Shown here piece by piece: positions 1-64,000 of a stretch of 64,000 nt of DNA. Within the stretch, counting starts at the first letter, position 1, and each line of letters begins with the position of its first letter. The DNA is taken from IMG/VR virus record IMGVR_UViG_3300027976_000020, positions 1 to 64,000 of that record, one strand, 5' to 3'. This DNA is from a virus. A model generated the notes under the pieces. The model searched no databases and was not told the origin of the DNA. It saw only the letters and a program-made list of their open reading frames with translations. Made by a program: the position numbers and the translations under genes.

Positions 1-454
1 CATTAACCCAAGTACTACTAAAAGCAGGATTGCAGTAGCTACAAGCAAACTGACAAGTACGATCGAAGGAGATTTCCAAAGTTTTGAGATTAGTATCCAG
101 TTCTGGGGGTTGATTAAATGCCTCATTTAGTGCCACTATAGGGTAAATTTTACTTTTGTACACACGATCGCTAATGGCATCGGTTGCCATGTCTTCGATC
201 TTCCAGCAGTATTCACAACCTTCCGGACGTTCACCTGCTAACATTTTTTTACGGTCATCCTTCTTTTTTGCTGTGTTATGCAATGCAGCAGGATTAACCT
301 TTAGCTCTTCTATATCAATTGCATGCGCCGGTGGATGATGACAACTTGTTGTTTGTCCCGAACCTAGCCATATAGTGGCATTGTACCATTTGGCAGCACA
401 GAAACTAGCACTTTTGGTATCCAGTATTTGATGTTTAAAATCTAAATCATTCAT
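1..454 (-). CDS. Twitch-type radical SAM protein, N-terminal part, truncated by window edge
   Basis: Reading the minus strand from the ATG at 454 gives 151 uninterrupted codons before the window ends. Seen: a CxxC pair (C80, C83 in GCEYCW) and a radical SAM CxxxCxxC cluster (C134, C138, C141). The protein is clearly paralogous to the one encoded at 1501-2925, sharing the SCHHPP/SCYHPP, ALHNT and GxRPxxCxYCW blocks in the same order. The [4Fe-4S] cluster of this family cleaves S-adenosylmethionine to make a radical. The substrate here is unknown. The start overlaps the end of the upstream gene by 8 nt, so it is the distal known member of the 1-6271 operon. The C-terminal part lies outside the window. 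Confidence 0.85.
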   Translation of the reverse strand, partial: MNDLDFKHQILDTKSASFCAAKWYNATIWLGSGQTTSCHHPPAHAIDIEELKVNPAALHNTAKKKDDRKKMLAGERPEGCEYCWKIEDMATDAISDRVYKSKIYPIVALNEAFNQPPELDTNLKTLEISFDRTCQFACSYCNPAFSSTWVN

Positions 455-1517
455 TGATATATTTTGTCATAAACTGTTTGAAGCGTTCTGGAAACTCGGC
501 TCGGACTTTGATTCGCATTTCGGTAAGGTGTTGTTGATTGTATTTACATACATTGTAACACTCTTTTAGGAAACTTGCAAGATCTTGTTGACATAAATCC
601 CGGACAAGTTGACTAACTCTTTCTAATCGAGCTTGATTATTCTCTATCAAATCAAAACTTTCATCGATCACATGACCAAATGTTTTAAATCCTAAATTAT
701 GCATATCTCTGTAATAGCCTTGATTGGCCACTGCTATCCAAGGATGTCCCATAGCAACGGGTTTCCATATCTTTTCTGTTCTGAAACTATAAGGATAATC
801 AAATACTGTTTCGGTTACCAAGCTAAAGTAAGTGTCGCTGTATGGTCTAGCATCAAGGTATATTTCACCCCATATTCCAGTGCCGAACAGTTTACTTTTT
901 ACATTGTTGTCACTGACAGAAAAGTCAGTATTGAATCTTTTATTTTCGTACTGCTTGTTTAGCAGTTTTATAGGCCCGTTGCTGGCGTCTAAGTTAGACC
1001 ATAAAGCTGTATCAAGCAATTTGGATAGTGCTGCTATCATATACTTTCTATGATAGCGATATAGTCCATTTAAAAATAAAAACTTGTACGGTCTTTTTGT
1101 TGAATAATTGTTGTTATATGTTTGTATAGCATTGATGTTTTCATTGTAATCTAATATTTTTGGAAGAAAACTATCGTATTGCAAACACGGGTACGACTCT
1201 TCCATATCGCCGCCGCCGATCAATAATATTTTTTTATCTAATACCAATTGCGTTATGTTAAACATATTGCAATGTTTTTTTAATGTGTTAGACCCCTCCA
1301 ACGGGTTGCTTAATATTATCTTAACAGTGTCATTGTTGTTTGCTACATCCTTGAGCCAAGGCATATTTAAAACAAATTGCTCTCGCCCTATTAGATATAT
1401 AGCATTTGAAATTACAGCATCCTGATGTAAATTGCAAAACTTGTAATCCACATACGGGTCGATGTTGTCATGTACGTCACAATTTACATCAACTATTAGT
1501 TTACGATTGCCGATCAT
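447..1517 (-). CDS. Glycosyltransferase-like protein (weak GT10/exostosin-like C-terminus)
   Basis: This 356-residue protein is visibly AT-rich and rich in Asn, Lys and Tyr compared with its neighbours. The C-terminal third holds TETVFDYPYSFRTEKIWKP followed by a GHPWIAVANQG stretch. That resembles the nucleotide-sugar-binding segment of fucosyltransferase-like GT-B enzymes (acidic residue, xEKxW, then a small-residue loop). The same block occurs in the broken gene at 38325-39474 (TETVSEYPHRYFSEKTWKAM), so the two are paralogues. It overlaps the radical SAM genes on both sides (17 nt upstream, 8 nt downstream), which implies translational coupling. The glycosyltransferase assignment is inference from the motif. 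The acceptor is unknown. Confidence 0.6.
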   Translation of the reverse strand: MIGNRKLIVDVNCDVHDNIDPYVDYKFCNLHQDAVISNAIYLIGREQFVLNMPWLKDVANNNDTVKIILSNPLEGSNTLKKHCNMFNITQLVLDKKILLIGGGDMEESYPCLQYDSFLPKILDYNENINAIQTYNNNYSTKRPYKFLFLNGLYRYHRKYMIAALSKLLDTALWSNLDASNGPIKLLNKQYENKRFNTDFSVSDNNVKSKLFGTGIWGEIYLDARPYSDTYFSLVTETVFDYPYSFRTEKIWKPVAMGHPWIAVANQGYYRDMHNLGFKTFGHVIDESFDLIENNQARLERVSQLVRDLCQQDLASFLKECYNVCKYNQQHLTEMRIKVRAEFPERFKQFMTKYINE

Positions 1518-2925
1518 AGTATTCGCACTGGGTCCACCAGCTTTTCATTTCAGGAAATGTTGCTAAAAAATCTGTGTCATGCCTGCGGTCCGCTTCACTG
1601 AAGAAACGATAAAAGTCTGCTTTGTTTGTTTGCAAGTATTCCTTGTCCAACTGTTGCCCGTTGCGCATCCACGCTATGTCACGATCAAGACGGGCTATTT
1701 CGTAATCTTTAAAGCCGTGGAATCTGGTTGCTTCTGTTTCAATGTCTTGTTGCATTGAAGTTTTTAATTTGTCCAACTGTGCAACATAACTTTCTGGCAA
1801 CAGTTGCAAACTTTGCCAAGTTGGTTGACGCAACACAGGAGTATCAAACCACACACGTTGATATGTGCTACTGTGTTTTTTTCTAAGATCAAGTATGCCA
1901 GCAATCAGTTTTGGCAAACTTGTGACACTTAGATTGTTCATTGTCACAATGAATGTAATGCTGTTACGGTAAGGAACTTCGGTTAGGAATTGATTTACCC
2001 TGGCCCATACCAAATCAAAGTCAAGTCCGTGACGCATGTATTCTGCTTGTTCGCCCCACCCATCTAAACTGATGTACTGCATAAAGTGTTCGATTACACC
2101 TTCTTGGCACAGTTGTTTTGTATATGCAAGATACTTTTGCCATAGTTTTTCGTCTACACTAAAGTTACTGGTCACATTCAAGTGCAAATCAGGCTTGGGA
2201 TTGACCAACACATAGTCAAACACTCTATATGTGTTTTTGTCCATCAAGGGTTCGCCACCGGTCATACGGAAGTGTTCTAGTTCTGGATACAGCGTAGGCC
2301 ACCATTCCCAAAACGCATCCACATAAGGATTATCTTCACGAACCGGAATAGGTTTACGTTCTCCTGCAAAGTGTTCCGGAGCATTATGCGGAGTTGATGT
2401 AGGGTAAGCGCCGTGGCGGTCTATTTCTTGTTGCCATGTGCTACTGAACTGTGGACTACAATAACTGCAAGCAAGATTACAAGCATTGTTGAAGTTTACT
2501 TCAACATAACTGGGAGTAATGTCAGCATCCCACTCGGCATTTACAATCTTGCCAAAGTCTTTGGCGGCCCATGGCTCACCAGATCTATAATGACGGTCGC
2601 TTAGTTTACCGTTGTCTTCCATTGTCCAGCAATAGCTACACTCTGCTGGCCGTGTGCCTTCTAGCATCTGTTTACGCTGTTGCTTTTTGTAATCAGTGTT
2701 GTGCAGTGCAGAGGGATTACGACCTATTGCTTCTACAGGAATACGATGCAATGGAGGATGATAACAACTGTTATTGAGTCCCGTAGTTAGGTGTAGACTG
2801 ACTTGTTTCCATTTGGCCAAGCACATGCTGGGACTAACAGTGTCCAACTGTTCTTTGATCAGTTCAGCATCGCTTAAAAACTTTGATTTAAAGTCTTTGC
2901 TAACTTCGTCGCCTTTATTTTGCAC
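1501..2925 (-). CDS. Twitch-type radical SAM protein
   Basis: The 474-residue protein has a CxxC at C96/C99 (CSYCW) and a radical SAM cluster CNLACSYC with C149, C153 and C156. A GGEP-type segment (MTGGEPLMDK) fits the SAM-binding GGE motif. Proteins with this layout occur in marine T4-like phages as twitch-domain radical SAM proteins of unknown substrate. It starts immediately after the stop of the GT-like gene 2926-3852 (abutting) and overlaps the next gene by 17 nt. It is full-length and a paralogue of the truncated protein at 1-454. A role in peptide or glycan modification is an inference from the surrounding glycosyltransferases. Confidence 0.88.
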   Translation of the reverse strand: MQNKGDEVSKDFKSKFLSDAELIKEQLDTVSPSMCLAKWKQVSLHLTTGLNNSCYHPPLHRIPVEAIGRNPSALHNTDYKKQQRKQMLEGTRPAECSYCWTMEDNGKLSDRHYRSGEPWAAKDFGKIVNAEWDADITPSYVEVNFNNACNLACSYCSPQFSSTWQQEIDRHGAYPTSTPHNAPEHFAGERKPIPVREDNPYVDAFWEWWPTLYPELEHFRMTGGEPLMDKNTYRVFDYVLVNPKPDLHLNVTSNFSVDEKLWQKYLAYTKQLCQEGVIEHFMQYISLDGWGEQAEYMRHGLDFDLVWARVNQFLTEVPYRNSITFIVTMNNLSVTSLPKLIAGILDLRKKHSSTYQRVWFDTPVLRQPTWQSLQLLPESYVAQLDKLKTSMQQDIETEATRFHGFKDYEIARLDRDIAWMRNGQQLDKEYLQTNKADFYRFFSEADRRHDTDFLATFPEMKSWWTQCEYYDRQS

Positions 2926-3852
2926 TTACCATCCTTCTTGACTGCGTATTACATCAATCTCTCGTACAGCAACACCGCGGTTATGCCAGTTGCTACGGTA
3001 ATGGTGTTTGAAGAATTTGCTAGTGGGTTCATCAAACCACACCATTGGCAAGTCCAACTGTGTGCCAAGTTCTTCTGCCACTTTGCTTAATACAATTTCT
3101 GGATCAGTATCTTTGACTGTGTCCCACAATTGTTCAAGTGCAGCAAAGTCTTGTACTGTACGATAGTCCCAATCTGTCAACATGGTCATGTAAGTGCCCA
3201 TGCGCGAGCCTGCCATGCTCCAAACACCATGTTCCGCATCTCGGCCCACATTGTGCCATACAGTTAAGTTGTCAAGATTGCGTTTGTGTGCGCGGTCTTT
3301 GAATTCAGCCAAGGTGGGTTTTTTGCCCACATTCAAACACATCTTGACACCTTCTCTAAAGCCGGCTCTCCAGGCATGAAAAGCAGATCCATTTGGAAAT
3401 GTAGTTGAATAGCAATCGTGCATGGCCCAGTACAACGGATCAAAACAAAATTCTACTTCTGTGGCTTCGCGACCATCTGTGGCTTCGTGTGTTTGCATTT
3501 CGTTGGCAAACTTTCTTGTCCAAGAACTCAATCCACCGTTGCCGTACATCAAGCCATTGACATGATTGCGTGCTCGCCAACGAAACACAGCCGATTCCCA
3601 TTGTTCAGTTGGTAGTTCTAATGTTAGATTAAAGAACTCTGGATCCGGCATGTTGTCACCATCGATCAATACAAAGCGTTCTGTTTCGCTTGCGGCGGCT
3701 GCTGCTTTGTGTGCAGCATCGCTTCCTTTAACTCCGTCGACGCGTTTGGCCCACGGAACCATGTTGCGAATCTTCACCCAGAATTCTTCTTTCTGCGGCT
3801 CGTCGTATGTCAAGTAAATGCAGTCAAGGTCTGCAATATCAATCCGATTCAT
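2926..3852 (-). CDS. Glycosyltransferase-like (GT-A) protein
   Basis: The 308-residue protein begins with a Rossmann-like strand (CIYLTYDEP), then a KRVDGVKG segment and an LIDGDNMPD motif. This matches the nucleotide-sugar and metal-binding DxD of GT-A glycosyltransferases. This YDEP...HGVKG...DGD arrangement recurs in tailed-phage proteins of unknown acceptor. It lies between a small unknown (14 nt overlap at its start) and the radical SAM gene it abuts. There is no signal peptide or membrane segment, so cytoplasmic action is expected. Family-level assignment is moderately firm; the sugar and acceptor cannot be told. Confidence 0.65.
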   Translation of the reverse strand: MNRIDIADLDCIYLTYDEPQKEEFWVKIRNMVPWAKRVDGVKGSDAAHKAAAAASETERFVLIDGDNMPDPEFFNLTLELPTEQWESAVFRWRARNHVNGLMYGNGGLSSWTRKFANEMQTHEATDGREATEVEFCFDPLYWAMHDCYSTTFPNGSAFHAWRAGFREGVKMCLNVGKKPTLAEFKDRAHKRNLDNLTVWHNVGRDAEHGVWSMAGSRMGTYMTMLTDWDYRTVQDFAALEQLWDTVKDTDPEIVLSKVAEELGTQLDLPMVWFDEPTSKFFKHHYRSNWHNRGVAVREIDVIRSQEGW

Positions 3853-4186
3853 GTGATTTCAAACTCCATTTAATATTTGGTTGTTGCTGGTCAACAACAA
3901 TACTGATGTTGCCGGGCAAACAAGGTGTTCCAGAAATACCAGGAACTAGTTTGGTAACTATTTTCTTTGGTTTTATGTGTACCAGTTTGCCATCGACCAC
4001 ACGCACATTTCTTGAACTGTGTTGATATGCTGTAGCGTCTATGTCTATGTAATTACCTGGCAAGTCTTCCATGCTGTAAGATAATGGTGAACCATTCTCA
4101 TTGTAGTACAGTCTAAAAAATACAGCACCGGGAACTGGCACTGGTTCCGCCCATGCTTTCCAGAAATTTTCAGTAGTTTTGTTCAT
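3839..4186 (-). CDS. Conserved-type hypothetical protein
   Basis: The 115-residue soluble protein has no recognised domain. It starts MNKTTENFWKAW and contains Pro- and Val-rich beta-type stretches (PVPVPGAVFFRLYY, KIVTKLVPGISG). Its ATG overlaps the stop of the membrane-protein gene by 4 nt, and its end overlaps the next start by 14 nt, so it is translated as part of the operon. I do not recognise it. Its tight packing between glycosyltransferase genes suggests an accessory role in the same pathway, which is inference only. Confidence 0.7.
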   Translation of the reverse strand: MNKTTENFWKAWAEPVPVPGAVFFRLYYNENGSPLSYSMEDLPGNYIDIDATAYQHSSRNVRVVDGKLVHIKPKKIVTKLVPGISGTPCLPGNISIVVDQQQPNIKWSLKSHESD

Positions 4187-4449
4187 TGTTTAACAACACA
4201 ATTCCTGCGATAATTGATCAGTCCGTATGCGGCTATAATAAACCATACAATTTCAATAATTATACTACTGATGTTGGGTTTGTAGTATAAATTAATTCCC
4301 AAAAGTATTGCAACAATCAAGTTGGCCAAGTTGTACTGCCAGCCTTTGCTGTCTATCTTGCCTGCTACATTTAGGTAATAGGTGGTTAGTAAAATAACAA
4401 CGCCAATGTTGCCAACAAAGTCACTCCAGCTGTAGTCATATTCAATCAT
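4183..4449 (-). CDS. Small membrane protein, CBU_0592-like
   Basis: The 88-residue protein starts at MIEYDYSW. I chose this ATG because it overlaps the upstream stop by 8 nt (ATGATTGA) and removes a non-hydrophobic extension. Three hydrophobic segments are visible, at about residues 7-25, 37-53 and 58-77, with motifs of the type GNIGVVILLTTYYL and YNLANLIVAILLGINLYY. These match the small CBU_0592 family of membrane proteins of unknown function. It is the only obvious membrane protein of the cargo operon and could anchor or export a lipid-linked intermediate, but nothing in the sequence proves this. Confidence 0.65.
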   Translation of the reverse strand: MIEYDYSWSDFVGNIGVVILLTTYYLNVAGKIDSKGWQYNLANLIVAILLGINLYYKPNISSIIIEIVWFIIAAYGLINYRRNCVVKQ

Positions 4450-5218
4450 AGTAGTTCCAATTTTTGTTGTTGTAATGCACAAATCCCCACTGTACTATTG
4501 TTTGTATTCGTAACCCTGGGTTGGTATTTTCCCATATCAACTCTTTTGTCCAATCTTTAGTATGAGTGGCAACAATGCCCTGCTTCATATGAACAATAGT
4601 AGGACCGTGCCCAACTGGCAATGTCACTTGTTCTCTGCCCATTATGTCTGCAGCCATGGCATAAACAACATCGGTTGACGGCTCTTCTTCGGCAAACTTT
4701 AATAGTGTTTTAAAGTCTGCCCAATTCTCAAATATATCTCTTACCCATTGGAAAAACTCTTGAGCTGTTTTACTCAACCGCCAATACGTTATAGCATTGT
4801 ACACGTCTGGCAAGTTGTTGGCATCAAACAGTTTACGATAACGACGATGTGCGCTGGGCTGGTCATAAAAGTCTCTACATCCTTGACTCACAACTACGTC
4901 ACGATGTTCAAACATGGTCCACAAATGGTCTACTGGACTGGCAACAATCATGTCTGCTTCCAGTTTAATAGTTTGCCTATAAGGACTTGCTCTGAACACT
5001 TGCCAGTCATTTGCAAAGCCACCTTTGTCACCGTACGGCAACATTTCTTTTGTTAGGATAGTTATGTTGGCGTCAGGATGCCATGCTCGTATGCTTGCGG
5101 CCAACTGTTCTGCACAGGCCACATAGTCCACTGTGTCTGTGTTGATGGCTGGGATCAAATACCCACGTTCAGCAAGGATTGGCAACGATTGCTCCCAGTT
5201 GTTGTTTGCCCATGGCAT
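4442..5218 (-). CDS. Glycosyltransferase-like protein (GT-A type)
   Basis: The protein is about 258 residues. After a poorly conserved N-terminus it has YLIPAINTDTVDYVACAEQL, then ITILTKEMLPYG, then IKLEADMIVAS, an acidic DxD-like loop where GT-A enzymes bind metal and nucleotide sugar. The ATG at 5218 gives a 50-nt overlap with the upstream gene. The domain begins about 18 codons in, so an internal TTG start near RGYLIP is a real alternative. It has the same architecture as the preceding gene product (5169-5969), suggesting an old duplication. The acceptor is unknown. Confidence 0.65.
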   Translation of the reverse strand: MPWANNNWEQSLPILAERGYLIPAINTDTVDYVACAEQLAASIRAWHPDANITILTKEMLPYGDKGGFANDWQVFRASPYRQTIKLEADMIVASPVDHLWTMFEHRDVVVSQGCRDFYDQPSAHRRYRKLFDANNLPDVYNAITYWRLSKTAQEFFQWVRDIFENWADFKTLLKFAEEEPSTDVVYAMAADIMGREQVTLPVGHGPTIVHMKQGIVATHTKDWTKELIWENTNPGLRIQTIVQWGFVHYNNKNWNYYD

Positions 5219-5969
5219 GAAAGTCTTGGTTCAATATGATCCACCGTGGTTTTTTGTCAGGAGTTAAAAAGTCTACCCTGTAGGAGTCTTGTGAAAGTTG
5301 TGTCAATTTGTGTTCTGGGGTAATACTTGCCAACGTGCCGGCAATCTCGTTGACTTGTAAGGTGTGTCCGTTCAGAGTATTTAATGCAATACTAAGAGAA
5401 TGATCATTCCTGTACGTGGGTGTGTTATTTTTATATAAATTTCTGTAGTGAGTCCAATTGTTGCGTATCATTTCCATTGATTCAAATAGCAGTTGCGTTT
5501 TACTACAACGACGAAACATCATAACAGTTGCCCACCACATAGGCATCCTATGACTTCCAAAATAATTTAAATCATCAAATGTTTGTAGTCCGGTGACATC
5601 AGTTGCCCAGCGGTGGCATAAAAAGTCTTGATCACTTGCTAATACTGTAGAGAGTTGATTGCTAGCAACAACATAATCTGCATCCAATACCAATGTTTGA
5701 TCCCATGGACTTAATTTGTAAGCATCCATGCGATTTGTATTGTGCCATGTTACATTTGAGTTGTAATCAGAAAAGTATCTTGCACCGCCCTGTGCCGGAT
5801 CAGCAAGTATTACTTTGTCAAACGAATGTCCGCCGGCAGGCTCTTCCCGGGTAACAACACAAACAGGAATATTCAAATGCCGTTGTATATTTTTGGCAGA
5901 CCAGTTGGCCATTGCGACATAATCAGTATGTTCGTTATTGAACGCAAATATTAATGCACCAACAGTCAT
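5169..5969 (-). CDS. Glycosyltransferase-like protein (GT-A/GT8-like)
   Basis: The 266-residue protein begins with a Rossmann strand, GALIFAFNNEHTDYVAMA. It carries TLVLDADYVVASN, a canonical DxD motif, at about residues 92-98, and an aromatic MPMWWATVMMFRR segment typical of acceptor-side loops. This is the clearest glycosyltransferase of the operon. Its ATG overlaps the upstream stop by 4 nt, and its 3' end overlaps the next gene by 50 nt. There is no membrane segment. The product is expected to transfer a sugar from a nucleotide donor; donor and acceptor cannot be read from sequence. Confidence 0.72.
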   Translation of the reverse strand: MTVGALIFAFNNEHTDYVAMANWSAKNIQRHLNIPVCVVTREEPAGGHSFDKVILADPAQGGARYFSDYNSNVTWHNTNRMDAYKLSPWDQTLVLDADYVVASNQLSTVLASDQDFLCHRWATDVTGLQTFDDLNYFGSHRMPMWWATVMMFRRCSKTQLLFESMEMIRNNWTHYRNLYKNNTPTYRNDHSLSIALNTLNGHTLQVNEIAGTLASITPEHKLTQLSQDSYRVDFLTPDKKPRWIILNQDFHAMGKQQLGAIVANPC

Positions 5970-6271
5970 CGTTTTTTGTTTGTTTCTTCATGGTCAACTA
6001 GCCATGCGTTCATTTGTTCTTGCCATCTTTGCATTGCGATACCCCGTAGTTCTTCTGGATTGACTCTAACAGGAGTTTCGTACAAGTCCAACAGCACTGC
6101 GTCTCCAGGAGGTACAGTAGCAAGCAACACCAACAATGTTGGACCAGCAGTCCACATTCCTCCGCTGTGCGCAAACAGCATTTTGGCTTGATATTTTTCT
6201 TTGAGCAAACGACGTGCAGCCACATGGTCAAAACGAGCACGGCTAGTTTCAATTAATTGATCAGTATTCAT
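5966..6271 (-). CDS. Small conserved-type hypothetical protein, first gene of cargo operon
   Basis: The 101-residue protein (MNTDQLIETSRARFDHV...) has a hydrophobic middle, TLLVLLATVPPGDAVLLDLY, and a charged C-terminus. I do not recognise a family. It is the first gene of the leftward cargo operon. No Shine-Dalgarno is visible before the ATG, and a TATAAT-like hexamer ends only 7 nt upstream, so translation may start at or near the 5' end of the transcript. Its stop overlaps the next ATG by 4 nt. Confidence 0.72.
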   Translation of the reverse strand: MNTDQLIETSRARFDHVAARRLLKEKYQAKMLFAHSGGMWTAGPTLLVLLATVPPGDAVLLDLYETPVRVNPEELRGIAMQRWQEQMNAWLVDHEETNKKR

Positions 6272-6278
6272 ATAGATT

Positions 6279-6307
6279 ATTATACAGGAAAGATAGACAA
6301 AAGTAAA
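6279..6307 (-). promoter_or_regulatory. Putative sigma70-like promoter of cargo operon
   Basis: On the minus strand, TTTACT (6302-6307, 4/6 match to TTGACA) is followed by a 17-nt spacer and a perfect TATAAT (6279-6284). The first codon of the operon begins 7 nt downstream of TATAAT, so the transcript would have almost no leader. The -35 overlaps the foot of the terminator hairpin of the upstream gene, a typical compact phage boundary. Confidence 0.5.
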
Positions 6308-6324
6308 GGGCCCGAAGGCCCTTT
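6305..6324 (-). terminator. Rho-independent terminator with UUCG loop
   Basis: A perfect 8-bp inverted repeat AAAGGGCC/GGCCCTTT encloses a 4-nt loop. On the minus strand the loop reads TTCG closed by C-G, the extra-stable cUUCGg tetraloop. It lies 21 nt after the stop of the structural gene 6346-7344 and before the cargo operon, so it separates late structural transcription from cargo transcription. The T-tract after the stem on the minus strand is short (TTTACTTTT). Confidence 0.8.
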
Positions 6325-6345
6325 TGGTAAAAAATTACAGTTTAA

Positions 6346-7344
6346 TTAAGCAACTGATGCTGCAATAGTCGGAGTGCCCCAAGATGCACTTGTCAAGTAA
6401 GTGGCACTCGGTACAAATAACGTAACTACTGTTGCAGGTGCTGTACCAAACGATACGAATGGTGACGCAGAAGCAGTACCACCTGTGATCACGTTGTTAC
6501 CGCCTGGTGCTGGATCGCCGCCTGGGTCAACCCAAGTTGTAGTCAACACCAATTGTGTGCCGCTTCCGGCTGTTTTGGCATTTATGCTAATATACTGTCC
6601 GGCATACGGAGCAGTATCAGCATATTGACGATATACTTGTGTATCGCCGGTTGTAAAATTGAACCATCCTGTGCCAGTGGCCAGTGTATTTGGTGTGCCA
6701 GTGCCGCCAACTTTAGTAGTTCCTGTATAACTTGATGCTGCGATAACTTGTGGATTTAGTGCAGCGCCGCCGGTGATATAAATATCGCCAACCAATGTAG
6801 TAGCCAAGTCATTCCATTCTGCATCACCGTCATTACCGGTTGAAGTTTTGCTTGATTCCCATTTGATGCGTCCACCTGCGTTGAAGAAATAACGTGCAGC
6901 ATTGGCAGTAGCAAATGTTACAGTATGTGTAAATGTGATTGTCCAGGCTGCGTTAGCGGATCCAGTGTTTGTTGTTTTGCTTGCTGCGCCACTAAATGTT
7001 GTAGTTTGGGCACCACTTGCTGCTGCATTACCACGCTTGGCAATAAGACTAGTGATGTCTGTGTTTAGATCTGCTAAAATTGCAACAGTAGTTCCAGTTG
7101 TTGGATTTGCTCTACTTGTGATAGTGGTGCCTTGATGACTTGCCATTGAAGTAATTTTACTATTCAATGTGGCCCACTGTGTTGCTGTGATGGTTGCTGC
7201 GACCGAAACTGTGGTCAGTGCTGTTTCCCCGTATCCTGCTGTGTCTGCACCAGTTGACCAAATTCCGTTTACGTTTGCTCCGTTTGTGCTAACAAACCCA
7301 TTATAGTCTGTTGCCGCGATGATACTACCTGCTGTATATGCCAT
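6346..7344 (-). CDS. Virion structural / fibre-type protein
   Basis: The 332-residue protein is rich in Thr, Ala, Gly and Ser, as expected for a phage fibre or decoration protein. The N-terminus MAYTAGSIIAATDYNGFV, with later GYGETALTTVS and ITATQWATLNSKI blocks, is of a type seen in T4-like marine phages in tail-fibre neighbourhoods. No enzymatic motif, signal peptide or coiled coil is visible. It is the last gene of the leftward structural block, preceded by a GGGATT ribosome site about 10 nt upstream and followed by the terminator at 6305-6324. The exact position in the virion is unknown. Confidence 0.7.
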   Translation of the reverse strand: MAYTAGSIIAATDYNGFVSTNGANVNGIWSTGADTAGYGETALTTVSVAATITATQWATLNSKITSMASHQGTTITSRANPTTGTTVAILADLNTDITSLIAKRGNAAASGAQTTTFSGAASKTTNTGSANAAWTITFTHTVTFATANAARYFFNAGGRIKWESSKTSTGNDGDAEWNDLATTLVGDIYITGGAALNPQVIAASSYTGTTKVGGTGTPNTLATGTGWFNFTTGDTQVYRQYADTAPYAGQYISINAKTAGSGTQLVLTTTWVDPGGDPAPGGNNVITGGTASASPFVSFGTAPATVVTLFVPSATYLTSASWGTPTIAASVA

Positions 7345-7422
7345 TTTGTTTTTAATCCCTTTGTATTAGTTGATCAACATCAACGCGAAAACTTCTCGCT
7401 GGGTGATTTTAATCTTGTAGAA

Positions 7423-8703
7423 TCAATTGATTTTAACAATCGCTTCTACAATGCCTTGTTCTTCTGTTAATTTATCATTTAATGAACGACCAATAACATT
7501 AAACGCTGTTGCTTCTCCGGGCTGGGCAGCTCTTGCCAATCCATTTCCGGCCGAAACAAGTCTATCTCCTTTGCGCACCAACCCCATAGTGTTGACCGGG
7601 ACACGTCCTGTCATTGCAACAGCAGGGTGAGTTGTGTCGGTACCAGCAAGACTGTTCATCAGGTAAGCAGCTCGTGTACTTATGACACCAAACACTTTTT
7701 CGCTTAGTTCATCTGTAACTCGAGTGATTTCGTTGGCACCTCCAAGTTCAACAACAGTACCTGCTTCTAGTTCAGCGTCAGCTGCAAAACGTTCTGCAAC
7801 GTCGGCGTACTGAGCACTAATGTTTGTGCCACTGATACTGCCAGTGGCACCATTGATTGTCATAGCAGTAGTTGGTACACCGCCTTTGTTGACATTGAAT
7901 GTTATGTTGCCGTTGTTAGTTTGATTATACAGTGTTACTGCTGTTCCTGCAACCCCGATTCGGGCATCTTGATTGGAACCAACCGATAAACCGGTATTGT
8001 TCAAAACAGCAAATGTACCTGTTGTTGTTTCCGCAACGTTCTTTAACATAAAGTCGGACGGATCATACCCTTCAAGTGTTTGAGCAACACTTGCTGTACC
8101 CTGGAACAACGGAACTTGCGCACCAACCAGTGTGCTCAGTGTGATACCGGGACGTACTGTTGTGTATCCTGCAATAGTGCTAGCCGGAGTAAATGCAGCA
8201 TCCTTGCTGACAATACCAACAATATTATCTTCAACAAACAATTTAATTACAACGTGTGCTACTGCCACGTTGTCAGTTATAGAATCAGCAATTGCGCCAG
8301 TTGTACCTTGTCCGGATGTAAATGCCGGCCCAACTAGCAAAAATGCACTGCCTGTCCATACTTTAAGCTGTGCATTAACTGTGTCAAACCACAAATCGCC
8401 TGTTACGTTGTTTGTAGGAGCAGTTGCTTGGGCAGTAGTAGACGAAATCGTTTTCCACTGCGCGCCGTTGTAGGCTTTCATCAAACCAAGACTACTGTCC
8501 CACCAAAGTTGACCAGTTAATGGTGCTCCTGGCGCTGTGGGGTTGGACGAATTTTCCAACAGGTGGATACAGTTTTCGTTTAAGAATTCACCGTACCCAG
8601 CGTAGTTTTTACCAACCAGTATCATTGAACTGGAAGTGTTGATTGTACCATCTGCAACTGTAGCAAAGATTGTACCGTCTGTTAAGTTAATTGTATATGC
8701 CAT
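7423..8703 (-). CDS. Tail fibre-type protein with peptidase G2-like C-terminus
   Basis: The 426-residue protein has an N-terminal MAYTINLTDGTIFATVADG block and two short PTAPGAPLTGQLWWDSS-like repeats (second copy APTNNVTGDLWFDTVNAQ) forming a beta-rich shaft. A C-terminal region starts at SAQYADVAERFAADAELE and continues through EKVFGVISTRAAYLMN. Such C-termini resemble the peptidase G2 / intramolecular chaperone module that helps fibres trimerise and may be cleaved off. This is family knowledge, not shown here. A late-promoter-like box and a good GGAG site precede its ATG. Confidence 0.72.
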   Translation of the reverse strand: MAYTINLTDGTIFATVADGTINTSSSMILVGKNYAGYGEFLNENCIHLLENSSNPTAPGAPLTGQLWWDSSLGLMKAYNGAQWKTISSTTAQATAPTNNVTGDLWFDTVNAQLKVWTGSAFLLVGPAFTSGQGTTGAIADSITDNVAVAHVVIKLFVEDNIVGIVSKDAAFTPASTIAGYTTVRPGITLSTLVGAQVPLFQGTASVAQTLEGYDPSDFMLKNVAETTTGTFAVLNNTGLSVGSNQDARIGVAGTAVTLYNQTNNGNITFNVNKGGVPTTAMTINGATGSISGTNISAQYADVAERFAADAELEAGTVVELGGANEITRVTDELSEKVFGVISTRAAYLMNSLAGTDTTHPAVAMTGRVPVNTMGLVRKGDRLVSAGNGLARAAQPGEATAFNVIGRSLNDKLTEEQGIVEAIVKIN

Positions 8704-8725
8704 TTGTAGCTTACTCCGTTAATTT

Positions 8726-8733
8726 TATTTATG
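8726..8733 (-). promoter_or_regulatory. T4-type late promoter box CATAAATA
   Basis: The minus strand reads CATAAATA, one base off the T4 consensus TATAAATA. It ends 22 nt before the ATG of the fibre gene 7423-8703 and is followed by an ACGGAG ribosome site. It overlaps the stop codon of the upstream gene. The distance suits a late transcript with a short leader. Confidence 0.6.
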
Positions 8734-9349
8734 CTGCACTAAGGTTCGTTAAAGTTTGGATACGAATTGTGTAATCAATCTGTATCTGTCTGTTCAAACT
8801 CTTTTGCACTGGGTGAAAGATTACATGGGTAATCAAGCGCAGGTCTGTTGCACTGCCGTTCCATGTTTTGAGCCCTAGCTCGTCAAACACATATTCACCA
8901 TTGAAATTTGTGCTGTTATCAAACGCTTGTTGTCCATTCGGCTCGCCGTAGTCCAACAAACATGTTACTAAAATATCCGTGTATACCTTGCCAGATGTAT
9001 GTAATACTTGCATTTTGTTATTGGCAGTATCAGTGTTGGCAGAAGAATTATCATCTACTACTTTGGAATATGTTTCGTTGTATAAATTAGCATTTTGACC
9101 AACTGTGTTTGGCGGCAAATATGTAATAATACCTGTGGGATCTACACTTGATCCACCGTTGCCAAACGCCATTGAATATATCTGGCCGCCACCTTGAGCA
9201 GATGTTCTGTTGCTGAGTGTTTGAGCCATTGCATACGATATATTTTCGTAATGGATTGCGTTCTTTTTGTCCACTAATACTTCGCCGGTAGCAGGGACAT
9301 GGATTTTAACAAATCCTTCAATTTTGGCTAGGCCTGGCTGAAATATCAT
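8729..9349 (-). CDS. Virion structural protein, tail/baseplate periphery
   Basis: The 206-residue protein begins with KIEGFVKIHVPATGEVLV, then the DKKNAIHYENIS block common at the start of T4-like phage structural proteins, then NGEYVFDELGL and a C-terminal QIDYTIRIQTL beta strand. It sits between the giant structural gene and the fibre genes, so it probably attaches fibres to the baseplate; that is positional inference. Its ATG overlaps the stop of a 45-codon gene whose product resembles its own first 30 residues. Confidence 0.68.
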   Translation of the reverse strand: MIFQPGLAKIEGFVKIHVPATGEVLVDKKNAIHYENISYAMAQTLSNRTSAQGGGQIYSMAFGNGGSSVDPTGIITYLPPNTVGQNANLYNETYSKVVDDNSSANTDTANNKMQVLHTSGKVYTDILVTCLLDYGEPNGQQAFDNSTNFNGEYVFDELGLKTWNGSATDLRLITHVIFHPVQKSLNRQIQIDYTIRIQTLTNLSAA

Positions 9350-9483
9350 GCTCGCTTCTCCACTATAACTTCCTTGGTTTTTGGGTCAAAAATACGAATA
9401 TGTCCTTCAACAGAAATAGTCCCAGTTTCCTGGGGTTTTTTGGCCGGTACTGCTGGCTGTTGCGGTGTTGTATTTTGATTCAT
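9346..9483 (-). CDS. 45-residue protein, mini-paralogue of the downstream structural protein N-terminus
   Basis: Seen by direct translation: MNQNTTPQQP, a Pro/Lys-rich linker, then ISVEGHIRIFDPKTKEVIVE and a KRA end. The last 23 residues align with KIEGFVKIHVPATGEVLVDK of the downstream protein (SVEGHIRIF vs KIEGFVKIH; EVIVEKR vs EVLVDKK). The stop overlaps the next ATG (ATGA), typical of translational coupling. The pair looks like a partial duplication. The small protein could be a free copy of an attachment strand-pair. No family name can be given. Confidence 0.7.
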   Translation of the reverse strand: MNQNTTPQQPAVPAKKPQETGTISVEGHIRIFDPKTKEVIVEKRA

Positions 9484-9487
9484 ACTT

Positions 9488-9495
9488 TATTTACC
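9488..9495 (-). promoter_or_regulatory. Late-box-like GGTAAATA 4 nt before ATG
   Basis: The minus strand reads GGTAAATA ending 4 nt upstream of the ATG at 9483. The core TAAATA matches the T4 late box. At the usual late-promoter spacing the transcript would begin at or next to the start codon. An AAGG at about 10 nt from the ATG is a weak ribosome-site alternative. Confidence 0.35.
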
Positions 9496-9499
9496 TTGA

Positions 9500-12400
9500 T
9501 TATTCGCCCCGTAAAAACCTTGCGGCATCTGTGTCAGTATCTTGCAATGCAACTCCGTTGCTTGGTGTTCCGGCACCGGGTGCATACCATGTGACACCAC
9601 GTTGAACCAAGATAGTAATCTCGGCCCCGTCTGCTGGCGCAGTGTCAAACAACACAGTTACCGGATTTTCGTTAGTAACTGTGTATCCGGCTGTTTGCAA
9701 CGTGCCGCCTACATACACTTCGATTGCTTCAATATCAACAGTACTATCAGCACCTGACACATCTATCAGCGAAGCAACAAATGATGTTGTTACACCATTG
9801 CCAAGATTTATACCCGACACCAATGGATAAGGTACGGTGGACACAATATAGTTTTGATATTGTGATTCTAATAGATTACCACGACTGATGTTGTAAACGT
9901 CTGTGTTTATGGCATGGCTGGCTGCGCCTGTTCCTGCTGTGCCGCGACGTAATCCACTTACAGTATTGGCATTGGTGTCACGAGTACGGTACATAATTCG
10001 TTCGCCATCTATAGTCAACAGTCCCCAAATATTGCTAGTTAAATTTGGTTGATTAAGTGCAGCAGCGTTGTAAACATGAATTGTATCGTCAGTGGCACTC
10101 AATGCCTGAGTCAAGTATGTTGTGGTTGCTGAAGTAATTCGATAAGTTGCTTGGACTTTGCGCATGTCTTGGAATATGCGGAATGCCATTGCTGCCGGAG
10201 CAATACTTAAAGTAAACTCGGTAATCATCACAGTATCCGTAGCCGACAATGTGTATCCACCTGCTAGTACAATTTCGTTGTTGACAATTGTGTAATCAAC
10301 ATTGTTGAATATCAAGCGACCGTTCAATGTGACAAACAATCGATCTGGATCTGTGTTTGTATGGTCCAAGAATAAGTTGTTGAGTGATACTGCTTGTGTT
10401 GCACTGTAATCAAATGTTCCAGCTTCGTTGATCACTATGCCAACATCAAAGTTCAAACTATCAAATGGTTCTGTCAGCGTTTGTGTGCCGCCCACCGGAC
10501 CAACATACACTTGTGTCAACAAATCTTGCTGACGAGTGTCATTCCAACTTATTACGGAAATAATTTCACCAGTGACTGGCACAAGGCCACCGTACTGGTT
10601 AAACAACAGTTGGTCTCCGTTTATCACTGCTTGTGCATTGGTTGTTACACAAATTAAAATCTTTTCGCCATCTGATGGTGTTGTAGCAAATATTACAGAA
10701 CGAGGCGTTTCTGTATCATACGGCTCTACCAGGTAATCAATATTAAGAATCAACGGAACATCGTTCATGTATACACGAACTTCGTTATCGGCAATCAAGG
10801 CTTGACTAAATCCCAACCGCTGCGGTAACAAATATTCACTTGTGCCGTCGGCCAAGTATTGTGCGCCAGCAGCAGTTCTAACACGACGGCCACCAACGCT
10901 GACGTAGACATTGTCTGGGTTGGTATACTCCATGTTGTAATTTACTGTGTAACTGTATTGATTGGTGACACCTGTAATATTTTGAGTAACCGGAAGTGCC
11001 CAGCTATAATCTACTGTAGCATTATCAACAGTTGTTAATCCAATGGCCCCGATCATCAAATAATCAGCTGCAGTATAAGTTTCTCCAAATGTCAACAATG
11101 TGCTTGTGGTGCCATTGCTGGCATAGGTGTAATTGATAGTTAAACTGCCATTGACAAATATAACAAACTCTTCAATCAACGAAAATTGAACAGGAACTAC
11201 CAACAAGTTTCCAACTTCGTCGCCGTTGAACGAACGCTTGAGTAACTGGTTTCCGCCACCAATTTCATATAGCGACAGTGATATCACTTGACCTACATTT
11301 ACATCATTGCTGGTTATTGTTATAGTTTGATTTGCCCAATTGGCTGTGTAATCTACGTTACGATACAACACCAACCCAGTTGTTTGATTTACTACAAACA
11401 TTGTAGCAGGGGTTGTTTCTAATCCAGCAAAACTAAATGTTTCCTGAAGTGTTGTTACCTTGTATTTTTGTAGTTCAATGCGGAAACCATGTCCATCACG
11501 CGCCCAGTCTGCACCTGGTGTTGTGTAAACGCGCATATCCAGCGTGTCAAACTCGCTGCCGGGCACTAGTTCTTCTGGAGCATAACTTGAATATGTGTCA
11601 ATATATTCTCCGCCATCTGCGTTGATGCTGGTGGCCAGCGTTCCCAAATACGGATCGTTATATGGGCTTTCGTAAATAGCATCCAATATAGTTTGATCGT
11701 AAGTGGGTTTTCCTTCCGGACCATATGTTAAATTATCAAAAGGTGTTGTGTCAAACGGTGCCAAGTCAAAGCCTGGGTATTGGTCATATCCTACTCCGAA
11801 CATTTGTACGCCTGGGTATTCAACTCCGTCAATCAGCAATGGTAAACTTAATCCGGGCTCGTTGACAGTAGGAGTATAAAATCCCATTGTACGATCAACG
11901 CCGCTCAGCAAAGCAGGGCTAACTATTGTCCACTGATCTGGATCAAAGGTACTACTTTGAATTCCTGGGCTGTCATCGGCATCAGCTTGCCACACACGAT
12001 TTAAATAACGCACTTGTGTGCCATTGTCGTAGTTTGCGTCAGCTTGCCATTCAACAATATCAGACGAGTATTCGTATCTGTCGTACTTGATTCTGGTAGT
12101 GACTTGGCGAACCAACTCATTGCCCATTGTTACTGCGGCAGCTGCGCCTGTACCGTTGCCACCAGTAAATGTTATTGTAGCAGTGGTTGTGTAGCTGCTG
12201 CCATAATTGTCAATTGTAACTCCGGTGACCTGGCCTGCGCCGTTGATTATAGCAGTCATTTCTGCTTGTTCAACACTGTTGCCAGTCACTGTGATTGTTG
12301 GCGCAACTGTGTAACCAGTGCCGCCGCTTGTAATAACAACGCTTTGAATACTCAATGTGTGATTGGCGTACCATTCGTCCCATGGCGTTTGTGCCCACAC

Positions 12401-15400
12401 TGTTGAGTTGGACAATGTGTCAGCATTAAAGTTTGTATTGCTGACCGCCGTTGACTGTGTGTATGGCAACAATACTGGGCTAATAAATTCCGGAACAGTT
12501 AATGTTGAATCCCAGTATGATGGTATGTCAAAGTCGGTTACTGACCCAGGGAAAGCATCGTTGCCGTTGTAAGACAAATTAAACTCACGAATTTGTGTGT
12601 GGTAAGGTTTAACTTCTTGTATATAGTTCAATACAAAATCTTGATTGTCTTGGTTGTAAAACTGGTACGGTAACAAATTGCGGATCTTGTGATCTACATC
12701 AATCAAACTGGTTTTGATTAACCATTCGGGTGCTGCAAATTCGCTCATTATATATTCAAACACCAGTGTCAACGCACGGTTACGTTCAATCAACAATTCA
12801 TCAACAAACAACTGTTCGTTAATTGCTTGAATAATCTTGCGAGTTTCAATCACCGGCTCTTGATCAAAATATTGTGCATCAAATACTTCTACGTCAAACC
12901 CAAAATTGCCAGCAGCATAATTCCATAATGACTTGCTGAATTCAATTGTGCCATCCTCTAAGCCTACACGATCCCATCCAAGATCGGTACGTTGATAAAT
13001 TTCAAATTTGCCTGTTCCCAGTGCGTTGGTTACTTTAACGCTGGCACCCACTGGTGCAGTGTTTAACGTTAGTGCAGACAGTCCGGCGTAGTTTGATACT
13101 GTGGCCACAGGGTTTAGATTTTTATTATAGCCAATCAAGTACCAGTCAATGTAACTCCAGTAACGACGTGTGTCGTAGTTTTGCACACGAATCAAAGTTA
13201 ACTTTCTTGATCCAAATAGTGATCCTGCAACAACGTCGTATATTGTCCAAAACCCAGAATTGGTTGAATCAGACACTACCAAATATTTGTATCCATAAGG
13301 CACAATACTTAAATTTTGATAACTCAATTCATCTAGGTTGGCAATACGCTTGTTCCACGCACCTGAGCTGGCCGACGGCTCAGGCTCTCTGCTGTTGAGT
13401 ATTGTAAAGTTCTTTGTTTCGCTAACAGGATACTGTGCCACAACTGTGTTGGCTCGTCCAAGATAATTTTCCAATGCCAAGAAACGATCAACAAACATGC
13501 TTTGACGTGGGCGGAATTCAACACCATAGCGCATTGCTGGACTCAATTCAGCATCTGGCACATTGGCGCCCAACAGGTTGATACCAGAGAAACTGTCTTG
13601 TAGTTTTAAGTATAAACTATCGCTTAGGAAACTGTTGCTGCGCCCGGCAGCAATTAATTCGTATTCTTGGTGTACATTGTCGTCATTTACCAAACGATCG
13701 TATTCGATATGCAAAATTGTGTCTTGAGCACTTACCAAATCAAGCACATTGTATATTGCAACGGTGCTTGCATCCAATGGTGCAAGATATGCAATACCAC
13801 TGGCACGTGGATATTCAATATAGTTGGCAATTGCAGTGGTGCTGAGTTTTTTGCCTGCTGCAGTATTGACTGTAGAAATATTTCTTACCCAGAAATAATA
13901 ACGAGTAGCAAAAATATTTTCAGAATTTAATTCAGCACGAGTAGTAAAACTCAAGAAGCTCAATGGAGTTCCTGGGCCTGTATAGTTAGAAGGTGTTACA
14001 TCACTTTCGATCCACTGATAAACGTCAATACGGCTGCCCGGGAATGTCTGTCCCCATCGACGGCTTGCGTAAACAATATCGTCTTGATTTGGATCAATGA
14101 AACGAACTGAGTTGGTGTCCCACCAAATTTGACCAACTCTTAAAGCACTCCACGGATTGCCAACATTATGAATCGGGCCATTGCTGTAATTTGCAGGATC
14201 CACTGCACCAATGTAATCAATGTTTTCACGGGCAACACCAAGTATCTTGCCTTGCAATGGATTGAAGAAATCCAAATAACTAGTAACTTGTGATTCTAAT
14301 TTATCATACATGTAAACAGAATTCAGCAAAGCAACATCTACCACGGGTGTTTGCTGATGTTTCACTGCCCATGCTTGTTTGCGTTCAGGGTTGTCAAATA
14401 TAACAACTTGACCAAAATTAGCAAATTGGCTGTCTTCTAGATCGTTACCAGGAGCGCCAACCAACAGTTTGCTTGTTACGTAACTGAGTCCTGTTCCGTA
14501 GTTGTCCAGCTCGTTGGTTTTGTTGTTGTACAATTGTTGGCCAAACACAAACTTGCCAGGGTCGGTCACTGTGTCTGTTGCACTTGGCAAATAATCAAAT
14601 GTGTACGCTACGCCACTTTGTACGATTGTAGTTGAGAATATTGTGCTACGGTCATCAAAGTAAGTTGCATTGGCATCAAATGTAACTGGCTGATACATGT
14701 TGCCATTTGGCGCGCCAACAACCAAAGTTGATGCAGTTGAGTCAACAGTCAGACTAGCACCAAAGCGAGCAAATTGGCTTGGATTTGGACTTGTGATAGT
14801 TTGTGTATATGAATAGTTCACAAAGCCAATGTTGACAAACGCTGTGCCAGTAAGCCCAGGCAATACGTTCAATTTTGTTCCTGGCAATGCAGCAGCAGAG
14901 TTTATAACACTGATAGTCAATATGCCAGACACTACACGAATTATAGTTCCGCTGGCCGGTGTGCTACCAAATGTAACAATGCCAGTAGTGTTGTTGTAAG
15001 TGTAATTGACATTTATTGTTTGCAACACAGTGTCGGCGTATACCACTAGCGTATAGCTGTTGTATTTTGAATATGTTACACCAATGTCAAACGTTTTTAC
15101 AAGTCCGTTGGCGGTAAAGTACACATCGTCGCTGACTGCGGCTGTGACGTTTGGAATACCAATTCCGTCATTCAACGCAGCAATTGCTGTAACTAATCCT
15201 GCTACATTGTTGTTGGGAATTGCTGGTACAGCAACTTGATAATTGTTGACGCGAATTGTATCTCCTGCTGTTAAACTTGGATTTGCAACAGGTGATGAAA
15301 TTATTCCGTACACACGAGCTTGATTAACGTTGCGCTGTACTGCGCCAGTGTCATCGTTGGCATTTTGCGGTGCACCCGAATAAATGCTACAGTTTGTTGA

Positions 15401-18400
15401 GCATAAATCTACATCCCATCCAAATTGTGCTTGATAAATTGGCGTGTTGTCTGCTGTTTGATTAACAGTATCCCATGTGGATGTAGTTACAATTTGCTGC
15501 ACTTGATTGAATATGTTGCTTTCAATTTCAACAATGTCGCCGACTGTCAATACAACAGCACTGGTCAATACAACATCGCTGCCAACTATGTTGAATCCAC
15601 CGTTGATGTATTGTGCAGCATTGGTCAAGAACACATTGTTGATCAATACGCTAACAGGCGCTGCAGACCCTGACGGCAATGCAAAAGTTGTTGTGCCAGT
15701 TTCGTTTATACCAATTTGGTATCTCAACACACTACGATCGTAAACATATGTGCTGCCTGACTCCAACGTGCTAACAATGGTTGTTGGAGCACCAATTACA
15801 ACTTGACGTCCGTCGGTTGAAGCAGCAACACTATAACCAAAGTTGGCGCTGCCTGCTGGACCAGCAATTTTGTCAATGTATCTGAAATATGTTTTGGCTA
15901 ATGCATTGATTATAGCACCAGCAGCTGGATTGGATCCAGCTTCAAATGTAACTGTTGTTCCGGTAAATGTATAATCAATGTACGGACGCTGTACCAAGCC
16001 GTTGACTATCAATGTAAACGAGTTGGTGGTGGTTGCAGTATACAAATACTCTGCTAAATCAAAGTTACTTGTATTGTCAACGCCAGACCCAGCAGTAGTA
16101 AATGTAACAATGCCGCCAACGGTCACAGTTGATACTGTGACAACCAAATCATTTGCGGGTGATGTTCCACCACCAATGCTGGCAGCATTGATTGTAACAG
16201 TGTCGCCTATGGAATAATCCAAGCCAGGTGCAGTCAACTGCACAGCATATGTTCCGCGAGTACGGTCAACTGTGAATTTTGCTTGTGAACCTGCCCCAGA
16301 TGTGGAATCTTGCGTTACGCTGTAATAAACTTGATGATCAAGCTGAGTGGCTTCGCGACGTGCAATTACAATTGTTAATCTAGATTCCGGAGCAGTAGTA
16401 AACAATACTGCATTTGCACTTAATGTATAATCAACACCTTCTATTTGTGCAGTATTGTTAACAACAACTACCATTTGACCTGGTTGTGTGTAATCAACAA
16501 TAATATTGTCTGAAAATGCATATTGCTGAGTTGTGCCATCTGATGTGTATGTAACTGACTGCGGTGCTGAGTCAGCACGCCCGTATGCATAAACTGCATT
16601 TTCGGCAGGTGCTCCAACATAAACAATACGTTCGTCTTTGCTTATTGCAACTGATGTGCCAAAACTTCCTGCACTAGCAGCATAGTCCGGTGCAACCAAC
16701 AATTGAGGCTGTGTAAACGCGCCCGAAGCAGACCGGTTGATAATTGATGCATACCCAACACCGCCGAAGCTGAGACTTGCTCCTGCCACTGCCCAAGTTT
16801 TATTACCAAAATCAATATTGTTTCCGTAACCCAACGTTCCGGGTGCAGTTAAGAACAACAAACTATCTTCAACGTATTCCCCAGCAGTGCCGCGCTGGTA
16901 AGGATATACTGCACCTGTTGCTGTGCTGGTCGAGTCATTGTAATAAGCAGGTGCGCCTACTAGTGCAGCAAGATTGTCATATGTTTGTGCAACACTTGTA
17001 CCGTAACCAGTATTTTCTACAGGCAGATTCTGTGTTAAAGAATAGTTGTCAGCAAAGACATCTTGTTTCTCTAACACTTCCCATAACCCAGTGCCGTTGT
17101 TGTCAACCCAGGCCAGTGCGCCAGGCATCATGTCATCAGCGTATGATAATGAAGCAATGTCACTTGCTTGCGACACACGCATTGTGTCAAGATAAAACGC
17201 TAACCCAGACCCGGTTGCAGTGGTTTGATTGGTGTTGGGGAATGAATACGCTACTGTCAATGTAGTCGGTGTTGGTGTTGTTAGCACACGGAATACTCCG
17301 TTGACTGACTCGTTGAAGAAACGCACAATCAACAAATTGCCGCGCGTTAAATTGTGTATTGCTGAGAATGCAAATAAACTTGTTCCGTCTAGATTATCAC
17401 TGACACGAGTAATTTTTCCAGGTGTTTGTGTTGCACGGTATACATTCCAGTCAACACTATTTGTTTTGGCTACCCAAATGCGTGTTCCTGCGCCAATGTT
17501 GTTGAGCTCTGCTGCAATAGAACTTGGATCGTCTAATGAAAATACTGTGATATCAACATCATCAATGTTTACATAACCTGCACTGGGCAAAGCTGTGTCC
17601 GTGATAGTAGATGTTGTTGTGGGAAGAACATTGGTTGATGTTAATTTGTAGCTTTGGTTCCATACATCATTCAAGTATACAGTTTGATTTGCTACACTTG
17701 TTTCACCAACATCAACAACTTGAATTGTTGATGGATCACTTTGTAACAACGCTTCGTTCAGTTGCAATTCAAAATAGCTACGGTTTGCATTGGCTCCGTA
17801 TGTGCCACGGCGGATAGCCCAGTTTTCGTAGATCTGATAATCAGCAACTTCCTTGCCAAGGTTTGCACCTGTGAATATTTCAGCAGCAAGCGTTGTGCCT
17901 TTGGTGCCAATGAATTGTTGATATAGATTAACTTGGCTTGTGTCGTCAAGATTCAACGCAACCATATAGTCCCGTGGCTGGAATCCAATCAATCCAAAAC
18001 TTAATAAATCAGTATCACGCTCTAAGTTGGTTGTTTGTGTATTGTAACTATTGGCCAGTTGGTCTGCTTTGTTGGCAATGTTGGGCAATAGGCCTTTTTG
18101 TATTTTTGTGTAATCGCTCTTGACCCAGTCAGAGTAAACAAATTCTCTCTTTGGTTGCACAATTGTCTGTGCTGACCAGTAATTGTTTTTAAAGTTTACA
18201 ATTTCGCCTTTGGCGTACTTGCGATTTGATACCCAGTTTTGAACATTGTCCTGATTAAGAATAAAGCCCTGGGCATTCAATGTTCCTTCCCACTCAGTGG
18301 TGGTCATTGCCACCACATTGATACGATTTTGTCTCGCAGCAGTTGTTGGGTTATAAATTAAATCGTTAAAGATACTGACATTGTCAAGAATTACAAGATT

Positions 18401-21400
18401 TTCATAACTTGTGTAACGCAAGTTGGCATACGCAATTGCTTGGCCATTGGTGCTGGTAACACTAAATCTATTTTCTAAACGTTCAATAGTTAAATTTCTA
18501 GCATCAAACGGCAAGCGGTTTTGATCCAACATTATATTTTCAATGTTTTGCATCATGACATTGTCAATTACTGCACCTGGTTTTTCAGCAATCAATTGAT
18601 TTGCTGCAGGGTTTAAATTGATTAAACTATTAAGTCCCCATCCTTGGTTGGCCCAGTATAAAAATTCTCTTGCCATTTGTTGCCAGTCGAGCGGATATCC
18701 ATTTTCTCTGTCTTCGCCGAAAATCAATCCTTGAGTGGTCAAGTATTGCCCGTAACTTAACAAAAAGTCAACCAATGACGATTGATTTGTGAATACAAAT
18801 CCGTACGGCACTTGCACAACATCTGTTGAGTACTGTTTTGGTACACGAACCACACTGCCACCTGCTGAAACTGTTTGCAATTGACCATTGGCACGGCTGG
18901 CCAATATATTAAAATATGCGTCAGTGGTGCTGTATCCAAGCACAGCATATCCGTTTTCAACTGCTTGCACAATAACAGCGCTGTACGCAATTGAACTAAA
19001 CGGCACGTTCTTGTACAACATCAAGTTGTAACTTTCGTCTGGCAATAACAAACTAGAATTTTGACTGTCAGGGCTAGAACGCTCGGTATATACTTTGAGA
19101 TATTGCTTGTCTGTAAAACTGGCTGTTCTCCAGCATAGGCGCACATCAAGACTTGCCAACGCATCTTCTAACGCGTCAGTTGAATTGATACCCAACTGTT
19201 GATTGTAATCAACTATCCAGTTGATATAACTTGCTTTGCTAACAGGAGTCACTGTCCCATTGGTCGAAACATTGCCGCCATAAACTTGAACACCATTGGC
19301 ATCCAATCTATAACGTCCGTTGTATAGATATTGGCCAAGGTCGGTGTCGTATTTGTAAAGGTCGCGGTCAGCAAACAAGCTGAAGAATTCTGCAGGACGT
19401 GTCAGTGCCAATAACCGCATAACTGCAAATGGATAGCTACTGCTTGTCCACCATGCAGCTTCAGCGGGGCCGCCATCGCCTACTATCCAGCTCTTACGGA
19501 AAGCATTGGGATTGTATGATCCAACTACGCTTTGCAGTGGTGACAGCAATGCACCTTCAGAGCCAGAAGGAATAAAATATGTTGACAAGTTTGGACGCTT
19601 GTATTTTTCAATCACATAAGGTGCCAGTGGGTCAGCCACATACCCAGCTTGAATGTCATCCCACAATATCAAGTTATCACTTGTGTAAGGAACAGGGCCA
19701 TACCGGTTGGCCCACCATGTAGGCTGTTGACTGAACCCAAGCATTTCCCACGGTGTAGTAGATGGACTCAATGTATCATAAAAGTCTCTGTAAATTCCTC
19801 GCCATGCTCCGAGCAATGGCTCATTTTTTTGTTTGTCGCCTGCTTGGTCGTAGTTGTATGTGAACTCGTTACTACTGATATATTGTTGAGTTTTAAAGTC
19901 AATCTTGTTTTGGCCAATCCAGGTTAAGAAACTTTCACTGAGTATATTTGTAATTTCAGCAGCAGTGTAATCTGTTGTTCTGAAGTATCCGGGTATTACA
20001 TTATCTGCAACAAGTGGCACTGGATTGTTTTGAGTTTTTAAGTTGTTAAACACTCTACGTTCAAATTCCAACAACACATCGTCGCGCAGGTCACCAAATG
20101 CAGCAGTGATACTGCCGTCGTGTCCACGAATTACGTTTGTAGGATTAACATAGTTTGTATCCAAAAACATTTCAGGCTTGTAAGCTCCGTACAATCCCAG
20201 CTTGGTAGGTGTATTGGGAACAAAACTTCCGGTGGTGGTGGTGTACTCGCGAATTGTAACTATGTCTCCAACCGCTAGTGTTGCAGAAACATTGATACGT
20301 GGTCCATCTGTGGCCACTGTGTAATTGTAGTTTAATGTCAGCAAGTTACCATTTAGATAAACCAACACACCTAAAAAGTTAGCAGATGTAAACGTATATG
20401 TTTGAACAGTATCAAACACACCTGTGGTGATTGGAGTAACAGTGTGATTTACTTCTGTATAAACACTTCCGCTTGGAATCATGTCGCTGTAGAAGAAACT
20501 GTTTACAGTTGATTTGCCCAGACTCATATCTGTAATAATAGAATCAAGAATCTGGCTTGTTGTGTATGTGCCCCATTCACTTAGAATAGAATTTTCTAAC
20601 ATTCTATTTTTAAATTTATTATATTCTCTATCGTTAAACTCTAATGATTTAAATATATTATACTCAGGTTCTCTCATAAAAAAGCCAGCCAGCGTTGCTG
20701 GAGAACTTTGTTGTAATATTGTTGTGCCATATTGGCTGATATTACCCAAGTCACGAGTATTGTTGGAACCGTTTATTTTACCTGAAAAATCTATTAGATT
20801 TTCTGCAATACTTTCGTAATGTGTTCGTACTGTGCCAAGTGTAAACGAACTACTATTTGCGTTGAACGGATTATTTTCTAAGTTAACAGGAACTTTGTAG
20901 AATCCTGTTTTGCTGACTTGATTGCTCAGTGCTTGCACTTCAATTACTGAGCCGGGAAGATAAATTTTATCAAGCGTAATTACAGTTGTGGCAGCATTTC
21001 TTGTAACTGTGTAATCGCCTGGCAATACAAATTCATTTGCCACATACAATAAAATTGGAGGAACTACTGTGTTTTCAGAAACAACAATGTCCAATTGTAA
21101 AGACCGGCCGTCATATGTGAATTGGAACTGCTGACGAATTTGACTTGGTGCAACTGCAACTTCCCAACCAATGTTGCGCGAATACAAAACACGGTCTGCA
21201 TACTGGTATACAAAACCAGCACTGACATTGCCAACAACACCAGATGTACCAGTTACATAGTTAAATGTATCAACGTATAAGTTGTTATCAAACACAATAT
21301 CGCCAATGTTGGCAAGACTCAAATAACGAATCGGAAATGCCAACACAGGGTCTGCTGTTCCTGTGCCTGTTGCATAGCTGAATAGTTTACTGCCAACAAA

Positions 21401-23929
21401 AGTAGAACTAGGGTATGTTGTTTGGTTGCTAAAACTTACACCAGCAGAATCAAACACATCGAACAAAGGTGCTTGGTTGGCAGAAGTTTTTTCTTGTGCC
21501 AATATCCAATCAACACCATCAAAGTAATAACTTAGGCCTTGTTGTTTTAGCCCATTTAATGCAACTACAGTTTGATCAATTAGCACTGCAGAATCAAATG
21601 CCGGCGTTAAATTTATAATAGGCTGGTTAATCAATGGATTAACTGTGTCAGGTTCAATGAATTCTACATTGTATATTTTATTACGAACTTGTAAATCCAA
21701 GTCATTGGCAAAAATAATGCGGCTACCAGTGATAAGTGTATAACCGTCGGTGCTATAACCGATTGAGCCGTTGATATCACTGAATGCATCGGTTGAATTA
21801 AAATCAACAATGTTAACTGGTTGTTTACCTTGTGTTCCAAATCCAAATAATTTTGTTCCGGTGTTGAACTCTAAAATCGGACGCTTGCCTCTAAATTCAT
21901 TGTTCAATACTGCTACAGTATTGTTGTACGCAGCACTGGCATTGATAACTTCAATATGGAACCAACGGTTAGACCGTGTCCATGCATTTAAATCAGCACT
22001 GGCACGATTGATTGTTATGTAGTCCGGAATTTCCGGAGCATTGTCTGTGGCATCAAAATTGCCAATGTCGTAGCCAGTACTATCGTAAGGAACACTGGCA
22101 CTTTGTGTATATGTTTCGGGAGTGATGAAATCAGCAACTGGCAATAATTTAATTGCAGTTCCTACACCGTCAACGTAGTATTGCTGATTTTCGTAACTGG
22201 CAGGAAATGTTGTGCCACGGAATTGTATTTTCAACCCGTTAGTAAAAATTACCCCCGTTGGACTGGTATATGTTGGTTGCCCAATAACATCGTCAATAAA
22301 GATTGTGTCAGCTTGGTCTTGGTCAATAATACGTAACTGTCCAAAAATCTCTGGGTCAGTTCCGTCTTGGTAATACAACACATCTTTGATTGCTGTCAAC
22401 AAAGGAATCTGTTCAAACACACCATTGGCATTTTTATACCAATCAGTGTTTGAATACTCAGTTCCAAATGCTATGTTAAATTTGTCCAAATTATCAACAA
22501 GTAATACATTGTTCAATTTGATGTATTGCTGGCCACCTGTGGTAGTAACATATTCAATTTTCCATACACTATAACGTTGTGATTGAGTTAACGGTGTTGC
22601 TTGTGCGAACGGAATACTGTCAAAAGATCCAACACCACCTGCGCCGCCGGTGTTGATTAACGGATCAAATTGTGTGGCCAGATCCCATCCGCCTTGGTCA
22701 GCACTAGCATTGCTAACAAATGCAACAGTTCGGCCATCTAAGTTAGTTATACCATCAATACCACTTGGATTTTGTGTAAAGAATTCTGTCAAGAATTGAT
22801 TGTTTATTTGTTCAAATTTTAAATTAGTTATTAAATCAACTGAGCCAATGCTGGGCAGCGAATAATAAAAACTTTGTGCAGTTGATTGCGGAACATTAAA
22901 TGTGACTGATCCAAGATCTTCGCCGTTGTTGGTTACCCCCAGTACATCTCTGCTGCTGATGTTTGGCGACCACGGTAATGTTCCGGCGGTGCCTGGCTCT
23001 GCTTGAATCCAGAAACCAGGGCCATTGCCAGGCGTTCCGTCTACAATTGCAAATGTTCCTTGCATATTGAATTGTGATTCGCTGGCGTAGTATAAATTAT
23101 CTGGTGCATCCTGCGGCACAGTAAATGTAATATTTCCAGTTTGTGAACCATTGCGAGTTACGCCTGTGTTGTATTGATTACCTGTGCCTTGACTTGGCGC
23201 TGTCTTGATCCAAAAAGGTGATGCTACATCAAGATTTAAATTAAAAATATAAGTGTTGCCGCGTACTAATGTTAGTGCTGGGTTTGGTGCATAATCAATT
23301 ACATATGCAGATATGCCAGTTGATGTGACACGGAAATTTACTGATTCTTTTTTATTCTGTGCTACATTAAATGTATAATTGCCGCCACGAACAAGAGTGA
23401 TTGCAGGATTGTTCGTGGTATAATTAGAGAAAGTATATACGCCATTTTCTCTTGTGACGGTATAATTGGCGGTTAGCGGAACAGCAGTGGCGCCAACATT
23501 GACAGACAACGGGCCTGCAGGTAACCAATAATATTGACTAAAGTTTACAAACTTGTCAAAGTTGACTTGTGGATTCCATGTATAGTATTCACTGGTGTAA
23601 AGGCGACTGCTGTTGTTGGTGAACGCACCTTGAGTTGCCAGCGCATCATTGATGCCAGGATATGTAATGGCATCTTCAACAGTGTCACTATCGGTCTTTA
23701 ACATAACAACACCGGGTTCTAACTGATAGTTGGTACGAGCAGTTGTGGGTTCCACTACATATCGACTGTCGGCATTGACTCCTGGTCCAACGCGGCGGCC
23801 AACAAACCCTTGTGTCTTTTTAAACTGGGGTTCCTGAACCAGTTGATCTAAGGTAGCAGCTAAAAACTGTTTGTTTGTAGATGTTTGAAATATTTCAGGT
23901 AAGAAATCTACCGTTCTCACTTTTGCCAT
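9500..23929 (-). CDS. Giant (4809-residue) virion structural protein with FG-GAP-like propeller repeats
   Basis: One uninterrupted frame of 14.4 kb. The N-terminus (KVRTVDFLPEIFQT, then RYVVEPTTARTNYQLEPG) is of the type found on very large virion proteins downstream of gp6 in marine T4-like phages. Around residues 2370-3170 there are FG-GAP/integrin-propeller-like repeats (FGTSVAISKDERIVYVGAP, FGYSVAASTDGRQVVIGAP, FGASLTVDSTASTLVVGAP, SKLLVGAPGND). Spread through the chain are many T7-fibre-like beta-hairpin units (DYTxx...VxFxxAPxxGxxIxI). Near 3860-3940 is a GTGYTVAPTITVTG repeat, and the C-terminus carries WYAPGAGTPS and RFLRG blocks. Its ATG overlaps the gp6 stop (TAATG). It occupies the place where T4 has gp7/gp8/gp10, so it is probably a baseplate-wedge or tail-fibre-anchoring giant; that role is inferred. 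Confidence 0.85.
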   Translation of the reverse strand: MAKVRTVDFLPEIFQTSTNKQFLAATLDQLVQEPQFKKTQGFVGRRVGPGVNADSRYVVEPTTARTNYQLEPGVVMLKTDSDTVEDAITYPGINDALATQGAFTNNSSRLYTSEYYTWNPQVNFDKFVNFSQYYWLPAGPLSVNVGATAVPLTANYTVTRENGVYTFSNYTTNNPAITLVRGGNYTFNVAQNKKESVNFRVTSTGISAYVIDYAPNPALTLVRGNTYIFNLNLDVASPFWIKTAPSQGTGNQYNTGVTRNGSQTGNITFTVPQDAPDNLYYASESQFNMQGTFAIVDGTPGNGPGFWIQAEPGTAGTLPWSPNISSRDVLGVTNNGEDLGSVTFNVPQSTAQSFYYSLPSIGSVDLITNLKFEQINNQFLTEFFTQNPSGIDGITNLDGRTVAFVSNASADQGGWDLATQFDPLINTGGAGGVGSFDSIPFAQATPLTQSQRYSVWKIEYVTTTGGQQYIKLNNVLLVDNLDKFNIAFGTEYSNTDWYKNANGVFEQIPLLTAIKDVLYYQDGTDPEIFGQLRIIDQDQADTIFIDDVIGQPTYTSPTGVIFTNGLKIQFRGTTFPASYENQQYYVDGVGTAIKLLPVADFITPETYTQSASVPYDSTGYDIGNFDATDNAPEIPDYITINRASADLNAWTRSNRWFHIEVINASAAYNNTVAVLNNEFRGKRPILEFNTGTKLFGFGTQGKQPVNIVDFNSTDAFSDINGSIGYSTDGYTLITGSRIIFANDLDLQVRNKIYNVEFIEPDTVNPLINQPIINLTPAFDSAVLIDQTVVALNGLKQQGLSYYFDGVDWILAQEKTSANQAPLFDVFDSAGVSFSNQTTYPSSTFVGSKLFSYATGTGTADPVLAFPIRYLSLANIGDIVFDNNLYVDTFNYVTGTSGVVGNVSAGFVYQYADRVLYSRNIGWEVAVAPSQIRQQFQFTYDGRSLQLDIVVSENTVVPPILLYVANEFVLPGDYTVTRNAATTVITLDKIYLPGSVIEVQALSNQVSKTGFYKVPVNLENNPFNANSSSFTLGTVRTHYESIAENLIDFSGKINGSNNTRDLGNISQYGTTILQQSSPATLAGFFMREPEYNIFKSLEFNDREYNKFKNRMLENSILSEWGTYTTSQILDSIITDMSLGKSTVNSFFYSDMIPSGSVYTEVNHTVTPITTGVFDTVQTYTFTSANFLGVLVYLNGNLLTLNYNYTVATDGPRINVSATLAVGDIVTIREYTTTTGSFVPNTPTKLGLYGAYKPEMFLDTNYVNPTNVIRGHDGSITAAFGDLRDDVLLEFERRVFNNLKTQNNPVPLVADNVIPGYFRTTDYTAAEITNILSESFLTWIGQNKIDFKTQQYISSNEFTYNYDQAGDKQKNEPLLGAWRGIYRDFYDTLSPSTTPWEMLGFSQQPTWWANRYGPVPYTSDNLILWDDIQAGYVADPLAPYVIEKYKRPNLSTYFIPSGSEGALLSPLQSVVGSYNPNAFRKSWIVGDGGPAEAAWWTSSSYPFAVMRLLALTRPAEFFSLFADRDLYKYDTDLGQYLYNGRYRLDANGVQVYGGNVSTNGTVTPVSKASYINWIVDYNQQLGINSTDALEDALASLDVRLCWRTASFTDKQYLKVYTERSSPDSQNSSLLLPDESYNLMLYKNVPFSSIAYSAVIVQAVENGYAVLGYSTTDAYFNILASRANGQLQTVSAGGSVVRVPKQYSTDVVQVPYGFVFTNQSSLVDFLLSYGQYLTTQGLIFGEDRENGYPLDWQQMAREFLYWANQGWGLNSLINLNPAANQLIAEKPGAVIDNVMMQNIENIMLDQNRLPFDARNLTIERLENRFSVTSTNGQAIAYANLRYTSYENLVILDNVSIFNDLIYNPTTAARQNRINVVAMTTTEWEGTLNAQGFILNQDNVQNWVSNRKYAKGEIVNFKNNYWSAQTIVQPKREFVYSDWVKSDYTKIQKGLLPNIANKADQLANSYNTQTTNLERDTDLLSFGLIGFQPRDYMVALNLDDTSQVNLYQQFIGTKGTTLAAEIFTGANLGKEVADYQIYENWAIRRGTYGANANRSYFELQLNEALLQSDPSTIQVVDVGETSVANQTVYLNDVWNQSYKLTSTNVLPTTTSTITDTALPSAGYVNIDDVDITVFSLDDPSSIAAELNNIGAGTRIWVAKTNSVDWNVYRATQTPGKITRVSDNLDGTSLFAFSAIHNLTRGNLLIVRFFNESVNGVFRVLTTPTPTTLTVAYSFPNTNQTTATGSGLAFYLDTMRVSQASDIASLSYADDMMPGALAWVDNNGTGLWEVLEKQDVFADNYSLTQNLPVENTGYGTSVAQTYDNLAALVGAPAYYNDSTSTATGAVYPYQRGTAGEYVEDSLLFLTAPGTLGYGNNIDFGNKTWAVAGASLSFGGVGYASIINRSASGAFTQPQLLVAPDYAASAGSFGTSVAISKDERIVYVGAPAENAVYAYGRADSAPQSVTYTSDGTTQQYAFSDNIIVDYTQPGQMVVVVNNTAQIEGVDYTLSANAVLFTTAPESRLTIVIARREATQLDHQVYYSVTQDSTSGAGSQAKFTVDRTRGTYAVQLTAPGLDYSIGDTVTINAASIGGGTSPANDLVVTVSTVTVGGIVTFTTAGSGVDNTSNFDLAEYLYTATTTNSFTLIVNGLVQRPYIDYTFTGTTVTFEAGSNPAAGAIINALAKTYFRYIDKIAGPAGSANFGYSVAASTDGRQVVIGAPTTIVSTLESGSTYVYDRSVLRYQIGINETGTTTFALPSGSAAPVSVLINNVFLTNAAQYINGGFNIVGSDVVLTSAVVLTVGDIVEIESNIFNQVQQIVTTSTWDTVNQTADNTPIYQAQFGWDVDLCSTNCSIYSGAPQNANDDTGAVQRNVNQARVYGIISSPVANPSLTAGDTIRVNNYQVAVPAIPNNNVAGLVTAIAALNDGIGIPNVTAAVSDDVYFTANGLVKTFDIGVTYSKYNSYTLVVYADTVLQTINVNYTYNNTTGIVTFGSTPASGTIIRVVSGILTISVINSAAALPGTKLNVLPGLTGTAFVNIGFVNYSYTQTITSPNPSQFARFGASLTVDSTASTLVVGAPNGNMYQPVTFDANATYFDDRSTIFSTTIVQSGVAYTFDYLPSATDTVTDPGKFVFGQQLYNNKTNELDNYGTGLSYVTSKLLVGAPGNDLEDSQFANFGQVVIFDNPERKQAWAVKHQQTPVVDVALLNSVYMYDKLESQVTSYLDFFNPLQGKILGVARENIDYIGAVDPANYSNGPIHNVGNPWSALRVGQIWWDTNSVRFIDPNQDDIVYASRRWGQTFPGSRIDVYQWIESDVTPSNYTGPGTPLSFLSFTTRAELNSENIFATRYYFWVRNISTVNTAAGKKLSTTAIANYIEYPRASGIAYLAPLDASTVAIYNVLDLVSAQDTILHIEYDRLVNDDNVHQEYELIAAGRSNSFLSDSLYLKLQDSFSGINLLGANVPDAELSPAMRYGVEFRPRQSMFVDRFLALENYLGRANTVVAQYPVSETKNFTILNSREPEPSASSGAWNKRIANLDELSYQNLSIVPYGYKYLVVSDSTNSGFWTIYDVVAGSLFGSRKLTLIRVQNYDTRRYWSYIDWYLIGYNKNLNPVATVSNYAGLSALTLNTAPVGASVKVTNALGTGKFEIYQRTDLGWDRVGLEDGTIEFSKSLWNYAAGNFGFDVEVFDAQYFDQEPVIETRKIIQAINEQLFVDELLIERNRALTLVFEYIMSEFAAPEWLIKTSLIDVDHKIRNLLPYQFYNQDNQDFVLNYIQEVKPYHTQIREFNLSYNGNDAFPGSVTDFDIPSYWDSTLTVPEFISPVLLPYTQSTAVSNTNFNADTLSNSTVWAQTPWDEWYANHTLSIQSVVITSGGTGYTVAPTITVTGNSVEQAEMTAIINGAGQVTGVTIDNYGSSYTTTATITFTGGNGTGAAAAVTMGNELVRQVTTRIKYDRYEYSSDIVEWQADANYDNGTQVRYLNRVWQADADDSPGIQSSTFDPDQWTIVSPALLSGVDRTMGFYTPTVNEPGLSLPLLIDGVEYPGVQMFGVGYDQYPGFDLAPFDTTPFDNLTYGPEGKPTYDQTILDAIYESPYNDPYLGTLATSINADGGEYIDTYSSYAPEELVPGSEFDTLDMRVYTTPGADWARDGHGFRIELQKYKVTTLQETFSFAGLETTPATMFVVNQTTGLVLYRNVDYTANWANQTITITSNDVNVGQVISLSLYEIGGGNQLLKRSFNGDEVGNLLVVPVQFSLIEEFVIFVNGSLTINYTYASNGTTSTLLTFGETYTAADYLMIGAIGLTTVDNATVDYSWALPVTQNITGVTNQYSYTVNYNMEYTNPDNVYVSVGGRRVRTAAGAQYLADGTSEYLLPQRLGFSQALIADNEVRVYMNDVPLILNIDYLVEPYDTETPRSVIFATTPSDGEKILICVTTNAQAVINGDQLLFNQYGGLVPVTGEIISVISWNDTRQQDLLTQVYVGPVGGTQTLTEPFDSLNFDVGIVINEAGTFDYSATQAVSLNNLFLDHTNTDPDRLFVTLNGRLIFNNVDYTIVNNEIVLAGGYTLSATDTVMITEFTLSIAPAAMAFRIFQDMRKVQATYRITSATTTYLTQALSATDDTIHVYNAAALNQPNLTSNIWGLLTIDGERIMYRTRDTNANTVSGLRRGTAGTGAASHAINTDVYNISRGNLLESQYQNYIVSTVPYPLVSGINLGNGVTTSFVASLIDVSGADSTVDIEAIEVYVGGTLQTAGYTVTNENPVTVLFDTAPADGAEITILVQRGVTWYAPGAGTPSNGVALQDTDTDAARFLRGE

Positions 23930-26900
23930 TAAATTACTCCGCTGCCTGGGGCAGTTCTAAGGTTGGTACTTGTTAATGCTTCAATAACTTGAATGTCAAC
24001 CACTGTGGCAGCGTTGACAAATATCTCGTTGGGAGCTGATCTAATTTCATATAGATCACCAAAACTCTTTTGTGGATTTAGCGGTACCAGCACAACAGAA
24101 CTCACAATGTCGCCCATCTGTTGGTGCAAGTACGCTGACAGTTCTGAGAAGTAAAATACATCACCAAAATCCCAATTTTCAATTGCAAAATACGCATCTA
24201 AGTTGGCCACTACAGTGCTCTTAATTTCACTAATAGATGCAGTTGAATTGCTGGCACGAATAACTTTTATAGTTGCTCGTAATTGTTCAGCAGCCTTGGC
24301 ACCAAACAACGGTTTAAAATTTACAGGATTAACAATCATGTTGTCAGAAATCATTTTATAATCTTGTAATCCTGCATACTCTGTACTTAGCGCATCAATT
24401 GTTGGGGGTGTTGGCTCTACTACTGTGTTGGTAGAGTCTTGAATATAATTTCTATAAGCAGTGTAATAGGCCTGCGTTACAACATACAAATCAATGATGT
24501 TTGTTGAGCCTGGGTCAATGCGATTGGTCAATGCACTATTGTGACGATACTGGTAGTATAAATCTTGGCGGCCAACGCGGGTTTGATATTCTGTTGTTGT
24601 TACTAATACTGTTGTACCGAAGGTAGTCAAACTTAAAATATAAAATAGTTTGTCTGTATAAGCATAAAACACTTGTCCAACAATGTATTGAGCTTTTTCT
24701 AATGTGATGTCATTGAATGTTGCGTACTGGCCATTGACAGTGCCTGGCGCAACCAATACAAAACGTTCAAGACTATCAAAGTCTATAATCTTCTGAAAAA
24801 ATACCAATTTGGTAGTTGCGGCCACATCCGGAGCAACAATTTCGTTAAAGAAATCTGGATTATCTGGCACTCCATCGGCATCTTTGTCTTGCCAAGACAC
24901 CAACACCTGGTAATCATCAACATAACCATCTGGTTGCACTGGTTGTGCAATAATACGCATTGTGATGTCACTATCAAGCGGCAGGTTTGAGTCAGGGCGA
25001 CTGTTTGTTTTCAACACTCTCACAAAGTCACGAATAACTGTTCCTGTGCGACTGTCGTACACTTGCTCGTCGCCGTAGAAGAAAAAGCGTGTTTCAAGAA
25101 CGCTGCCAAAGTAATAGTTCAGTGCTCGTGTTGTTACTGTATATGATTCACCGTCTGTTGCAAACTGTACAACCCAACTGGCATCAAGATTTGCGCCAGA
25201 AGTGTCTTGTGCATAGTCTTGACTCCAAGTAGCGTTTGCTGCAAGATTAGATGCAGTAATTACATACCAAGTGTTGGTTAAGTTGTTGTAGCCTAGACCA
25301 AAATTGCGGTACAGTTCAATTTGTGTCAGTGCAGTTTGTTTGACAGTTGTTCCTAGATCAGTTACAAATAACGGAATAACTTCGACACATTGTGCATTTG
25401 TAGGAACATAGTTGTTGAGAACTACAGGACCAAGACCGCTGGTAAAGTTGCCAATGCCTTGATTGGTTCCATCAAGATATACCGCGGTAGCAGAAGCCCA
25501 TATGGTTAATTTTTCGTCTGCCCTTGTGGGAGTTCCCAGCACTAATCTATTGTTGGCGTCAAAATAATAGCCAGTTGGAGATTTAAATTTAATCAAACTT
25601 CCGAGCTGGACATATTGCATGTTGCCGCTGGAATACGTGCCCACTGACACAGGAAGTCCAGCAGCGTTTTTAAAATAACCAGTTGTTTCATTGGCCAATG
25701 TTGTACTTTGATTCCAGCTAACTGACAGTGATGTCAATAACGGTCTTGGAAAATTTGCATAATAAAATTGTACAGCAGCGTCTGTTGCTATCAACGGCTC
25801 AACTCGATTAGAAAGTGCATCACTTATATCATTGGTTGTCAACCAACTGAACAAAAATGTTGGCAACTCGTTTGATTCATACAGCGCGCCATCGCTACCA
25901 AATGTATTGGTGGAACTGTATTTGCCTGTGTTGTCAACCAGGTCAAGGTAACGACTGGTGCCTATTGATGCACGGTTGAGTGCTTTGGATTTGATAATTG
26001 AATTGTAAGCAGTAAACGGAAAGTTATTGTAATCTTCTCCGTTGACCATACGGTTCTGTGTATAGTATCGGGCAGGGGCACGTTGCTTGATTTCATCAAT
26101 GGTTTCACGAGCAAGTGCATTGCTCACCGGCTCTGTTATGCCACACGTAACTGTCAGTGTTTCTAACTGGCCGGTACGGCTAACATAGCTGATACTTAGA
26201 ATTACATTTTGCATTTCTTCTGGATTGATAATATACTGCAACCCATTTGATGCTCGCACATAGGACCGGAAAAATCCCACAGGGATTTCAGAAAATACAC
26301 CGTCGCCAAAATTCAATGTGATTTGATCATTTGCTCTACTGGCAACTGAATATATAGGACGCAACGATTCTTGTTGCTCTGCCGCGGCTGTATAAACGCT
26401 TTCAACATAATCCCATTCGCGGGCAATATTTCCAACATTGTCTAATTGATACAACCAACGATCTGTATTGTTGACACCTTCAATGTTGACGTTGACTGCA
26501 CGGTTGGCAATGCGTTCGGCTAAATTAAAATCTTGATTTTGCAGTACGCCTTGTTTAAAGTAAAAGAAGAATCCAGTATCAGCAGACGCAAAACCCAATT
26601 GGTCGTTGCGGAACAGCATGCCAAACTGTCCATTTGGCTGTGGACTTGGTTCGTAAACATATTCTACACCAGCAGGCAATCCGGTGGCAGTGGCACTTAC
26701 AGCTTCGAACGGCATGTTTACGCCATCAATAACTGCACTGAATGGAATCACAGGAAGGAATCCCGGAACCAAGTTGACTGTGTATTCATCTGTGCGAATA
26801 CCTTGGAGTGTTGTCCTGTTACCTGGACGACCCACACGTTGTGTGTTTATCAACGCAGAATTTATAATGGCATTGAATTGTTCTTGCCAGTCAAAGTTTG

Positions 26901-27342
26901 TGGGATCGGCCCAATTGACAGTGATGTTGGCCAAGTTGATGCCGTTGTAGTCAATTACATTTTCTGTTGTTTGTATTGAAAATACTTTGAGATATCCGTT
27001 TGCTTCAGTGTTGCGTTTGGGGGTGTAACTTACCAAGTTGGCAAGTTTGACAACACTGTCTCGACGTTCTGCAGTGTCTAAATAATTTTCACGAGTGTTT
27101 AGGTCTGTGCGGAAAGCCAACGACTGGCCCATAAATGCCATTACATCTAGTATGGCAATAAATTCCGATGATTCAATGTAGTCATTGAATGTTTCTGGAT
27201 AGTACAATCGTACATAATCAACAAAACTCTTGCGCAGAGTTTCGAAGTCATAACTTTGGAAGTCAGCTTCGCGGTAAGTTTGATAGATTCGTTTCCAATC
27301 TTCAACTCCAAATACTGCGGTTTGTCTAGTAGTTTTTGCCAT
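23929..27342 (-). CDS. 6: Baseplate wedge protein gp6
   Basis: The 1137-residue protein carries the gp6/baseplate J-like N-terminal signature DFQSYDFETLRKSFVDYVRL, followed closely by YYPETFNDYIESSEF and the AFMGQSLAFRTDLNTREN / DTAERRDSVVKLANLVSYTPKR blocks. It is longer than T4 gp6 (660 residues), as is usual in T4-like marine phages. gp6 dimers form the inner ring of the wedge that triggers sheath contraction. It is preceded by a CATAAATA box and lies directly downstream of gp25, as in T4-type baseplate modules. Its stop is fused to the start of the giant gene (TAATG). Confidence 0.95.
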   Translation of the reverse strand: MAKTTRQTAVFGVEDWKRIYQTYREADFQSYDFETLRKSFVDYVRLYYPETFNDYIESSEFIAILDVMAFMGQSLAFRTDLNTRENYLDTAERRDSVVKLANLVSYTPKRNTEANGYLKVFSIQTTENVIDYNGINLANITVNWADPTNFDWQEQFNAIINSALINTQRVGRPGNRTTLQGIRTDEYTVNLVPGFLPVIPFSAVIDGVNMPFEAVSATATGLPAGVEYVYEPSPQPNGQFGMLFRNDQLGFASADTGFFFYFKQGVLQNQDFNLAERIANRAVNVNIEGVNNTDRWLYQLDNVGNIAREWDYVESVYTAAAEQQESLRPIYSVASRANDQITLNFGDGVFSEIPVGFFRSYVRASNGLQYIINPEEMQNVILSISYVSRTGQLETLTVTCGITEPVSNALARETIDEIKQRAPARYYTQNRMVNGEDYNNFPFTAYNSIIKSKALNRASIGTSRYLDLVDNTGKYSSTNTFGSDGALYESNELPTFLFSWLTTNDISDALSNRVEPLIATDAAVQFYYANFPRPLLTSLSVSWNQSTTLANETTGYFKNAAGLPVSVGTYSSGNMQYVQLGSLIKFKSPTGYYFDANNRLVLGTPTRADEKLTIWASATAVYLDGTNQGIGNFTSGLGPVVLNNYVPTNAQCVEVIPLFVTDLGTTVKQTALTQIELYRNFGLGYNNLTNTWYVITASNLAANATWSQDYAQDTSGANLDASWVVQFATDGESYTVTTRALNYYFGSVLETRFFFYGDEQVYDSRTGTVIRDFVRVLKTNSRPDSNLPLDSDITMRIIAQPVQPDGYVDDYQVLVSWQDKDADGVPDNPDFFNEIVAPDVAATTKLVFFQKIIDFDSLERFVLVAPGTVNGQYATFNDITLEKAQYIVGQVFYAYTDKLFYILSLTTFGTTVLVTTTEYQTRVGRQDLYYQYRHNSALTNRIDPGSTNIIDLYVVTQAYYTAYRNYIQDSTNTVVEPTPPTIDALSTEYAGLQDYKMISDNMIVNPVNFKPLFGAKAAEQLRATIKVIRASNSTASISEIKSTVVANLDAYFAIENWDFGDVFYFSELSAYLHQQMGDIVSSVVLVPLNPQKSFGDLYEIRSAPNEIFVNAATVVDIQVIEALTSTNLRTAPGSGVI

Positions 27343-27361
27343 AATAATCCATCTTGTGAAT

Positions 27362-27369
27362 TATTTATG
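27362..27369 (-). promoter_or_regulatory. T4-type late promoter box CATAAATA (gp6)
   Basis: CATAAATA on the minus strand ends 19 nt before the gp6 ATG, in the 53-nt gap between gp25 and gp6. It is identical in sequence and nearly identical in spacing to the box at 8726-8733, which makes chance less likely. Confidence 0.62.
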
Positions 27370-27395
27370 GCGAAAATAAACCACCCAGTTTATGT

Positions 27396-27770
27396 TTATG
27401 AGTAGTTTGCTGTGGCAGTTTGTTGGTCAAAGTAGACGCTTAAAAATTCACTTGTTTGTCCCGGCACCATCATCAGTTCAATTTCAATCAATATACCATG
27501 CAGTTGCGGATACATGTTGGCGGATTGCAAATAAATCCGTGGATCTAAACTGGCTATTCTTTGTATTTCGGCCAGTATAGCACGTTCAGTATCTTGAGTT
27601 TGATTTTCAAATATGTAACTCCATATCATGGTTCCATAACCCGGGCGTCCAACCAGTTGCCCTTGTGTTATATTAAGTGCATTTAATAGATCACGCTTGA
27701 CCAACTCAAAATCTACCAAGGTAAATTTCTTTGTTTGCCCTATTGTGTTAAAACCTCTGAATGTTGTCAT
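27396..27770 (-). CDS. 25: Baseplate wedge protein gp25
   Basis: The 124-residue protein is the right size for gp25 (T4: 132). Characteristic blocks are FTLVDFELVKRDLLNALN, GQLVGRPGYGTMIWSYIFE and RIASLDPRIYLQSAN, matching the GPW/gp25 family. That family caps and initiates the sheath in contractile injection systems and has a lysozyme-like name only for historical reasons. It is followed by gp6. No Shine-Dalgarno is visible; a TAAATAC box ends 5 nt before the ATG. Confidence 0.94.
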   Translation of the reverse strand: MTTFRGFNTIGQTKKFTLVDFELVKRDLLNALNITQGQLVGRPGYGTMIWSYIFENQTQDTERAILAEIQRIASLDPRIYLQSANMYPQLHGILIEIELMMVPGQTSEFLSVYFDQQTATANYS

Positions 27771-27775
27771 AGTTG

Positions 27776-27783
27776 TATTTACT
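27776..27783 (-). promoter_or_regulatory. Late-box-like AGTAAATA 5 nt before gp25 ATG
   Basis: The minus strand reads AGTAAATAC, five bases separating the box from the ATG. With T4 late-promoter geometry (box at about -13 to -6) the start codon would itself be +1. There is no ribosome site in front of the ATG. Confidence 0.42.
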
Positions 27784-27789
27784 TGTATT

Positions 27790-29265
27790 TTAAGTTACAG
27801 CCACCGGAGGCAATCCTAATCTTGCTCTAACAATTGGATCGTTGCCTGTGTACGGTGGCGCATTGGGATCGCCCAATGAGTTAGCGCCAGCGTTCAATGC
27901 ACCTGACAGTCCCGACAATCCGCCCAGCTCGCTGGGTATACTTCCATTCAGTAAACTCTTGGCCTTTTGCCCAGCAGCTTGCAATGCACCTGACAGTCCC
28001 GACAATCCGCCCAGCTCGCTGGGTATACTTCCATTCAGTAAACTCTTGGCCTTTTGCCCAGCAGCTTGCAATGCTGATGTGTCAACTGCTTGCGGACTGA
28101 ACGTAGGAGTTGAAATTTTAGTACTGCCGACAAGTTTAGTAAATGCTGCATTTACAGTTGTTCTATCAATTGTTTTGCTGAACCCAGCAGCTGGTATAAC
28201 GCCTGCAACCGCAGCTGGCAATTTAAAATCACTAAAATTAACAGCAAATTGTCCTTGCTTGGCTAAAGAATCCATTTGACTTTTTATTGAAGCAGAATTA
28301 ATAGTTGGTATCTGACCTTTTGCCCACACTAATGCATTGTCAACGCCGAACTTGCTAGAAATTGCTAGTAATCCCCCAAGAGCAGCTATTCCTCGGTCTA
28401 GTGAGTTTGTCAGTCCTGACAAACTAGCAGTTGAAAGGCTGCTGATTGCTGTTTGCACAGAAGACAATTCACCTGTTGTAGCATTATATATTTGTCCGCT
28501 GGGCGCAACAGCATCAGTTCCAGGTGTTACAATTTCTCCGGTCTGAACTAGTTTAGTGTAGCTGTCTTTTATAATTCCAAGCTGAATTTTATCTTGTAGT
28601 TTGGAGTTAGTGAGCAAACAATCAAGTTTGATTACCCCGTCTTTACCGGTCCACACTGATGGACTTTTTAATAAATCAACAGCGTTGTTTGCTGTTGGTG
28701 CATACCTCGAAGCTGTGCCACATTTTATATGGCCGGATCCTTCAAGCTGGTCTATGTCAAACCCGTATTTGCCAACTCCCAAAGCAGGAGTAGCCAAATC
28801 GGCGGGTTGGCAAACACTTGCAGCAACTGCTGCCATTACTGCTTGTACTTGTGTTGCAGACAATGGACCAATCGGAGTTGTTACCACCGATGTTTCGACA
28901 TACTCAGACACAGTAATACCGTTGTTGATCGGAACATCCGCAAGTGTTGGCAACGATGAAATTATAGTAACAGTTCCGGTAGGAGTAGCGTTTGCAACAG
29001 AAGAGCCGCTGACAAAGCCGTCGGTATAAATTGCCAACAACGGAATATCCGGAACGCCTGCTGTTCCTCTTGTCAACCGTGACTTTGCAAATTCAGTCAC
29101 AGTTGTTTCTACTGATTGTAAACTGTCGCCCGACGACAGTCCAATAAACGCACCTGCTGCCAATTGCTCAAGGTAAACTCTTTCGGCTTCGACTGCTGTA
29201 GTGCCAGCAGGAGCTTCTAGTGTGAATAACTTTCCATTGGGAAGATTAAAACTAAACTTGGCCAT
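27790..29265 (-). CDS. Baseplate/virion structural protein with internal 29-residue tandem repeat
   Basis: The 491-residue protein starts MAKFSFNLPNGKLFTLEAP with a short beta domain, and has a central KYGFDIDQLEGSGHIKCG ... SVWTGKDGVIKLD region of the type seen in T4-like baseplate structural proteins between gp25 and gp5. The C-terminal part is Ala/Gly/Ser-rich and contains two exact copies of a 29-residue unit starting AAGQKAKSLLNGSIPSELGG. It lies between gp25 and the gp5-like spike and shares their transcription. Its biochemical role is not known; hub-associated structure is the likeliest. Confidence 0.7.
   Translation of the reverse strand: MAKFSFNLPNGKLFTLEAPAGTTAVEAERVYLEQLAAGAFIGLSSGDSLQSVETTVTEFAKSRLTRGTAGVPDIPLLAIYTDGFVSGSSVANATPTGTVTIISSLPTLADVPINNGITVSEYVETSVVTTPIGPLSATQVQAVMAAVAASVCQPADLATPALGVGKYGFDIDQLEGSGHIKCGTASRYAPTANNAVDLLKSPSVWTGKDGVIKLDCLLTNSKLQDKIQLGIIKDSYTKLVQTGEIVTPGTDAVAPSGQIYNATTGELSSVQTAISSLSTASLSGLTNSLDRGIAALGGLLAISSKFGVDNALVWAKGQIPTINSASIKSQMDSLAKQGQFAVNFSDFKLPAAVAGVIPAAGFSKTIDRTTVNAAFTKLVGSTKISTPTFSPQAVDTSALQAAGQKAKSLLNGSIPSELGGLSGLSGALQAAGQKAKSLLNGSIPSELGGLSGLSGALNAGANSLGDPNAPPYTGNDPIVRARLGLPPVAVT
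27895..28074 (-). repeat. Perfect 87-bp tandem duplication inside structural gene
   Basis: Positions 27895-27981 and 27982-28068 are identical base for base, and the first 6 bases (CAATGC) recur at 28069-28074. The period of 87 keeps the reading frame and adds 29 residues. Exact identity, including all synonymous positions, shows the duplication is recent or is an assembly effect. Confidence 0.97.
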
Positions 29266-29266
29266 A

Positions 29267-30781
29267 TTATGTCACTGTTCCTTTAAATCCTGGTGGCAGC
29301 GGAGGAGTGTTTGGTGGAGTAGACGGTTGACCAGGCTCCATTGATATTTCTACACCGACACCTTGGTTATGGAACGGCCAAGGTTCGTGTGTTGGTGCTC
29401 TTGTAACAATACTTTCTAATCCAGTGGGAGAAACTTGCCAACCGGTTGCTTGATTAAATTCTGTGCTAGGCATTACTCGTTTTGGTAATTTCTTAGGCGG
29501 ATTGACATTTTCAGCAGCGCCGCTGTTGAGATCAATACCTCCTGCACGAAGTACCATTTCGCAACCGGCATCCCATGATCCTTTGTTGCTGTACAACGCC
29601 AAGCTGCCGTCGGCACGAACAGCAATACGAGCTTTGCTGTACAACACAGTTTCGTCGGTACTGTACAATGTTATTTTTTTGTCAGATTCTATTGTTGTAT
29701 TGCCTGCACTCTTCATATTGATCGATTTACCAGCAAACATGTTGATGTCTTCATCTGCATGAAGATTGATTGTTCCTTGTGTGCGAACGTTGACTGAGTT
29801 TGTGGCGTATACATCTAGCGTGCCTTCTTGTCCCAACTCCAACCAGGCCTGACCGTTGGCATGAATAATGTACAAAAAGTTGCCATCGTCGCTCATTGTG
29901 ATTTGATGGCCACCGCTGGTACGAACACGCACAAGATTGTCTTTGCCATCAATATTTCCATCGTCCAGCACAATGCTGTGTCCACCGCGGCGTCCAATTA
30001 CATTTACATCATTTGAACTGATGGAGTTGTCGTTAATACGTTTTTGAATGTCAGATTCAGACAGTCCACCGTTGTACACTGGGCGTCCGGGTGTGCTGAT
30101 CCCAAACACTGCACTGGGACTTTCTCGCTGACTAGTTGAACTGATTGGGCCGCGTTGCGGATCTGTTAGTGTACCTTGCTGAAACATCTCAGCTGCCAAG
30201 AAACTGTGCACAGGTTTTGGCTGGTCAAAGTATTGTGGATTGTCGTTAATCTGCTTGTTGTTTGGATTGATTTCGGTAACTGGTAGTACCTTTGCACCGT
30301 TGTAATAGCTTTTTTGATCGCTATTTTGTAAATTAAATTTTGTACTCGCCCCAATGGCAGGAATCATATGCGTCATTCCTTGTTCGGGAATACAACCCAT
30401 GTAATAGCCTAAGTTTGGATCACCTCCAGCAAAGAAACACAATACACTAACTCCGAGGTCCGGCGGTGTCATCCACATGCCATAGCTTTGTGGGTTTCCG
30501 TCCAAGTATCCGCCCACAGAATCAGTTGTTCCTTTTTTTCCTGGTTGAGGAGGAGTAGATCCGTAAAATGGAGAACAATAACTGACAGTACGCCACACTG
30601 TTGTATCGTCCGGATTGTTGCCGGCTAGTTGTTCAATAAACACTTCTAACCGGCCTTGCCTGGTGGGATCAACATTGTTTTTTACTACGCCAACAAATGG
30701 ACCAAATATTGCAGACATGCCGCCGCGATCAAACTTGTAGTTGGATGCTACGCCTTTACTTCGTTGTATATTATCTGCCAT
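29267..30781 (-). CDS. 5: gp5-like baseplate hub/tail spike protein (VgrG-like), without lysozyme domain
   Basis: The 504-residue protein has an N-terminal OB-fold-like region with GPFVGVVKNNVDPTRQGRLE (about 27-46) and PPDLGVSVLCFFAGGDPNLG (about 105-125). A linker follows, then a GGHSIVLDD ... HQITMSDDGNFLYIIHANGQ region. The C-terminal triple beta-helix-type repeat (SVNVRTQGTINLHADEDINM, GKSINMKSAGNTTIES) is typical of gp5 and VgrG needles. T4 gp5 carries a lysozyme domain between OB and helix. Here that interval is only about 110 residues and shows no lysozyme motif. The needle would pierce the outer membrane, and wall cleavage must come from elsewhere (see the tape measure at 49109-51508). 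Confidence 0.85.
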   Translation of the reverse strand: MADNIQRSKGVASNYKFDRGGMSAIFGPFVGVVKNNVDPTRQGRLEVFIEQLAGNNPDDTTVWRTVSYCSPFYGSTPPQPGKKGTTDSVGGYLDGNPQSYGMWMTPPDLGVSVLCFFAGGDPNLGYYMGCIPEQGMTHMIPAIGASTKFNLQNSDQKSYYNGAKVLPVTEINPNNKQINDNPQYFDQPKPVHSFLAAEMFQQGTLTDPQRGPISSTSQRESPSAVFGISTPGRPVYNGGLSESDIQKRINDNSISSNDVNVIGRRGGHSIVLDDGNIDGKDNLVRVRTSGGHQITMSDDGNFLYIIHANGQAWLELGQEGTLDVYATNSVNVRTQGTINLHADEDINMFAGKSINMKSAGNTTIESDKKITLYSTDETVLYSKARIAVRADGSLALYSNKGSWDAGCEMVLRAGGIDLNSGAAENVNPPKKLPKRVMPSTEFNQATGWQVSPTGLESIVTRAPTHEPWPFHNQGVGVEISMEPGQPSTPPNTPPLPPGFKGTVT

Positions 30782-30790
30782 TGTTTATCC

Positions 30791-32437
30791 TTAATCGTCT
30801 TTAGACATTAGCTGGTTATTGAAAATTTGTGCTTCTGGATCATCTGCGTTAACTGCCGAATTAACGTCTGAGGCAGCGGAAGGGCGCAGTCTAGGAGGTG
30901 GTGCAAACGACGGTGCAAACACTTGTGCTTCCGGATCATCTGCGTTGAACGCTGTGTTGACGTCGGGCTCACTGGGAGTAAACGGCAGAATAGAAGTTCC
31001 GCTGTTGTTAACCGATGGGCCAGTTTGTTCAGCCATTCCTGCAAATTCACTTGAATTGTTAAATGCCGATGTGGCGTCTTGATTGATTTTTAAAACGCTG
31101 GCATCTCTAATTTGTGTTGGTGTTTGCGCCGCTGGTCTATTCCCGGCGTTGGCTAACCTGGCTGTTTCAGCTGTTGACTCAGTGGGCGGTGATCCAGTGC
31201 CCACTGCTTTTATTTCCAGAAGCGGCAATTGTACTATTGAACCTAACAATTCTTGTTCAAACTTGCCATTGCTAAATGTGCTAGTTACAGAAGTGGCTTT
31301 GTAGGTGTAAATTGCTTGCGGATCTTGTCCAACATTGGGATTTGCAAGTCCGGTGCCATTCACATCATAATCAACTCCGGGATTCCATTGCAAATCAAAA
31401 ATAATTTCTTGTGCGTCAAAATTTATTGACCCGTCGGGTTCAAAAGGATTAAAATTGAAATTCAAAGAGTCTATCCCGACAGCAGCTTCGCCTTGCTGCA
31501 ACCACGCAGGATCTCCAATTATTCCTAAGCGAGTAATGCTGATGTCAGATGGACTATACAAGTAATCAGCGGCCGATGCGCCAATTGAGTTGGTCTTGCC
31601 TTCAGCACCTTGGCTGCTGCTGGCAGCAACTGCTGCTTGATACACATAAGCAGGACTTTCCCTGTGATTTGTTTTTGCTCGGAATAGACCCAAAGTGCTG
31701 GGAGTTGTAAATGTCACGTTGAACAAACTGTTGAATGCTTGTTCAAATCGTATTACTTGTGCGTTCTGGCCTGTGAACCAATATTTGTAACTTTTATGAC
31801 GTCCGCGCAATCTTGCTTCTGGATAAAATTCACTATTCATATCATTGATGCCGTAAGCACTGATGACATATTTAATATTGTAGGCAAAATCGTTACGCCC
31901 AGAATCAAACGCAATTGGTATAGATTGAACTGAGATTTTATACCATGCCAGATCGCCCAATGGATTTTGTGGCTTTGTTTCTTGTGTGATTTCGTCAATT
32001 ATTACATTTGCTTGGTCAGTAATGTAACTGCTGTTTTTTAATATTTCGTCTAATACTGCCACAATCGGCGTGCCGGCAACAATTTCAAATATTCTAACAT
32101 CATAAGCAACTGAATTGCTTTTGGGATTAACTTTGTCAGATGGATTTTTAGACCGTTGCATTGGTGTCTTGGATTTGCTGGGTGTGCCGCCTTTGGCAAC
32201 ACGTGAGTCGCCAAGAATGGCAGGAGCAAACTCTATGCTGTAAATGTTGGCTATTTTGAATGGGCCAGCTTTGACCATCTCAGCTTCTTGATTGTTTAGT
32301 GCAGAAACAAGTCCAATTGCAACGTTTTTACTTACACTGGGCGCAGCATTTGCTTTGGGAGGTGTAGTGCTTTGTATATTGGCGTTGGCCTGGGCTGCGT
32401 TGCCTGTTCCATTTAATGGTCGTGCATTAGTTACCAT
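30791..32437 (-). CDS. Baseplate hub-region structural protein
   Basis: The 548-residue protein has a disordered Asn/Ala/Pro-rich N-terminus, then VAYDVRIFEIVAGTPIVAVL, DLAWYKISVQSIPIAF and SEFYPEARLRGRHKSYKYWF. These blocks are conserved in style with T4-like marine phage structural proteins encoded between gp53 and gp5. The C-terminus is low-complexity and has two diverged copies of a DVNxAxNADDPEAQxF unit. No enzymatic motif is seen. By position it may fill the place of hub proteins such as gp27, but I see no sequence proof. Confidence 0.68.
   Translation of the reverse strand: MVTNARPLNGTGNAAQANANIQSTTPPKANAAPSVSKNVAIGLVSALNNQEAEMVKAGPFKIANIYSIEFAPAILGDSRVAKGGTPSKSKTPMQRSKNPSDKVNPKSNSVAYDVRIFEIVAGTPIVAVLDEILKNSSYITDQANVIIDEITQETKPQNPLGDLAWYKISVQSIPIAFDSGRNDFAYNIKYVISAYGINDMNSEFYPEARLRGRHKSYKYWFTGQNAQVIRFEQAFNSLFNVTFTTPSTLGLFRAKTNHRESPAYVYQAAVAASSSQGAEGKTNSIGASAADYLYSPSDISITRLGIIGDPAWLQQGEAAVGIDSLNFNFNPFEPDGSINFDAQEIIFDLQWNPGVDYDVNGTGLANPNVGQDPQAIYTYKATSVTSTFSNGKFEQELLGSIVQLPLLEIKAVGTGSPPTESTAETARLANAGNRPAAQTPTQIRDASVLKINQDATSAFNNSSEFAGMAEQTGPSVNNSGTSILPFTPSEPDVNTAFNADDPEAQVFAPSFAPPPRLRPSAASDVNSAVNADDPEAQIFNNQLMSKDD
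30825..30964 (-). repeat. Diverged direct repeat (period 96) in the 3' end of the structural gene
   Basis: Positions 30825-30868 and 30921-30964 are related 44-base segments encoding DVN(S/T)A(V/F)NADDPEAQ(I/V)F, with several substitutions. The 96-base period keeps frame. It is an older version of the kind of in-frame duplication seen at 27895 and 51023. Confidence 0.8.
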
Positions 32438-32438
32438 A

Positions 32439-33824
32439 TCATGCTCCTCCTATATAAGGATCGTCAGAGTCCAGCAGTTGATCGTCTGCTATAGGAGCTT
32501 TGTAAGTTGTAGATCGAGGGTCTGTTGATGCATTTAATCTGGAAGTTTTTCTACCGTCGCTGGGCGATACTTCTGACAGCACTACACCATTGGTTAATAA
32601 GTCTTTTACTGTTGCACCAGATATTTTAACTGATGATTTCACTACACCCAAGTTGGAGCCAAACCCCACTAGATAAGAAATTGGAATTCCCTTGACTGTG
32701 TATTCAACCAACTTGTTGGCAACTGTAAAAGTGATATTGTTAAGGCCAAAAGGTATAATTTTTTCAACTACCACACCGTTGTTTCCGGCTTGCACAAGTT
32801 TTCCTTCGTTGTTGTAGCCATAAAATCTAATAACCAATGCATAAGCTGCTGCACGATAGGGAATTCTATTTGTCGGGTCCTGGTCTTTGTATTGGTCAGT
32901 GACTGCTTTCAACAAACTGTCGATCAATGTTATGTTGGCAGGTTCTGTCACAGTGAATTCTAGAGAAGCTGAATTATGTGCTTTGTTGCTGCCTTTTCCG
33001 GTGATTACACTTTGTATTTTTAAATTGTCAAGATAAAAGTCATTTTTAAAAAACGGACTACGACCCACAATGTTGTTTTTTATGTCGCCAAAATCAGCAG
33101 CTGAACCACCGCTTTGTATCAGCAAACTGTAGTTGCTTAATACGGGCTTGTGACTTTTTTGCATTTCTGCATATGCATCGGGCTTTAACAAATACCAACC
33201 AATGTTGTATGTGTAACTGGCATATTGGTCCAGCACGTTTGGCTGTGGTGCAAATGGTTTTTTGCTGAACGAATTGATAATTCTTGTTGTGTTGGCTGCT
33301 GTTGCTCCGTCCTCGCCTGTTGCGCCTGCTCCTGCTGGCCCTGCGGCCTCGCCTGGCCTGATGTATTCACTTTGCTGATTGCCAGAATTGACTGTGTACT
33401 CGCCAGCAGAATTGTTTAATTCTTCTTTGTTGGCAGAAATGTATTCCTTCATCACGCTGTTGGCATCAGGAGATACACTTTGTGTGTCTGTTAATTTTTT
33501 TACAGGAGGGTTGATTCCGGTTTCTGTTTCGCCTGCCAACGCAGCCGCTTGTTGAGTGTTGAGCCGTTCGTTGACATTGGCAAGCGGCAACGAAGGCGCT
33601 TGAGACGTGCCGGCCAGACTGCTAGTAACTTCTGACTGAGCAGTTGACGTGCTACTGGTGCTTAGTAACACTTCAATTTCGGTTACTACTGCTGCTAACC
33701 GTATATTAAGTTGCTGAATTTCCTGGGTTGCTGTTGCATTTCCGGCTTGCGACTGTTGTGCTAATGCTGCTCGCCGACTCAACAGTTGCTGTCGTTCTGC
33801 TTCTAAACTGTTAATATCTGCCAT
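32439..33824 (-). CDS. Baseplate-region virion structural protein
   Basis: The 461-residue protein has an N-terminal alpha-helical, Gln/Ala-rich coiled-coil-like stretch (about residues 5-55). A flexible segment follows with a collagen-like GPAGAGATGEDGA near 165. The folded domain starts at YASYTYNIGWYLLKPDAY and runs through LDNLKIQSVITGKGSNKA. The second half resembles structural proteins of T4-like marine phages. It begins 3 nt after gp53 and ends 1 nt before the next gene, so they are co-translated. I cannot assign a T4 number. Confidence 0.68.
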   Translation of the reverse strand: MADINSLEAERQQLLSRRAALAQQSQAGNATATQEIQQLNIRLAAVVTEIEVLLSTSSTSTAQSEVTSSLAGTSQAPSLPLANVNERLNTQQAAALAGETETGINPPVKKLTDTQSVSPDANSVMKEYISANKEELNNSAGEYTVNSGNQQSEYIRPGEAAGPAGAGATGEDGATAANTTRIINSFSKKPFAPQPNVLDQYASYTYNIGWYLLKPDAYAEMQKSHKPVLSNYSLLIQSGGSAADFGDIKNNIVGRSPFFKNDFYLDNLKIQSVITGKGSNKAHNSASLEFTVTEPANITLIDSLLKAVTDQYKDQDPTNRIPYRAAAYALVIRFYGYNNEGKLVQAGNNGVVVEKIIPFGLNNITFTVANKLVEYTVKGIPISYLVGFGSNLGVVKSSVKISGATVKDLLTNGVVLSEVSPSDGRKTSRLNASTDPRSTTYKAPIADDQLLDSDDPYIGGA

Positions 33825-33827
33825 TGA

Positions 33828-34127
33828 TTAAAACCCCAGCACTGATCTCAGTGTGCTCAATTTAGGAATATAGATATTGGTATTCATTACAAAATCCAAT
33901 GGTGGCTTGGTCAATGTGTTTGGGTTGCGTTGATAAAATACCCACCATAGTGCACCATTTTGGTACAAGTCAAACGCCAATAGGTCTGGACGATATTGAT
34001 AAGTTTGATTGATAACAAACAACAAATCATCACTTTGCTTGGGTATTGGTCTGTTGACCATTGTATCCAAAAAGAATTGACTGTAGCCAGTATTTGCGTA
34101 TGGACTGGTTGCATTGTATGTTGCCAT
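33828..34127 (-). CDS. 53: Baseplate wedge protein gp53
   Basis: The 99-residue protein starts at the ATG that overlaps the upstream stop (TAATG); a GTG two codons earlier is possible. The block YRPDLLAFDLYQNGALWWVF, then RNPNTLTKPPLDFV and NIYIPKLSTLR, is the gp53 signature. It contains the LysM-like fold that lets gp53 clamp wedges together. T4 gp53 is about twice as long, and shorter versions are common in marine relatives. Confidence 0.88.
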   Translation of the reverse strand: MATYNATSPYANTGYSQFFLDTMVNRPIPKQSDDLLFVINQTYQYRPDLLAFDLYQNGALWWVFYQRNPNTLTKPPLDFVMNTNIYIPKLSTLRSVLGF

Positions 34128-35290
34128 TACCACATGCCTCCTTTGAGCAAGTCACCATTGGCGTACTGTCGTACGCTGAATCGTTGACTTTGTGCCTGAC
34201 GACTCACAACCGGCAACAGTGTTATGTTGATATTCATTTTTGTTGGCACATATGTTGGGATAGTGTTTGATCCCAGTGTTGCAGGTGCAGGTGGTTTGTT
34301 TTCACCACCTGCCGGCATTGATTGTCCATTGAACAATTTTGAACTTGCCAATCTGTTGATTGCTCCACCAACAAACCCACCTAGTACGCCGCCGCCCCAG
34401 CTTGTGCCGGGCCCAGTTGAGTTGTTTGATTGGCGTTGTTGCAGCATGCTGCTGTTATTTACGTTGGGGCTGTATGCACGGACATAATCTACGTCGGCTG
34501 GCAAATCATATGTGAATGATGTCACAACACAAGGATGTTCATTGAATTGGAACTCTCCAAGACCGGTCAAGTAAACCAACGGTGGTGGCGATCCTCTTTG
34601 CGGATCTTGGCCATAGAACATTTTGGTCACACTTTTAAAAAAGTGTATCACTGCCAGTAAATATTCAGCTTCGGCTGTACTCTGTGCAGTAAACGGACAA
34701 CTTATTATCACTGGCTCAACAGAACTACCTTGATAAAAATATCCTTTGTAGTTTGAATGTGTGATGTCCACCGCAGAGTAATTGGCTTTGTAACTTGTGT
34801 TGATTGTGGGAGTGTACGGAAACAGCACACCGTCTGTTGCCGACAATGGAGATAAAATTCCCGAGTTGGGCGCTTTGTACAAATAATCAGCCAACGGCGC
34901 CAAACGCAGTTTAACACGCCAGTCAGCATTGTTTCTGTTGCTGCGCTGATTGGCAATTGTATTTTGTGCTCTGGCTTTATCCAATGTTGCGGCTTGTTCT
35001 GCGGCTTGTTCTGCGGTGAGGGCGGCCTGAGCAGTAGCAGCCGACGCTTCGTCAAATGCTGCTGCGGCTTCCAATCTAGATTGCTCGTATGGATCTATGC
35101 CGCTTTGATCCAACACTACTTCAGTCACTGCGTTGCTGCCTGCAAGCGACGGCAATGTGACCAATGGAGAAAGATCAAAATCACCAAAGTTGTCATCAGT
35201 AATGCCGGCTGCAAGCCTGGCCGCTGTCGGCGAAAGTCCCTGTGCAATAGCTTGATTGTATGCGTTGATTATTTCTTGGTTAGTTGGCAT
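34127..35290 (-). CDS. Virion structural protein, first gene of the leftward baseplate block
   Basis: The 387-residue protein has an Ala/Glu/Gln-rich helical stretch at about 70-115 that could form a coiled coil. A folded domain follows (DWRVKLRLAPLADYLYK, PYTPTINTSYKANYSAVD, GLGEFQFNEHPCVVTSF). This domain recurs in T4-like marine phages next to gp53 and probably belongs to the baseplate or tail-tube junction. It is the first gene transcribed leftward from the divergent region at 35291-35407, with an ACTAAATA box 24 nt upstream and a 12-bp palindrome (35292-35303) between box and ATG. Confidence 0.7.
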   Translation of the reverse strand: MPTNQEIINAYNQAIAQGLSPTAARLAAGITDDNFGDFDLSPLVTLPSLAGSNAVTEVVLDQSGIDPYEQSRLEAAAAFDEASAATAQAALTAEQAAEQAATLDKARAQNTIANQRSNRNNADWRVKLRLAPLADYLYKAPNSGILSPLSATDGVLFPYTPTINTSYKANYSAVDITHSNYKGYFYQGSSVEPVIISCPFTAQSTAEAEYLLAVIHFFKSVTKMFYGQDPQRGSPPPLVYLTGLGEFQFNEHPCVVTSFTYDLPADVDYVRAYSPNVNNSSMLQQRQSNNSTGPGTSWGGGVLGGFVGGAINRLASSKLFNGQSMPAGGENKPPAPATLGSNTIPTYVPTKMNINITLLPVVSRQAQSQRFSVRQYANGDLLKGGMW

Positions 35291-35314
35291 TGGTAATATT
35301 ACCCTCGTAGCATA

Positions 35315-35322
35315 TATTTAGT
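35315..35322 (-). promoter_or_regulatory. Late-box-like ACTAAATA upstream of leftward baseplate block
   Basis: The minus strand reads ACTAAATATATG ending 24 nt before the ATG at 35290, with a GAGG ribosome site between. The perfect palindrome GGTAATATTACC at 35292-35303 lies directly before the start codon and could be an operator or an mRNA hairpin; which is unknown. Confidence 0.5.
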
Positions 35323-35353
35323 GGAAAAATAAACTGGGTGTTTAATGATCTGG

Positions 35354-35386
35354 TTGACAAGTACATAATCTGTGTTACAATAAATA
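35354..35386 (+). promoter_or_regulatory. Composite sigma70-like and T4 late promoter before gp55
   Basis: A perfect TTGACA (35354-35359), a 16-nt spacer and TACAAT (35376-35381, 5/6 to TATAAT) make a strong host-type promoter. The last bases of its -10 are shared with AATAAATA (35379-35386), which matches the T4 late box. An AGGAG site follows at 35394-35398. The arrangement lets host polymerase start gp55 early and gp55-programmed polymerase continue later. Confidence 0.68.
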
Positions 35387-35407
35387 TATTATTAGGAGAA
35401 ACTGCCT

Positions 35408-36364
35408 GTGGCAACAAAACGTACCATATCCACCTTGGATCCCACACAATCAATAGCAGCTACGCCGCCTGCACCAAAAGTAAATTATCTAAACAACAGA
35501 GATATTTTAAAAGAGATTCATGCTAGTAAAAACACATATTGCTACTACATCAATCCCGAAACTGACAGTCAATACGACATCATTTTGCCCAGTCTGGACA
35601 AGATCAACCAACGCACTGTGGCAGAAGCACGCCGTAATCGTGCTGACCGTCTCAAGCGGCTGGGCACCATTGTTGATCCGTTGAAGATTCCCAATACTGA
35701 TTTGGTTTTTCGTATCAGCTGCTGGGATCATATTCCAATGGCAGAGAAAAAAATTCCTAAGTCTGCACAAAAGAAAAAACAAAAACTAGAAGATCTTTTG
35801 GAATTTGTCGAAGATGAACCAGTTGATGATTCACTTGACGAAATATCGGACAAAGGATTTATCAATCCTGTTCGTCAGCGTTTGAATTTTCCTCCGTTTG
35901 AACATTTTCGTATTGACGCAAACAAAGAAAAGTACATTGTGGGACGCAGCCATTGGAAAGGTAATCTTGAAACCGGAGAGTTCAGCAAGGATCACGGCGA
36001 CATGACACGCAAACTGGCACACATGTTTATGAAACTGTGTGAACGCTATGCTACTCGTAGCAACTGGCGTGGTTACACCTACAACGAAGAAATGCGGGGA
36101 CAAGCATTGCTACAGTTGAGCCAAATTGGTTTGCAGTTTGACGAATCAAAAAGCCAAAACCCATTTGCTTACTACACAGCAGCCATCACCAATTCGTTTA
36201 CACGTATTTTGAACTTGGAAAAGAAAAACCAAAACATTCGCGATGACATTTTGGAGATCAATGGTCTAAGCCCAAGTTGGACTAGACAAAATCTTGGCAA
36301 AGCCACCATGGCTCAATTGAGTGGTCCTGTTACCATCACCACATGTTTGACCTCGTCTAATTAA
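35408..36364 (+). CDS. 55: Late-transcription sigma factor gp55
   Basis: The 318-residue protein starts at GTG (AGGAG 9 nt upstream; no better ATG). The C-terminal half holds the gp55 core: MFMKLCERYATRSNWRGYTY, then NEEMRGQALLQLSQIG, FDESKSQNPFAYYTAAITNS and RILNLEKKNQNIRDD. It resembles sigma70 region 2 and binds the TATAAATA box. An N-terminal extension of about 150 residues, basic then acidic (KKKQKLEDLLEFVEDEPVDD), makes it longer than T4 gp55 (185). Its stop overlaps the next ATG (TAATG). Its presence supports reading the TAAATA boxes in this window as late promoters. Confidence 0.9.
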   Translation: MATKRTISTLDPTQSIAATPPAPKVNYLNNRDILKEIHASKNTYCYYINPETDSQYDIILPSLDKINQRTVAEARRNRADRLKRLGTIVDPLKIPNTDLVFRISCWDHIPMAEKKIPKSAQKKKQKLEDLLEFVEDEPVDDSLDEISDKGFINPVRQRLNFPPFEHFRIDANKEKYIVGRSHWKGNLETGEFSKDHGDMTRKLAHMFMKLCERYATRSNWRGYTYNEEMRGQALLQLSQIGLQFDESKSQNPFAYYTAAITNSFTRILNLEKKNQNIRDDILEINGLSPSWTRQNLGKATMAQLSGPVTITTCLTSSN

Positions 36365-37263
36365 TGATTAAAACAACAATTCCTATATTATTCAGTGGTG
36401 GCAGTTATGGAACTTATCTCGAATGGGTATTGACTACGCTAACCACTGACTTAGAAATTGTTGCACCGTTTACCAGTGTGGGCAATAGTCATAAATTTAA
36501 AGGCAATCATCTTGTTAACATGAATGGATGGCACACTTACGTAAAAAACAACAACCCACTTAAATTTGTAAGATTTCATCCCAAAACATCTAAGAACGAA
36601 TCTATAACAGACAATTTTGATTGTATTTTTAACTTGGTGAACAAAGCTGTATATTTGTATCCTGACCCAAAATCCGAATTATTGGTTATTAATAACTGGT
36701 TTACAAAGATTTGGAAAAATTGGTGGTTAAGCCAGCAGCTCAGCAAAGAAATTGATCCTACGTTAATCTACAATAATTGGCCTGTTTTTCATAACTCTAA
36801 TTTAGATGACCTGTCACCGTGGATCAAAAGAGAATTTTTAAGTTTTTACCTTATGCCAGCATGGCACGATCAAGTTGAATATTACAACCCAGCAATCTTG
36901 CAAAATTATAATAATAATTGTTTGATTATAGATGTCACAAACTTGCTTTATAATTTTGAGTCCACGTTAAAAAATATACAAAACTTTTTCAATTTGACCT
37001 ATATCAAATCTATTTCAGAAATTATGCCCTTGCATGCTGCAATGTTAAGTATACAAAGCCATCTTGACCAAGATATAATCTGTAATCAAATTATCAATAA
37101 AACTATCGAAGGTAGCAATTTTGATTGGCAACCGTTGCCCTTGCCCAGCGAAGGGTGGATTCAATGGCAGTTGAGAAATTTAAAGTATGAAATAGAATGT
37201 AATGAGCTTGACATATTCCCCACTAATAGTATACAATTGAAAAAACTACTTTACAAAACATGA
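36364..37263 (+). CDS. Unknown protein inserted between gp55 and gp47, possibly sulfotransferase-like
   Basis: The 299-residue protein is strongly AT-rich and rich in Asn, Ile, Lys and Trp, unlike its neighbours. The N-terminus PILFSGGSYGTYLEWVLTTL begins with a strand-loop-helix carrying a Gly/Ser loop, reminiscent of the 5'-phosphate loop of PAPS sulfotransferases. Later NCLIIDVTNLLYNFESTLKN fits the position of their 3'-phosphate segment followed by a helix. This is a weak resemblance and I give it as a lead, not an assignment. It overlaps gp55 by 1 nt and gp47 by 4 nt, so it is co-translated with replication genes. Confidence 0.6.
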   Translation: MIKTTIPILFSGGSYGTYLEWVLTTLTTDLEIVAPFTSVGNSHKFKGNHLVNMNGWHTYVKNNNPLKFVRFHPKTSKNESITDNFDCIFNLVNKAVYLYPDPKSELLVINNWFTKIWKNWWLSQQLSKEIDPTLIYNNWPVFHNSNLDDLSPWIKREFLSFYLMPAWHDQVEYYNPAILQNYNNNCLIIDVTNLLYNFESTLKNIQNFFNLTYIKSISEIMPLHAAMLSIQSHLDQDIICNQIINKTIEGSNFDWQPLPLPSEGWIQWQLRNLKYEIECNELDIFPTNSIQLKKLLYKT

Positions 37264-38273
37264 ATCTATTTAAAAAAGTTGCTGTTTGCACAGATATCCA
37301 TTTTGGACTCAAGTCCAACAGTTTGGTTCACAATCAAGACTGCGAGCAGTTTATTGATTGGTTCATTGAAACAGCCAAGGCACAAGGTTGCGAAACTGGA
37401 ATGTTTTTGGGCGACTGGCATCATCATCGTGCCAGTATCAATTTACAAACATTGAACTTTAGTTTGCGTAGTTTGGAAAAACTATCAGCAGCGTTTGAAC
37501 GGTTTTTCTTTATTCCTGGCAATCACGATTTGTACTATCGTGACAAACGTGATATACACGGCGCTGAGTGGGCCAAGCATTTGCCCAACATCACAGTGTG
37601 TAACGACTGGTTCCAAGAGGGCGATGTGGTCATTGCTCCGTGGCTGGTTGGCGACGATCACAAACGTATTCCCAAGATGAGTGCCAAATACATGTTTGGA
37701 CATTTTGAACTTCCGCACTTCAAAATGAATGCCATGGTAGAAATGCCAGACCAAGGTGAAGTCAAGGTTGAAAGTTTTGGTGGTTTTGAAAGTGTGTATT
37801 CCGGACACTTCCATCTACGGCAGCAGAAAAAGAATATCAATTACATCGGCAACTGTTTCCCGCATAACTTTGCAGATGCAGGCGACAGCAATCGCGGTAT
37901 GCTGGTCAAGGTGTGGGGCCAGGAAGACCAATACTTTTCATGGCCTGGGCAACCTTTGTATCGTGTTATGAAACTAAGCAGTGTGATTGATCAAGCGCCC
38001 AAACTACTGGCTGCCAACATGCATGTACGAGTAGAATTGGATATTGATATCAGTTACGAAGAAGCAAACTTTATCAAAGAAACATTTGTAAAAGATTACA
38101 ACCTAAGAGAAATGGCCTTGATCAATGTAAAAAGCAGTGCTGTAGATGCTGATCTTGCGCCAGGCGATGTAACATTCGAAAGTGTAGATCAAATTGTCAC
38201 TGATCAAATCACCAATATTGAATCAGAATTCTATGATCCAAAATTGTTGTTAAAAATCTATCAAAATTTATGA
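37260..38273 (+). CDS. 47: Recombination endonuclease subunit gp47 (Mre11/SbcD-like)
   Basis: The 337-residue protein matches T4 gp47 in length (339). Metallophosphatase motifs appear in order: CTDIHFG near residue 10, GDWHHHR near 50, GNHD near 87, GHFE near 147 and GHFH near 182. With gp46 it forms the Mre11-Rad50 type complex that resects DNA ends for recombination-dependent replication. Normally it sits directly before gp46; here a broken cargo gene (38325-39474) separates them. Confidence 0.95.
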   Translation: MNLFKKVAVCTDIHFGLKSNSLVHNQDCEQFIDWFIETAKAQGCETGMFLGDWHHHRASINLQTLNFSLRSLEKLSAAFERFFFIPGNHDLYYRDKRDIHGAEWAKHLPNITVCNDWFQEGDVVIAPWLVGDDHKRIPKMSAKYMFGHFELPHFKMNAMVEMPDQGEVKVESFGGFESVYSGHFHLRQQKKNINYIGNCFPHNFADAGDSNRGMLVKVWGQEDQYFSWPGQPLYRVMKLSSVIDQAPKLLAANMHVRVELDIDISYEEANFIKETFVKDYNLREMALINVKSSAVDADLAPGDVTFESVDQIVTDQITNIESEFYDPKLLLKIYQNL

Positions 38274-38324
38274 TCAAGATAGCAGTATGTTACATCATAA
38301 AACTACAGTAAAGTCACCCCTGTA

Positions 38325-39474
38325 ATGACTCAAACAAAGCAAAACCCATTAACAAGACTCTCCACTGAAGTAGTTGACATTGTACGTGAAAAATACAATG
38401 TGATCGGAATTATAGTCCTATCCGAGCACGATTTATATCCTGAAGAATTGGCAACTATATTGGTAAAATATTGCTCACATAATTTTTCCCATAATGACCG
38501 ACTCATAGTGTTGCATGACGATACTGATTATTATCCAAATCTTAACTCAGTCGGAAACACTGTTTATAATTTTTTTAGATTGTGTGCCAATTTTGATATT
38601 TCAGTAAATCATATATTATTTTTTACAAATCATTATAATATCGAAGAAGAAATAAAATCTGTAGCAAAGACTGTTTGCAATTCAAATAACATTGCAGTAA
38701 TCTGTACTTCTTTATGGGCTTATTATCCTTTAGACAACAACATTGATCAAACGCTGCTAGATGATAGTGTTACCACGTACGAAGCGTTGTATGCGTGTTT
38801 GAATGGCCAGTGCCGAGAACATAGATTGCTTACTTTATGCATGATGTCAGAGCACAGGTTGTTGGATCGTGGCGTTGGATCGTGGCGTTGTATCATATCA
38901 TTTTAAAAAGTAGTCCATGTATCACGGTCCATTAAGAACTACAACACCGCCAGCAAGAATTAATGATGATTTAATCTTAACCGAGCGGTTTCACGACATT
39001 ATGTCGAAATATCAACACTTGTTCAGAGATAATAATTATCAACATCCATTGATTGTAGGTGGGTCAAATCATTGGAACACTAAATTCAACGCAGATTTTT
39101 TAAAAAAAACGTTTGTTTATGTCATCACCGAAACGGTGTCCGAGTATCCTCACCGATACTTTAGTGAGAAAACATGGAAGGCCATGGTAACCGGTGTTCC
39201 CTTTATGATAGTAGGAAGCCAAAATAGTTTGCAAGAATTACAAAATTTTGGTTTTAAAACATTTAATAAATGGTGGAGTGAACACTACGATACATTGCCA
39301 ACTACCGTCGAAAGAATAGAATCATTAGTTATTGAATTAAAAACACTGTCTGAGTTGGACAATAAGACGCTGTTACAAATTAGATCAGAAATGCAGTCGA
39401 CTATAAATCATAATTTTAATCAACTTAAAATTTTTAAAAATAAACAGCTTGACAACATACGAAATAAAATATAA
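38325..39474 (+). pseudogene. Glycosyltransferase-like gene broken by a 13-bp duplication and an amber codon
   Basis: Two open frames, 38325-38906 (193 codons) and 38917-39474 (185 codons), together correspond in length and order to the intact 356-residue paralogue at 447-1517. The second carries the matching TETVSEYPHRYFSEKTWKAM and NFGFKTF blocks. Near the junction, 13 bases are exactly duplicated (38861-38886), shifting the frame into a TAA. Removing one copy restores the frame (reading GVVSYHFKK) and puts both halves in the same frame, but an in-frame TAG at 38911-38913 still separates them. The gene is thus either dead with two lesions, or now two genes, the second starting at ATG 38917. 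Composition is AT-rich like other cargo. Confidence 0.75.
38861..38890 (+). repeat. 13-bp exact tandem duplication (frameshifting)
   Basis: GTTGGATCGTGGC occurs at 38861-38873 and again at 38874-38886, followed by a further GTTG. As 13 is not a multiple of three, it moves the reading frame and creates the stop at 38904-38906. Confidence 0.97.
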
Positions 39475-39482
39475 AATACAAG

Positions 39483-41564
39483 ATGATCCAAATTCGTAAT
39501 CTTACTGTAAAAAACTTCATGAGCGTGGGCAATGCTACCCAGGCTATTGACTTTGACCGCAACGACCTGACATTGGTACTAGGCGAAAATCTTGACATGG
39601 GTGGCGACGGAAGTCGCAACGGCACAGGCAAGACCACAATTATCAACGCACTTAGCTATGCGCTGTACGGGACAGCACTCAGCAATATCCGCAAGGATAA
39701 CTTGGTCAACAAAACCAATGCTAAAAACATGATGGTCAGTTTGGACTTTGGAGTAGGTGGTAAAGAATACAGAATTGAACGCGGTCGCAAACCCAATGTA
39801 CTACGGTTCTACATAAACAATCAAGAACAAGAAGCAACAGACAACGCACAAGGTGACAGTCGCGAGACTCAGCAGGCCATTGAACGCACACTCGGACTCA
39901 GTCACGATATGTTCAAGCATATTTTGGCACTGAACACTTACACTGAACCGTTTTTGAGTTTGAGAGCCAACGACCAAAGAACAATCATTGAGCAACTGCT
40001 GGGCATTACCCTGCTGAGTGAACGTGCTGATCGTATCAAAGAACTCAATCGCGAAACCAAGGACGGCATTTCACAAGAAGAATTCCGTATTCGCGCTGTA
40101 CAAGAAGCCAACAAACGAATTGAAGAACAAATTGACAGTTTGAAACGCAGACTAGCACTTTGGCAAAAAAAGCACAACGATGATCTGGCTTACTTGGTAA
40201 AGAAGCACGACCATCTTAAAGAAATTGATATTGATGTTGAATTGCAAGCACACAAAGATCTAGCAATTTGGAACACAGCAAAACAGCAACAAGATGCATA
40301 TACTGCATTGCTTGCCAGGCAGACCACTTGGAAACAAAAGCAACTAAACGATGTTACTGATCTCAATGATAGTTATGTCAAGCTCGGTTATATTGACATT
40401 GTTGCTGAATTACAGTCACATGTTGATGTAGCTGCATATGTTCAAAAGTCAAAAGACATTACTGAGCTGAAGTCACTGATTGCCAGATGCGAATCAGACG
40501 AAAAAAAGGAAACCAAAGTTGTTGCCAAGATCAAGGCAGAAATTGCAGATCTAACGGACCACAAGTGTTATGCATGTGGTCAAGATTTTCACGACGCCAA
40601 TTATGCTGCAGTAATGACTGCTAAAAATGCAGCACTACAAGAAGCGGCGTTGCAAGTACTTGCAACAAACGGTCAATGGATAGAGCACACAGAGTCACTT
40701 GCTGTGCTAGGGCCATTGGGCAAATTGCCCACTACCCATTATAAAACACAAACTGAAGCAATTCGGCATTCAGGCGATTTAAAAAATATCTATCAGCAGA
40801 TCAACGCTCGGACAAATGAAGTAGATCCGTATGCTGATCAATTGATGGAACACTCTGGTGTGGTGCTGAGCACACAGCCAAAAACTCATTACGACACAGA
40901 AACAGAGGCAATTGATCATCGTAGTCAGTGCAACAACTATCTATACCAAATTGAAACTAAAAACAACGATACTGATCCATATACTGAGCAGATTGAAGAA
41001 ATGCAAGCACAAGCATTGCAGGAAGTCAGCTACGACACAGTTAACGAACTTACCCGACTACAAGAGCATCAAGAGTTTTTGTTAAAGTTATTAACCAGCA
41101 AAGACAGTTTTATTCGTAAGAAGATCATTGAACAAAACCTAAGTTACTTAAATACAAGACTTACATATTATCTTGATCGTATTGGGTTGCCGCACACTGT
41201 TGTGTTTCAAAATGATCTGAGCGTAAGTATCGAAGAATTAGGACGTGAATTAGACTTTGACAATTTGAGTCGTGGTGAACGCAATAGACTTATACTCAGT
41301 ATGAGTTGGGCGTTCCGTGATGTGTACGAAAGTTTATACCAACCAATCAACGTGTTGTTTATTGACGAAATGATTGATTCTGGCATGGACACACAAGGTG
41401 TCGAAAACAGTTTGGCATTGCTCAAGCACATGAGCCGAGAGCGTCACAAGAGCATCTGGCTAGTGAGTCACAGAGACGAACTAGCAGGCCGTGTTGAGAA
41501 CATTCTTAAAGTGGTCAAAGAAAACGGCTTTACCAGCTACAATACGTATGTCGAATTACCATAA
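39483..41564 (+). CDS. 46: Recombination endonuclease subunit gp46 (Rad50/SbcC-like ATPase)
   Basis: The 693-residue protein has a Walker A, NGTGKTTIINALSYALYG, near residue 45. Long coiled-coil arms flank a zinc hook CYACGQ near residue 361. The ABC signature LSRGERNRL is near 593, and Walker B NVLFIDEMID near 622. It is somewhat longer than T4 gp46 (560). It partners gp47 at 37260-38273 in processing DNA ends. No clear Shine-Dalgarno precedes the ATG. The stop lies inside the start region of the following radical SAM gene. Confidence 0.95.
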   Translation: MIQIRNLTVKNFMSVGNATQAIDFDRNDLTLVLGENLDMGGDGSRNGTGKTTIINALSYALYGTALSNIRKDNLVNKTNAKNMMVSLDFGVGGKEYRIERGRKPNVLRFYINNQEQEATDNAQGDSRETQQAIERTLGLSHDMFKHILALNTYTEPFLSLRANDQRTIIEQLLGITLLSERADRIKELNRETKDGISQEEFRIRAVQEANKRIEEQIDSLKRRLALWQKKHNDDLAYLVKKHDHLKEIDIDVELQAHKDLAIWNTAKQQQDAYTALLARQTTWKQKQLNDVTDLNDSYVKLGYIDIVAELQSHVDVAAYVQKSKDITELKSLIARCESDEKKETKVVAKIKAEIADLTDHKCYACGQDFHDANYAAVMTAKNAALQEAALQVLATNGQWIEHTESLAVLGPLGKLPTTHYKTQTEAIRHSGDLKNIYQQINARTNEVDPYADQLMEHSGVVLSTQPKTHYDTETEAIDHRSQCNNYLYQIETKNNDTDPYTEQIEEMQAQALQEVSYDTVNELTRLQEHQEFLLKLLTSKDSFIRKKIIEQNLSYLNTRLTYYLDRIGLPHTVVFQNDLSVSIEELGRELDFDNLSRGERNRLILSMSWAFRDVYESLYQPINVLFIDEMIDSGMDTQGVENSLALLKHMSRERHKSIWLVSHRDELAGRVENILKVVKENGFTSYNTYVELP

Positions 41565-41568
41565 CAAC

Positions 41569-43071
41569 ATGTCCGATGCAATAATTTTATCTGTTCCGCG
41601 TATGGCTGCAGTGCGGCCGGCTGCAGGTCCTGCTATCATTAAACAAATTTACAACCAACACGGCGTATCAAGCAAATGCCTGGATATCAATCTTGATTAC
41701 TGGACAAGATTTCAACAAGAGTGCGATCTTGAAATTTGGAACAATATTGACGAGTTTTTGTTTATAAAAAATGCCAAGCTGAGCGCTGCTGCAGAACAAA
41801 AATTTAATGAGTTTATAGATCATTGGGTTACAATAATAAATCAATACAATCCTCGGCAATTATTAATCAGCGTGTTCAGCTGGCAAGCACAACAGTTTAC
41901 TGAAAAATTCTTAGAAAAATTTAGATTGCAAAGCACCTGTGAAGTTATCATTGGCGGCCAAGGACTTATTAGAGAAGAAAACGGAAGTTTTTCTCTTGTG
42001 CCTTCATTTGCTCATTATCTCAAAGATAAAAATCTAATTGACCATTGGATAAGAGGCGAGGCAGAATCTACTATTCCTGAAATCATACGTGGGAATTATT
42101 CAGCAGCAGGAATTGACACTAATTTTCTAGCAGAAAGAAGCGACATCAAATCACATACAGCAATGGACTTTAGTGATTTTGATATTACTTCTTATAAGAA
42201 TGGCACCGAGCACGGCGTATTACCCATCGAAAGTTCCAGAGGGTGTATTAGAAGTTGCATGTTTTGTGATATTCCTACCATGCAAGGAGGATTTCGGGTC
42301 AAACCAGGATTACAACTTGCAAACGAAATGCTACAGTATTATGAAAAATACGGTGTTCGTACCTTCTTTTTTCATGATGCACTGTGCAACGGCAGTATGA
42401 AAGACTTTCGCATATTCAATCAGACATTAATAAATTATTACGAAGAAAAAGGATTGCCGGATCGTACACTAAGTTATAGCAGTCATGCAATTGTACGAAC
42501 ACAGGCTGCTATGGCTCCAAAAGATTTTGAACTTATGGGCAGAGCGGGTGCCGAAACAATGGTGCTAGGAATCGAAAGCGGCAGTGATGCTGTACTTGCT
42601 AGTATGCGCAAAGGGTTTACACAAGAAGATTTAAACTACAATATTCAAGAATACAGTAAAAATAGTATTCAGGTATATTTTTTAATTATAACTGGATGGC
42701 CAACCGAAACTGAAAAAGATCATCAAGACACTGTGGATATGCTAACTCGCTATCAAAAGTATGTAGCGGACGGAACTATCATTGGAGTTAATTTAGGTAC
42801 CACACTCACTATCGAGCAAGGAACACCGTTATATGATAATCCATTGTCAATCAATGTTGTAGGAATTAACAATCGTCCTCCGCAAGGAACCGAATGGGTA
42901 TGCACTACCAACACTGAGCTAACTTATAAACGCAGAATCATGCGCAGAATAGAGATTCAAGAACACTGTCACAATCTTGGGTACACTTTCTGGAAGGGCG
43001 ACGACCAACTCAAAATTATGATGGACAAATATCAAGAAAGACTATCCATGATACAGGGGATGATACATTGA
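41569..43071 (+). CDS. B12-binding-type radical SAM protein
   Basis: The 500-residue protein is read from ATG 41569; an ATG at 41548 that overlaps the gp46 end is an alternative. The N-terminal about 190 residues form a Rossmann-like region (AIILSVPRMAAVRPAAGPAI ... LLISVFSWQAQQF ... VIIGGQGL), as in cobalamin-binding domains, though the classic DxHxxG is not evident. The radical SAM cluster is CIRSCMFC (C226, C230, C233), followed by FFFHDALCNGS and GIESGSDAVLASMRKGF. Family members do methylations or rearrangements on unactivated carbons. The next gene starts inside its stop (TTGA), indicating a coupled cassette. Confidence 0.86.
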   Translation: MSDAIILSVPRMAAVRPAAGPAIIKQIYNQHGVSSKCLDINLDYWTRFQQECDLEIWNNIDEFLFIKNAKLSAAAEQKFNEFIDHWVTIINQYNPRQLLISVFSWQAQQFTEKFLEKFRLQSTCEVIIGGQGLIREENGSFSLVPSFAHYLKDKNLIDHWIRGEAESTIPEIIRGNYSAAGIDTNFLAERSDIKSHTAMDFSDFDITSYKNGTEHGVLPIESSRGCIRSCMFCDIPTMQGGFRVKPGLQLANEMLQYYEKYGVRTFFFHDALCNGSMKDFRIFNQTLINYYEEKGLPDRTLSYSSHAIVRTQAAMAPKDFELMGRAGAETMVLGIESGSDAVLASMRKGFTQEDLNYNIQEYSKNSIQVYFLIITGWPTETEKDHQDTVDMLTRYQKYVADGTIIGVNLGTTLTIEQGTPLYDNPLSINVVGINNRPPQGTEWVCTTNTELTYKRRIMRRIEIQEHCHNLGYTFWKGDDQLKIMMDKYQERLSMIQGMIH

Positions 43072-43583
43072 AAATCAACATTGCATTGAACGTTGAAAAA
43101 CGACTAGGAGATCCGCTGATTAAAATAACAATCGATGACTACATGTTGTTGTACGAAGGAGCAGCTCGAGAACAATTTGAGTTTGATGTAATGCTAGAAG
43201 ACGGCCATCATGAAATTAAAATCACACACTATGGTAAAACTATACATCACCATCAACTCGACGACAACGGAAAAATAGTAATTGACCGTCACGTGGAGAT
43301 TTCAGGTATCACACTTGACGAAGTTGTGCTCAAAGACGAGCTGTGGTCTGGCAGATTTTTTCCAGTTTATTTGCACAAAGCTGATCATGAGCCGTATTTT
43401 ATATGTCCTAATTTATATCTTGGACACAACGGAACTTGGATCATGGAGTTTAGTACACCTGCTATTCAATGGTTAATCAATCGCCGAAAGCCCGGGCTGG
43501 ATTTAAATAATACCATTTTCAAATCCGGGCATGATGTTTTACTACAAATGAAAAGTAAATTTACGGATTTCCCTGATGTTTAA
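43068..43583 (+). CDS. Small beta-rich protein of unknown function, in radical SAM cassette
   Basis: The 171-residue protein starts at TTG, overlapping the upstream TGA (TTGA) with GGGGA 8 nt before it. The first half alternates hydrophobic and polar residues with a His-rich turn (KTIHHHQLDD), suggesting a beta-sandwich resembling small carbohydrate-binding modules. The second half has SGRFFPVYLHKADHEPYFIC then PNLYLGHNGTWIMEF, a block I associate with unassigned cyanophage-type proteins. It is flanked by two radical SAM genes with overlaps of 4 and 8 nt, so it is probably a partner or substrate carrier of one of them. That is contextual inference. Confidence 0.68.
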   Translation: MKINIALNVEKRLGDPLIKITIDDYMLLYEGAAREQFEFDVMLEDGHHEIKITHYGKTIHHHQLDDNGKIVIDRHVEISGITLDEVVLKDELWSGRFFPVYLHKADHEPYFICPNLYLGHNGTWIMEFSTPAIQWLINRRKPGLDLNNTIFKSGHDVLLQMKSKFTDFPDV

Positions 43584-44691
43584 TTACAACATAATCGACG
43601 AGTACCAAATTGAGATCACCACATACTGCAATGCAGCGTGTCCCCAGTGTCCGAGAAATCTCAACGGGTACGGTATCAATCCGCACATGCCGTTGACCCA
43701 CTTGTCTAGAATTGCAATTGATACCACGTTTGATATTGCATTGTGTACTAGATTACGGCAAATATTTTTTTGCGGAAGTTACGGAGATCCTATTATGCAT
43801 CCGGAGTTTCTTGATATATTAAGAGACTTTAGACGTAAGAATCCCACATTGTGGCTATACATACACACAAACGGCGGTGTACATAATACAGGCTACTGGT
43901 CCGAAATTGCTAAAATAATGAACGGCTATGGGCAAATTGATTTTGGCATCGATGGACTCGAAGACACTTTACATTTGTACAGAAAGAATGTAAAATACAG
44001 TAAGGTTATAGAGAACGCAAAAGCATTTATTGACGCTGGCGGGCGGGCACAATGGAATTTTATTGTGTTCAAACATAATCAGCATCAAGTTGAAGAAGTT
44101 AAACAACTAGGAAAAGAATTAAAGTTTTTTAATGTTTTGATTAGAAAAACAGGAAGATTCTTTAATCATGCAACAGTAGAAGAAATGAAGACTTGGCCAG
44201 TCAAAGACGAATATGTGTTAGAACCGCCAAGTTTGCCAGAGTATCAAAATCAAAGCATGTTGTTTTTGCCTGATCTGAAAAAAGAATATAATGATATCAA
44301 AGAATATTTTGATACAACAGAAATAAAATGTGATGCGTTGCTTGGTAAAAAAGTTGCCATCAATGCAGAAGGATTAGTGCTACCATGTAATTTTCTCAAT
44401 CATAATTTATACGATCGACGATTTTACGAAGACGAAGTATTACCCGGTGCTAATTCATTAAGCACTGTTAACGGTAAGAATCAAACACGCGAGTTTTTAG
44501 AATCGTATAATTTAGACAGTTTTGACATTAATAAAAACAGTTTAGAAAATATTTTTATCAATCCCATGTGGAATGATTTAGTTGCCAGTTGGAATAAAAC
44601 ATTATCGCAAGGCAGATTATTTGAGTGCGCAATGACATGCGGTTCAAAATTAACAAAAGTTTGGGATCAAGGAGGATCTATAAAATTATGA
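43576..44691 (+). CDS. Radical SAM protein with SPASM-like C-terminus
   Basis: The 371-residue protein begins EYQIEITTYCNAACPQCPRN; the cluster cysteines are C19, C23 and C26. A FCGSYGDPIMHPEFLDIL segment follows, in the place of the GGEP loop. The C-terminal region has CDALLGKKVAINAEGLVLPC near 255-275 and a final CAMTCG, consistent with auxiliary cluster ligands of SPASM or twitch type. SPASM enzymes often modify peptides. ATG overlaps the upstream stop by 8 nt and the stop overlaps the SDR start by 4 nt. Confidence 0.87.
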   Translation: MFNYNIIDEYQIEITTYCNAACPQCPRNLNGYGINPHMPLTHLSRIAIDTTFDIALCTRLRQIFFCGSYGDPIMHPEFLDILRDFRRKNPTLWLYIHTNGGVHNTGYWSEIAKIMNGYGQIDFGIDGLEDTLHLYRKNVKYSKVIENAKAFIDAGGRAQWNFIVFKHNQHQVEEVKQLGKELKFFNVLIRKTGRFFNHATVEEMKTWPVKDEYVLEPPSLPEYQNQSMLFLPDLKKEYNDIKEYFDTTEIKCDALLGKKVAINAEGLVLPCNFLNHNLYDRRFYEDEVLPGANSLSTVNGKNQTREFLESYNLDSFDINKNSLENIFINPMWNDLVASWNKTLSQGRLFECAMTCGSKLTKVWDQGGSIKL

Positions 44692-45266
44692 AATATATGA
44701 TAACAGGCGGCAATAGAGGACTAGGCGAAGCACTGTGTGCTCATTACAATGGTGACAGTTATAGTCGCAACAGTGGTTACGACATTACCAAAGACCGAGA
44801 AAAATTAGTAGAGGCAAGTTTACAATACGATGTGTTTGTTAACAATGCGTTTGACGGACCTTTTCAAGAATCGTGGGCCGACTTTGCACAAGTTAAATTA
44901 TTGTTTGATGTTGCTACAGCATGGAAAAATGCCAACAAAATTGGCCACATCATCAACATTGGTAGCTCTGGAAGTGAATCTATTGTGGCACCGGCCCCTG
45001 CATGGGAAACTTACCGTGTCAGCAAAGCAGCCTTAAAACATCATAGTTTACAATGGACACAAGCGTTCAAAACAAACCAAGCACCGTTTAGAACAAGTCT
45101 AATCACATTGGATCGATTAGACACTGTACTAAGCCGTAGTCGTCCAAACTGGACAGGCAACGGTATTGATTTGTCCGATGTGAGCAATATGATCGACACT
45201 TGCATTAGCGTAAAAAACAACACCTGCATAGGCGAAATTACTGCCTGGGTAAACTTTGACGCATAA
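44688..45266 (+). CDS. Short-chain dehydrogenase/reductase (SDR)
   Basis: The 192-residue protein starts at the ATG overlapping the radical SAM stop, with AGGAGG about 10 nt upstream. TGGNRGLGEAL at the N-terminus is the NAD(P)-binding TGxxxGxG. DVFVNNAF replaces NNAG, IINIGSSGS supplies the catalytic Ser, and YRVSKAALK supplies the YxxxK pair. The chain is short for an SDR (about 250) but retains the catalytic triad. It ends the radical SAM cassette and probably oxidises or reduces an alcohol or ketone on the same substrate. Confidence 0.85.
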   Translation: MKYMITGGNRGLGEALCAHYNGDSYSRNSGYDITKDREKLVEASLQYDVFVNNAFDGPFQESWADFAQVKLLFDVATAWKNANKIGHIINIGSSGSESIVAPAPAWETYRVSKAALKHHSLQWTQAFKTNQAPFRTSLITLDRLDTVLSRSRPNWTGNGIDLSDVSNMIDTCISVKNNTCIGEITAWVNFDA

Positions 45267-45341
45267 TCACTAAAAATATAATACTAATTCATCAACAGGC
45301 ATAACTATACAACATAACAGGCAACTCATCAAATAAAACAC

Positions 45342-45776
45342 ATGACATCATGGTACTATCAAAACATCTCAGTTGAGACATTACCCGAAGAATGTGTTGG
45401 ATTTGTATACTTAATCACAAATAATCTCTCCGGACGCAAGTACATAGGCAAAAAATTAGCAAAGTTCTCAAAAACATCAGTAAAAGTAGTAAAACAAAAG
45501 AACGGCATCAAAAAGAAAAAGCGCATACGCACAAAAATCGACAGTGATTGGCGTGAGTACTACGGATCAAGTATTGATCTAGCCGCAGACATCTTAACTT
45601 TAGGCACCGAAAACTTCTCCAGAGAAATACTTTATTATTGCGCATCCAAGGCAGCATGTTCATACATTGAAGCCAGAGAACAGTTCAATAGAAAAGTATT
45701 GGAATCAGACGATTATTACAATGGACAAATCAGTGTACGTGTACACGGTAGTCACATCAAAAACAAAACACTTTAA
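45342..45776 (+). CDS. GIY-YIG endonuclease, Seg-like
   Basis: The 144-residue protein has GFVYLITNNLSGRKYIGKK, the GIY-YIG strand pair, then a Lys-rich insert, DWREYYGSS with the conserved Arg and Tyr, and an acidic residue further on (IEAREQF) in the place of the metal-binding Glu. Such stand-alone nucleases are common in T4-like phages and spread by homing. No DNA-binding NUMOD element is evident. It ends just before the 415-nt gene-free region, which could be its associated non-coding element. Confidence 0.82.
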   Translation: MTSWYYQNISVETLPEECVGFVYLITNNLSGRKYIGKKLAKFSKTSVKVVKQKNGIKKKKRIRTKIDSDWREYYGSSIDLAADILTLGTENFSREILYYCASKAACSYIEAREQFNRKVLESDDYYNGQISVRVHGSHIKNKTL

Positions 45777-46142
45777 ATTCGATTACGACTCTGTGTTGGG
45801 TGCAATGGCCCAACCCCATTGAAGAACGGTGCAATACCCGGTCCGGACTTGGGTGTCAAAGGACAATGCTAACTTAAGGCAACAAATGGTTTGGGCTATG
45901 TGAAAAAGATACACCCCATGCTTATAGGACTTCGATTTATTATGGGGTCACTAGGGTTCCGTTGATACGTGAAGCTAGAGTAAGGGGTACCGGTCAACCG
46001 CCTCTGTGTAAGCAATTACAATCTCTTGATAATAAAGGCTGCTACACTCAGATAATGCTGTAAAAACCTTTTCACCGTGCATACGGTGAATTGTGACTGC
46101 GTAATCTAGATAATACTAGATACATTGATTGTTCTAACAAAT
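45777..46142. other. Long gene-free island with multiple inverted repeats; candidate structured RNA
   Basis: With the terminators that follow, this is the only stretch over 300 bases without a gene. I find no ORF with coding features on either strand. Helices seen: GTTGGG/CCCAAC (45795-45800 / 45809-45814) interleaved with CAATGG/CCATTG (45803-45808 / 45816-45821), which could form an H-type pseudoknot. ATACCC/GGGTGT pairs 45834-45839 with 45851-45856. ACCCCAT/ATGGGGT pairs 45913-45919 with 45942-45948. TTCACCGT/ACGGTGAA pairs 46071-46078 with 46083-46090 around a GCAT loop. It follows a GIY-YIG gene, but I do not find group I intron core elements. Strand and function are unknown. Confidence 0.5.
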
Positions 46143-46173
46143 AAAAAAAATTGATGAACGAAGTGAAATCAAT
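46143..46173 (-). terminator. Rho-independent terminator of the leftward hub operon
   Basis: On the minus strand ATTGAT (46168-46173) pairs with ATCAAT (46150-46155) across a 12-nt loop, followed by a run of eight T (46143-46150). It lies 19 nt beyond the stop of the nucleoside phosphorylase-like gene. Confidence 0.7.
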
Positions 46174-46191
46174 AGACTTGCTAGCAAGTCT
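46174..46191. terminator. Perfect 18-bp palindrome between convergent operons
   Basis: AGACTTGCTAGCAAGTCT is a perfect palindrome abutting the stop codon at 46192-46194. As RNA it forms an 8-bp stem on either strand. On the plus strand it is followed by TTTAA, so it may stop rightward transcription weakly. A protein-binding site is the alternative. Confidence 0.6.
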
Positions 46192-46728
46192 TTAACGTAT
46201 AGATAACTCTTTTAATTTGTTTATGTAATGCTTTTCACCTAAGGAAACTGTGTGTTTCCAATCTACATTTGCATTGCTGTCGGCTAAATCTGAGATATAT
46301 TTAAAACAAGTAAATTCTATTTTTGAATATTGGCATGCTTTGGCTATAGCATATGCTTCCATGTCAACCAAGTCTGCGGGTATTTCCAATACAGGATTGG
46401 ATACAAAATTATCTCCTGTGCTGCACGTGATACCATCAATGCCTATGGCTATATCTGATTCAAATGGCGTTTGTCCTGCTTTAAGTCCAAACGCTTTACA
46501 ATCCATGTCTCGCTGAACAAAGCGTGTGCACTGATACAATCCTGTGCCCACAGTGATACCACCTGCTGTACCAAAGTTTATAATGTGCTTTGGTTTGTAT
46601 TGTTCAATAAGACGGGCAGTACACAAGGCCGCATTGACCTTGCCTACTCCTGTAAAAAATACATTATCTCGGTGTTGTAACTCCAGCGGTGCTTCGTTGC
46701 TGATAGCAATCAAGATAATGGTATCCAT
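46192..46728 (-). CDS. Nucleoside phosphorylase / MTA-SAH nucleosidase-like enzyme
   Basis: The 178-residue protein starts at the ATG overlapping the upstream stop (TAATG); an earlier ATG at 46746 would lie inside the upstream gene. The PNP/UDP family features are GVGKVNAALCTARLI, IINFGTAGGI (phosphate/ribose loop), VDMEAYAIAKAC (the Met-Glu pair that binds ribose) and CFKYISDLAD with the catalytic Asp. It is shorter than bacterial Pfs/MTAN (about 230). Likely reaction: cleavage of the N-glycosidic bond of a purine nucleoside such as 5'-deoxyadenosine, MTA or SAH. That would suit a genome carrying several radical SAM enzymes. Confidence 0.82.
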   Translation of the reverse strand: MDTIILIAISNEAPLELQHRDNVFFTGVGKVNAALCTARLIEQYKPKHIINFGTAGGITVGTGLYQCTRFVQRDMDCKAFGLKAGQTPFESDIAIGIDGITCSTGDNFVSNPVLEIPADLVDMEAYAIAKACQYSKIEFTCFKYISDLADSNANVDWKHTVSLGEKHYINKLKELSIR

Positions 46729-47066
46729 TAGAACTGATCCGGCCAATCACGGAACAGTGCATGTTGAATAGTGTTGCAATCAACAAACTGGTTAAATGAT
46801 TTGTGTTTCACTTCGAGCTCGCCTTCTAGCGGCGCAACTCGTTTAAATGCACTGTCCATTTGTGCCATGCCAGTGAACTCCATAAGTATCATCCACTCAG
46901 GCATGTCTGCAATGCTGCGGAATCCCAGTTTACAACGAGTAATTCTGTAACTTTCCATTTTGCCTTCACCAATTAAATGATCAAAAAAACTTTTCATTCC
47001 GTTGACCCATTCAAGGTCTGTAAGGTCGCCTTCTTTGTTTGCCCAAATTGTATATACGTCTGCCAT
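46728..47066 (-). CDS. Conserved-type small protein (dimeric alpha/beta barrel-like)
   Basis: The 112-residue protein (MADVYTIWANKEGDLTDLEW ... LGFRSIADMPEWMILMEF) has a beta-alpha-beta pattern resembling small ferredoxin-like barrel proteins of unknown function. No catalytic motif is evident. It starts 1 nt after the upstream stop and shares its last bases with the nucleosidase start, so the two are translationally coupled and may act together. Confidence 0.65.
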   Translation of the reverse strand: MADVYTIWANKEGDLTDLEWVNGMKSFFDHLIGEGKMESYRITRCKLGFRSIADMPEWMILMEFTGMAQMDSAFKRVAPLEGELEVKHKSFNQFVDCNTIQHALFRDWPDQF

Positions 47067-47067
47067 G

Positions 47068-47499
47068 TTATAGTGGTCCTAAAATTTCAAAGCCCTGCAT
47101 GCTTTGTTTGTATAAGTGAGCCTGTTCCAGATACAAGTATTCAAAACCCCGCTCACGATATATTGCACACTCAGTTTGTAAACTTTCTATACCAAGCCGT
47201 AGCTTGGGTGTTCGATAGTCCCAGGCAAACTGAGCGCACAATGCGTTCTTGCTGTTGTAGCGTTCAATCAAACTGAACGCTACCAATTCTCCGTTGTTGC
47301 GATAACCAACAACATCTGTGTTTGGTGCTGTGTATCTACAATCAAATATAGGCATTACACTGGCAAAATGTCGATAGATACAGTAGCGTTTGTATATTTC
47401 GTTCAACTGATCTATGTCTGGATCTGTTATGTAATACCAGTCGCATGTCTGCTTGTAATCAGTTTTACTAAGATCTATTCTGGCAAATTGATAACTCAC
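47068..47499 (-). CDS. Acyltransferase-like (GNAT / arginyl-transferase-like) protein
   Basis: I favour the GTG start at 47499 because it overlaps the upstream TGA in the common GTGA arrangement; a longer ATG form at 47550 exists. The 143-residue form contains VVGYRNNGELVAFSLIERYN, then FAWDYRTPKLRLGIESLQTE and a FEYLYLEQ strand. This resembles the C-terminal GNAT-like fold of aminoacyl-protein transferases (FDYRxPxLxLG...YxYLG). Substrate unknown; attachment of an acyl or aminoacyl group to protein is one possibility. Confidence 0.58.
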   Translation of the reverse strand: MSYQFARIDLSKTDYKQTCDWYYITDPDIDQLNEIYKRYCIYRHFASVMPIFDCRYTAPNTDVVGYRNNGELVAFSLIERYNSKNALCAQFAWDYRTPKLRLGIESLQTECAIYRERGFEYLYLEQAHLYKQSMQGFEILGPL

Positions 47500-47999
47500 C
47501 GAGGATCTTTTCTGTTGTTGAACAGCGCGGTCAAGTACTCTTCTGGCCATGTGTGATAAAATCCTTTGCTGGCCATTTGTTCTGCACTGTCATCAAGTTT
47601 GCTTAAACTTTGCACCAACGACAGTGCATACTTGCCTTGATTCATACATACTCCGTTGACTAACTCTGTTTCTGCTGGATGATCTTCCAGCACTAATAAA
47701 TCTTTTGCAACTAAAAATTCTTTATTGGCATCTTCCAATGCTTGATGAAAGCGAGCGTAATGGACTTCTGTAGGATCGTATGCGTAAATTATAACTTCGT
47801 ACTTGCCCATGCCCTGTCGACAACAATTCTTTAAATCAAAATAAGGGTTAACTCCCACTAGAATATTGACTGTTCCGGTCAACCGTGCCTTGCGAGCAAA
47901 CGGACACGGCGCCCATCCTCCCAATGCAGGATGCGGAACTTCTACAAAGTTCTCTGACCATGCTAGTATGTCTTGTTTTACTGTTTCTAAGTTTAACAT
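47496..47999 (-). CDS. Hypothetical protein with CPFARKA motif
   Basis: The 167-residue protein begins MLNLETVKQDILAWSENFVE followed by GGWAPCPFARKARL. A CPFA motif in that position recalls the small DUF1415 family, but the rest is not clearly similar. Two further cysteines (DLKNCCRQ) are present. It lies 1 nt downstream of the gp51-like gene and overlaps the next gene by 4 nt. No function can be given. Confidence 0.6.
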   Translation of the reverse strand: MLNLETVKQDILAWSENFVEVPHPALGGWAPCPFARKARLTGTVNILVGVNPYFDLKNCCRQGMGKYEVIIYAYDPTEVHYARFHQALEDANKEFLVAKDLLVLEDHPAETELVNGVCMNQGKYALSLVQSLSKLDDSAEQMASKGFYHTWPEEYLTALFNNRKDPR

Positions 48000-48000
48000 T

Positions 48001-48213
48001 TCAAAAGAACGGTAGGCCGCTTTTCTTTGTTGTCTCTAAATTGTCTTTGATAATTTGCGAAACTGTAGTACGCTCATCCGGGCTAAGGTTCAATGCAGCC
48101 TCGTATGACAATCCGCCTCGCATGTACCAAACCATTTTCAACGCCTCTTGTTTGATTTCTCTACTTTCTTTTTCCATCTGGTCTACCCATTTGGAAATTT
48201 CGTCAGAGTCCAA
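48001..48213 (-). CDS. 51: gp51-like baseplate hub assembly protein
   Basis: The 70-residue protein starts at TTG, only 2 nt after the TAG stop of gp26. Features are a charged amphipathic N-terminal helix, then MVWYMRGGLSYEAALNLSPD, and the ending DNLETTKKSGLPFF. The YMRGG ... LSPxER ... NxExTxKxG pattern is what I associate with the small hub assembly factor gp51 in T4-like phages, which in T4 is also encoded beside gp26. Confidence in the number is moderate; in the gene, high. Confidence 0.68.
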   Translation of the reverse strand: MDSDEISKWVDQMEKESREIKQEALKMVWYMRGGLSYEAALNLSPDERTTVSQIIKDNLETTKKSGLPFF

Positions 48214-48215
48214 GA

Positions 48216-49052
48216 CTAAGAGGCGTCCTCGAAAAAACTTGTCATGTCCAATGTGATAGCTTGTTGATATTCTTTTTCACACGCAGCGCATTTCAATTTC
48301 ATTGGCTGAATCTCGCCTTCTGCTTTGACATTGACAATATGATCTCTTATTTTTCCAAACAATCGCCGATCACAATTTTTCAACATGTCTTCGATAAATT
48401 CAGGTTCACTGACCAATGAATCTGGAGTTTTAACAGCAGAAATACTTTGTGCAATAGCACTTATTGTAATTTCGGTAATTTTTGTCAACGCTGCACTCAA
48501 TGCAGACATGCGTAGGTCGTCGGGCATGTCTGTACTGGGCAACACTTGTAAAATCTTTTGTTCTTCAAACTGACGCTGATTGTTGTCGTTTAAATTTTTG
48601 TAGGTCATTGGTTTGAAGAAGATTTCAAGATCGCCATCGTGTATTGATTTTGAATAGTCCGGCGGTCGCATACGCTCCATGACTGTTCTAAGATCTAGCC
48701 CATAGTCTGCTTCGTTTTGGCAATGAGGACAACTTGTTGAAATTTCCATAGTATGCCCGTAACTGGCGATGCGAATAGCAACAAGAATAGTATCTACATC
48801 CATCGCAGGAATTGCCCATGGATCTTGTATGCTGGGTATACAACTTTTTATAACATTAACAACAGCATTGCCGTTGAACAATGCATCTGGTGTTCTGTAT
48901 GTAATTTCGTCAATTGCAGTCATTGGATACACTGGCAACTCGCGGTTTGCTGGAATGTTTATTGCTGTTTCGGGATAATATTTTCCGTCACTTGGCAACT
49001 TGACATAAATTGCTGGTTGCCTAAAATATTGTGTTAACGGGTTGGTTGACAT
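48216..49052 (-). CDS. 26: Baseplate hub subunit gp26
   Basis: The 278-residue protein has an N-terminus LTQYFRQPAIYVKLPSDGKY that matches hub-assembly proteins of T4-like phages, then PMTAIDEITYRTPDALFNG. Two CxxC pairs (SCPHC near 109 and KCAAC near 260) suggest a zinc ribbon. T4 gp26 is 208 residues. It is the first gene of the leftward hub operon and ends in TAG, showing TAG is used as a normal stop in this genome. The ribosome site AGGA is 8-9 nt before the ATG. Confidence 0.82.
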   Translation of the reverse strand: MSTNPLTQYFRQPAIYVKLPSDGKYYPETAINIPANRELPVYPMTAIDEITYRTPDALFNGNAVVNVIKSCIPSIQDPWAIPAMDVDTILVAIRIASYGHTMEISTSCPHCQNEADYGLDLRTVMERMRPPDYSKSIHDGDLEIFFKPMTYKNLNDNNQRQFEEQKILQVLPSTDMPDDLRMSALSAALTKITEITISAIAQSISAVKTPDSLVSEPEFIEDMLKNCDRRLFGKIRDHIVNVKAEGEIQPMKLKCAACEKEYQQAITLDMTSFFEDAS

Positions 49053-49064
49053 GCGATTTTCCTA

Positions 49065-49072
49065 TATAAATA
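49065..49072 (+). promoter_or_regulatory. Exact T4 late promoter box TATAAATA
   Basis: TATAAATA is a perfect match to the T4 late consensus, in the divergent gap between gp26 (leftward) and the tape-measure gene (rightward, ATG 36 nt downstream). It is the best late promoter of the window. Confidence 0.75.
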
Positions 49073-49108
49073 TAGTTATGGTAAAATCTAACCCAGGCCA
49101 ATAAAATT

Positions 49109-51508
49109 ATGACACCCGAAGAACAAGAACAGCAAGAAACTCTTATCAAGTTAAACAACGCGCAAAGGCAAGCCGTTTACGAAACAGAACAGTTTGGTAA
49201 AGTTACTGATGAAACTGCTGCCAAGTTGTCTCAGTTACAATCTAGTTTAACCAACAATTTCAAAGCCTTGGGCAACAGTGGCATCAGCTTGGCCAAGCAA
49301 TTAAACAACGGTGCTATTGGCGCTTCTGTGTTCAACGATTCAATTGGATCACTAACTGATGTTATAGGAGACTTGGTTGGACTGCTTCCGTATGTTGGTA
49401 CTGCACTTAAAACTATAGTCAAAGGTGCAAGCGAATACACACAAGCAGTAAACAAACAAACAGATGCATTGTTTGAAAGTTATGAACAAATGTCCAAGAT
49501 CGGTGCTGCTGGCGCAGGCGGCATGCAATCTGTTTACGATAACCTAAAAAAACTCAACCTTGGTGTCAATGAGCTGGACAAGTTTGTGGCCATTGTTGGC
49601 GAAAATTCTGACACGTTATATAAATTTGGGCAAACAGTAGGCGGCGGACTTACTGAGTTTGCCAATGTTGCAAACTCGATACAGCAGAGTGATGTAGGCC
49701 GTCGGTTCATGGAAATGGGTATCAGTGTTGATGAAATCAACAACGGTATTGCCAGCTATATGAGAATGCAAACAATTGGCGGAGTACGACAACAAATGTC
49801 TACTGATCAATTAATCAATGCTTCAAAAGACTATATCAGAGAAATTGATTTACTATCCAAAGTCACTGGACAAACTAGAAAACAACAAGAAGAGGCCATG
49901 GAAAGTGCAATGGCCGAAGAACGTTTTGCTGCGTTTAGAACAGAACTACAACTTCGTGCCAATATGGGTGACGAAGCTGCCAAAGCTCAACTGAAAGAAG
50001 TTGATACTTTAACCAAGAGTTTGGCCAAAGAAGCACCAAAGTTAAGAGTAGGAGTGTTGAATCTTTTGTCTGGTACATTGGACAATCCAGAAGCACAAAA
50101 AATAGCAAGAGGAATGCCAACTGCTACTGCGGCATTGCAAAAAGGAGCATTCAAAGCCAACGACATACTCAATGCAATGCAAAAAGATACAAGCAGAACC
50201 ATTGGCAAGTCCGGCGAAGGATTTGGTGTAGCTCTTGGTAAATTGGGAATATTTGGCGAAACATTTGGTGACTTCAACGAAACAGTAAAACTAGCAAACA
50301 TGAATGTGTATGGCACGCTGGAAGAAAGAATGGCAGCAGCCAAAGTTGAGCAACAGGTAACAGATCAAAATACCAAAGATGCCAACCAAACTCGTGTCAA
50401 TAACCGTACAGCACGTCAGAGTCTCAATGATTTGATCAATGCCGGTATAGGACCAGTTACAACTGCAATGAAAGGTCTGTCAACTGCAACAGAAACCACA
50501 ATTACTGCATTTGAAAAAATGGCCAACACAATGGGCATTGAAACTAGGAAACGCGAGTTGGCACCAGCAGCATCTCCACGTCCCGCAGGTCGTGCAGTAC
50601 CTGCAGTTACAAGACCATCAGTAACACCACGCCCGCCGGGCGGAACGTCTACTCAGACAAGTGGGTCTGGCACCTTGTTGCAACAAAAAATTATACAAGC
50701 CGAAAGTGGCGGCAGAAATATACCAAATCAAAGCGGCCCTGGTGGTAAAGCAACAAGTTCTGCATACGGAGTTGCTCAAATAACCAAAGGCACATTTGAA
50801 GATTTGGTAAAGAACGCACAACCAAGCAGCCCGTTGTATGGTAAAACTCATGATGATATGAAAGCTGATGTAGGCTTACAATACGAAGCGTTGAGTGCGT
50901 TAACAGACAAAAATAAATCTATCTTGGCAAAAGCAGGTGTTAGTACAACTGACGCTGCAATGTATTTGGCACACTTCTTAGGTCCATACGGCGCAGTAAA
51001 AGCGCTGAAAGTAGGTGATTCATCAATGCTAAACTCTGCTGTGAATCAAAAGCAGATTGATGCAAACCCTAATTTGCAAAAAATGTCAACTGTTGGAGAT
51101 TTGAAAACTTGGGCTGACCAAAAAATGGGTGGCGGTGGTTATAAGTTTGGCGGCATTGATTCAATGCTAAACTCTGCTGTGAATCAAAAGCAGATTGATG
51201 CAAACCCTAATTTGCAAAAAATGTCAACTGTTGGAGATTTGAAAACTTGGGCTGACCAAAAAATGGGTGGCGGTGGTTATAAGTTTGGCGGCATTGCAAC
51301 TGGGCCAGACTCCGGGTATGAAACTACATTACATGGCACAGAAGCAGTGGTACCGTTGCCAAATGGCAATAGCATACCGGTTGAAATGCAAGGCAACAGC
51401 GAACAAATGGGATTGATGTCGGCGCAACTGTCAAGACTAGACGATATTGTGCGTGTGATGCAAAACCAGCTGGGCGTGTCGCAGAAACTTTTACAGTACG
51501 CACAGTAA
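49109..51508 (+). CDS. Tail tape-measure protein with lytic transglycosylase-like domain
   Basis: The 799-residue protein has a helical, Gln/Lys/Ala-rich N-terminal two thirds, with a hydrophobic segment (IGDLVGLLPYVGTALKTIV, near 85-105) as in tape measures that line the tube. From about residue 522, KIIQAESGGRN ... SAYGVAQITKGTFEDL is the catalytic Glu and SxYGxxQI signature of SLT/lysozyme-fold muramidases. The end has ETTLHGTEAVVPLPNG, common at tape-measure C-termini. The location beside hub gp26/gp51 parallels the T4 hub cluster with gp29. A 46-residue unit is tandemly duplicated downstream of the enzymatic domain. Confidence 0.85.
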   Translation: MTPEEQEQQETLIKLNNAQRQAVYETEQFGKVTDETAAKLSQLQSSLTNNFKALGNSGISLAKQLNNGAIGASVFNDSIGSLTDVIGDLVGLLPYVGTALKTIVKGASEYTQAVNKQTDALFESYEQMSKIGAAGAGGMQSVYDNLKKLNLGVNELDKFVAIVGENSDTLYKFGQTVGGGLTEFANVANSIQQSDVGRRFMEMGISVDEINNGIASYMRMQTIGGVRQQMSTDQLINASKDYIREIDLLSKVTGQTRKQQEEAMESAMAEERFAAFRTELQLRANMGDEAAKAQLKEVDTLTKSLAKEAPKLRVGVLNLLSGTLDNPEAQKIARGMPTATAALQKGAFKANDILNAMQKDTSRTIGKSGEGFGVALGKLGIFGETFGDFNETVKLANMNVYGTLEERMAAAKVEQQVTDQNTKDANQTRVNNRTARQSLNDLINAGIGPVTTAMKGLSTATETTITAFEKMANTMGIETRKRELAPAASPRPAGRAVPAVTRPSVTPRPPGGTSTQTSGSGTLLQQKIIQAESGGRNIPNQSGPGGKATSSAYGVAQITKGTFEDLVKNAQPSSPLYGKTHDDMKADVGLQYEALSALTDKNKSILAKAGVSTTDAAMYLAHFLGPYGAVKALKVGDSSMLNSAVNQKQIDANPNLQKMSTVGDLKTWADQKMGGGGYKFGGIDSMLNSAVNQKQIDANPNLQKMSTVGDLKTWADQKMGGGGYKFGGIATGPDSGYETTLHGTEAVVPLPNGNSIPVEMQGNSEQMGLMSAQLSRLDDIVRVMQNQLGVSQKLLQYAQ
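51023..51296 (+). repeat. 138-bp tandem duplication in tape-measure gene
   Basis: Positions 51023-51158 and 51161-51296 are identical (136 of 138 bases per period). The unit encodes SMLNSAVNQKQIDANPNLQK and the following residues to GGYKFGG, 46 residues per period, keeping frame. Synonymous positions are unchanged, so the event is recent or an assembly effect. Confidence 0.97.
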
Positions 51509-51513
51509 CATAC

Positions 51514-51521
51514 GGTAAATA
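51514..51521 (+). promoter_or_regulatory. Late-box-like GGTAAATA before gp20
   Basis: GGTAAATACATG lies 27 nt before the gp20 ATG, with an AAAGGA ribosome site between them. The C after the box also matches the extended T4 consensus. Confidence 0.5.
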
Positions 51522-51548
51522 CATGCTGTATGTTAAAGGAATTTCTCA

Positions 51549-53363
51549 ATGGCTGAATCAAACAATGGCAAAAACGGACGCAATGGAGGGTGGCGCAAGT
51601 ACTTCAAAATTGCTGACGGTGATGCCAACGGACAACTTAGTCCTATTTCCGGAAACAATGCCAACGGATTACCCGGCTACAACAGACAAACAGGCAGCGG
51701 CAACACTGGCTCTGCCAACGATTTTGCTTTTAGAAATTATGCAAGCCGCCTACCAGAAGTGTATTCAGGGCATCCCAACCGTGTTGAGCGATACAATCAA
51801 TACGAAAGCATGGACATGGATTCAGAAATCAATGCATGTTTAGACATTATTGCTGAGTTCAGTACACAAAACAACGAAGACAACAACACACCGTTTGACA
51901 TTGTATTCAAAGATACGCCTACTGATCACGAAGTAGAAATTATCAAAAAACAATTGCAGCAATGGACCAAGTTGAACAAACTGGACCAACGCATGTTCAA
52001 ACTGTTCCGCAACACCATCAAGTACGGCGATCAAGTGTTTGTGCGTGATCCAGAAACATTTGAAATGTACTGGGTTGACATGGTCAAAGTAAGTCGTGTG
52101 ATTGTAAATGAAAGTGAGGGCAAGCGTCCCGAACAGTATGTTATTCGCGACATCAATCCCAACTTTGAAAATTTAAGCATTGCCCCCAAAACCACCAGCG
52201 ATTACTATGTGAGTCGTGCCACAGGATCTGCAGGACAAAACAGTTATTCAACACCTGGCGGTGGCGGTGGAGGACAAGGCGGTGCCAGTGGCAGTAGGTT
52301 TACACAAGCAATGAACGAAACCACTGTGGATTCCAAACACGTTGTGCATTTGAGTTTGAATGAAGGACTTGACTTCTTTTGGCCATTTGGACAAAGCATT
52401 TTAGAAAACATTTACAAAGTTTATAAACAAAAAGAATTGTTAGAAGACGCAGTGCTTATCTATCGTGTAAGCCGTGCTCCGGAACGTAGAGTATTCAAAA
52501 TTGACGTGGGCAATATGCCAAGTCATATGGCTATGGCTTTTGTTGAGCGTGTTAAAAATGAAATGCATCAGCGTAGAATCCCCACTGTAAACGGAGGTGG
52601 CGCCAACATGATGGATGCTGCATACAATCCACTCAGCATTAATGAAGATTACTTTTTCCCCCAAACAGCAGACGGCCGAGGATCCAGTGTAGACACACTG
52701 CCGGGCGGTTCGGGCCTTGGCGAAATTGATGACTTGAAGTATTTCAACAACAAAATGGCCCGCGGCTTGCGTGTGCCCAGCAGCTACTTGCCTACTGGAC
52801 CAGACGACTCTGACCGTGCTATGAATGACGGAAAAGTAGGAACAGCATTGATTCAAGAATATCGTTTCAACCAGTACTGCGAACGCTTGCAGCGTTTGAT
52901 CATGCAAAAACTGGATGACGAATTTAAGATGTTTATGAAGTGGCGCGGATTCAACATTGACAACAGTATTTTTGATATTGTTCTTGGACCGCCACAGAAC
53001 TTTGCCAGCTACCGTCAAGCAGAAATGGACACAAGTAGAGTTAGTACGTTTGCTTCATTGGAGCAGTTGCCTTATATGAGCAAGCGTTTCTTGATGGAAC
53101 GTTACTTGGGATTGAGTCAAGAAGAGATTGCAGAAAACTCTAAGCTATGGCTTGAAGAACGCGACCAGCCAGAACTCAGAACCACACAAGGACAAGACTT
53201 GCGTAGTATCGGTATTACCCCTGCTGGCATGGAAGGTGATATCGAAACCGGTGATGCATTTTCTGCAATGCCACCAGACGGCAGTGCTGACATGGGTGCC
53301 GTCCAGGGCGCACCTGCTGGTCCTGGCACTGCGCCAAGTGCTGTTCCTCCGGCAACTGCATAA
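51549..53363 (+). CDS. 20: Portal vertex protein gp20
   Basis: The 604-residue protein (T4: 524) has the portal signature blocks RYNQYESMDMDSEINACLDI, NTPFDIVFKD, FRNTIKYGDQVFVRDPET and GRGSSVDTLPGGSGLGEIDD, then PSSYLPTGPDDSDR. It forms the dodecameric ring through which DNA enters and leaves and which nucleates the prohead. A Gly-rich insertion (TPGGGGGGQGGASGSRF) lies near residue 240. It begins the head module gp20 - small gene - core protein - gp21 - gp22 - gp23, the T4 order. Confidence 0.96.
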   Translation: MAESNNGKNGRNGGWRKYFKIADGDANGQLSPISGNNANGLPGYNRQTGSGNTGSANDFAFRNYASRLPEVYSGHPNRVERYNQYESMDMDSEINACLDIIAEFSTQNNEDNNTPFDIVFKDTPTDHEVEIIKKQLQQWTKLNKLDQRMFKLFRNTIKYGDQVFVRDPETFEMYWVDMVKVSRVIVNESEGKRPEQYVIRDINPNFENLSIAPKTTSDYYVSRATGSAGQNSYSTPGGGGGGQGGASGSRFTQAMNETTVDSKHVVHLSLNEGLDFFWPFGQSILENIYKVYKQKELLEDAVLIYRVSRAPERRVFKIDVGNMPSHMAMAFVERVKNEMHQRRIPTVNGGGANMMDAAYNPLSINEDYFFPQTADGRGSSVDTLPGGSGLGEIDDLKYFNNKMARGLRVPSSYLPTGPDDSDRAMNDGKVGTALIQEYRFNQYCERLQRLIMQKLDDEFKMFMKWRGFNIDNSIFDIVLGPPQNFASYRQAEMDTSRVSTFASLEQLPYMSKRFLMERYLGLSQEEIAENSKLWLEERDQPELRTTQGQDLRSIGITPAGMEGDIETGDAFSAMPPDGSADMGAVQGAPAGPGTAPSAVPPATA

Positions 53364-53366
53364 ATA
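53359..53366 (+). promoter_or_regulatory. Late-box-like CATAAATA 5 nt before ATG of 53372
   Basis: CATAAATACTTTTATG: the box contains the gp20 stop codon and ends 5 nt before the next ATG. No Shine-Dalgarno is present. With T4 spacing +1 would be the A of the ATG. Confidence 0.42.
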
Positions 53367-53371
53367 CTTTT

Positions 53372-53593
53372 ATGATTTTAAACGAACTGTACGAAAAGCA
53401 ACCTGAAGGATATCAAGATATTTCTCAGGACAACAGCCAGCCCGAGCAAGGCCAATTGCGTAAAACTCGTTTGACATTAAAGCAACTATCTAAACTACGA
53501 CAAATGTCGGACGTAAGACAATACGAATACAGTGAAAAACTGAAGGACATTCGTAAACAATACGCTCCGCCTGCTCAGCCCCCTGGCCTATAA
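53372..53593 (+). CDS. Small basic protein in the gp67/gp68 position
   Basis: The 73-residue protein (MILNELYEKQPEGYQDI ... LTLKQLSKLRQMSDVRQYEY) is basic in its second half with a Pro-rich tail. It sits between the portal and the prohead core protein, where T4 has the small core proteins gp67 and gp68. A head-core role is a positional inference; I see no diagnostic motif. It has no Shine-Dalgarno, only the TAAATAC box 5 nt upstream. Confidence 0.68.
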   Translation: MILNELYEKQPEGYQDISQDNSQPEQGQLRKTRLTLKQLSKLRQMSDVRQYEYSEKLKDIRKQYAPPAQPPGL

Positions 53594-53635
53594 ATTTACG
53601 TCAAAAACACCAGTTTTGGCCGCTAAAAGTACCAA

Positions 53636-53663
53636 GTTTATTATTTTTATGTAAGTAATAAAC
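53636..53663. promoter_or_regulatory. Intergenic hairpin GTTTATTA / TAATAAAC
   Basis: A perfect 8-bp inverted repeat with a 12-nt loop in the 98-nt gap before the core protein gene. There is no T-run, so it is not a clear terminator; an mRNA stability or processing hairpin is possible. A strong GGAGG ribosome site follows before the ATG at 53692. Confidence 0.5.
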
Positions 53664-53691
53664 ATGAGCCATAACCTACTGGAGGAAAATT

Positions 53692-54411
53692 ATGACATCA
53701 AAATTTGAAAAGTTAATTGAACACGTGATTAACGATGAAGAAAATGAAGCACAAGCACTTTTTCATGAAATTGTAGTTGAGACATCTCGCGAAATTTATG
53801 AAAATTTGATGGACGAAGAAGACTCAGACGAAGAAGAAACAGTTGAAGAAGGTATGATGAACGACGGCGATGCTGCTGACGATTTAATCACTGACGTTGA
53901 AACTGAAGAAGAAGGTATGAGCGAAGACGAAGAATTTGATGTCGAAATGGATGACGCTGAAGACTTTGGCGCCGAAGTTGGTGCAGAAGAAGGCGAAGAA
54001 GAAGACATCGAAGACCGTGTTGTTGACCTTGAAGACAAACTCGACGAACTAATGGCCGAATTTGAAGCCATGATGGGCGGAGAAGAAGAAGCCAACGACG
54101 ACATGGACATGGACATGGACGACGAAGAAATGATGCCGGAAATGGGCATGATGGAAAACGTTGATCTTAAAGCTGCTCCAAAGCCAGTTACTACAGAACC
54201 AGCTGGAACAAACAGCAGATCTACAGTAGCCGCCAATAGTGGTGCCAAAGGAATGGCAGCTCGTCCAGTTAGAACAACTGATGGCGCAACTGCTGGTCGT
54301 GCTAACCCTGCTGTTAAAGACATGGGCATGACAACTAGTCCCGCCCAAGGCGCTGCACCAAAGCCTGTGTCAACACAAGCAGCTGGCGTAAACACCAAGT
54401 CACCGGTTTAA
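53692..54411 (+). CDS. Acidic prohead core protein (gp67/gp68-like)
   Basis: The 239-residue protein has N-terminal KFEKLIEHVINDEENEAQAL, a helix, then about 90 residues dominated by Glu and Asp (for example EDEEFDVEMDDAEDFG), a possible coiled coil IEDRVVDLEDKLDELMAEFE, a DMDMDMDDEEMM tract, and a flexible Ala/Pro/Thr tail. Extreme acidity and location between portal and protease fit a prohead core component that is degraded by gp21 during maturation. GGAGG precedes the ATG. The antisense long open frame here is a by-product of the acidic codons. Confidence 0.75.
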   Translation: MTSKFEKLIEHVINDEENEAQALFHEIVVETSREIYENLMDEEDSDEEETVEEGMMNDGDAADDLITDVETEEEGMSEDEEFDVEMDDAEDFGAEVGAEEGEEEDIEDRVVDLEDKLDELMAEFEAMMGGEEEANDDMDMDMDDEEMMPEMGMMENVDLKAAPKPVTTEPAGTNSRSTVAANSGAKGMAARPVRTTDGATAGRANPAVKDMGMTTSPAQGAAPKPVSTQAAGVNTKSPV

Positions 54412-54417
54412 TAGATT

Positions 54418-55065
54418 ATGGCTCGTTATCTACAAGAGCATCTTAGCTTCTCGCAAGCGCAGGTAAAACTGCTGAGCGAGGACGCCGCCGATGGCTCTGG
54501 TAAGACCCTTTACATGCAAGGTATTTGTATTGAAGGTGACAAACGTAACGCCAACGAAAGAATATACCCGGCTCATGAGATCCGCAAAGCAGTTGGCACT
54601 ATCAATGAACAACTTGAAAATGGCAATTCGGTATTAGGCGAAGTAGATCATCCCGATGATCTCAAAATTAACTTAGACCGTGTCAGCCACATGATAGATA
54701 AAATGTGGTGCGACGGCTCAATAGGTTATGGAAAATTAAAAATATTACCAACGCCAATGGGACAACTGGTTAAAACCATGTTGGACAGCGGTGTTAAATT
54801 AGGTGTTTCAAGTCGTGGATCAGGAAATGTCGACGACCGAACAGGACATGTTAGTGACTTTGAAATAGTCACTGTAGATGTAGTTGCACAACCCAGTGCT
54901 CCAAATGCATACCCAACAGCAATTTACGAAGGACTCATGAATATGAAGTACGGACATAGATTATTAGAAGTGGCAAAAGAAGCTGGGTCGGACAACAAGG
55001 TACAAAGATATTTGAAAAGCGGAATAGTAAAGCTGATCAAAGATCTTAAAATTAGGGAGGAATAA
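54418..55065 (+). CDS. 21: Prohead core protease gp21
   Basis: The 215-residue protein (T4: 212) is a serine protease of the herpesvirus-like assemblin fold. Catalytic candidates are H78 in GEVDHPDD, S131/S132 in GVSSRG, and D154 in VTVDVV. NERIYP near 47 matches the family. It cleaves scaffold, core and capsid proteins after (L/I)xE sites during head maturation. It begins 6 nt after the core protein stop. Its ATG lacks a strong ribosome site, suggesting coupling. Confidence 0.94.
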   Translation: MARYLQEHLSFSQAQVKLLSEDAADGSGKTLYMQGICIEGDKRNANERIYPAHEIRKAVGTINEQLENGNSVLGEVDHPDDLKINLDRVSHMIDKMWCDGSIGYGKLKILPTPMGQLVKTMLDSGVKLGVSSRGSGNVDDRTGHVSDFEIVTVDVVAQPSAPNAYPTAIYEGLMNMKYGHRLLEVAKEAGSDNKVQRYLKSGIVKLIKDLKIREE

Positions 55066-55067
55066 GC

Positions 55068-56168
55068 ATGTTAGATGCTATTAAACCGTTACTAGATAGC
55101 GACTTGATCACCGAGGAAACTCGCCAGGAGATCTCTGAAGCTTGGGAAGCCAAGATGACAGAAGCTCGTGAACAAGTTCGTGCAGAACTACGTGAAGAGT
55201 TCGCACAACGCTACGAGCATGACAAAACAGTGATGGTGGAAGCCCTAGATCGTATGGTAACAGAAGGTCTTACAACTGAGATCCGAGCAATTGCAGCTGA
55301 AAAGCAAGCAATTACAGAAGATCGTGTCAAATTCAATGGCAAAATGAAGGAATCCGCAACGAAGTTCAACAGCTTCATGGTTTCTAAATTAGCCGAAGAA
55401 ATTGGCGAGTTGCGCAAAGATCGTAAGCAGCACAATGAAGGTCTCCAGAAATTGGAAGGATTTATTGTGCATGCATTAGCCCGTGAAATTCAAGAATTTG
55501 CAACTGACAAACGTGAAGTTGTAGAAACAAAAGTTCGTTTAGTTCGCGAAGCACGTGGCCAATTAGAATCATTGAAGCGCCGTTTTGTAAAAGAATCAGC
55601 ACAGAAAATGAGTCAATCTGTAAGCCGTCATCTAAAGGCAGAACTCAGTCAATTACAAGAAGACATCAAAGTTGCTCGTGAGAACAATTTTGGTCGTCGT
55701 ATCTTTGAAGCATATGCAAGTGAATTTGGTGCTACCCATCTCAATGAGAAAGCAGAAGTACGCAAGTTGCACGACACAATTGCAAACAAAGATGCCAAGT
55801 TGTCTGAAGCCATCAAACTTATTAAGACTGCAAAAGTTCTTAATGAGAGTAAAGAGCGTGAAATACGCATGATCAAAGAGTCAAATGAGCGTCAAGCTAC
55901 ATTGGATAATTTGCTGGCCCCTTTGAACAAGGAAAAAGCCGAAGTCATGAGTAATTTACTCGAAAGCGTACAAACATCACGTTTGAAAAGCGCGTTTGAA
56001 AAGTATCTTCCAGCTGTTCTAACAGACCGCTCTGTAAAAGCTAACAAAGTAATTACAGAATCCGTGTCCGAAGTCACTGGCGATAAATCTGCCCGTAGCC
56101 AATATGTAGATGAAGTTGCTGACAACAGCAATGTAATTGACATCAAGCGGTTGGCAGGGTTGAATTAA
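55068..56168 (+). CDS. 22: Prohead scaffold protein gp22
   Basis: The 366-residue protein is almost entirely helical and highly charged (Glu, Lys, Arg), with long coiled-coil segments, as expected for the internal scaffold. Characteristic are the N-terminus MLDAIKPLLDSDLITEETRQ and the block NFGRRIFEAYASEFGATHLN near 205-225. T4 gp22 is 269 residues; longer versions are usual in marine relatives. Preceded by GGGAGGAA about 6 nt before its ATG. Lies between gp21 and gp23, the T4 order. Confidence 0.93.
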   Translation: MLDAIKPLLDSDLITEETRQEISEAWEAKMTEAREQVRAELREEFAQRYEHDKTVMVEALDRMVTEGLTTEIRAIAAEKQAITEDRVKFNGKMKESATKFNSFMVSKLAEEIGELRKDRKQHNEGLQKLEGFIVHALAREIQEFATDKREVVETKVRLVREARGQLESLKRRFVKESAQKMSQSVSRHLKAELSQLQEDIKVARENNFGRRIFEAYASEFGATHLNEKAEVRKLHDTIANKDAKLSEAIKLIKTAKVLNESKEREIRMIKESNERQATLDNLLAPLNKEKAEVMSNLLESVQTSRLKSAFEKYLPAVLTDRSVKANKVITESVSEVTGDKSARSQYVDEVADNSNVIDIKRLAGLN

Positions 56169-56186
56169 TTTTAAAGGAGACATTAA

Positions 56187-57395
56187 ATGTCACAACAATT
56201 ATTAGAAGGTCGCTGGGACGAGACCAAGGAAGCACTACTTGAAGGTCTAAACGGTTCCAAGCGCAGTAGTATGAACGTTATTCTTGAGAATACACGCAAG
56301 TACTTGAAAGAAAATGCAAGTGCTGGTAGTACAGCAGCTGGTAACATCGCTACATTAAACCGTGTGATTCTTCCAGTTATCCGACGTGTCATGCCAACAG
56401 TTATTGCTAACGAGTTGGTTGGTGTTCAGCCAATGACAGGTCCAGTTGGACAAATCCACACACTGCGTGTACGTTACGCTGCTGGCTTGACAGACAACTC
56501 AGCAGCCGGTACTTCAGTTGCTGCCGGACAAGAAGCGTTGAGCCCATTCACAATTGCTACAGCTTATTCATCAAGCCCAGCTGCTGCAAACAATGGTGCC
56601 ACAACAACCACCAACTACCAAGGTGCTAGTACAGCTAGCATGGAAGGTAATGGCGGTAAGACAGTTTCAGTACAAATCTTGAAGCAAGCAGTTGAAGCCA
56701 AGACACGTAAATTGCAAGCTCGTTGGACATTTGAATCTGCACAAGACGCACAAGCCATGCATGGTATTGACGTTGAAGCAGAGATTATGGCTGCACTAGC
56801 ACAAGAAATTACAGCTGAAATTGACCAAGAGATTCTCTTGAGCTTGAGCAGTTTGGCTGCCACTGAGTACACATACAACCAAGCTACTGTATCAGGTACA
56901 GCTACATTTGTTGGTGACGAGCACGCTGCTTTGGCTGTTCTAATCAACCGTGTTGCCAACTTGATTGCACAACGCACACGTCGTGGTGCTGGTAACTGGG
57001 CTGTAGTTAGTCCAGCTAGTTTGACAGTGCTACAAAGTGCTACAACTAGTGCGTTTGCTCGTACTACAGAAGGCACATTCGAAGCACCTACAAACACCAA
57101 GTTTGTTGGTACATTGAACGGTGCAATGCGTGTGTTTGTCAACAGCTACGCTACAGACTCAAGTCCAGTTCTAGTTGGATACAAGGGTTCTAGTGAAGCT
57201 GATGCAGCTGCGTTCTATTGCCCATACATTCCATTGATGAGCAGTGGAGTTGTGTTGGATCCATCAACGTTCGAACCAGTCGTGAGTTTTATGACTCGTT
57301 ATGGCTTCGTGGAATTGACAAATACTGCAAGTTCGTTTGGTAATGCTGCCGATTATGTCGGGGAAATTGCCGTTCAAAACTTGTCTTTCTCTTAA
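56187..57395 (+). CDS. 23: Major capsid protein gp23
   Basis: The 402-residue protein has the HK97-fold gp23 signature: N-terminus LLEGRWDETKEALLEGLN, then TAAGNIATLNRVILPVIRRV, MPTVIANELVGVQPMTGPVG and IFALR-type variant IHTLRVRYA, and C-terminal RYGFVELT. Candidate gp21 cleavage sites of the (L/I)xE type in the N-terminal arm include ILE (32-34) and LKE (40-42). AAAGGAGA precedes the ATG. A strong terminator follows at 57419-57443. T4 gp23 is 521 residues; shorter forms are normal outside the T-even group. Confidence 0.97.
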   Translation: MSQQLLEGRWDETKEALLEGLNGSKRSSMNVILENTRKYLKENASAGSTAAGNIATLNRVILPVIRRVMPTVIANELVGVQPMTGPVGQIHTLRVRYAAGLTDNSAAGTSVAAGQEALSPFTIATAYSSSPAAANNGATTTTNYQGASTASMEGNGGKTVSVQILKQAVEAKTRKLQARWTFESAQDAQAMHGIDVEAEIMAALAQEITAEIDQEILLSLSSLAATEYTYNQATVSGTATFVGDEHAALAVLINRVANLIAQRTRRGAGNWAVVSPASLTVLQSATTSAFARTTEGTFEAPTNTKFVGTLNGAMRVFVNSYATDSSPVLVGYKGSSEADAAAFYCPYIPLMSSGVVLDPSTFEPVVSFMTRYGFVELTNTASSFGNAADYVGEIAVQNLSFS

Positions 57396-57418
57396 TCCAG
57401 AAAGTTTGTTCGTATTAC

Positions 57419-57443
57419 AAAAACCCACTTCGGTGGGTTTTTT
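57419..57443 (+). terminator. Strong rho-independent terminator after gp23
   Basis: Stem AAAACCCAC / GTGGGTTTT with a TTCG loop and a run of T (57438-57443). It is 24 nt past the gp23 stop and insulates the head operon from the homing endonuclease gene. Confidence 0.9.
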
Positions 57444-57444
57444 G

Positions 57445-57473
57445 TTGACCAAAATATCTATTGGTGTTAGTAT
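57445..57473 (+). promoter_or_regulatory. Possible sigma70-like promoter for homing endonuclease
   Basis: TTGACC (57445-57450), 17-nt spacer, TAGTAT (57468-57473, 4/6). It begins immediately after the gp23 terminator. Moderate match; an alternative TATAGT lies 3 nt further on. Confidence 0.4.
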
Positions 57474-57496
57474 AGTAGGTGAAGTTGCGGTACAGG

Positions 57497-57504
57497 ACTA
57501 AATA
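57497..57504 (+). promoter_or_regulatory. Late box ACTAAATA in extended T4 context, 5 nt before ATG
   Basis: The sequence ACTAAATACTATT matches 11 of 13 positions of the T4 late consensus TATAAATACTATT and runs straight into the ATG at 57510. It cannot be explained by an upstream stop codon, since the previous gene ends 100 nt earlier. Expected +1 is the start codon. Confidence 0.6.
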
Positions 57505-57509
57505 CTATT

Positions 57510-58235
57510 ATGAAACTAATACACGAAATAAAACCATACACATACTTGATCCGGTGCAAAGTAACCGGAGAAGTATATTATGGAAGCAGAACCAAGAATG
57601 TAAAACTCAAAAGAACCCCTGCAGAGGACTTGATGCTGTACTATCAAACAAGTAGTAAACTTGTTAAGAACATGATACAACATCACGGGATAGAAAACTT
57701 TGAGTGGGAAGTACGCAGAACCTTTGACGACGTCAATACTACCGGGCTGTGGGAGAACAGAGTGTTGCGTCGTTGCCGGGTATTAGAAAATGATATCTGG
57801 TTAAATGCAAATCTAGCTAGTAAAAAAGAACTTACAAAAGCCGGTGCTAAAATAATCAGCAAAATTCACAAGGATAAGCCTAAGTCAGAAGAACATAAAA
57901 AAAATTTAAGTACTTCTCAAAAAGGTAAACCCAAAAAATCAACAGTGTATCAAAGTGAAGACTATCGAAGAAACATGTCTAAACTAAAATCCGGCCCAGG
58001 CAATGCTATGTACGGAAAACCCTGTTCGGAAGAAAGAGCTGCAAACATCAGTGCCGCTAAAAAAGCGCAAAACTTAACAGCCTATAATAAAGATATTCCA
58101 ATGACACAAGCACAAAAAGACAAAATAGCCGCTACTAAAGAAAAAAATAAAGTTATGCTAACCTGTGAAGTATGTGGCAAAACTATGCGTCAATCCAACT
58201 TCAAACAATACGGGCACGGACCCAACTGCACATGA
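57510..58235 (+). CDS. GIY-YIG-type homing endonuclease with NUMOD3-like repeats and zinc finger
   Basis: The 241-residue protein has N-terminal KPYTYLIRCKVTGEVYYGSR, a GIY-YIG strand pair (YTYLI/VYYGS). NUMOD3-like DNA-binding segments follow (KPKSEEHKKNLSTSQKGK near 128; GNAMYGKPCSEERAANISAA near 165). At the end is CEVCGKTMRQSNFKQYGHGP with a final C, a CxxC...HxxxC zinc finger. It sits alone between gp23 and small structural genes, as mobile free-standing endonucleases of T4-like phages do. It probably cleaves a cognate site near gp23 of relatives lacking it. Confidence 0.85.
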   Translation: MKLIHEIKPYTYLIRCKVTGEVYYGSRTKNVKLKRTPAEDLMLYYQTSSKLVKNMIQHHGIENFEWEVRRTFDDVNTTGLWENRVLRRCRVLENDIWLNANLASKKELTKAGAKIISKIHKDKPKSEEHKKNLSTSQKGKPKKSTVYQSEDYRRNMSKLKSGPGNAMYGKPCSEERAANISAAKKAQNLTAYNKDIPMTQAQKDKIAATKEKNKVMLTCEVCGKTMRQSNFKQYGHGPNCT

Positions 58236-58238
58236 AAT

Positions 58239-58246
58239 AATAAATA
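58239..58246 (+). promoter_or_regulatory. Late box AATAAATA 4 nt before ATG of 58251
   Basis: AATAAATACCGCATG: box and extended C match the late consensus; the box ends 4 nt before the ATG. No Shine-Dalgarno is present. Confidence 0.45.
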
Positions 58247-58250
58247 CCGC

Positions 58251-58550
58251 ATGTCCAATCCACCACCACCCTACACTGACATCACCGGCATAAGTCGTGC
58301 TGTGATGAAAGACAATGCACAGGTCAACATCACTGACTACAACGGCTCGGCTCGACCCAGCGAGCTGGTGGTCAGTCAAACGGATCAAACCATCTATGTG
58401 GGCAATGCCAGCGGCAGCTTGACACAGGTCATGCAAGTCACCGGAGCAGGTGTATTTTTAGGCAATGTGCGATCAGTCACAGATGTGACCGGGCTAAAAC
58501 AAGTGTACATTGATCCTGTGACCGGCGAACTTGTGTACCACAACATTTGA
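58251..58550 (+). CDS. Small virion-type protein
   Basis: The 99-residue protein (MSNPPPPYTDITGISRAV ... ARPSELVVSQTDQTIYVG) resembles the short beta-repeat segments of phage fibre or head-decoration proteins, in which a display strand (TIYVGNASGSLTQV) follows a linker. No enzyme motif. It lies downstream of the capsid gene, so a head or fibre role is plausible. Family unknown to me. Confidence 0.62.
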   Translation: MSNPPPPYTDITGISRAVMKDNAQVNITDYNGSARPSELVVSQTDQTIYVGNASGSLTQVMQVTGAGVFLGNVRSVTDVTGLKQVYIDPVTGELVYHNI

Positions 58551-58558
58551 AATATCTC

Positions 58559-58696
58559 ATGATCACGCAAATAAAATACTCAGGATTGTTTCCAGAGCCA
58601 CACCCCAGCCCTGTGGGCACAACGCAGGGTCTCAATCAACCAAAATCCACACCGGTGCCACCGGTTCCGGTTGTGCAACAGCCAGTTAAATCTTAA
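58559..58696 (+). CDS. Possible 45-residue Pro-rich protein
   Basis: ATG at 58559 opens 45 codons: MITQIKYSGLFPEPHPSPVG then a Pro/Val/Gln-rich tail ending VVQQPVKS. It is 8 nt after the preceding stop and its last 11 bases overlap the 3' end of the convergent gene 58686-59846. No Shine-Dalgarno. The proline-rich composition could suit a virion linker peptide, but the evidence for translation is only the open frame and its fit into the gap. Confidence 0.35.
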   Translation: MITQIKYSGLFPEPHPSPVGTTQGLNQPKSTPVPPVPVVQQPVKS

Positions 58697-59846
58697 ACAG
58701 CTTCAAGTGCAAGTTGATTTTCGTCACAACTGACGCCCAGTCACCCATTGTGGGTTGGCGGAACAATCTGGCTGTGGCATACCAAGGAGTGTCGTCTCTA
58801 TTCAGCAACCAGCGCCAACACGGTGCATAGTTGTTCAACATGATCCAAGTGGGTTTGCCCAGTGACGCACTCAAGTGTGCTGTGGCAGTGTCCACACTGA
58901 CAACCACGTCAAGATTTGCAATCAATCCGGCTGTGTCGGCAAATGCAGATGTGCCGCCCGGGAAGCAATGAACACCCGCGCTGACAAGTTTTTGTTGTTC
59001 TTCTGCTGTGCAATCAGATTGCAAGTTGTACCAGTCATAATTGGGATTTGATTCAACCAGTTCAATCATTTTCTCAAACGGCATTGCTTTGTGTTGGTTG
59101 ATCCAACTGTCGCGTCTGCCACTCCATGCAAAACCCACACGCAGCTTTGTTTTGGCACCTAGATTTCTACGCCATTCGTCAACCAATTGTCGTCCCGGAT
59201 CCAAATATTGAATAGTTGTGGGCAAGTTTTCAACCCGTACGTTTATTTTTCCAGGAATACTCATCAAAGGAATCCAATAATCAAAGTGTTCACCTGGATC
59301 TTGGTTATAGGTCAGTACTTGGACTCCTTGCCCCACGCCACTTGACTGTATCAACGATACCATGGCGTCAGTAACTTGTATGGTCACAGCAGCACCAATG
59401 TTCTTCAAATTCTGCACAAAGCGCACAAACTGAATAATATCGCCATGTCCTTGTTCTCCACGTACAAAAATACGTTTGCCTTGCAAGTCCTCGCTGTTCC
59501 AAACTGGCCAAGGATATTCTGGCAGTGTGCCTTTCATGTGTTCAAAGTTGTGTCGTGCTTCGTATGCAGGCCATCCACGTGCGTAGTCACCGCTCATTAA
59601 ATACGCAACAGCAAGATTAAAGTGGTTGGTCACAGTATTGCTATCAAGTTGTACAGCACGCTGGTTGAACGGAATAGCACCCGCAGGGTCTCCCAGTTCT
59701 CTCAACACATTGCCGTAGTTGTTGAATGCACTGGCAGAGTATCTGTCTCGGACCATGGCATGCATGTACTGCTGTAATGCTAGCTCGGGTTGATGTTGTT
59801 CTCTAAAAGTGTTGCCTTGGGCAATAAGGAATTCTGTATTTTGCAT
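58686..59846 (-). CDS. TPR-containing glycosyltransferase (GT9/GT41-like)
   Basis: The 386-residue protein starts at MQNTEFLIAQGN; a longer ATG form at 59933 adds 29 unconserved residues. Residues about 1-95 hold TPR repeats (SASAFNNYGNVLRELGDPAG, NTVTNHFNLAVAYLMSGDYA). The C-terminal region is a GT-B fold with RIFVRGEQGHGDIIQFVRF, VGFAWSGRRDS, and SVDTATAHLSASLGKPTWIM, the donor-binding site of heptosyltransferase-like enzymes. It could add sugar to protein or to lipopolysaccharide-type acceptors. It runs against the surrounding structural genes and has its own upstream signals, marking it as an inserted cargo gene. Confidence 0.85.
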   Translation of the reverse strand: MQNTEFLIAQGNTFREQHQPELALQQYMHAMVRDRYSASAFNNYGNVLRELGDPAGAIPFNQRAVQLDSNTVTNHFNLAVAYLMSGDYARGWPAYEARHNFEHMKGTLPEYPWPVWNSEDLQGKRIFVRGEQGHGDIIQFVRFVQNLKNIGAAVTIQVTDAMVSLIQSSGVGQGVQVLTYNQDPGEHFDYWIPLMSIPGKINVRVENLPTTIQYLDPGRQLVDEWRRNLGAKTKLRVGFAWSGRRDSWINQHKAMPFEKMIELVESNPNYDWYNLQSDCTAEEQQKLVSAGVHCFPGGTSAFADTAGLIANLDVVVSVDTATAHLSASLGKPTWIMLNNYAPCWRWLLNRDDTPWYATARLFRQPTMGDWASVVTKINLHLKLFKI

Positions 59847-59851
59847 GACAA

Positions 59852-59859
59852 TATTTACA
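59852..59859 (-). promoter_or_regulatory. Late-box-like TGTAAATA 5 nt before ATG of TPR-glycosyltransferase
   Basis: The minus strand reads TGTAAATATTGTCATG. The box core TAAATA ends 5 nt before the ATG; no Shine-Dalgarno. The spacing is the same as at 27776, 53359 and 57497. Confidence 0.4.
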
Positions 59860-59878
59860 CAGCTTTTTAGCCAGGTTA

Positions 59879-59908
59879 AAAATACTATTGTGGCTAAATA
59901 CTTGTCAA
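59879..59908 (-). promoter_or_regulatory. Possible sigma70-like promoter for TPR-glycosyltransferase
   Basis: The minus strand has a perfect TTGACA (59903-59908), an 18-nt spacer and TATTTT (59879-59884, 4/6). A plus-strand GCTAAATA (59893-59900) overlaps it, 87 nt before the next rightward gene. The -10 is weak. Confidence 0.38.
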
Positions 59909-59987
59909 CACAATACGGTGTTTTATGCGGCACACCAGCCGCGTAGTAGCTAGAACCTACATCGGACTTCTTTAAGGAGAAAACAAC

Positions 59988-60782
59988 ATGGGACGTCCTC
60001 TAAAAATTCAAAAATACAACGTAGTCACATCAACACCAATTGATCAAGGCTATGCTCCATTTGGTGCTCCCACTTCAATGGACACAAGTACTGTTGTACT
60101 TCCACAACCAATTACACTACCGTTTCCATTCAGTGGAGTAGTCGGCGGCATTGACAGTGCAGGCGTCAGCGCTACATATCCTATTGTTTCTGTAACAGTG
60201 AATATTGTAAACAGCTTCTCTGGTGCAGCCGCAGGCGCAATTATTCGTCAGAAAGGTGCTCGTAAGTATCTAGTGGCAACCACAACTCCTATTGATCCTG
60301 CAAACGCAGTAGTGGGTGTTGCTCTTCAAATTGCAGCGGTTGGCAACACAGACTGGCAAGCAATGGGCGCGCCATACGGTGCTGCAATTGGTACACTGTT
60401 TACCCCAACAGTGGCCTCTGCAGGTGGTTCAACTGGTACAGCATTCGAAGTTGGTCAGTGCGTGTTGGCAGCCGCTGCGATTCCAACTGCTGGCAATATG
60501 AACATTGCTATGGCAGTTGCTGACGACAGTACCAACGTTTTCATCAGCAAGTTGACCAACAAGTTTGTGCAAGACTTCAACGGTGGCGGCGCCGGCGGTG
60601 TTGCTAGTACTGGCGATGTATGGGATTACGCTGCTACAGTTGACAACATTGACTACGCAGCCAACTTCTTCACTGATTCGTCAACATTTGCCAAGTCAGG
60701 CGCAGAAGTTTCTACATGGGCCGGAACCCAGCAAAACAGCAATGGCACATTGGGCCTAGCACAAGTTGACAGTACAACCTAA
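59988..60782 (+). CDS. Virion structural protein
   Basis: The 264-residue protein begins MGRPLKIQKYNVVTSTPID, a start block I associate with structural proteins of T4-like marine phages. It is rich in Ala, Gly, Thr and Val, with beta-type repeats (GVVGGIDSAGVSATYPIVSV, GARKYLVATTTPIDPANAVV). Strong AAGGAGAA site 6-7 nt before the ATG. It is followed at once by a terminator-like hairpin, so it may be expressed as a single, abundant gene. Capsid decoration or fibre is likely; not proven. Confidence 0.7.
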   Translation: MGRPLKIQKYNVVTSTPIDQGYAPFGAPTSMDTSTVVLPQPITLPFPFSGVVGGIDSAGVSATYPIVSVTVNIVNSFSGAAAGAIIRQKGARKYLVATTTPIDPANAVVGVALQIAAVGNTDWQAMGAPYGAAIGTLFTPTVASAGGSTGTAFEVGQCVLAAAAIPTAGNMNIAMAVADDSTNVFISKLTNKFVQDFNGGGAGGVASTGDVWDYAATVDNIDYAANFFTDSSTFAKSGAEVSTWAGTQQNSNGTLGLAQVDSTT

Positions 60783-60811
60783 TACGTTAGTTACTTAATT
60801 TTCAACACTTG

Positions 60812-60844
60812 ATCCCCGCAGTTAAATACCGTGGGGATTTTTTT
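60812..60844 (+). terminator. Terminator hairpin containing a late box in its loop
   Basis: ATCCCCGC (60812-60819) pairs with GTGGGGAT (60831-60838), one G-U, loop of 11, followed by seven T (60838-60844) that abut the next ATG at 60845. The loop contains GTTAAATA (60821-60828), a late-box core, and the 3' arm contains GTGGGGA, the only ribosome-site candidate for the next gene. Confidence 0.72.
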
Positions 60845-61432
60845 ATGACTGTGGCATTTGTGCTTGGAAACGGCGTTAGCAGGTCTGGCTTACCGTTGGA
60901 ACATATTCAAAAACTAGGAAAAATTTACGGGTGCAATGCTCTTTATAGAGAGTTCACACCGGATGTTCTTGTGGCCACAGACCGTGCAATATCACAAAGG
61001 ATACAAGAAACTGGGTATCCTGTTAAAAATAAATTTTATACTCGCAAGCCCATCGAAGGTCTTGGCGCACACCGTGTACCGCAAGAATATTACGGATACA
61101 GTTCTGGGCCAAATGCTGTGGGCATAGCGGCAACTGATCAACATACTAAAATTTATATTATAGGGTTTGACATGGGTCCCAGTGTACATAATCAATTCAA
61201 CAACTTGTACGAAGGCACAGAGTTCTACAAACCATCAGGGTCAGCACCTACTTATACCGGAAATTGGGCAAAACAGTTGACAAAAATAACAAAAGATTTT
61301 CCTAAAACGCAGTTTATTCGTGTATGCGGCAACACCACGGCCCGTCTACCGGCACTAGATAATATTACAAATCTGACACACGAGGATTTGTCAACCTTTG
61401 TAATGCGGATAAATAATCAAAAGGATCTATAA
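60845..61432 (+). CDS. Rossmann-fold protein, weakly DUF115/MptE-like
   Basis: The 195-residue protein starts at ATG 60845 directly after the terminator T-run (an upstream ATG at 60809 would run through the hairpin). AFVLGNGVSRSGLPLEHIQK gives a Rossmann-like GNGxSR loop. Then IYGCNALYREFTPDVLVATD and KIYIIGFDMGPSVHNQFNNL follow, with NxLY-type and GFD motifs reminiscent of DUF115 sugar-transfer proteins linked to flagellar and capsule glycosylation. Substrate unknown. Its stop abuts the next gene. Confidence 0.6.
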   Translation: MTVAFVLGNGVSRSGLPLEHIQKLGKIYGCNALYREFTPDVLVATDRAISQRIQETGYPVKNKFYTRKPIEGLGAHRVPQEYYGYSSGPNAVGIAATDQHTKIYIIGFDMGPSVHNQFNNLYEGTEFYKPSGSAPTYTGNWAKQLTKITKDFPKTQFIRVCGNTTARLPALDNITNLTHEDLSTFVMRINNQKDL

Positions 61433-62044
61433 ATGGCTACAGTAAAAAACACCAGCGACGACTACACTATCACAGTGGCGGATGGCCTTGGTACGCTGAC
61501 CATTAATGCCAATCTTGATGTATTTGGTAATATCACCTACATTGACTCAACTGAGCTAAGAGTCTCTGACCCGTTTATAACAGTTGCATATGACAATAAC
61601 GGCACAATACAAAGCATGGGCTTGGTGGCTCAAAAATCAACAACAACATTTGCCGGTCTGCGATTTAACACAGTGTCCGGTGAGTGGGAAGTTAGTCCTG
61701 CGGTTGATGCAGATGGCGGACCAATAACACCATACTCAACTATATCAACAGCTGGCCTACGCATCCTGCCAGGAGCACCTGTTAATTCAGTGCAGTACAA
61801 CGGAGCAGGCAGCTTTGCAGGCGATGCAGCATTTACGTTTGATGCTGGCAACGCCAAAGTAAACATAACAGGACAAATGGTGTTGGCAAATATTGTATCA
61901 ACACCTGCTGCTACGCCAAACGTGGCAGCACTATACAACAAAGCCGAAGGTTCAGGTGGCACTGGCGTTTATGTCATAAGCCCAACTGTCAACGATGAAT
62001 TGGTTAGTAAAACCAAAGCAATTGTATTTGGCATTATATTTTAA
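61433..62044 (+). CDS. Virion structural / fibre-type protein
   Basis: The 203-residue protein (MATVKNTSDDYTITVADGLG) is rich in Thr, Gly, Ala and Asn, with short strands typical of a fibre shaft (TLTINANLDVFGNITYIDST, then a LRFNTVSGEWEVS unit). Such TVSGEWEVS or NTGEWQFS units recur in phage tail fibres. It starts at the base after the upstream stop (TAAATG) and belongs to the rightward fibre block. Confidence 0.68.
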   Translation: MATVKNTSDDYTITVADGLGTLTINANLDVFGNITYIDSTELRVSDPFITVAYDNNGTIQSMGLVAQKSTTTFAGLRFNTVSGEWEVSPAVDADGGPITPYSTISTAGLRILPGAPVNSVQYNGAGSFAGDAAFTFDAGNAKVNITGQMVLANIVSTPAATPNVAALYNKAEGSGGTGVYVISPTVNDELVSKTKAIVFGIIF

Positions 62045-62053
62045 GGAATCAAC

Positions 62054-62371
62054 ATGGCAATCACCAACACTCGATTAGACAGCACTAATCCAACCACAGT
62101 ATTTGATGCAGTGGGACAACAAGCTATCACAGTGCTGTATCTTTGTAATACAACTGCAACCACTTGCACAGCAAATGTGTTTGTAATCAACAGCAGCGAC
62201 AGTACATCGTCTGCTGATACAAATATGGTATATTCACAGCTGGAACTCACAGCAAACGAAACTTATGTGATATCAACAGAAAAACTCATACTCAACGACA
62301 ACGACTTAGTTGAAGTCGAAGCCAACATAGCAGATTGCATCACAGTAACAGTCAGCTCAATATCTGTATAA
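62054..62371 (+). CDS. Small structural protein
   Basis: The 105-residue protein (MAITNTRLDSTNPTTVFDAV) is predicted all-beta, with a single domain: QQAITVLYLCNTTATTCTAN ... NDLVEVEANIADCITVTVSS. It looks like a compact beta-sandwich such as a fibre-attachment or head-decoration domain. AAGGAA ribosome site upstream. I recognise no named family. Confidence 0.62.
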   Translation: MAITNTRLDSTNPTTVFDAVGQQAITVLYLCNTTATTCTANVFVINSSDSTSSADTNMVYSQLELTANETYVISTEKLILNDNDLVEVEANIADCITVTVSSISV

Positions 62372-62372
62372 C

Positions 62373-62771
62373 ATGGGCAACTGGACAAAAAACCGCAGAT
62401 TAGAATCAGGCAGCACTTCGGTTGTTATGCCTTCTGGCAATTCAGCAACTCGCCCTGTTGGCCCCGTTTTTGGTCAGTTTAGATTCAATACCGATGTTGC
62501 TCAAATTGAATTCTACAACGGATCAATTTGGGTTACTGTTGCAGCTGACGGCGGCATTTCCTACACGGTTGACAGTTTTGTTGGTGATGGTTCTACTATC
62601 ATATTTACTATGTCAGAAGTTGAAAGTTTAGCACAACAAATTATTGTGTTTGTAGGAAGTGTTTATCAGATACCCATTACAAACTATACCGTCGACGGCG
62701 GATTTGACATTGTGTTTGCCAGCCCGCCGCCGAACACAATGCCTATAAACGTAATTCACAGTAACAGTTAA
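62373..62771 (+). CDS. Fibre-type structural protein
   Basis: The 132-residue protein contains ATRPVGPVFGQFRFNTDVAQ then IEFYNGSIWVTV, the FRFNTxxxxxEFYNGxxW unit found in phage fibres, and a C-terminal T7-fibre-like beta-hairpin (IIVFVGSVYQIPITNYTVDG ... FASPPPNTMPINVI) like those in the giant protein at 9500-23929. It begins 1 nt after the upstream stop. Confidence 0.68.
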   Translation: MGNWTKNRRLESGSTSVVMPSGNSATRPVGPVFGQFRFNTDVAQIEFYNGSIWVTVAADGGISYTVDSFVGDGSTIIFTMSEVESLAQQIIVFVGSVYQIPITNYTVDGGFDIVFASPPPNTMPINVIHSNS

Positions 62772-62774
62772 CAA

Positions 62775-62782
62775 ACTAAATA
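62775..62782 (+). promoter_or_regulatory. Late-box-like ACTAAATA before the terminal fibre gene
   Basis: ACTAAATACCCTG ends 20 nt before the ATG at 62803, with a TAAGGGA ribosome site between. Spacing equals that of the boxes before gp6 and the fibre gene at 8703. Confidence 0.52.
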
Positions 62783-62802
62783 CCCTGTAAGGGAAAAAAT
62801 CA

Positions 62803-64000
62803 ATGGCCATTAGTAAAATTGCAGGACAGATGTTGAAAGACAATCTCGAAAGAGATGGTGCTAATCTGGCAATTTCCGACACTATAGCCGATACTCCTAT
62901 ATTCTTAGTTGATGTTACCAATGCCAGAATTGGTATTAACACAGCCACACCAACTGTTAGCTTAGACATTGCAGGCAATATTCTTGCAACAGGTATCTAC
63001 ACAACAGTTGATATTGAGTCAGACCTGTTAATATCTAATACACTTGCAGTCGCAACCTCTGCCAATATTGGCGGCGTTAATATTATAGGAAATTCAATAT
63101 CAGCAGATTCGGGCATTCTAGAACTAGGGTCTGTTGCCAATATTTCGATCACAGGTGGATCACTCAATTTCATACTGTCAACAGACGGCACTGGAAATTT
63201 ATCATGGTCATCATTTGGATCAGTTGGTGTAATTGGTAATAGTATTGCAATGGGTACCAACACACTGGGCAATCTTGTAAGTAACGCAGTTACGTTAACA
63301 ACCAGCACAACTGTAACAGATGGTATAACACAATTAAACTCAGTTCTAGGTAAATTGGTTCCACCGTCACCTGGAAACTTTCCGGATAGCCAACCACTTT
63401 CGATCTCTAGTGTATCAACTTACAGAATGACCAACATTACTCAAGTTGACAATACCCCAGAGACCAATAAATCAGTAGCCGCAGGAACAGTTGTATCAAC
63501 TGTTCGTAGAGCCGCTACATACTCTACAAATACTATTTCAACAGTTGGACCGGGTGACTCTGGCACAATTGCTGCTGTGCTCAATGGAGTTGATGTTGGG
63601 TCAGTTACTTTAAACACATCGGCTAACCCATCTGCCAACGGAACTTACGGCGGTAATCTTGTTATTTCCAACAACTTTGATTACAACACAGCCAACGCAA
63701 ACATTGCAGCCGGTTTTTGGTATGTGTTTTCGTCTGCAATTTCAGGCAGCGCAGCACCGGCAGGATGGAACGAAGTTTATATTTCTGATACAGCAACTGC
63801 AAGCACCACAAATACCCCAGTTTGGTATTATGACAATAGTAGTCCACCTGCTCCAAGTTTTAGCAACAGCACAATTGCCACAACCGGATCACCTACGTTG
63901 TTGTACAGCAGTACTATTCCGCATTATACCACTGCTACTCAATTTACAATAACATCGGATGTGGCCAACATAAGTGGCAATACATATCCAACATCAAATA
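62803..64000 (+). CDS. Fibre-type virion protein, truncated by window edge
   Basis: An open frame of 399 codons runs off the window. It begins MAISKIAGQMLKDNLERDGA, continues with PIFLVDVTNARIGINTATPT, a fibre unit common in T4-like phages (NARIGIxTxxPTxSLDIxG), and then Ser/Thr/Asn/Gly-rich beta repeats. Later residues (GFWYVFSSAISGSAAPAGWN) suggest a more globular distal domain. A receptor-binding fibre or head fibre is likely; the C-terminus is outside the window. Confidence 0.75.
   Translation, partial: MAISKIAGQMLKDNLERDGANLAISDTIADTPIFLVDVTNARIGINTATPTVSLDIAGNILATGIYTTVDIESDLLISNTLAVATSANIGGVNIIGNSISADSGILELGSVANISITGGSLNFILSTDGTGNLSWSSFGSVGVIGNSIAMGTNTLGNLVSNAVTLTTSTTVTDGITQLNSVLGKLVPPSPGNFPDSQPLSISSVSTYRMTNITQVDNTPETNKSVAAGTVVSTVRRAATYSTNTISTVGPGDSGTIAAVLNGVDVGSVTLNTSANPSANGTYGGNLVISNNFDYNTANANIAAGFWYVFSSAISGSAAPAGWNEVYISDTATASTTNTPVWYYDNSSPPAPSFSNSTIATTGSPTLLYSSTIPHYTTATQFTITSDVANISGNTYPTSN

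Follow-up and report, generated by a model that had tools for sequence, protein, structure and literature searches.

Ornate RNAs such as GOLLD, ROOL and OLE are large, highly structured orphan RNAs, and GOLLD is known from phages. A 2010 publication described the Polynucleobacter-1 RNA (Rfam RF01718) as a motif of Burkholderiales and of fresh water or estuaries, possibly with a cis-regulatory role (PMC2864571), and no later paper using its name or accession was found in the literature searched. The free-standing GIY-YIG endonucleases of phage T4 lie beside the genes that they target (PMC2988022). In the ncRNA of the DRT2 reverse transcriptase, the sites ACA-1 and ACA-2 are needed for template jumping (PMC11100668).

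The window analyzed here, a stretch of 64,000 nt within a 79.6-kb virus contig, contains a gene-free island that is bordered by the stops of a GIY-YIG gene (at 45776) and of a convergent phosphorylase-type gene (at 46192). Comparison with related sequences indicates that positions 45787 to 46191 are a previously undescribed, structured RNA gene of about 400 nt. It resembles GOLLD, ROOL and OLE in being large, highly structured and an orphan, but differs from them in its size of about 400 nt and its conserved sequences, and has no Rfam match to them. The Polynucleobacter-1 RNA occupies the same slot behind an equivalent GIY-YIG gene, and the relatives bearing it have the 3' core and the repeats in common with the window. 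However, the 5' domain of the window matched RF01718 at no threshold tried, and the Rfam model excludes the downstream core of about 300 nt. The neighboring gene is of the same Pfam family as T4 SegE; endonucleases of this type adjoin their target locus (PMC2988022), and the RNA gene is a candidate target here. All features are summarized in Table 1.

Table 1. Features of the RNA locus, with positions counted from the first nucleotide of the window.
Feature	Position	Strand	Remarks
SegE-like GIY-YIG endonuclease gene	45342–45776	+	directly upstream of the RNA; Pfam PF19835 SegE_GIY-YIG, 106 bits vs a cut-off of 25
Predicted RNA gene, type A	45787–46191	+	about 405 nt; full-length profile match; 15-helix covariation model
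Exchangeable 5' domain, type A	45787–45888	+	RF01718 absent here; type B relatives carry the Polynucleobacter-1 domain instead
Helix P2	45795–45814	+	first pseudoknot arm of the earlier note; 100% paired; all six pairs doubly changed
Core common to types A and B	45889–46191	+	most type B profile matches start at about profile position 104
Helix P7	45928–45949	+	several strand-fixing G-U pairs; 99.3% paired; U-G in 40/46 and 44/46 at two pairs
Near-invariant GGGGUACCGGUCAACCGCCUC hairpin P9	45984–46004	+	invariant in 46/46 type A
Helix P10	46007–46020	+	96% paired; four pairs changed on both sides
Direct repeat copy 1, AGAUAAU	46050–46056	+	near-invariant CUC in front
Hairpin PY, between the repeats	46071–46090	+	8-bp stem of the earlier note; 98.4% paired
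Direct repeat copy 2, AGAUAAU	46108–46114	+	invariant UCU in front
Hairpin P11, GA-flanked small loop	46150–46173	+	91.9% paired; six pairs, each changed on both sides
Terminal hairpin P12	46174–46191	+	adjoins the convergent PNP_UDP_1 gene at its stop codon; short U run only

The island, its relatives and the carrier phages

An earlier note on this DNA had claimed that positions 45777 to 46191 hold no credible ORF, and this was borne out: the ORFs wholly within the island comprise 33 to 43 aa, with mutual overlaps on both strands. The inverted repeats that it described are present as well. Single-sequence folding was weakly better than that of shuffled sequences (z of −1.90 for the plus and −1.76 for the minus strand), so that the inverted repeats alone are marginal evidence. 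In the closest relatives, the island is conserved with approximately 76 to 87% DNA identity over 300 to 450 nt. ARAGORN found no tRNA or tmRNA gene in the island, and Rfam gave no credible family at gathering score or at an E value of 10, including group I intron, GOLLD, ROOL, OLE, tmRNA and RNase P RNA. This agrees with the earlier note, which had suggested the Rfam check after failing to match the island to known RNAs or to group I intron core segments. An apparent tmRNA piece in one related locus (L036) was dismissed as chance, as its 7.8 bits fall far short of the cut-off of 50.

Several hundred related stretches were found on uncultivated IMG/VR contigs. A protein search of IMG/VR with the GIY-YIG gene product yielded 80 loci, most of which resemble the island in the sequence that follows the gene, and a scan with the near-invariant 22-nt core GGTACCGGTCAACCGCCTCTGT, in which the gene was not used, yielded 54 stretches; two variants of this core gave at least 120 stretches each. 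BLASTN of the island and of one RNA carrying the Polynucleobacter-1 domain (type B) against 50,697 named phages returned nothing credible. A 19-nt core motif had three matches in 84,980 bacterial and archaeal genomes, which is about chance level, with no RNA around them. Judged by a baseplate gene, the closest named relatives are Sinorhizobium phage Phosso and Agrobacterium phage Atu_ph07, with an identity of only 31 to 34%. Among the named phages with GIY-YIG or baseplate relatives, including these two, neither the profile nor the covariance model detected the RNA, and as this covariance model held 15 pairs only, distant relatives in named phages could be missed.

The largest RNA-bearing contig measures 347 kb, and five large contigs of 235 to 347 kb (G001, G002, G006, G007 and G008) contain a single copy of the RNA each. 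Four of the five carry 20 to 33 tRNA genes, and three of these (G001, G002 and G008, the records of loci L014, L033 and L214) are jumbo phage contigs of 343 to 347 kb whose 27 to 33 tRNA genes cover all 20 amino acids; the fifth, G007 (331 kb), has only 7. The carriers are probably T4-like phages of fresh water and include several of jumbo size, with fresh water taken from the published origin of the Rfam motif (PMC2864571) and general knowledge rather than from sample records.

Three other elements were noticed in these genomes. A second orphan freshwater RNA of the window's contig, Rfam freshwater-2 (RF02980, 69.3 bits), is found at 59906 to 59990 of the plus strand, just upstream of an ATG at 59988. 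In a 799-aa protein of the window (49109 to 51508, plus strand), a stretch starting DSMLNSAVNQKQIDANPNLQK is perfectly duplicated in tandem in the translation, which is either real or an assembly artefact. At locus L093, a gp46-like recombination endonuclease (7327 to 9315) has an apparent intein, with a Hint-like segment ending in ...FYTNGILSHN directly before ATPase sequence.

Modular 5' domain and conserved fold

With regards to the 5' domain, the 213 homologues with enough upstream sequence fall into 144 of type B, recognized by a Polynucleobacter-1 profile, and 69 of type A, the type of the window, with none showing both domains and none showing neither. The RF01718 model of Rfam matched all 20 type B loci tested and none of 12 type A loci. 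Membership calls for a score of at least 37 bits, and the model matched neither the window, at gathering score or at an E value of 10, nor the contig. As judged by these profile comparisons, the type A domain is distinct from Polynucleobacter-1 and undescribed. A third, smaller form of the RNA (L015, L022, L053, L054 and L068) is without the GGUACC hairpin and keeps the terminal hairpins as well as the hairpin between matched repeats, which read ACAUGAA in both copies at all five loci.

The structure model comprises 15 helices with 62 pairs and was evaluated on 46 distinct type A sequences, whose alignment was made without structure. In this model, 94.0% of the cells were paired compared with 80.7% in shuffles, 36 of the 62 pairs contained double changes, and the number of doubly changed cells was 341 vs 92 ± 8.8 in shuffles. 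When the partners were slid as a control, pairing dropped to 36 to 46%. The interpretation as a structured RNA is thus strongly supported by covariation, and the compensatory changes are the opposite of the lacking covariation among homologues that the earlier note had named as a refutation. The G-U pairs in P5, P7 and P9 are kept in nearly all type A sequences; on the opposite strand they would be A-C, which identifies the plus strand as the RNA. In type B, the P9 hairpin has a counterpart of related form (GAGGUACCGG...CCUC), and hairpin PY has a stem of different sequence. The terminal hairpin P12 stays perfect in relatives while its sequence is replaced, with double changes, and is likely the 3' end or a terminator.

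Two of the five helices proposed from the single sequence proved to be conserved among the 46 relatives, namely the 8-bp stem at 46071 to 46090 and the arm at 45795 to 45814 of the presumed H-type pseudoknot (45795 to 45821), whose second arm was not conserved (55.8% pairing). Of the other two proposals, the pair at 45834 to 45856 was weak (78.6%) and conflicts with better-supported pairings, and the 7-bp stem at 45913 to 45948 was not conserved (paired in 63.3% of cells), its arms belonging to 45892–45895/45915–45918 and 45928–45933/45944–45949 instead.

The SegE-like neighbor

Among 205 loci with room, 197 have a SegE-like gene upstream of the RNA on the same strand within 1.7 kb, and eight have no GIY-YIG gene in reach. 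At two of the latter (L083 and L121), the RNA follows a phosphorylase-type (PNP-type) gene, and at two others (L093 and L123), another ORF replaces the GIY-YIG gene before the RNA. At some loci, an unrelated ORF lies between the GIY-YIG gene and the RNA. The longest ORF downstream of the RNA is on the minus strand in 102 cases and on the plus strand in 92, which argues against a leader role. Close GIY-YIG relatives at L051, L065, L072 and L076 have no RNA detected downstream. Upstream of the GIY-YIG gene of the window, a consensus-like sigma-70 promoter (TTGACG-17-TATAAT) is located at 45255 to 45283 of the plus strand; it occurs in the window and one near relative only, and no promoter before the gene is conserved.

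The same-strand position directly downstream of the gene at most loci, together with a final hairpin adjoining a convergent gene, would suit a cis-acting 3' UTR or terminator that stabilizes or regulates the GIY-YIG mRNA. However, we consider this unlikely, as the RNA persists behind other genes at the four loci named above, unrelated ORFs intervene elsewhere, and its size and conservation are far beyond the need of a terminator. An RNA that is kept without the GIY-YIG gene is independent of its transcript and not simply its 3' UTR. The earlier note had offered a structured RNA or a homing-related element as ideas, of which the former is strongly supported by covariation and the latter lacks support for the RNA itself, given its retention without the GIY-YIG gene and the lack of a group I or other credible Rfam match at an E value of 10. 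The GIY-YIG gene may nevertheless encode a free-standing homing endonuclease that takes the neighboring RNA with it when it homes, and such co-conversion would explain the tight linkage between the two.

Our preferred reading, with a probability of roughly 0.6, is that T4-like freshwater phages encode a structured RNA which stands alone and acts in trans. This RNA would be transcribed together with or just after the GIY-YIG gene and would accumulate at about 400 nt during infection. The lack of a conserved promoter before the GIY-YIG gene counts against this reading.

Matched direct repeats and their possible role

The two copies of the 7-nt direct repeat, spaced by 47 to 64 nt across hairpin PY, match exactly in 156 of 157 distinct relatives (including L029, read by eye from the alignment), and the word takes 13 forms (AGAUAAU, GGAUAAU, GGAUGAA, AGAUGAA, GGAUGAU, AGAUGAU, AGAUGAG, GCAUAAU and rarer ones). 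In the sole exception, L207, the copies differ at the last position. The flanks are constant, with CUC before copy 1 in 154 of 156 sequences (CUA in two) and UCU before copy 2 in 156 of 156. In the core alignment, the three strongest couplings are those between equivalent positions of the two copies. At the three positions that vary often, 1, 5 and 7, nothing else in the core or in the GIY-YIG protein followed the changes: MI/H peaked at 0.43, for positions 5 and 7 of the word itself, and was otherwise about 0.3 or less; higher values for short 5'-module subsets and for position 2, which varies rarely, have few sequences behind them.

On a tree calculated without the repeat columns, positions 1, 5 and 7 changed approximately 32, 17 and 25 times in copy 1 vs 32, 17 and 24 times in copy 2, counts that are upper limits because they are inflated by mosaic exchange or recombination between phages. 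Independent pairs on this tree agree throughout, bar one at position 7, and the stretch that separates the copies shows hardly any co-inheritance with them. Outside this sample, a scan with a different core variant gave identical copies in 84 of 85 new cores (83 by script, L411 by eye), the exception being L424 with AACAAAU/AACAAAA; this set is poorer in variants (four main words), and chance agreement would be about one third.

The two words are not complementary to each other. The reverse complement of the word was not enriched in the RNA, in 640 nt upstream or in 970 nt downstream, with a weak downstream excess for positions 2 to 7 (z of 3.5) among many tests. No third partner was found among the alignment columns, and pairing between the flanks of copy 1 and those of copy 2 showed no excess over shuffled sequences. 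At orthologous places of the five large contigs and the window, the search yielded nothing beyond the repeats and a single site that is probably a coincidence. As far as the alignments tell, no ordinary RNA pairing explains the matched change of both copies. Translational bypassing as in T4 gene 60, where matched take-off and landing codons lie about 50 nt from each other, came into consideration because the word often reads RGA-URA, but was rejected because no reading frame reaches the word and variants such as ACGAAAU contain no stop.

Copies that match each other but no complement point either to a shared partner varying between phages or to a process in which the strand copied at one site re-anneals at the other. 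We tentatively propose, at somewhat less than even odds, that the function of the RNA needs two distant 7-nt segments that are identical rather than complementary and otherwise drift in sequence, for strand realignment or for dual docking on a fast-changing partner. To our knowledge, an identity-dependent mechanism of this kind is known in no phage RNA. In the least certain steps of our account, the sites flanking PY would act as equivalent docking or realignment sites for one partner, and this partner could be either a factor of host or phage origin that is not the same in all phages, or the element's own complementary strand. If both sites must match the same partner, a change in one would be kept only if the other changes. 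However, docking sites demand a partner that shifts its preference very often and copies that are almost never mismatched.

In its specific form, realignment would mean that one copy serves as template for a nascent complementary strand, which then re-anneals to the other copy, comparable to ACA-1 and ACA-2 of DRT2 or the alignment region of telomerase. This would account for the strict identity without a genomic complement and for the absence of A/G intermediates between the copies, and DRT2 provides a precedent with two matching sites on a structured ncRNA (PMC11100668). The likeness is a resemblance only, with the stretch between the matching repeats as a putative template, and the DRT2 sites comprise 3 nt instead of 7 nt. 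No reverse transcriptase (PF00078) was found in the window's contig or in 17 RNA-bearing contigs of up to 347 kb, records that may be incomplete, and the spacing shows no preference for multiples of three. Realignment by copying is therefore improbable in our view.

Site-specific DNA recombinases use overlap sequences that must match but may vary, usually of 7 bp, and the copies would fit such overlap sites in length, identity and variability. This explanation is very unlikely, however, since neither copy has a conserved arm to its right, both copies and the intervening hairpin are kept in every intact relative examined, and the surroundings evolve as RNA helices. Finally, although a homing-type gene adjoins the island, a decayed gene, which the earlier note had considered as a refutation, or a group I intron remnant is hardly credible given the selection on single nucleotides and helices, the lack of an open frame and the lack of an Rfam group I match at an E value of 10.

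For the stand-alone RNA that we favor, the comparison would make an orphan Rfam motif of 141 nt the 5' domain of a large, modular phage RNA. The motif would thereby gain a second, undescribed 5' type, a genetic neighborhood and a defined carrier in T4-like freshwater phages, including several jumbo-sized ones. The unusually clean signal of the repeats poses the question of which molecular event keeps two changing sites of one RNA identical.
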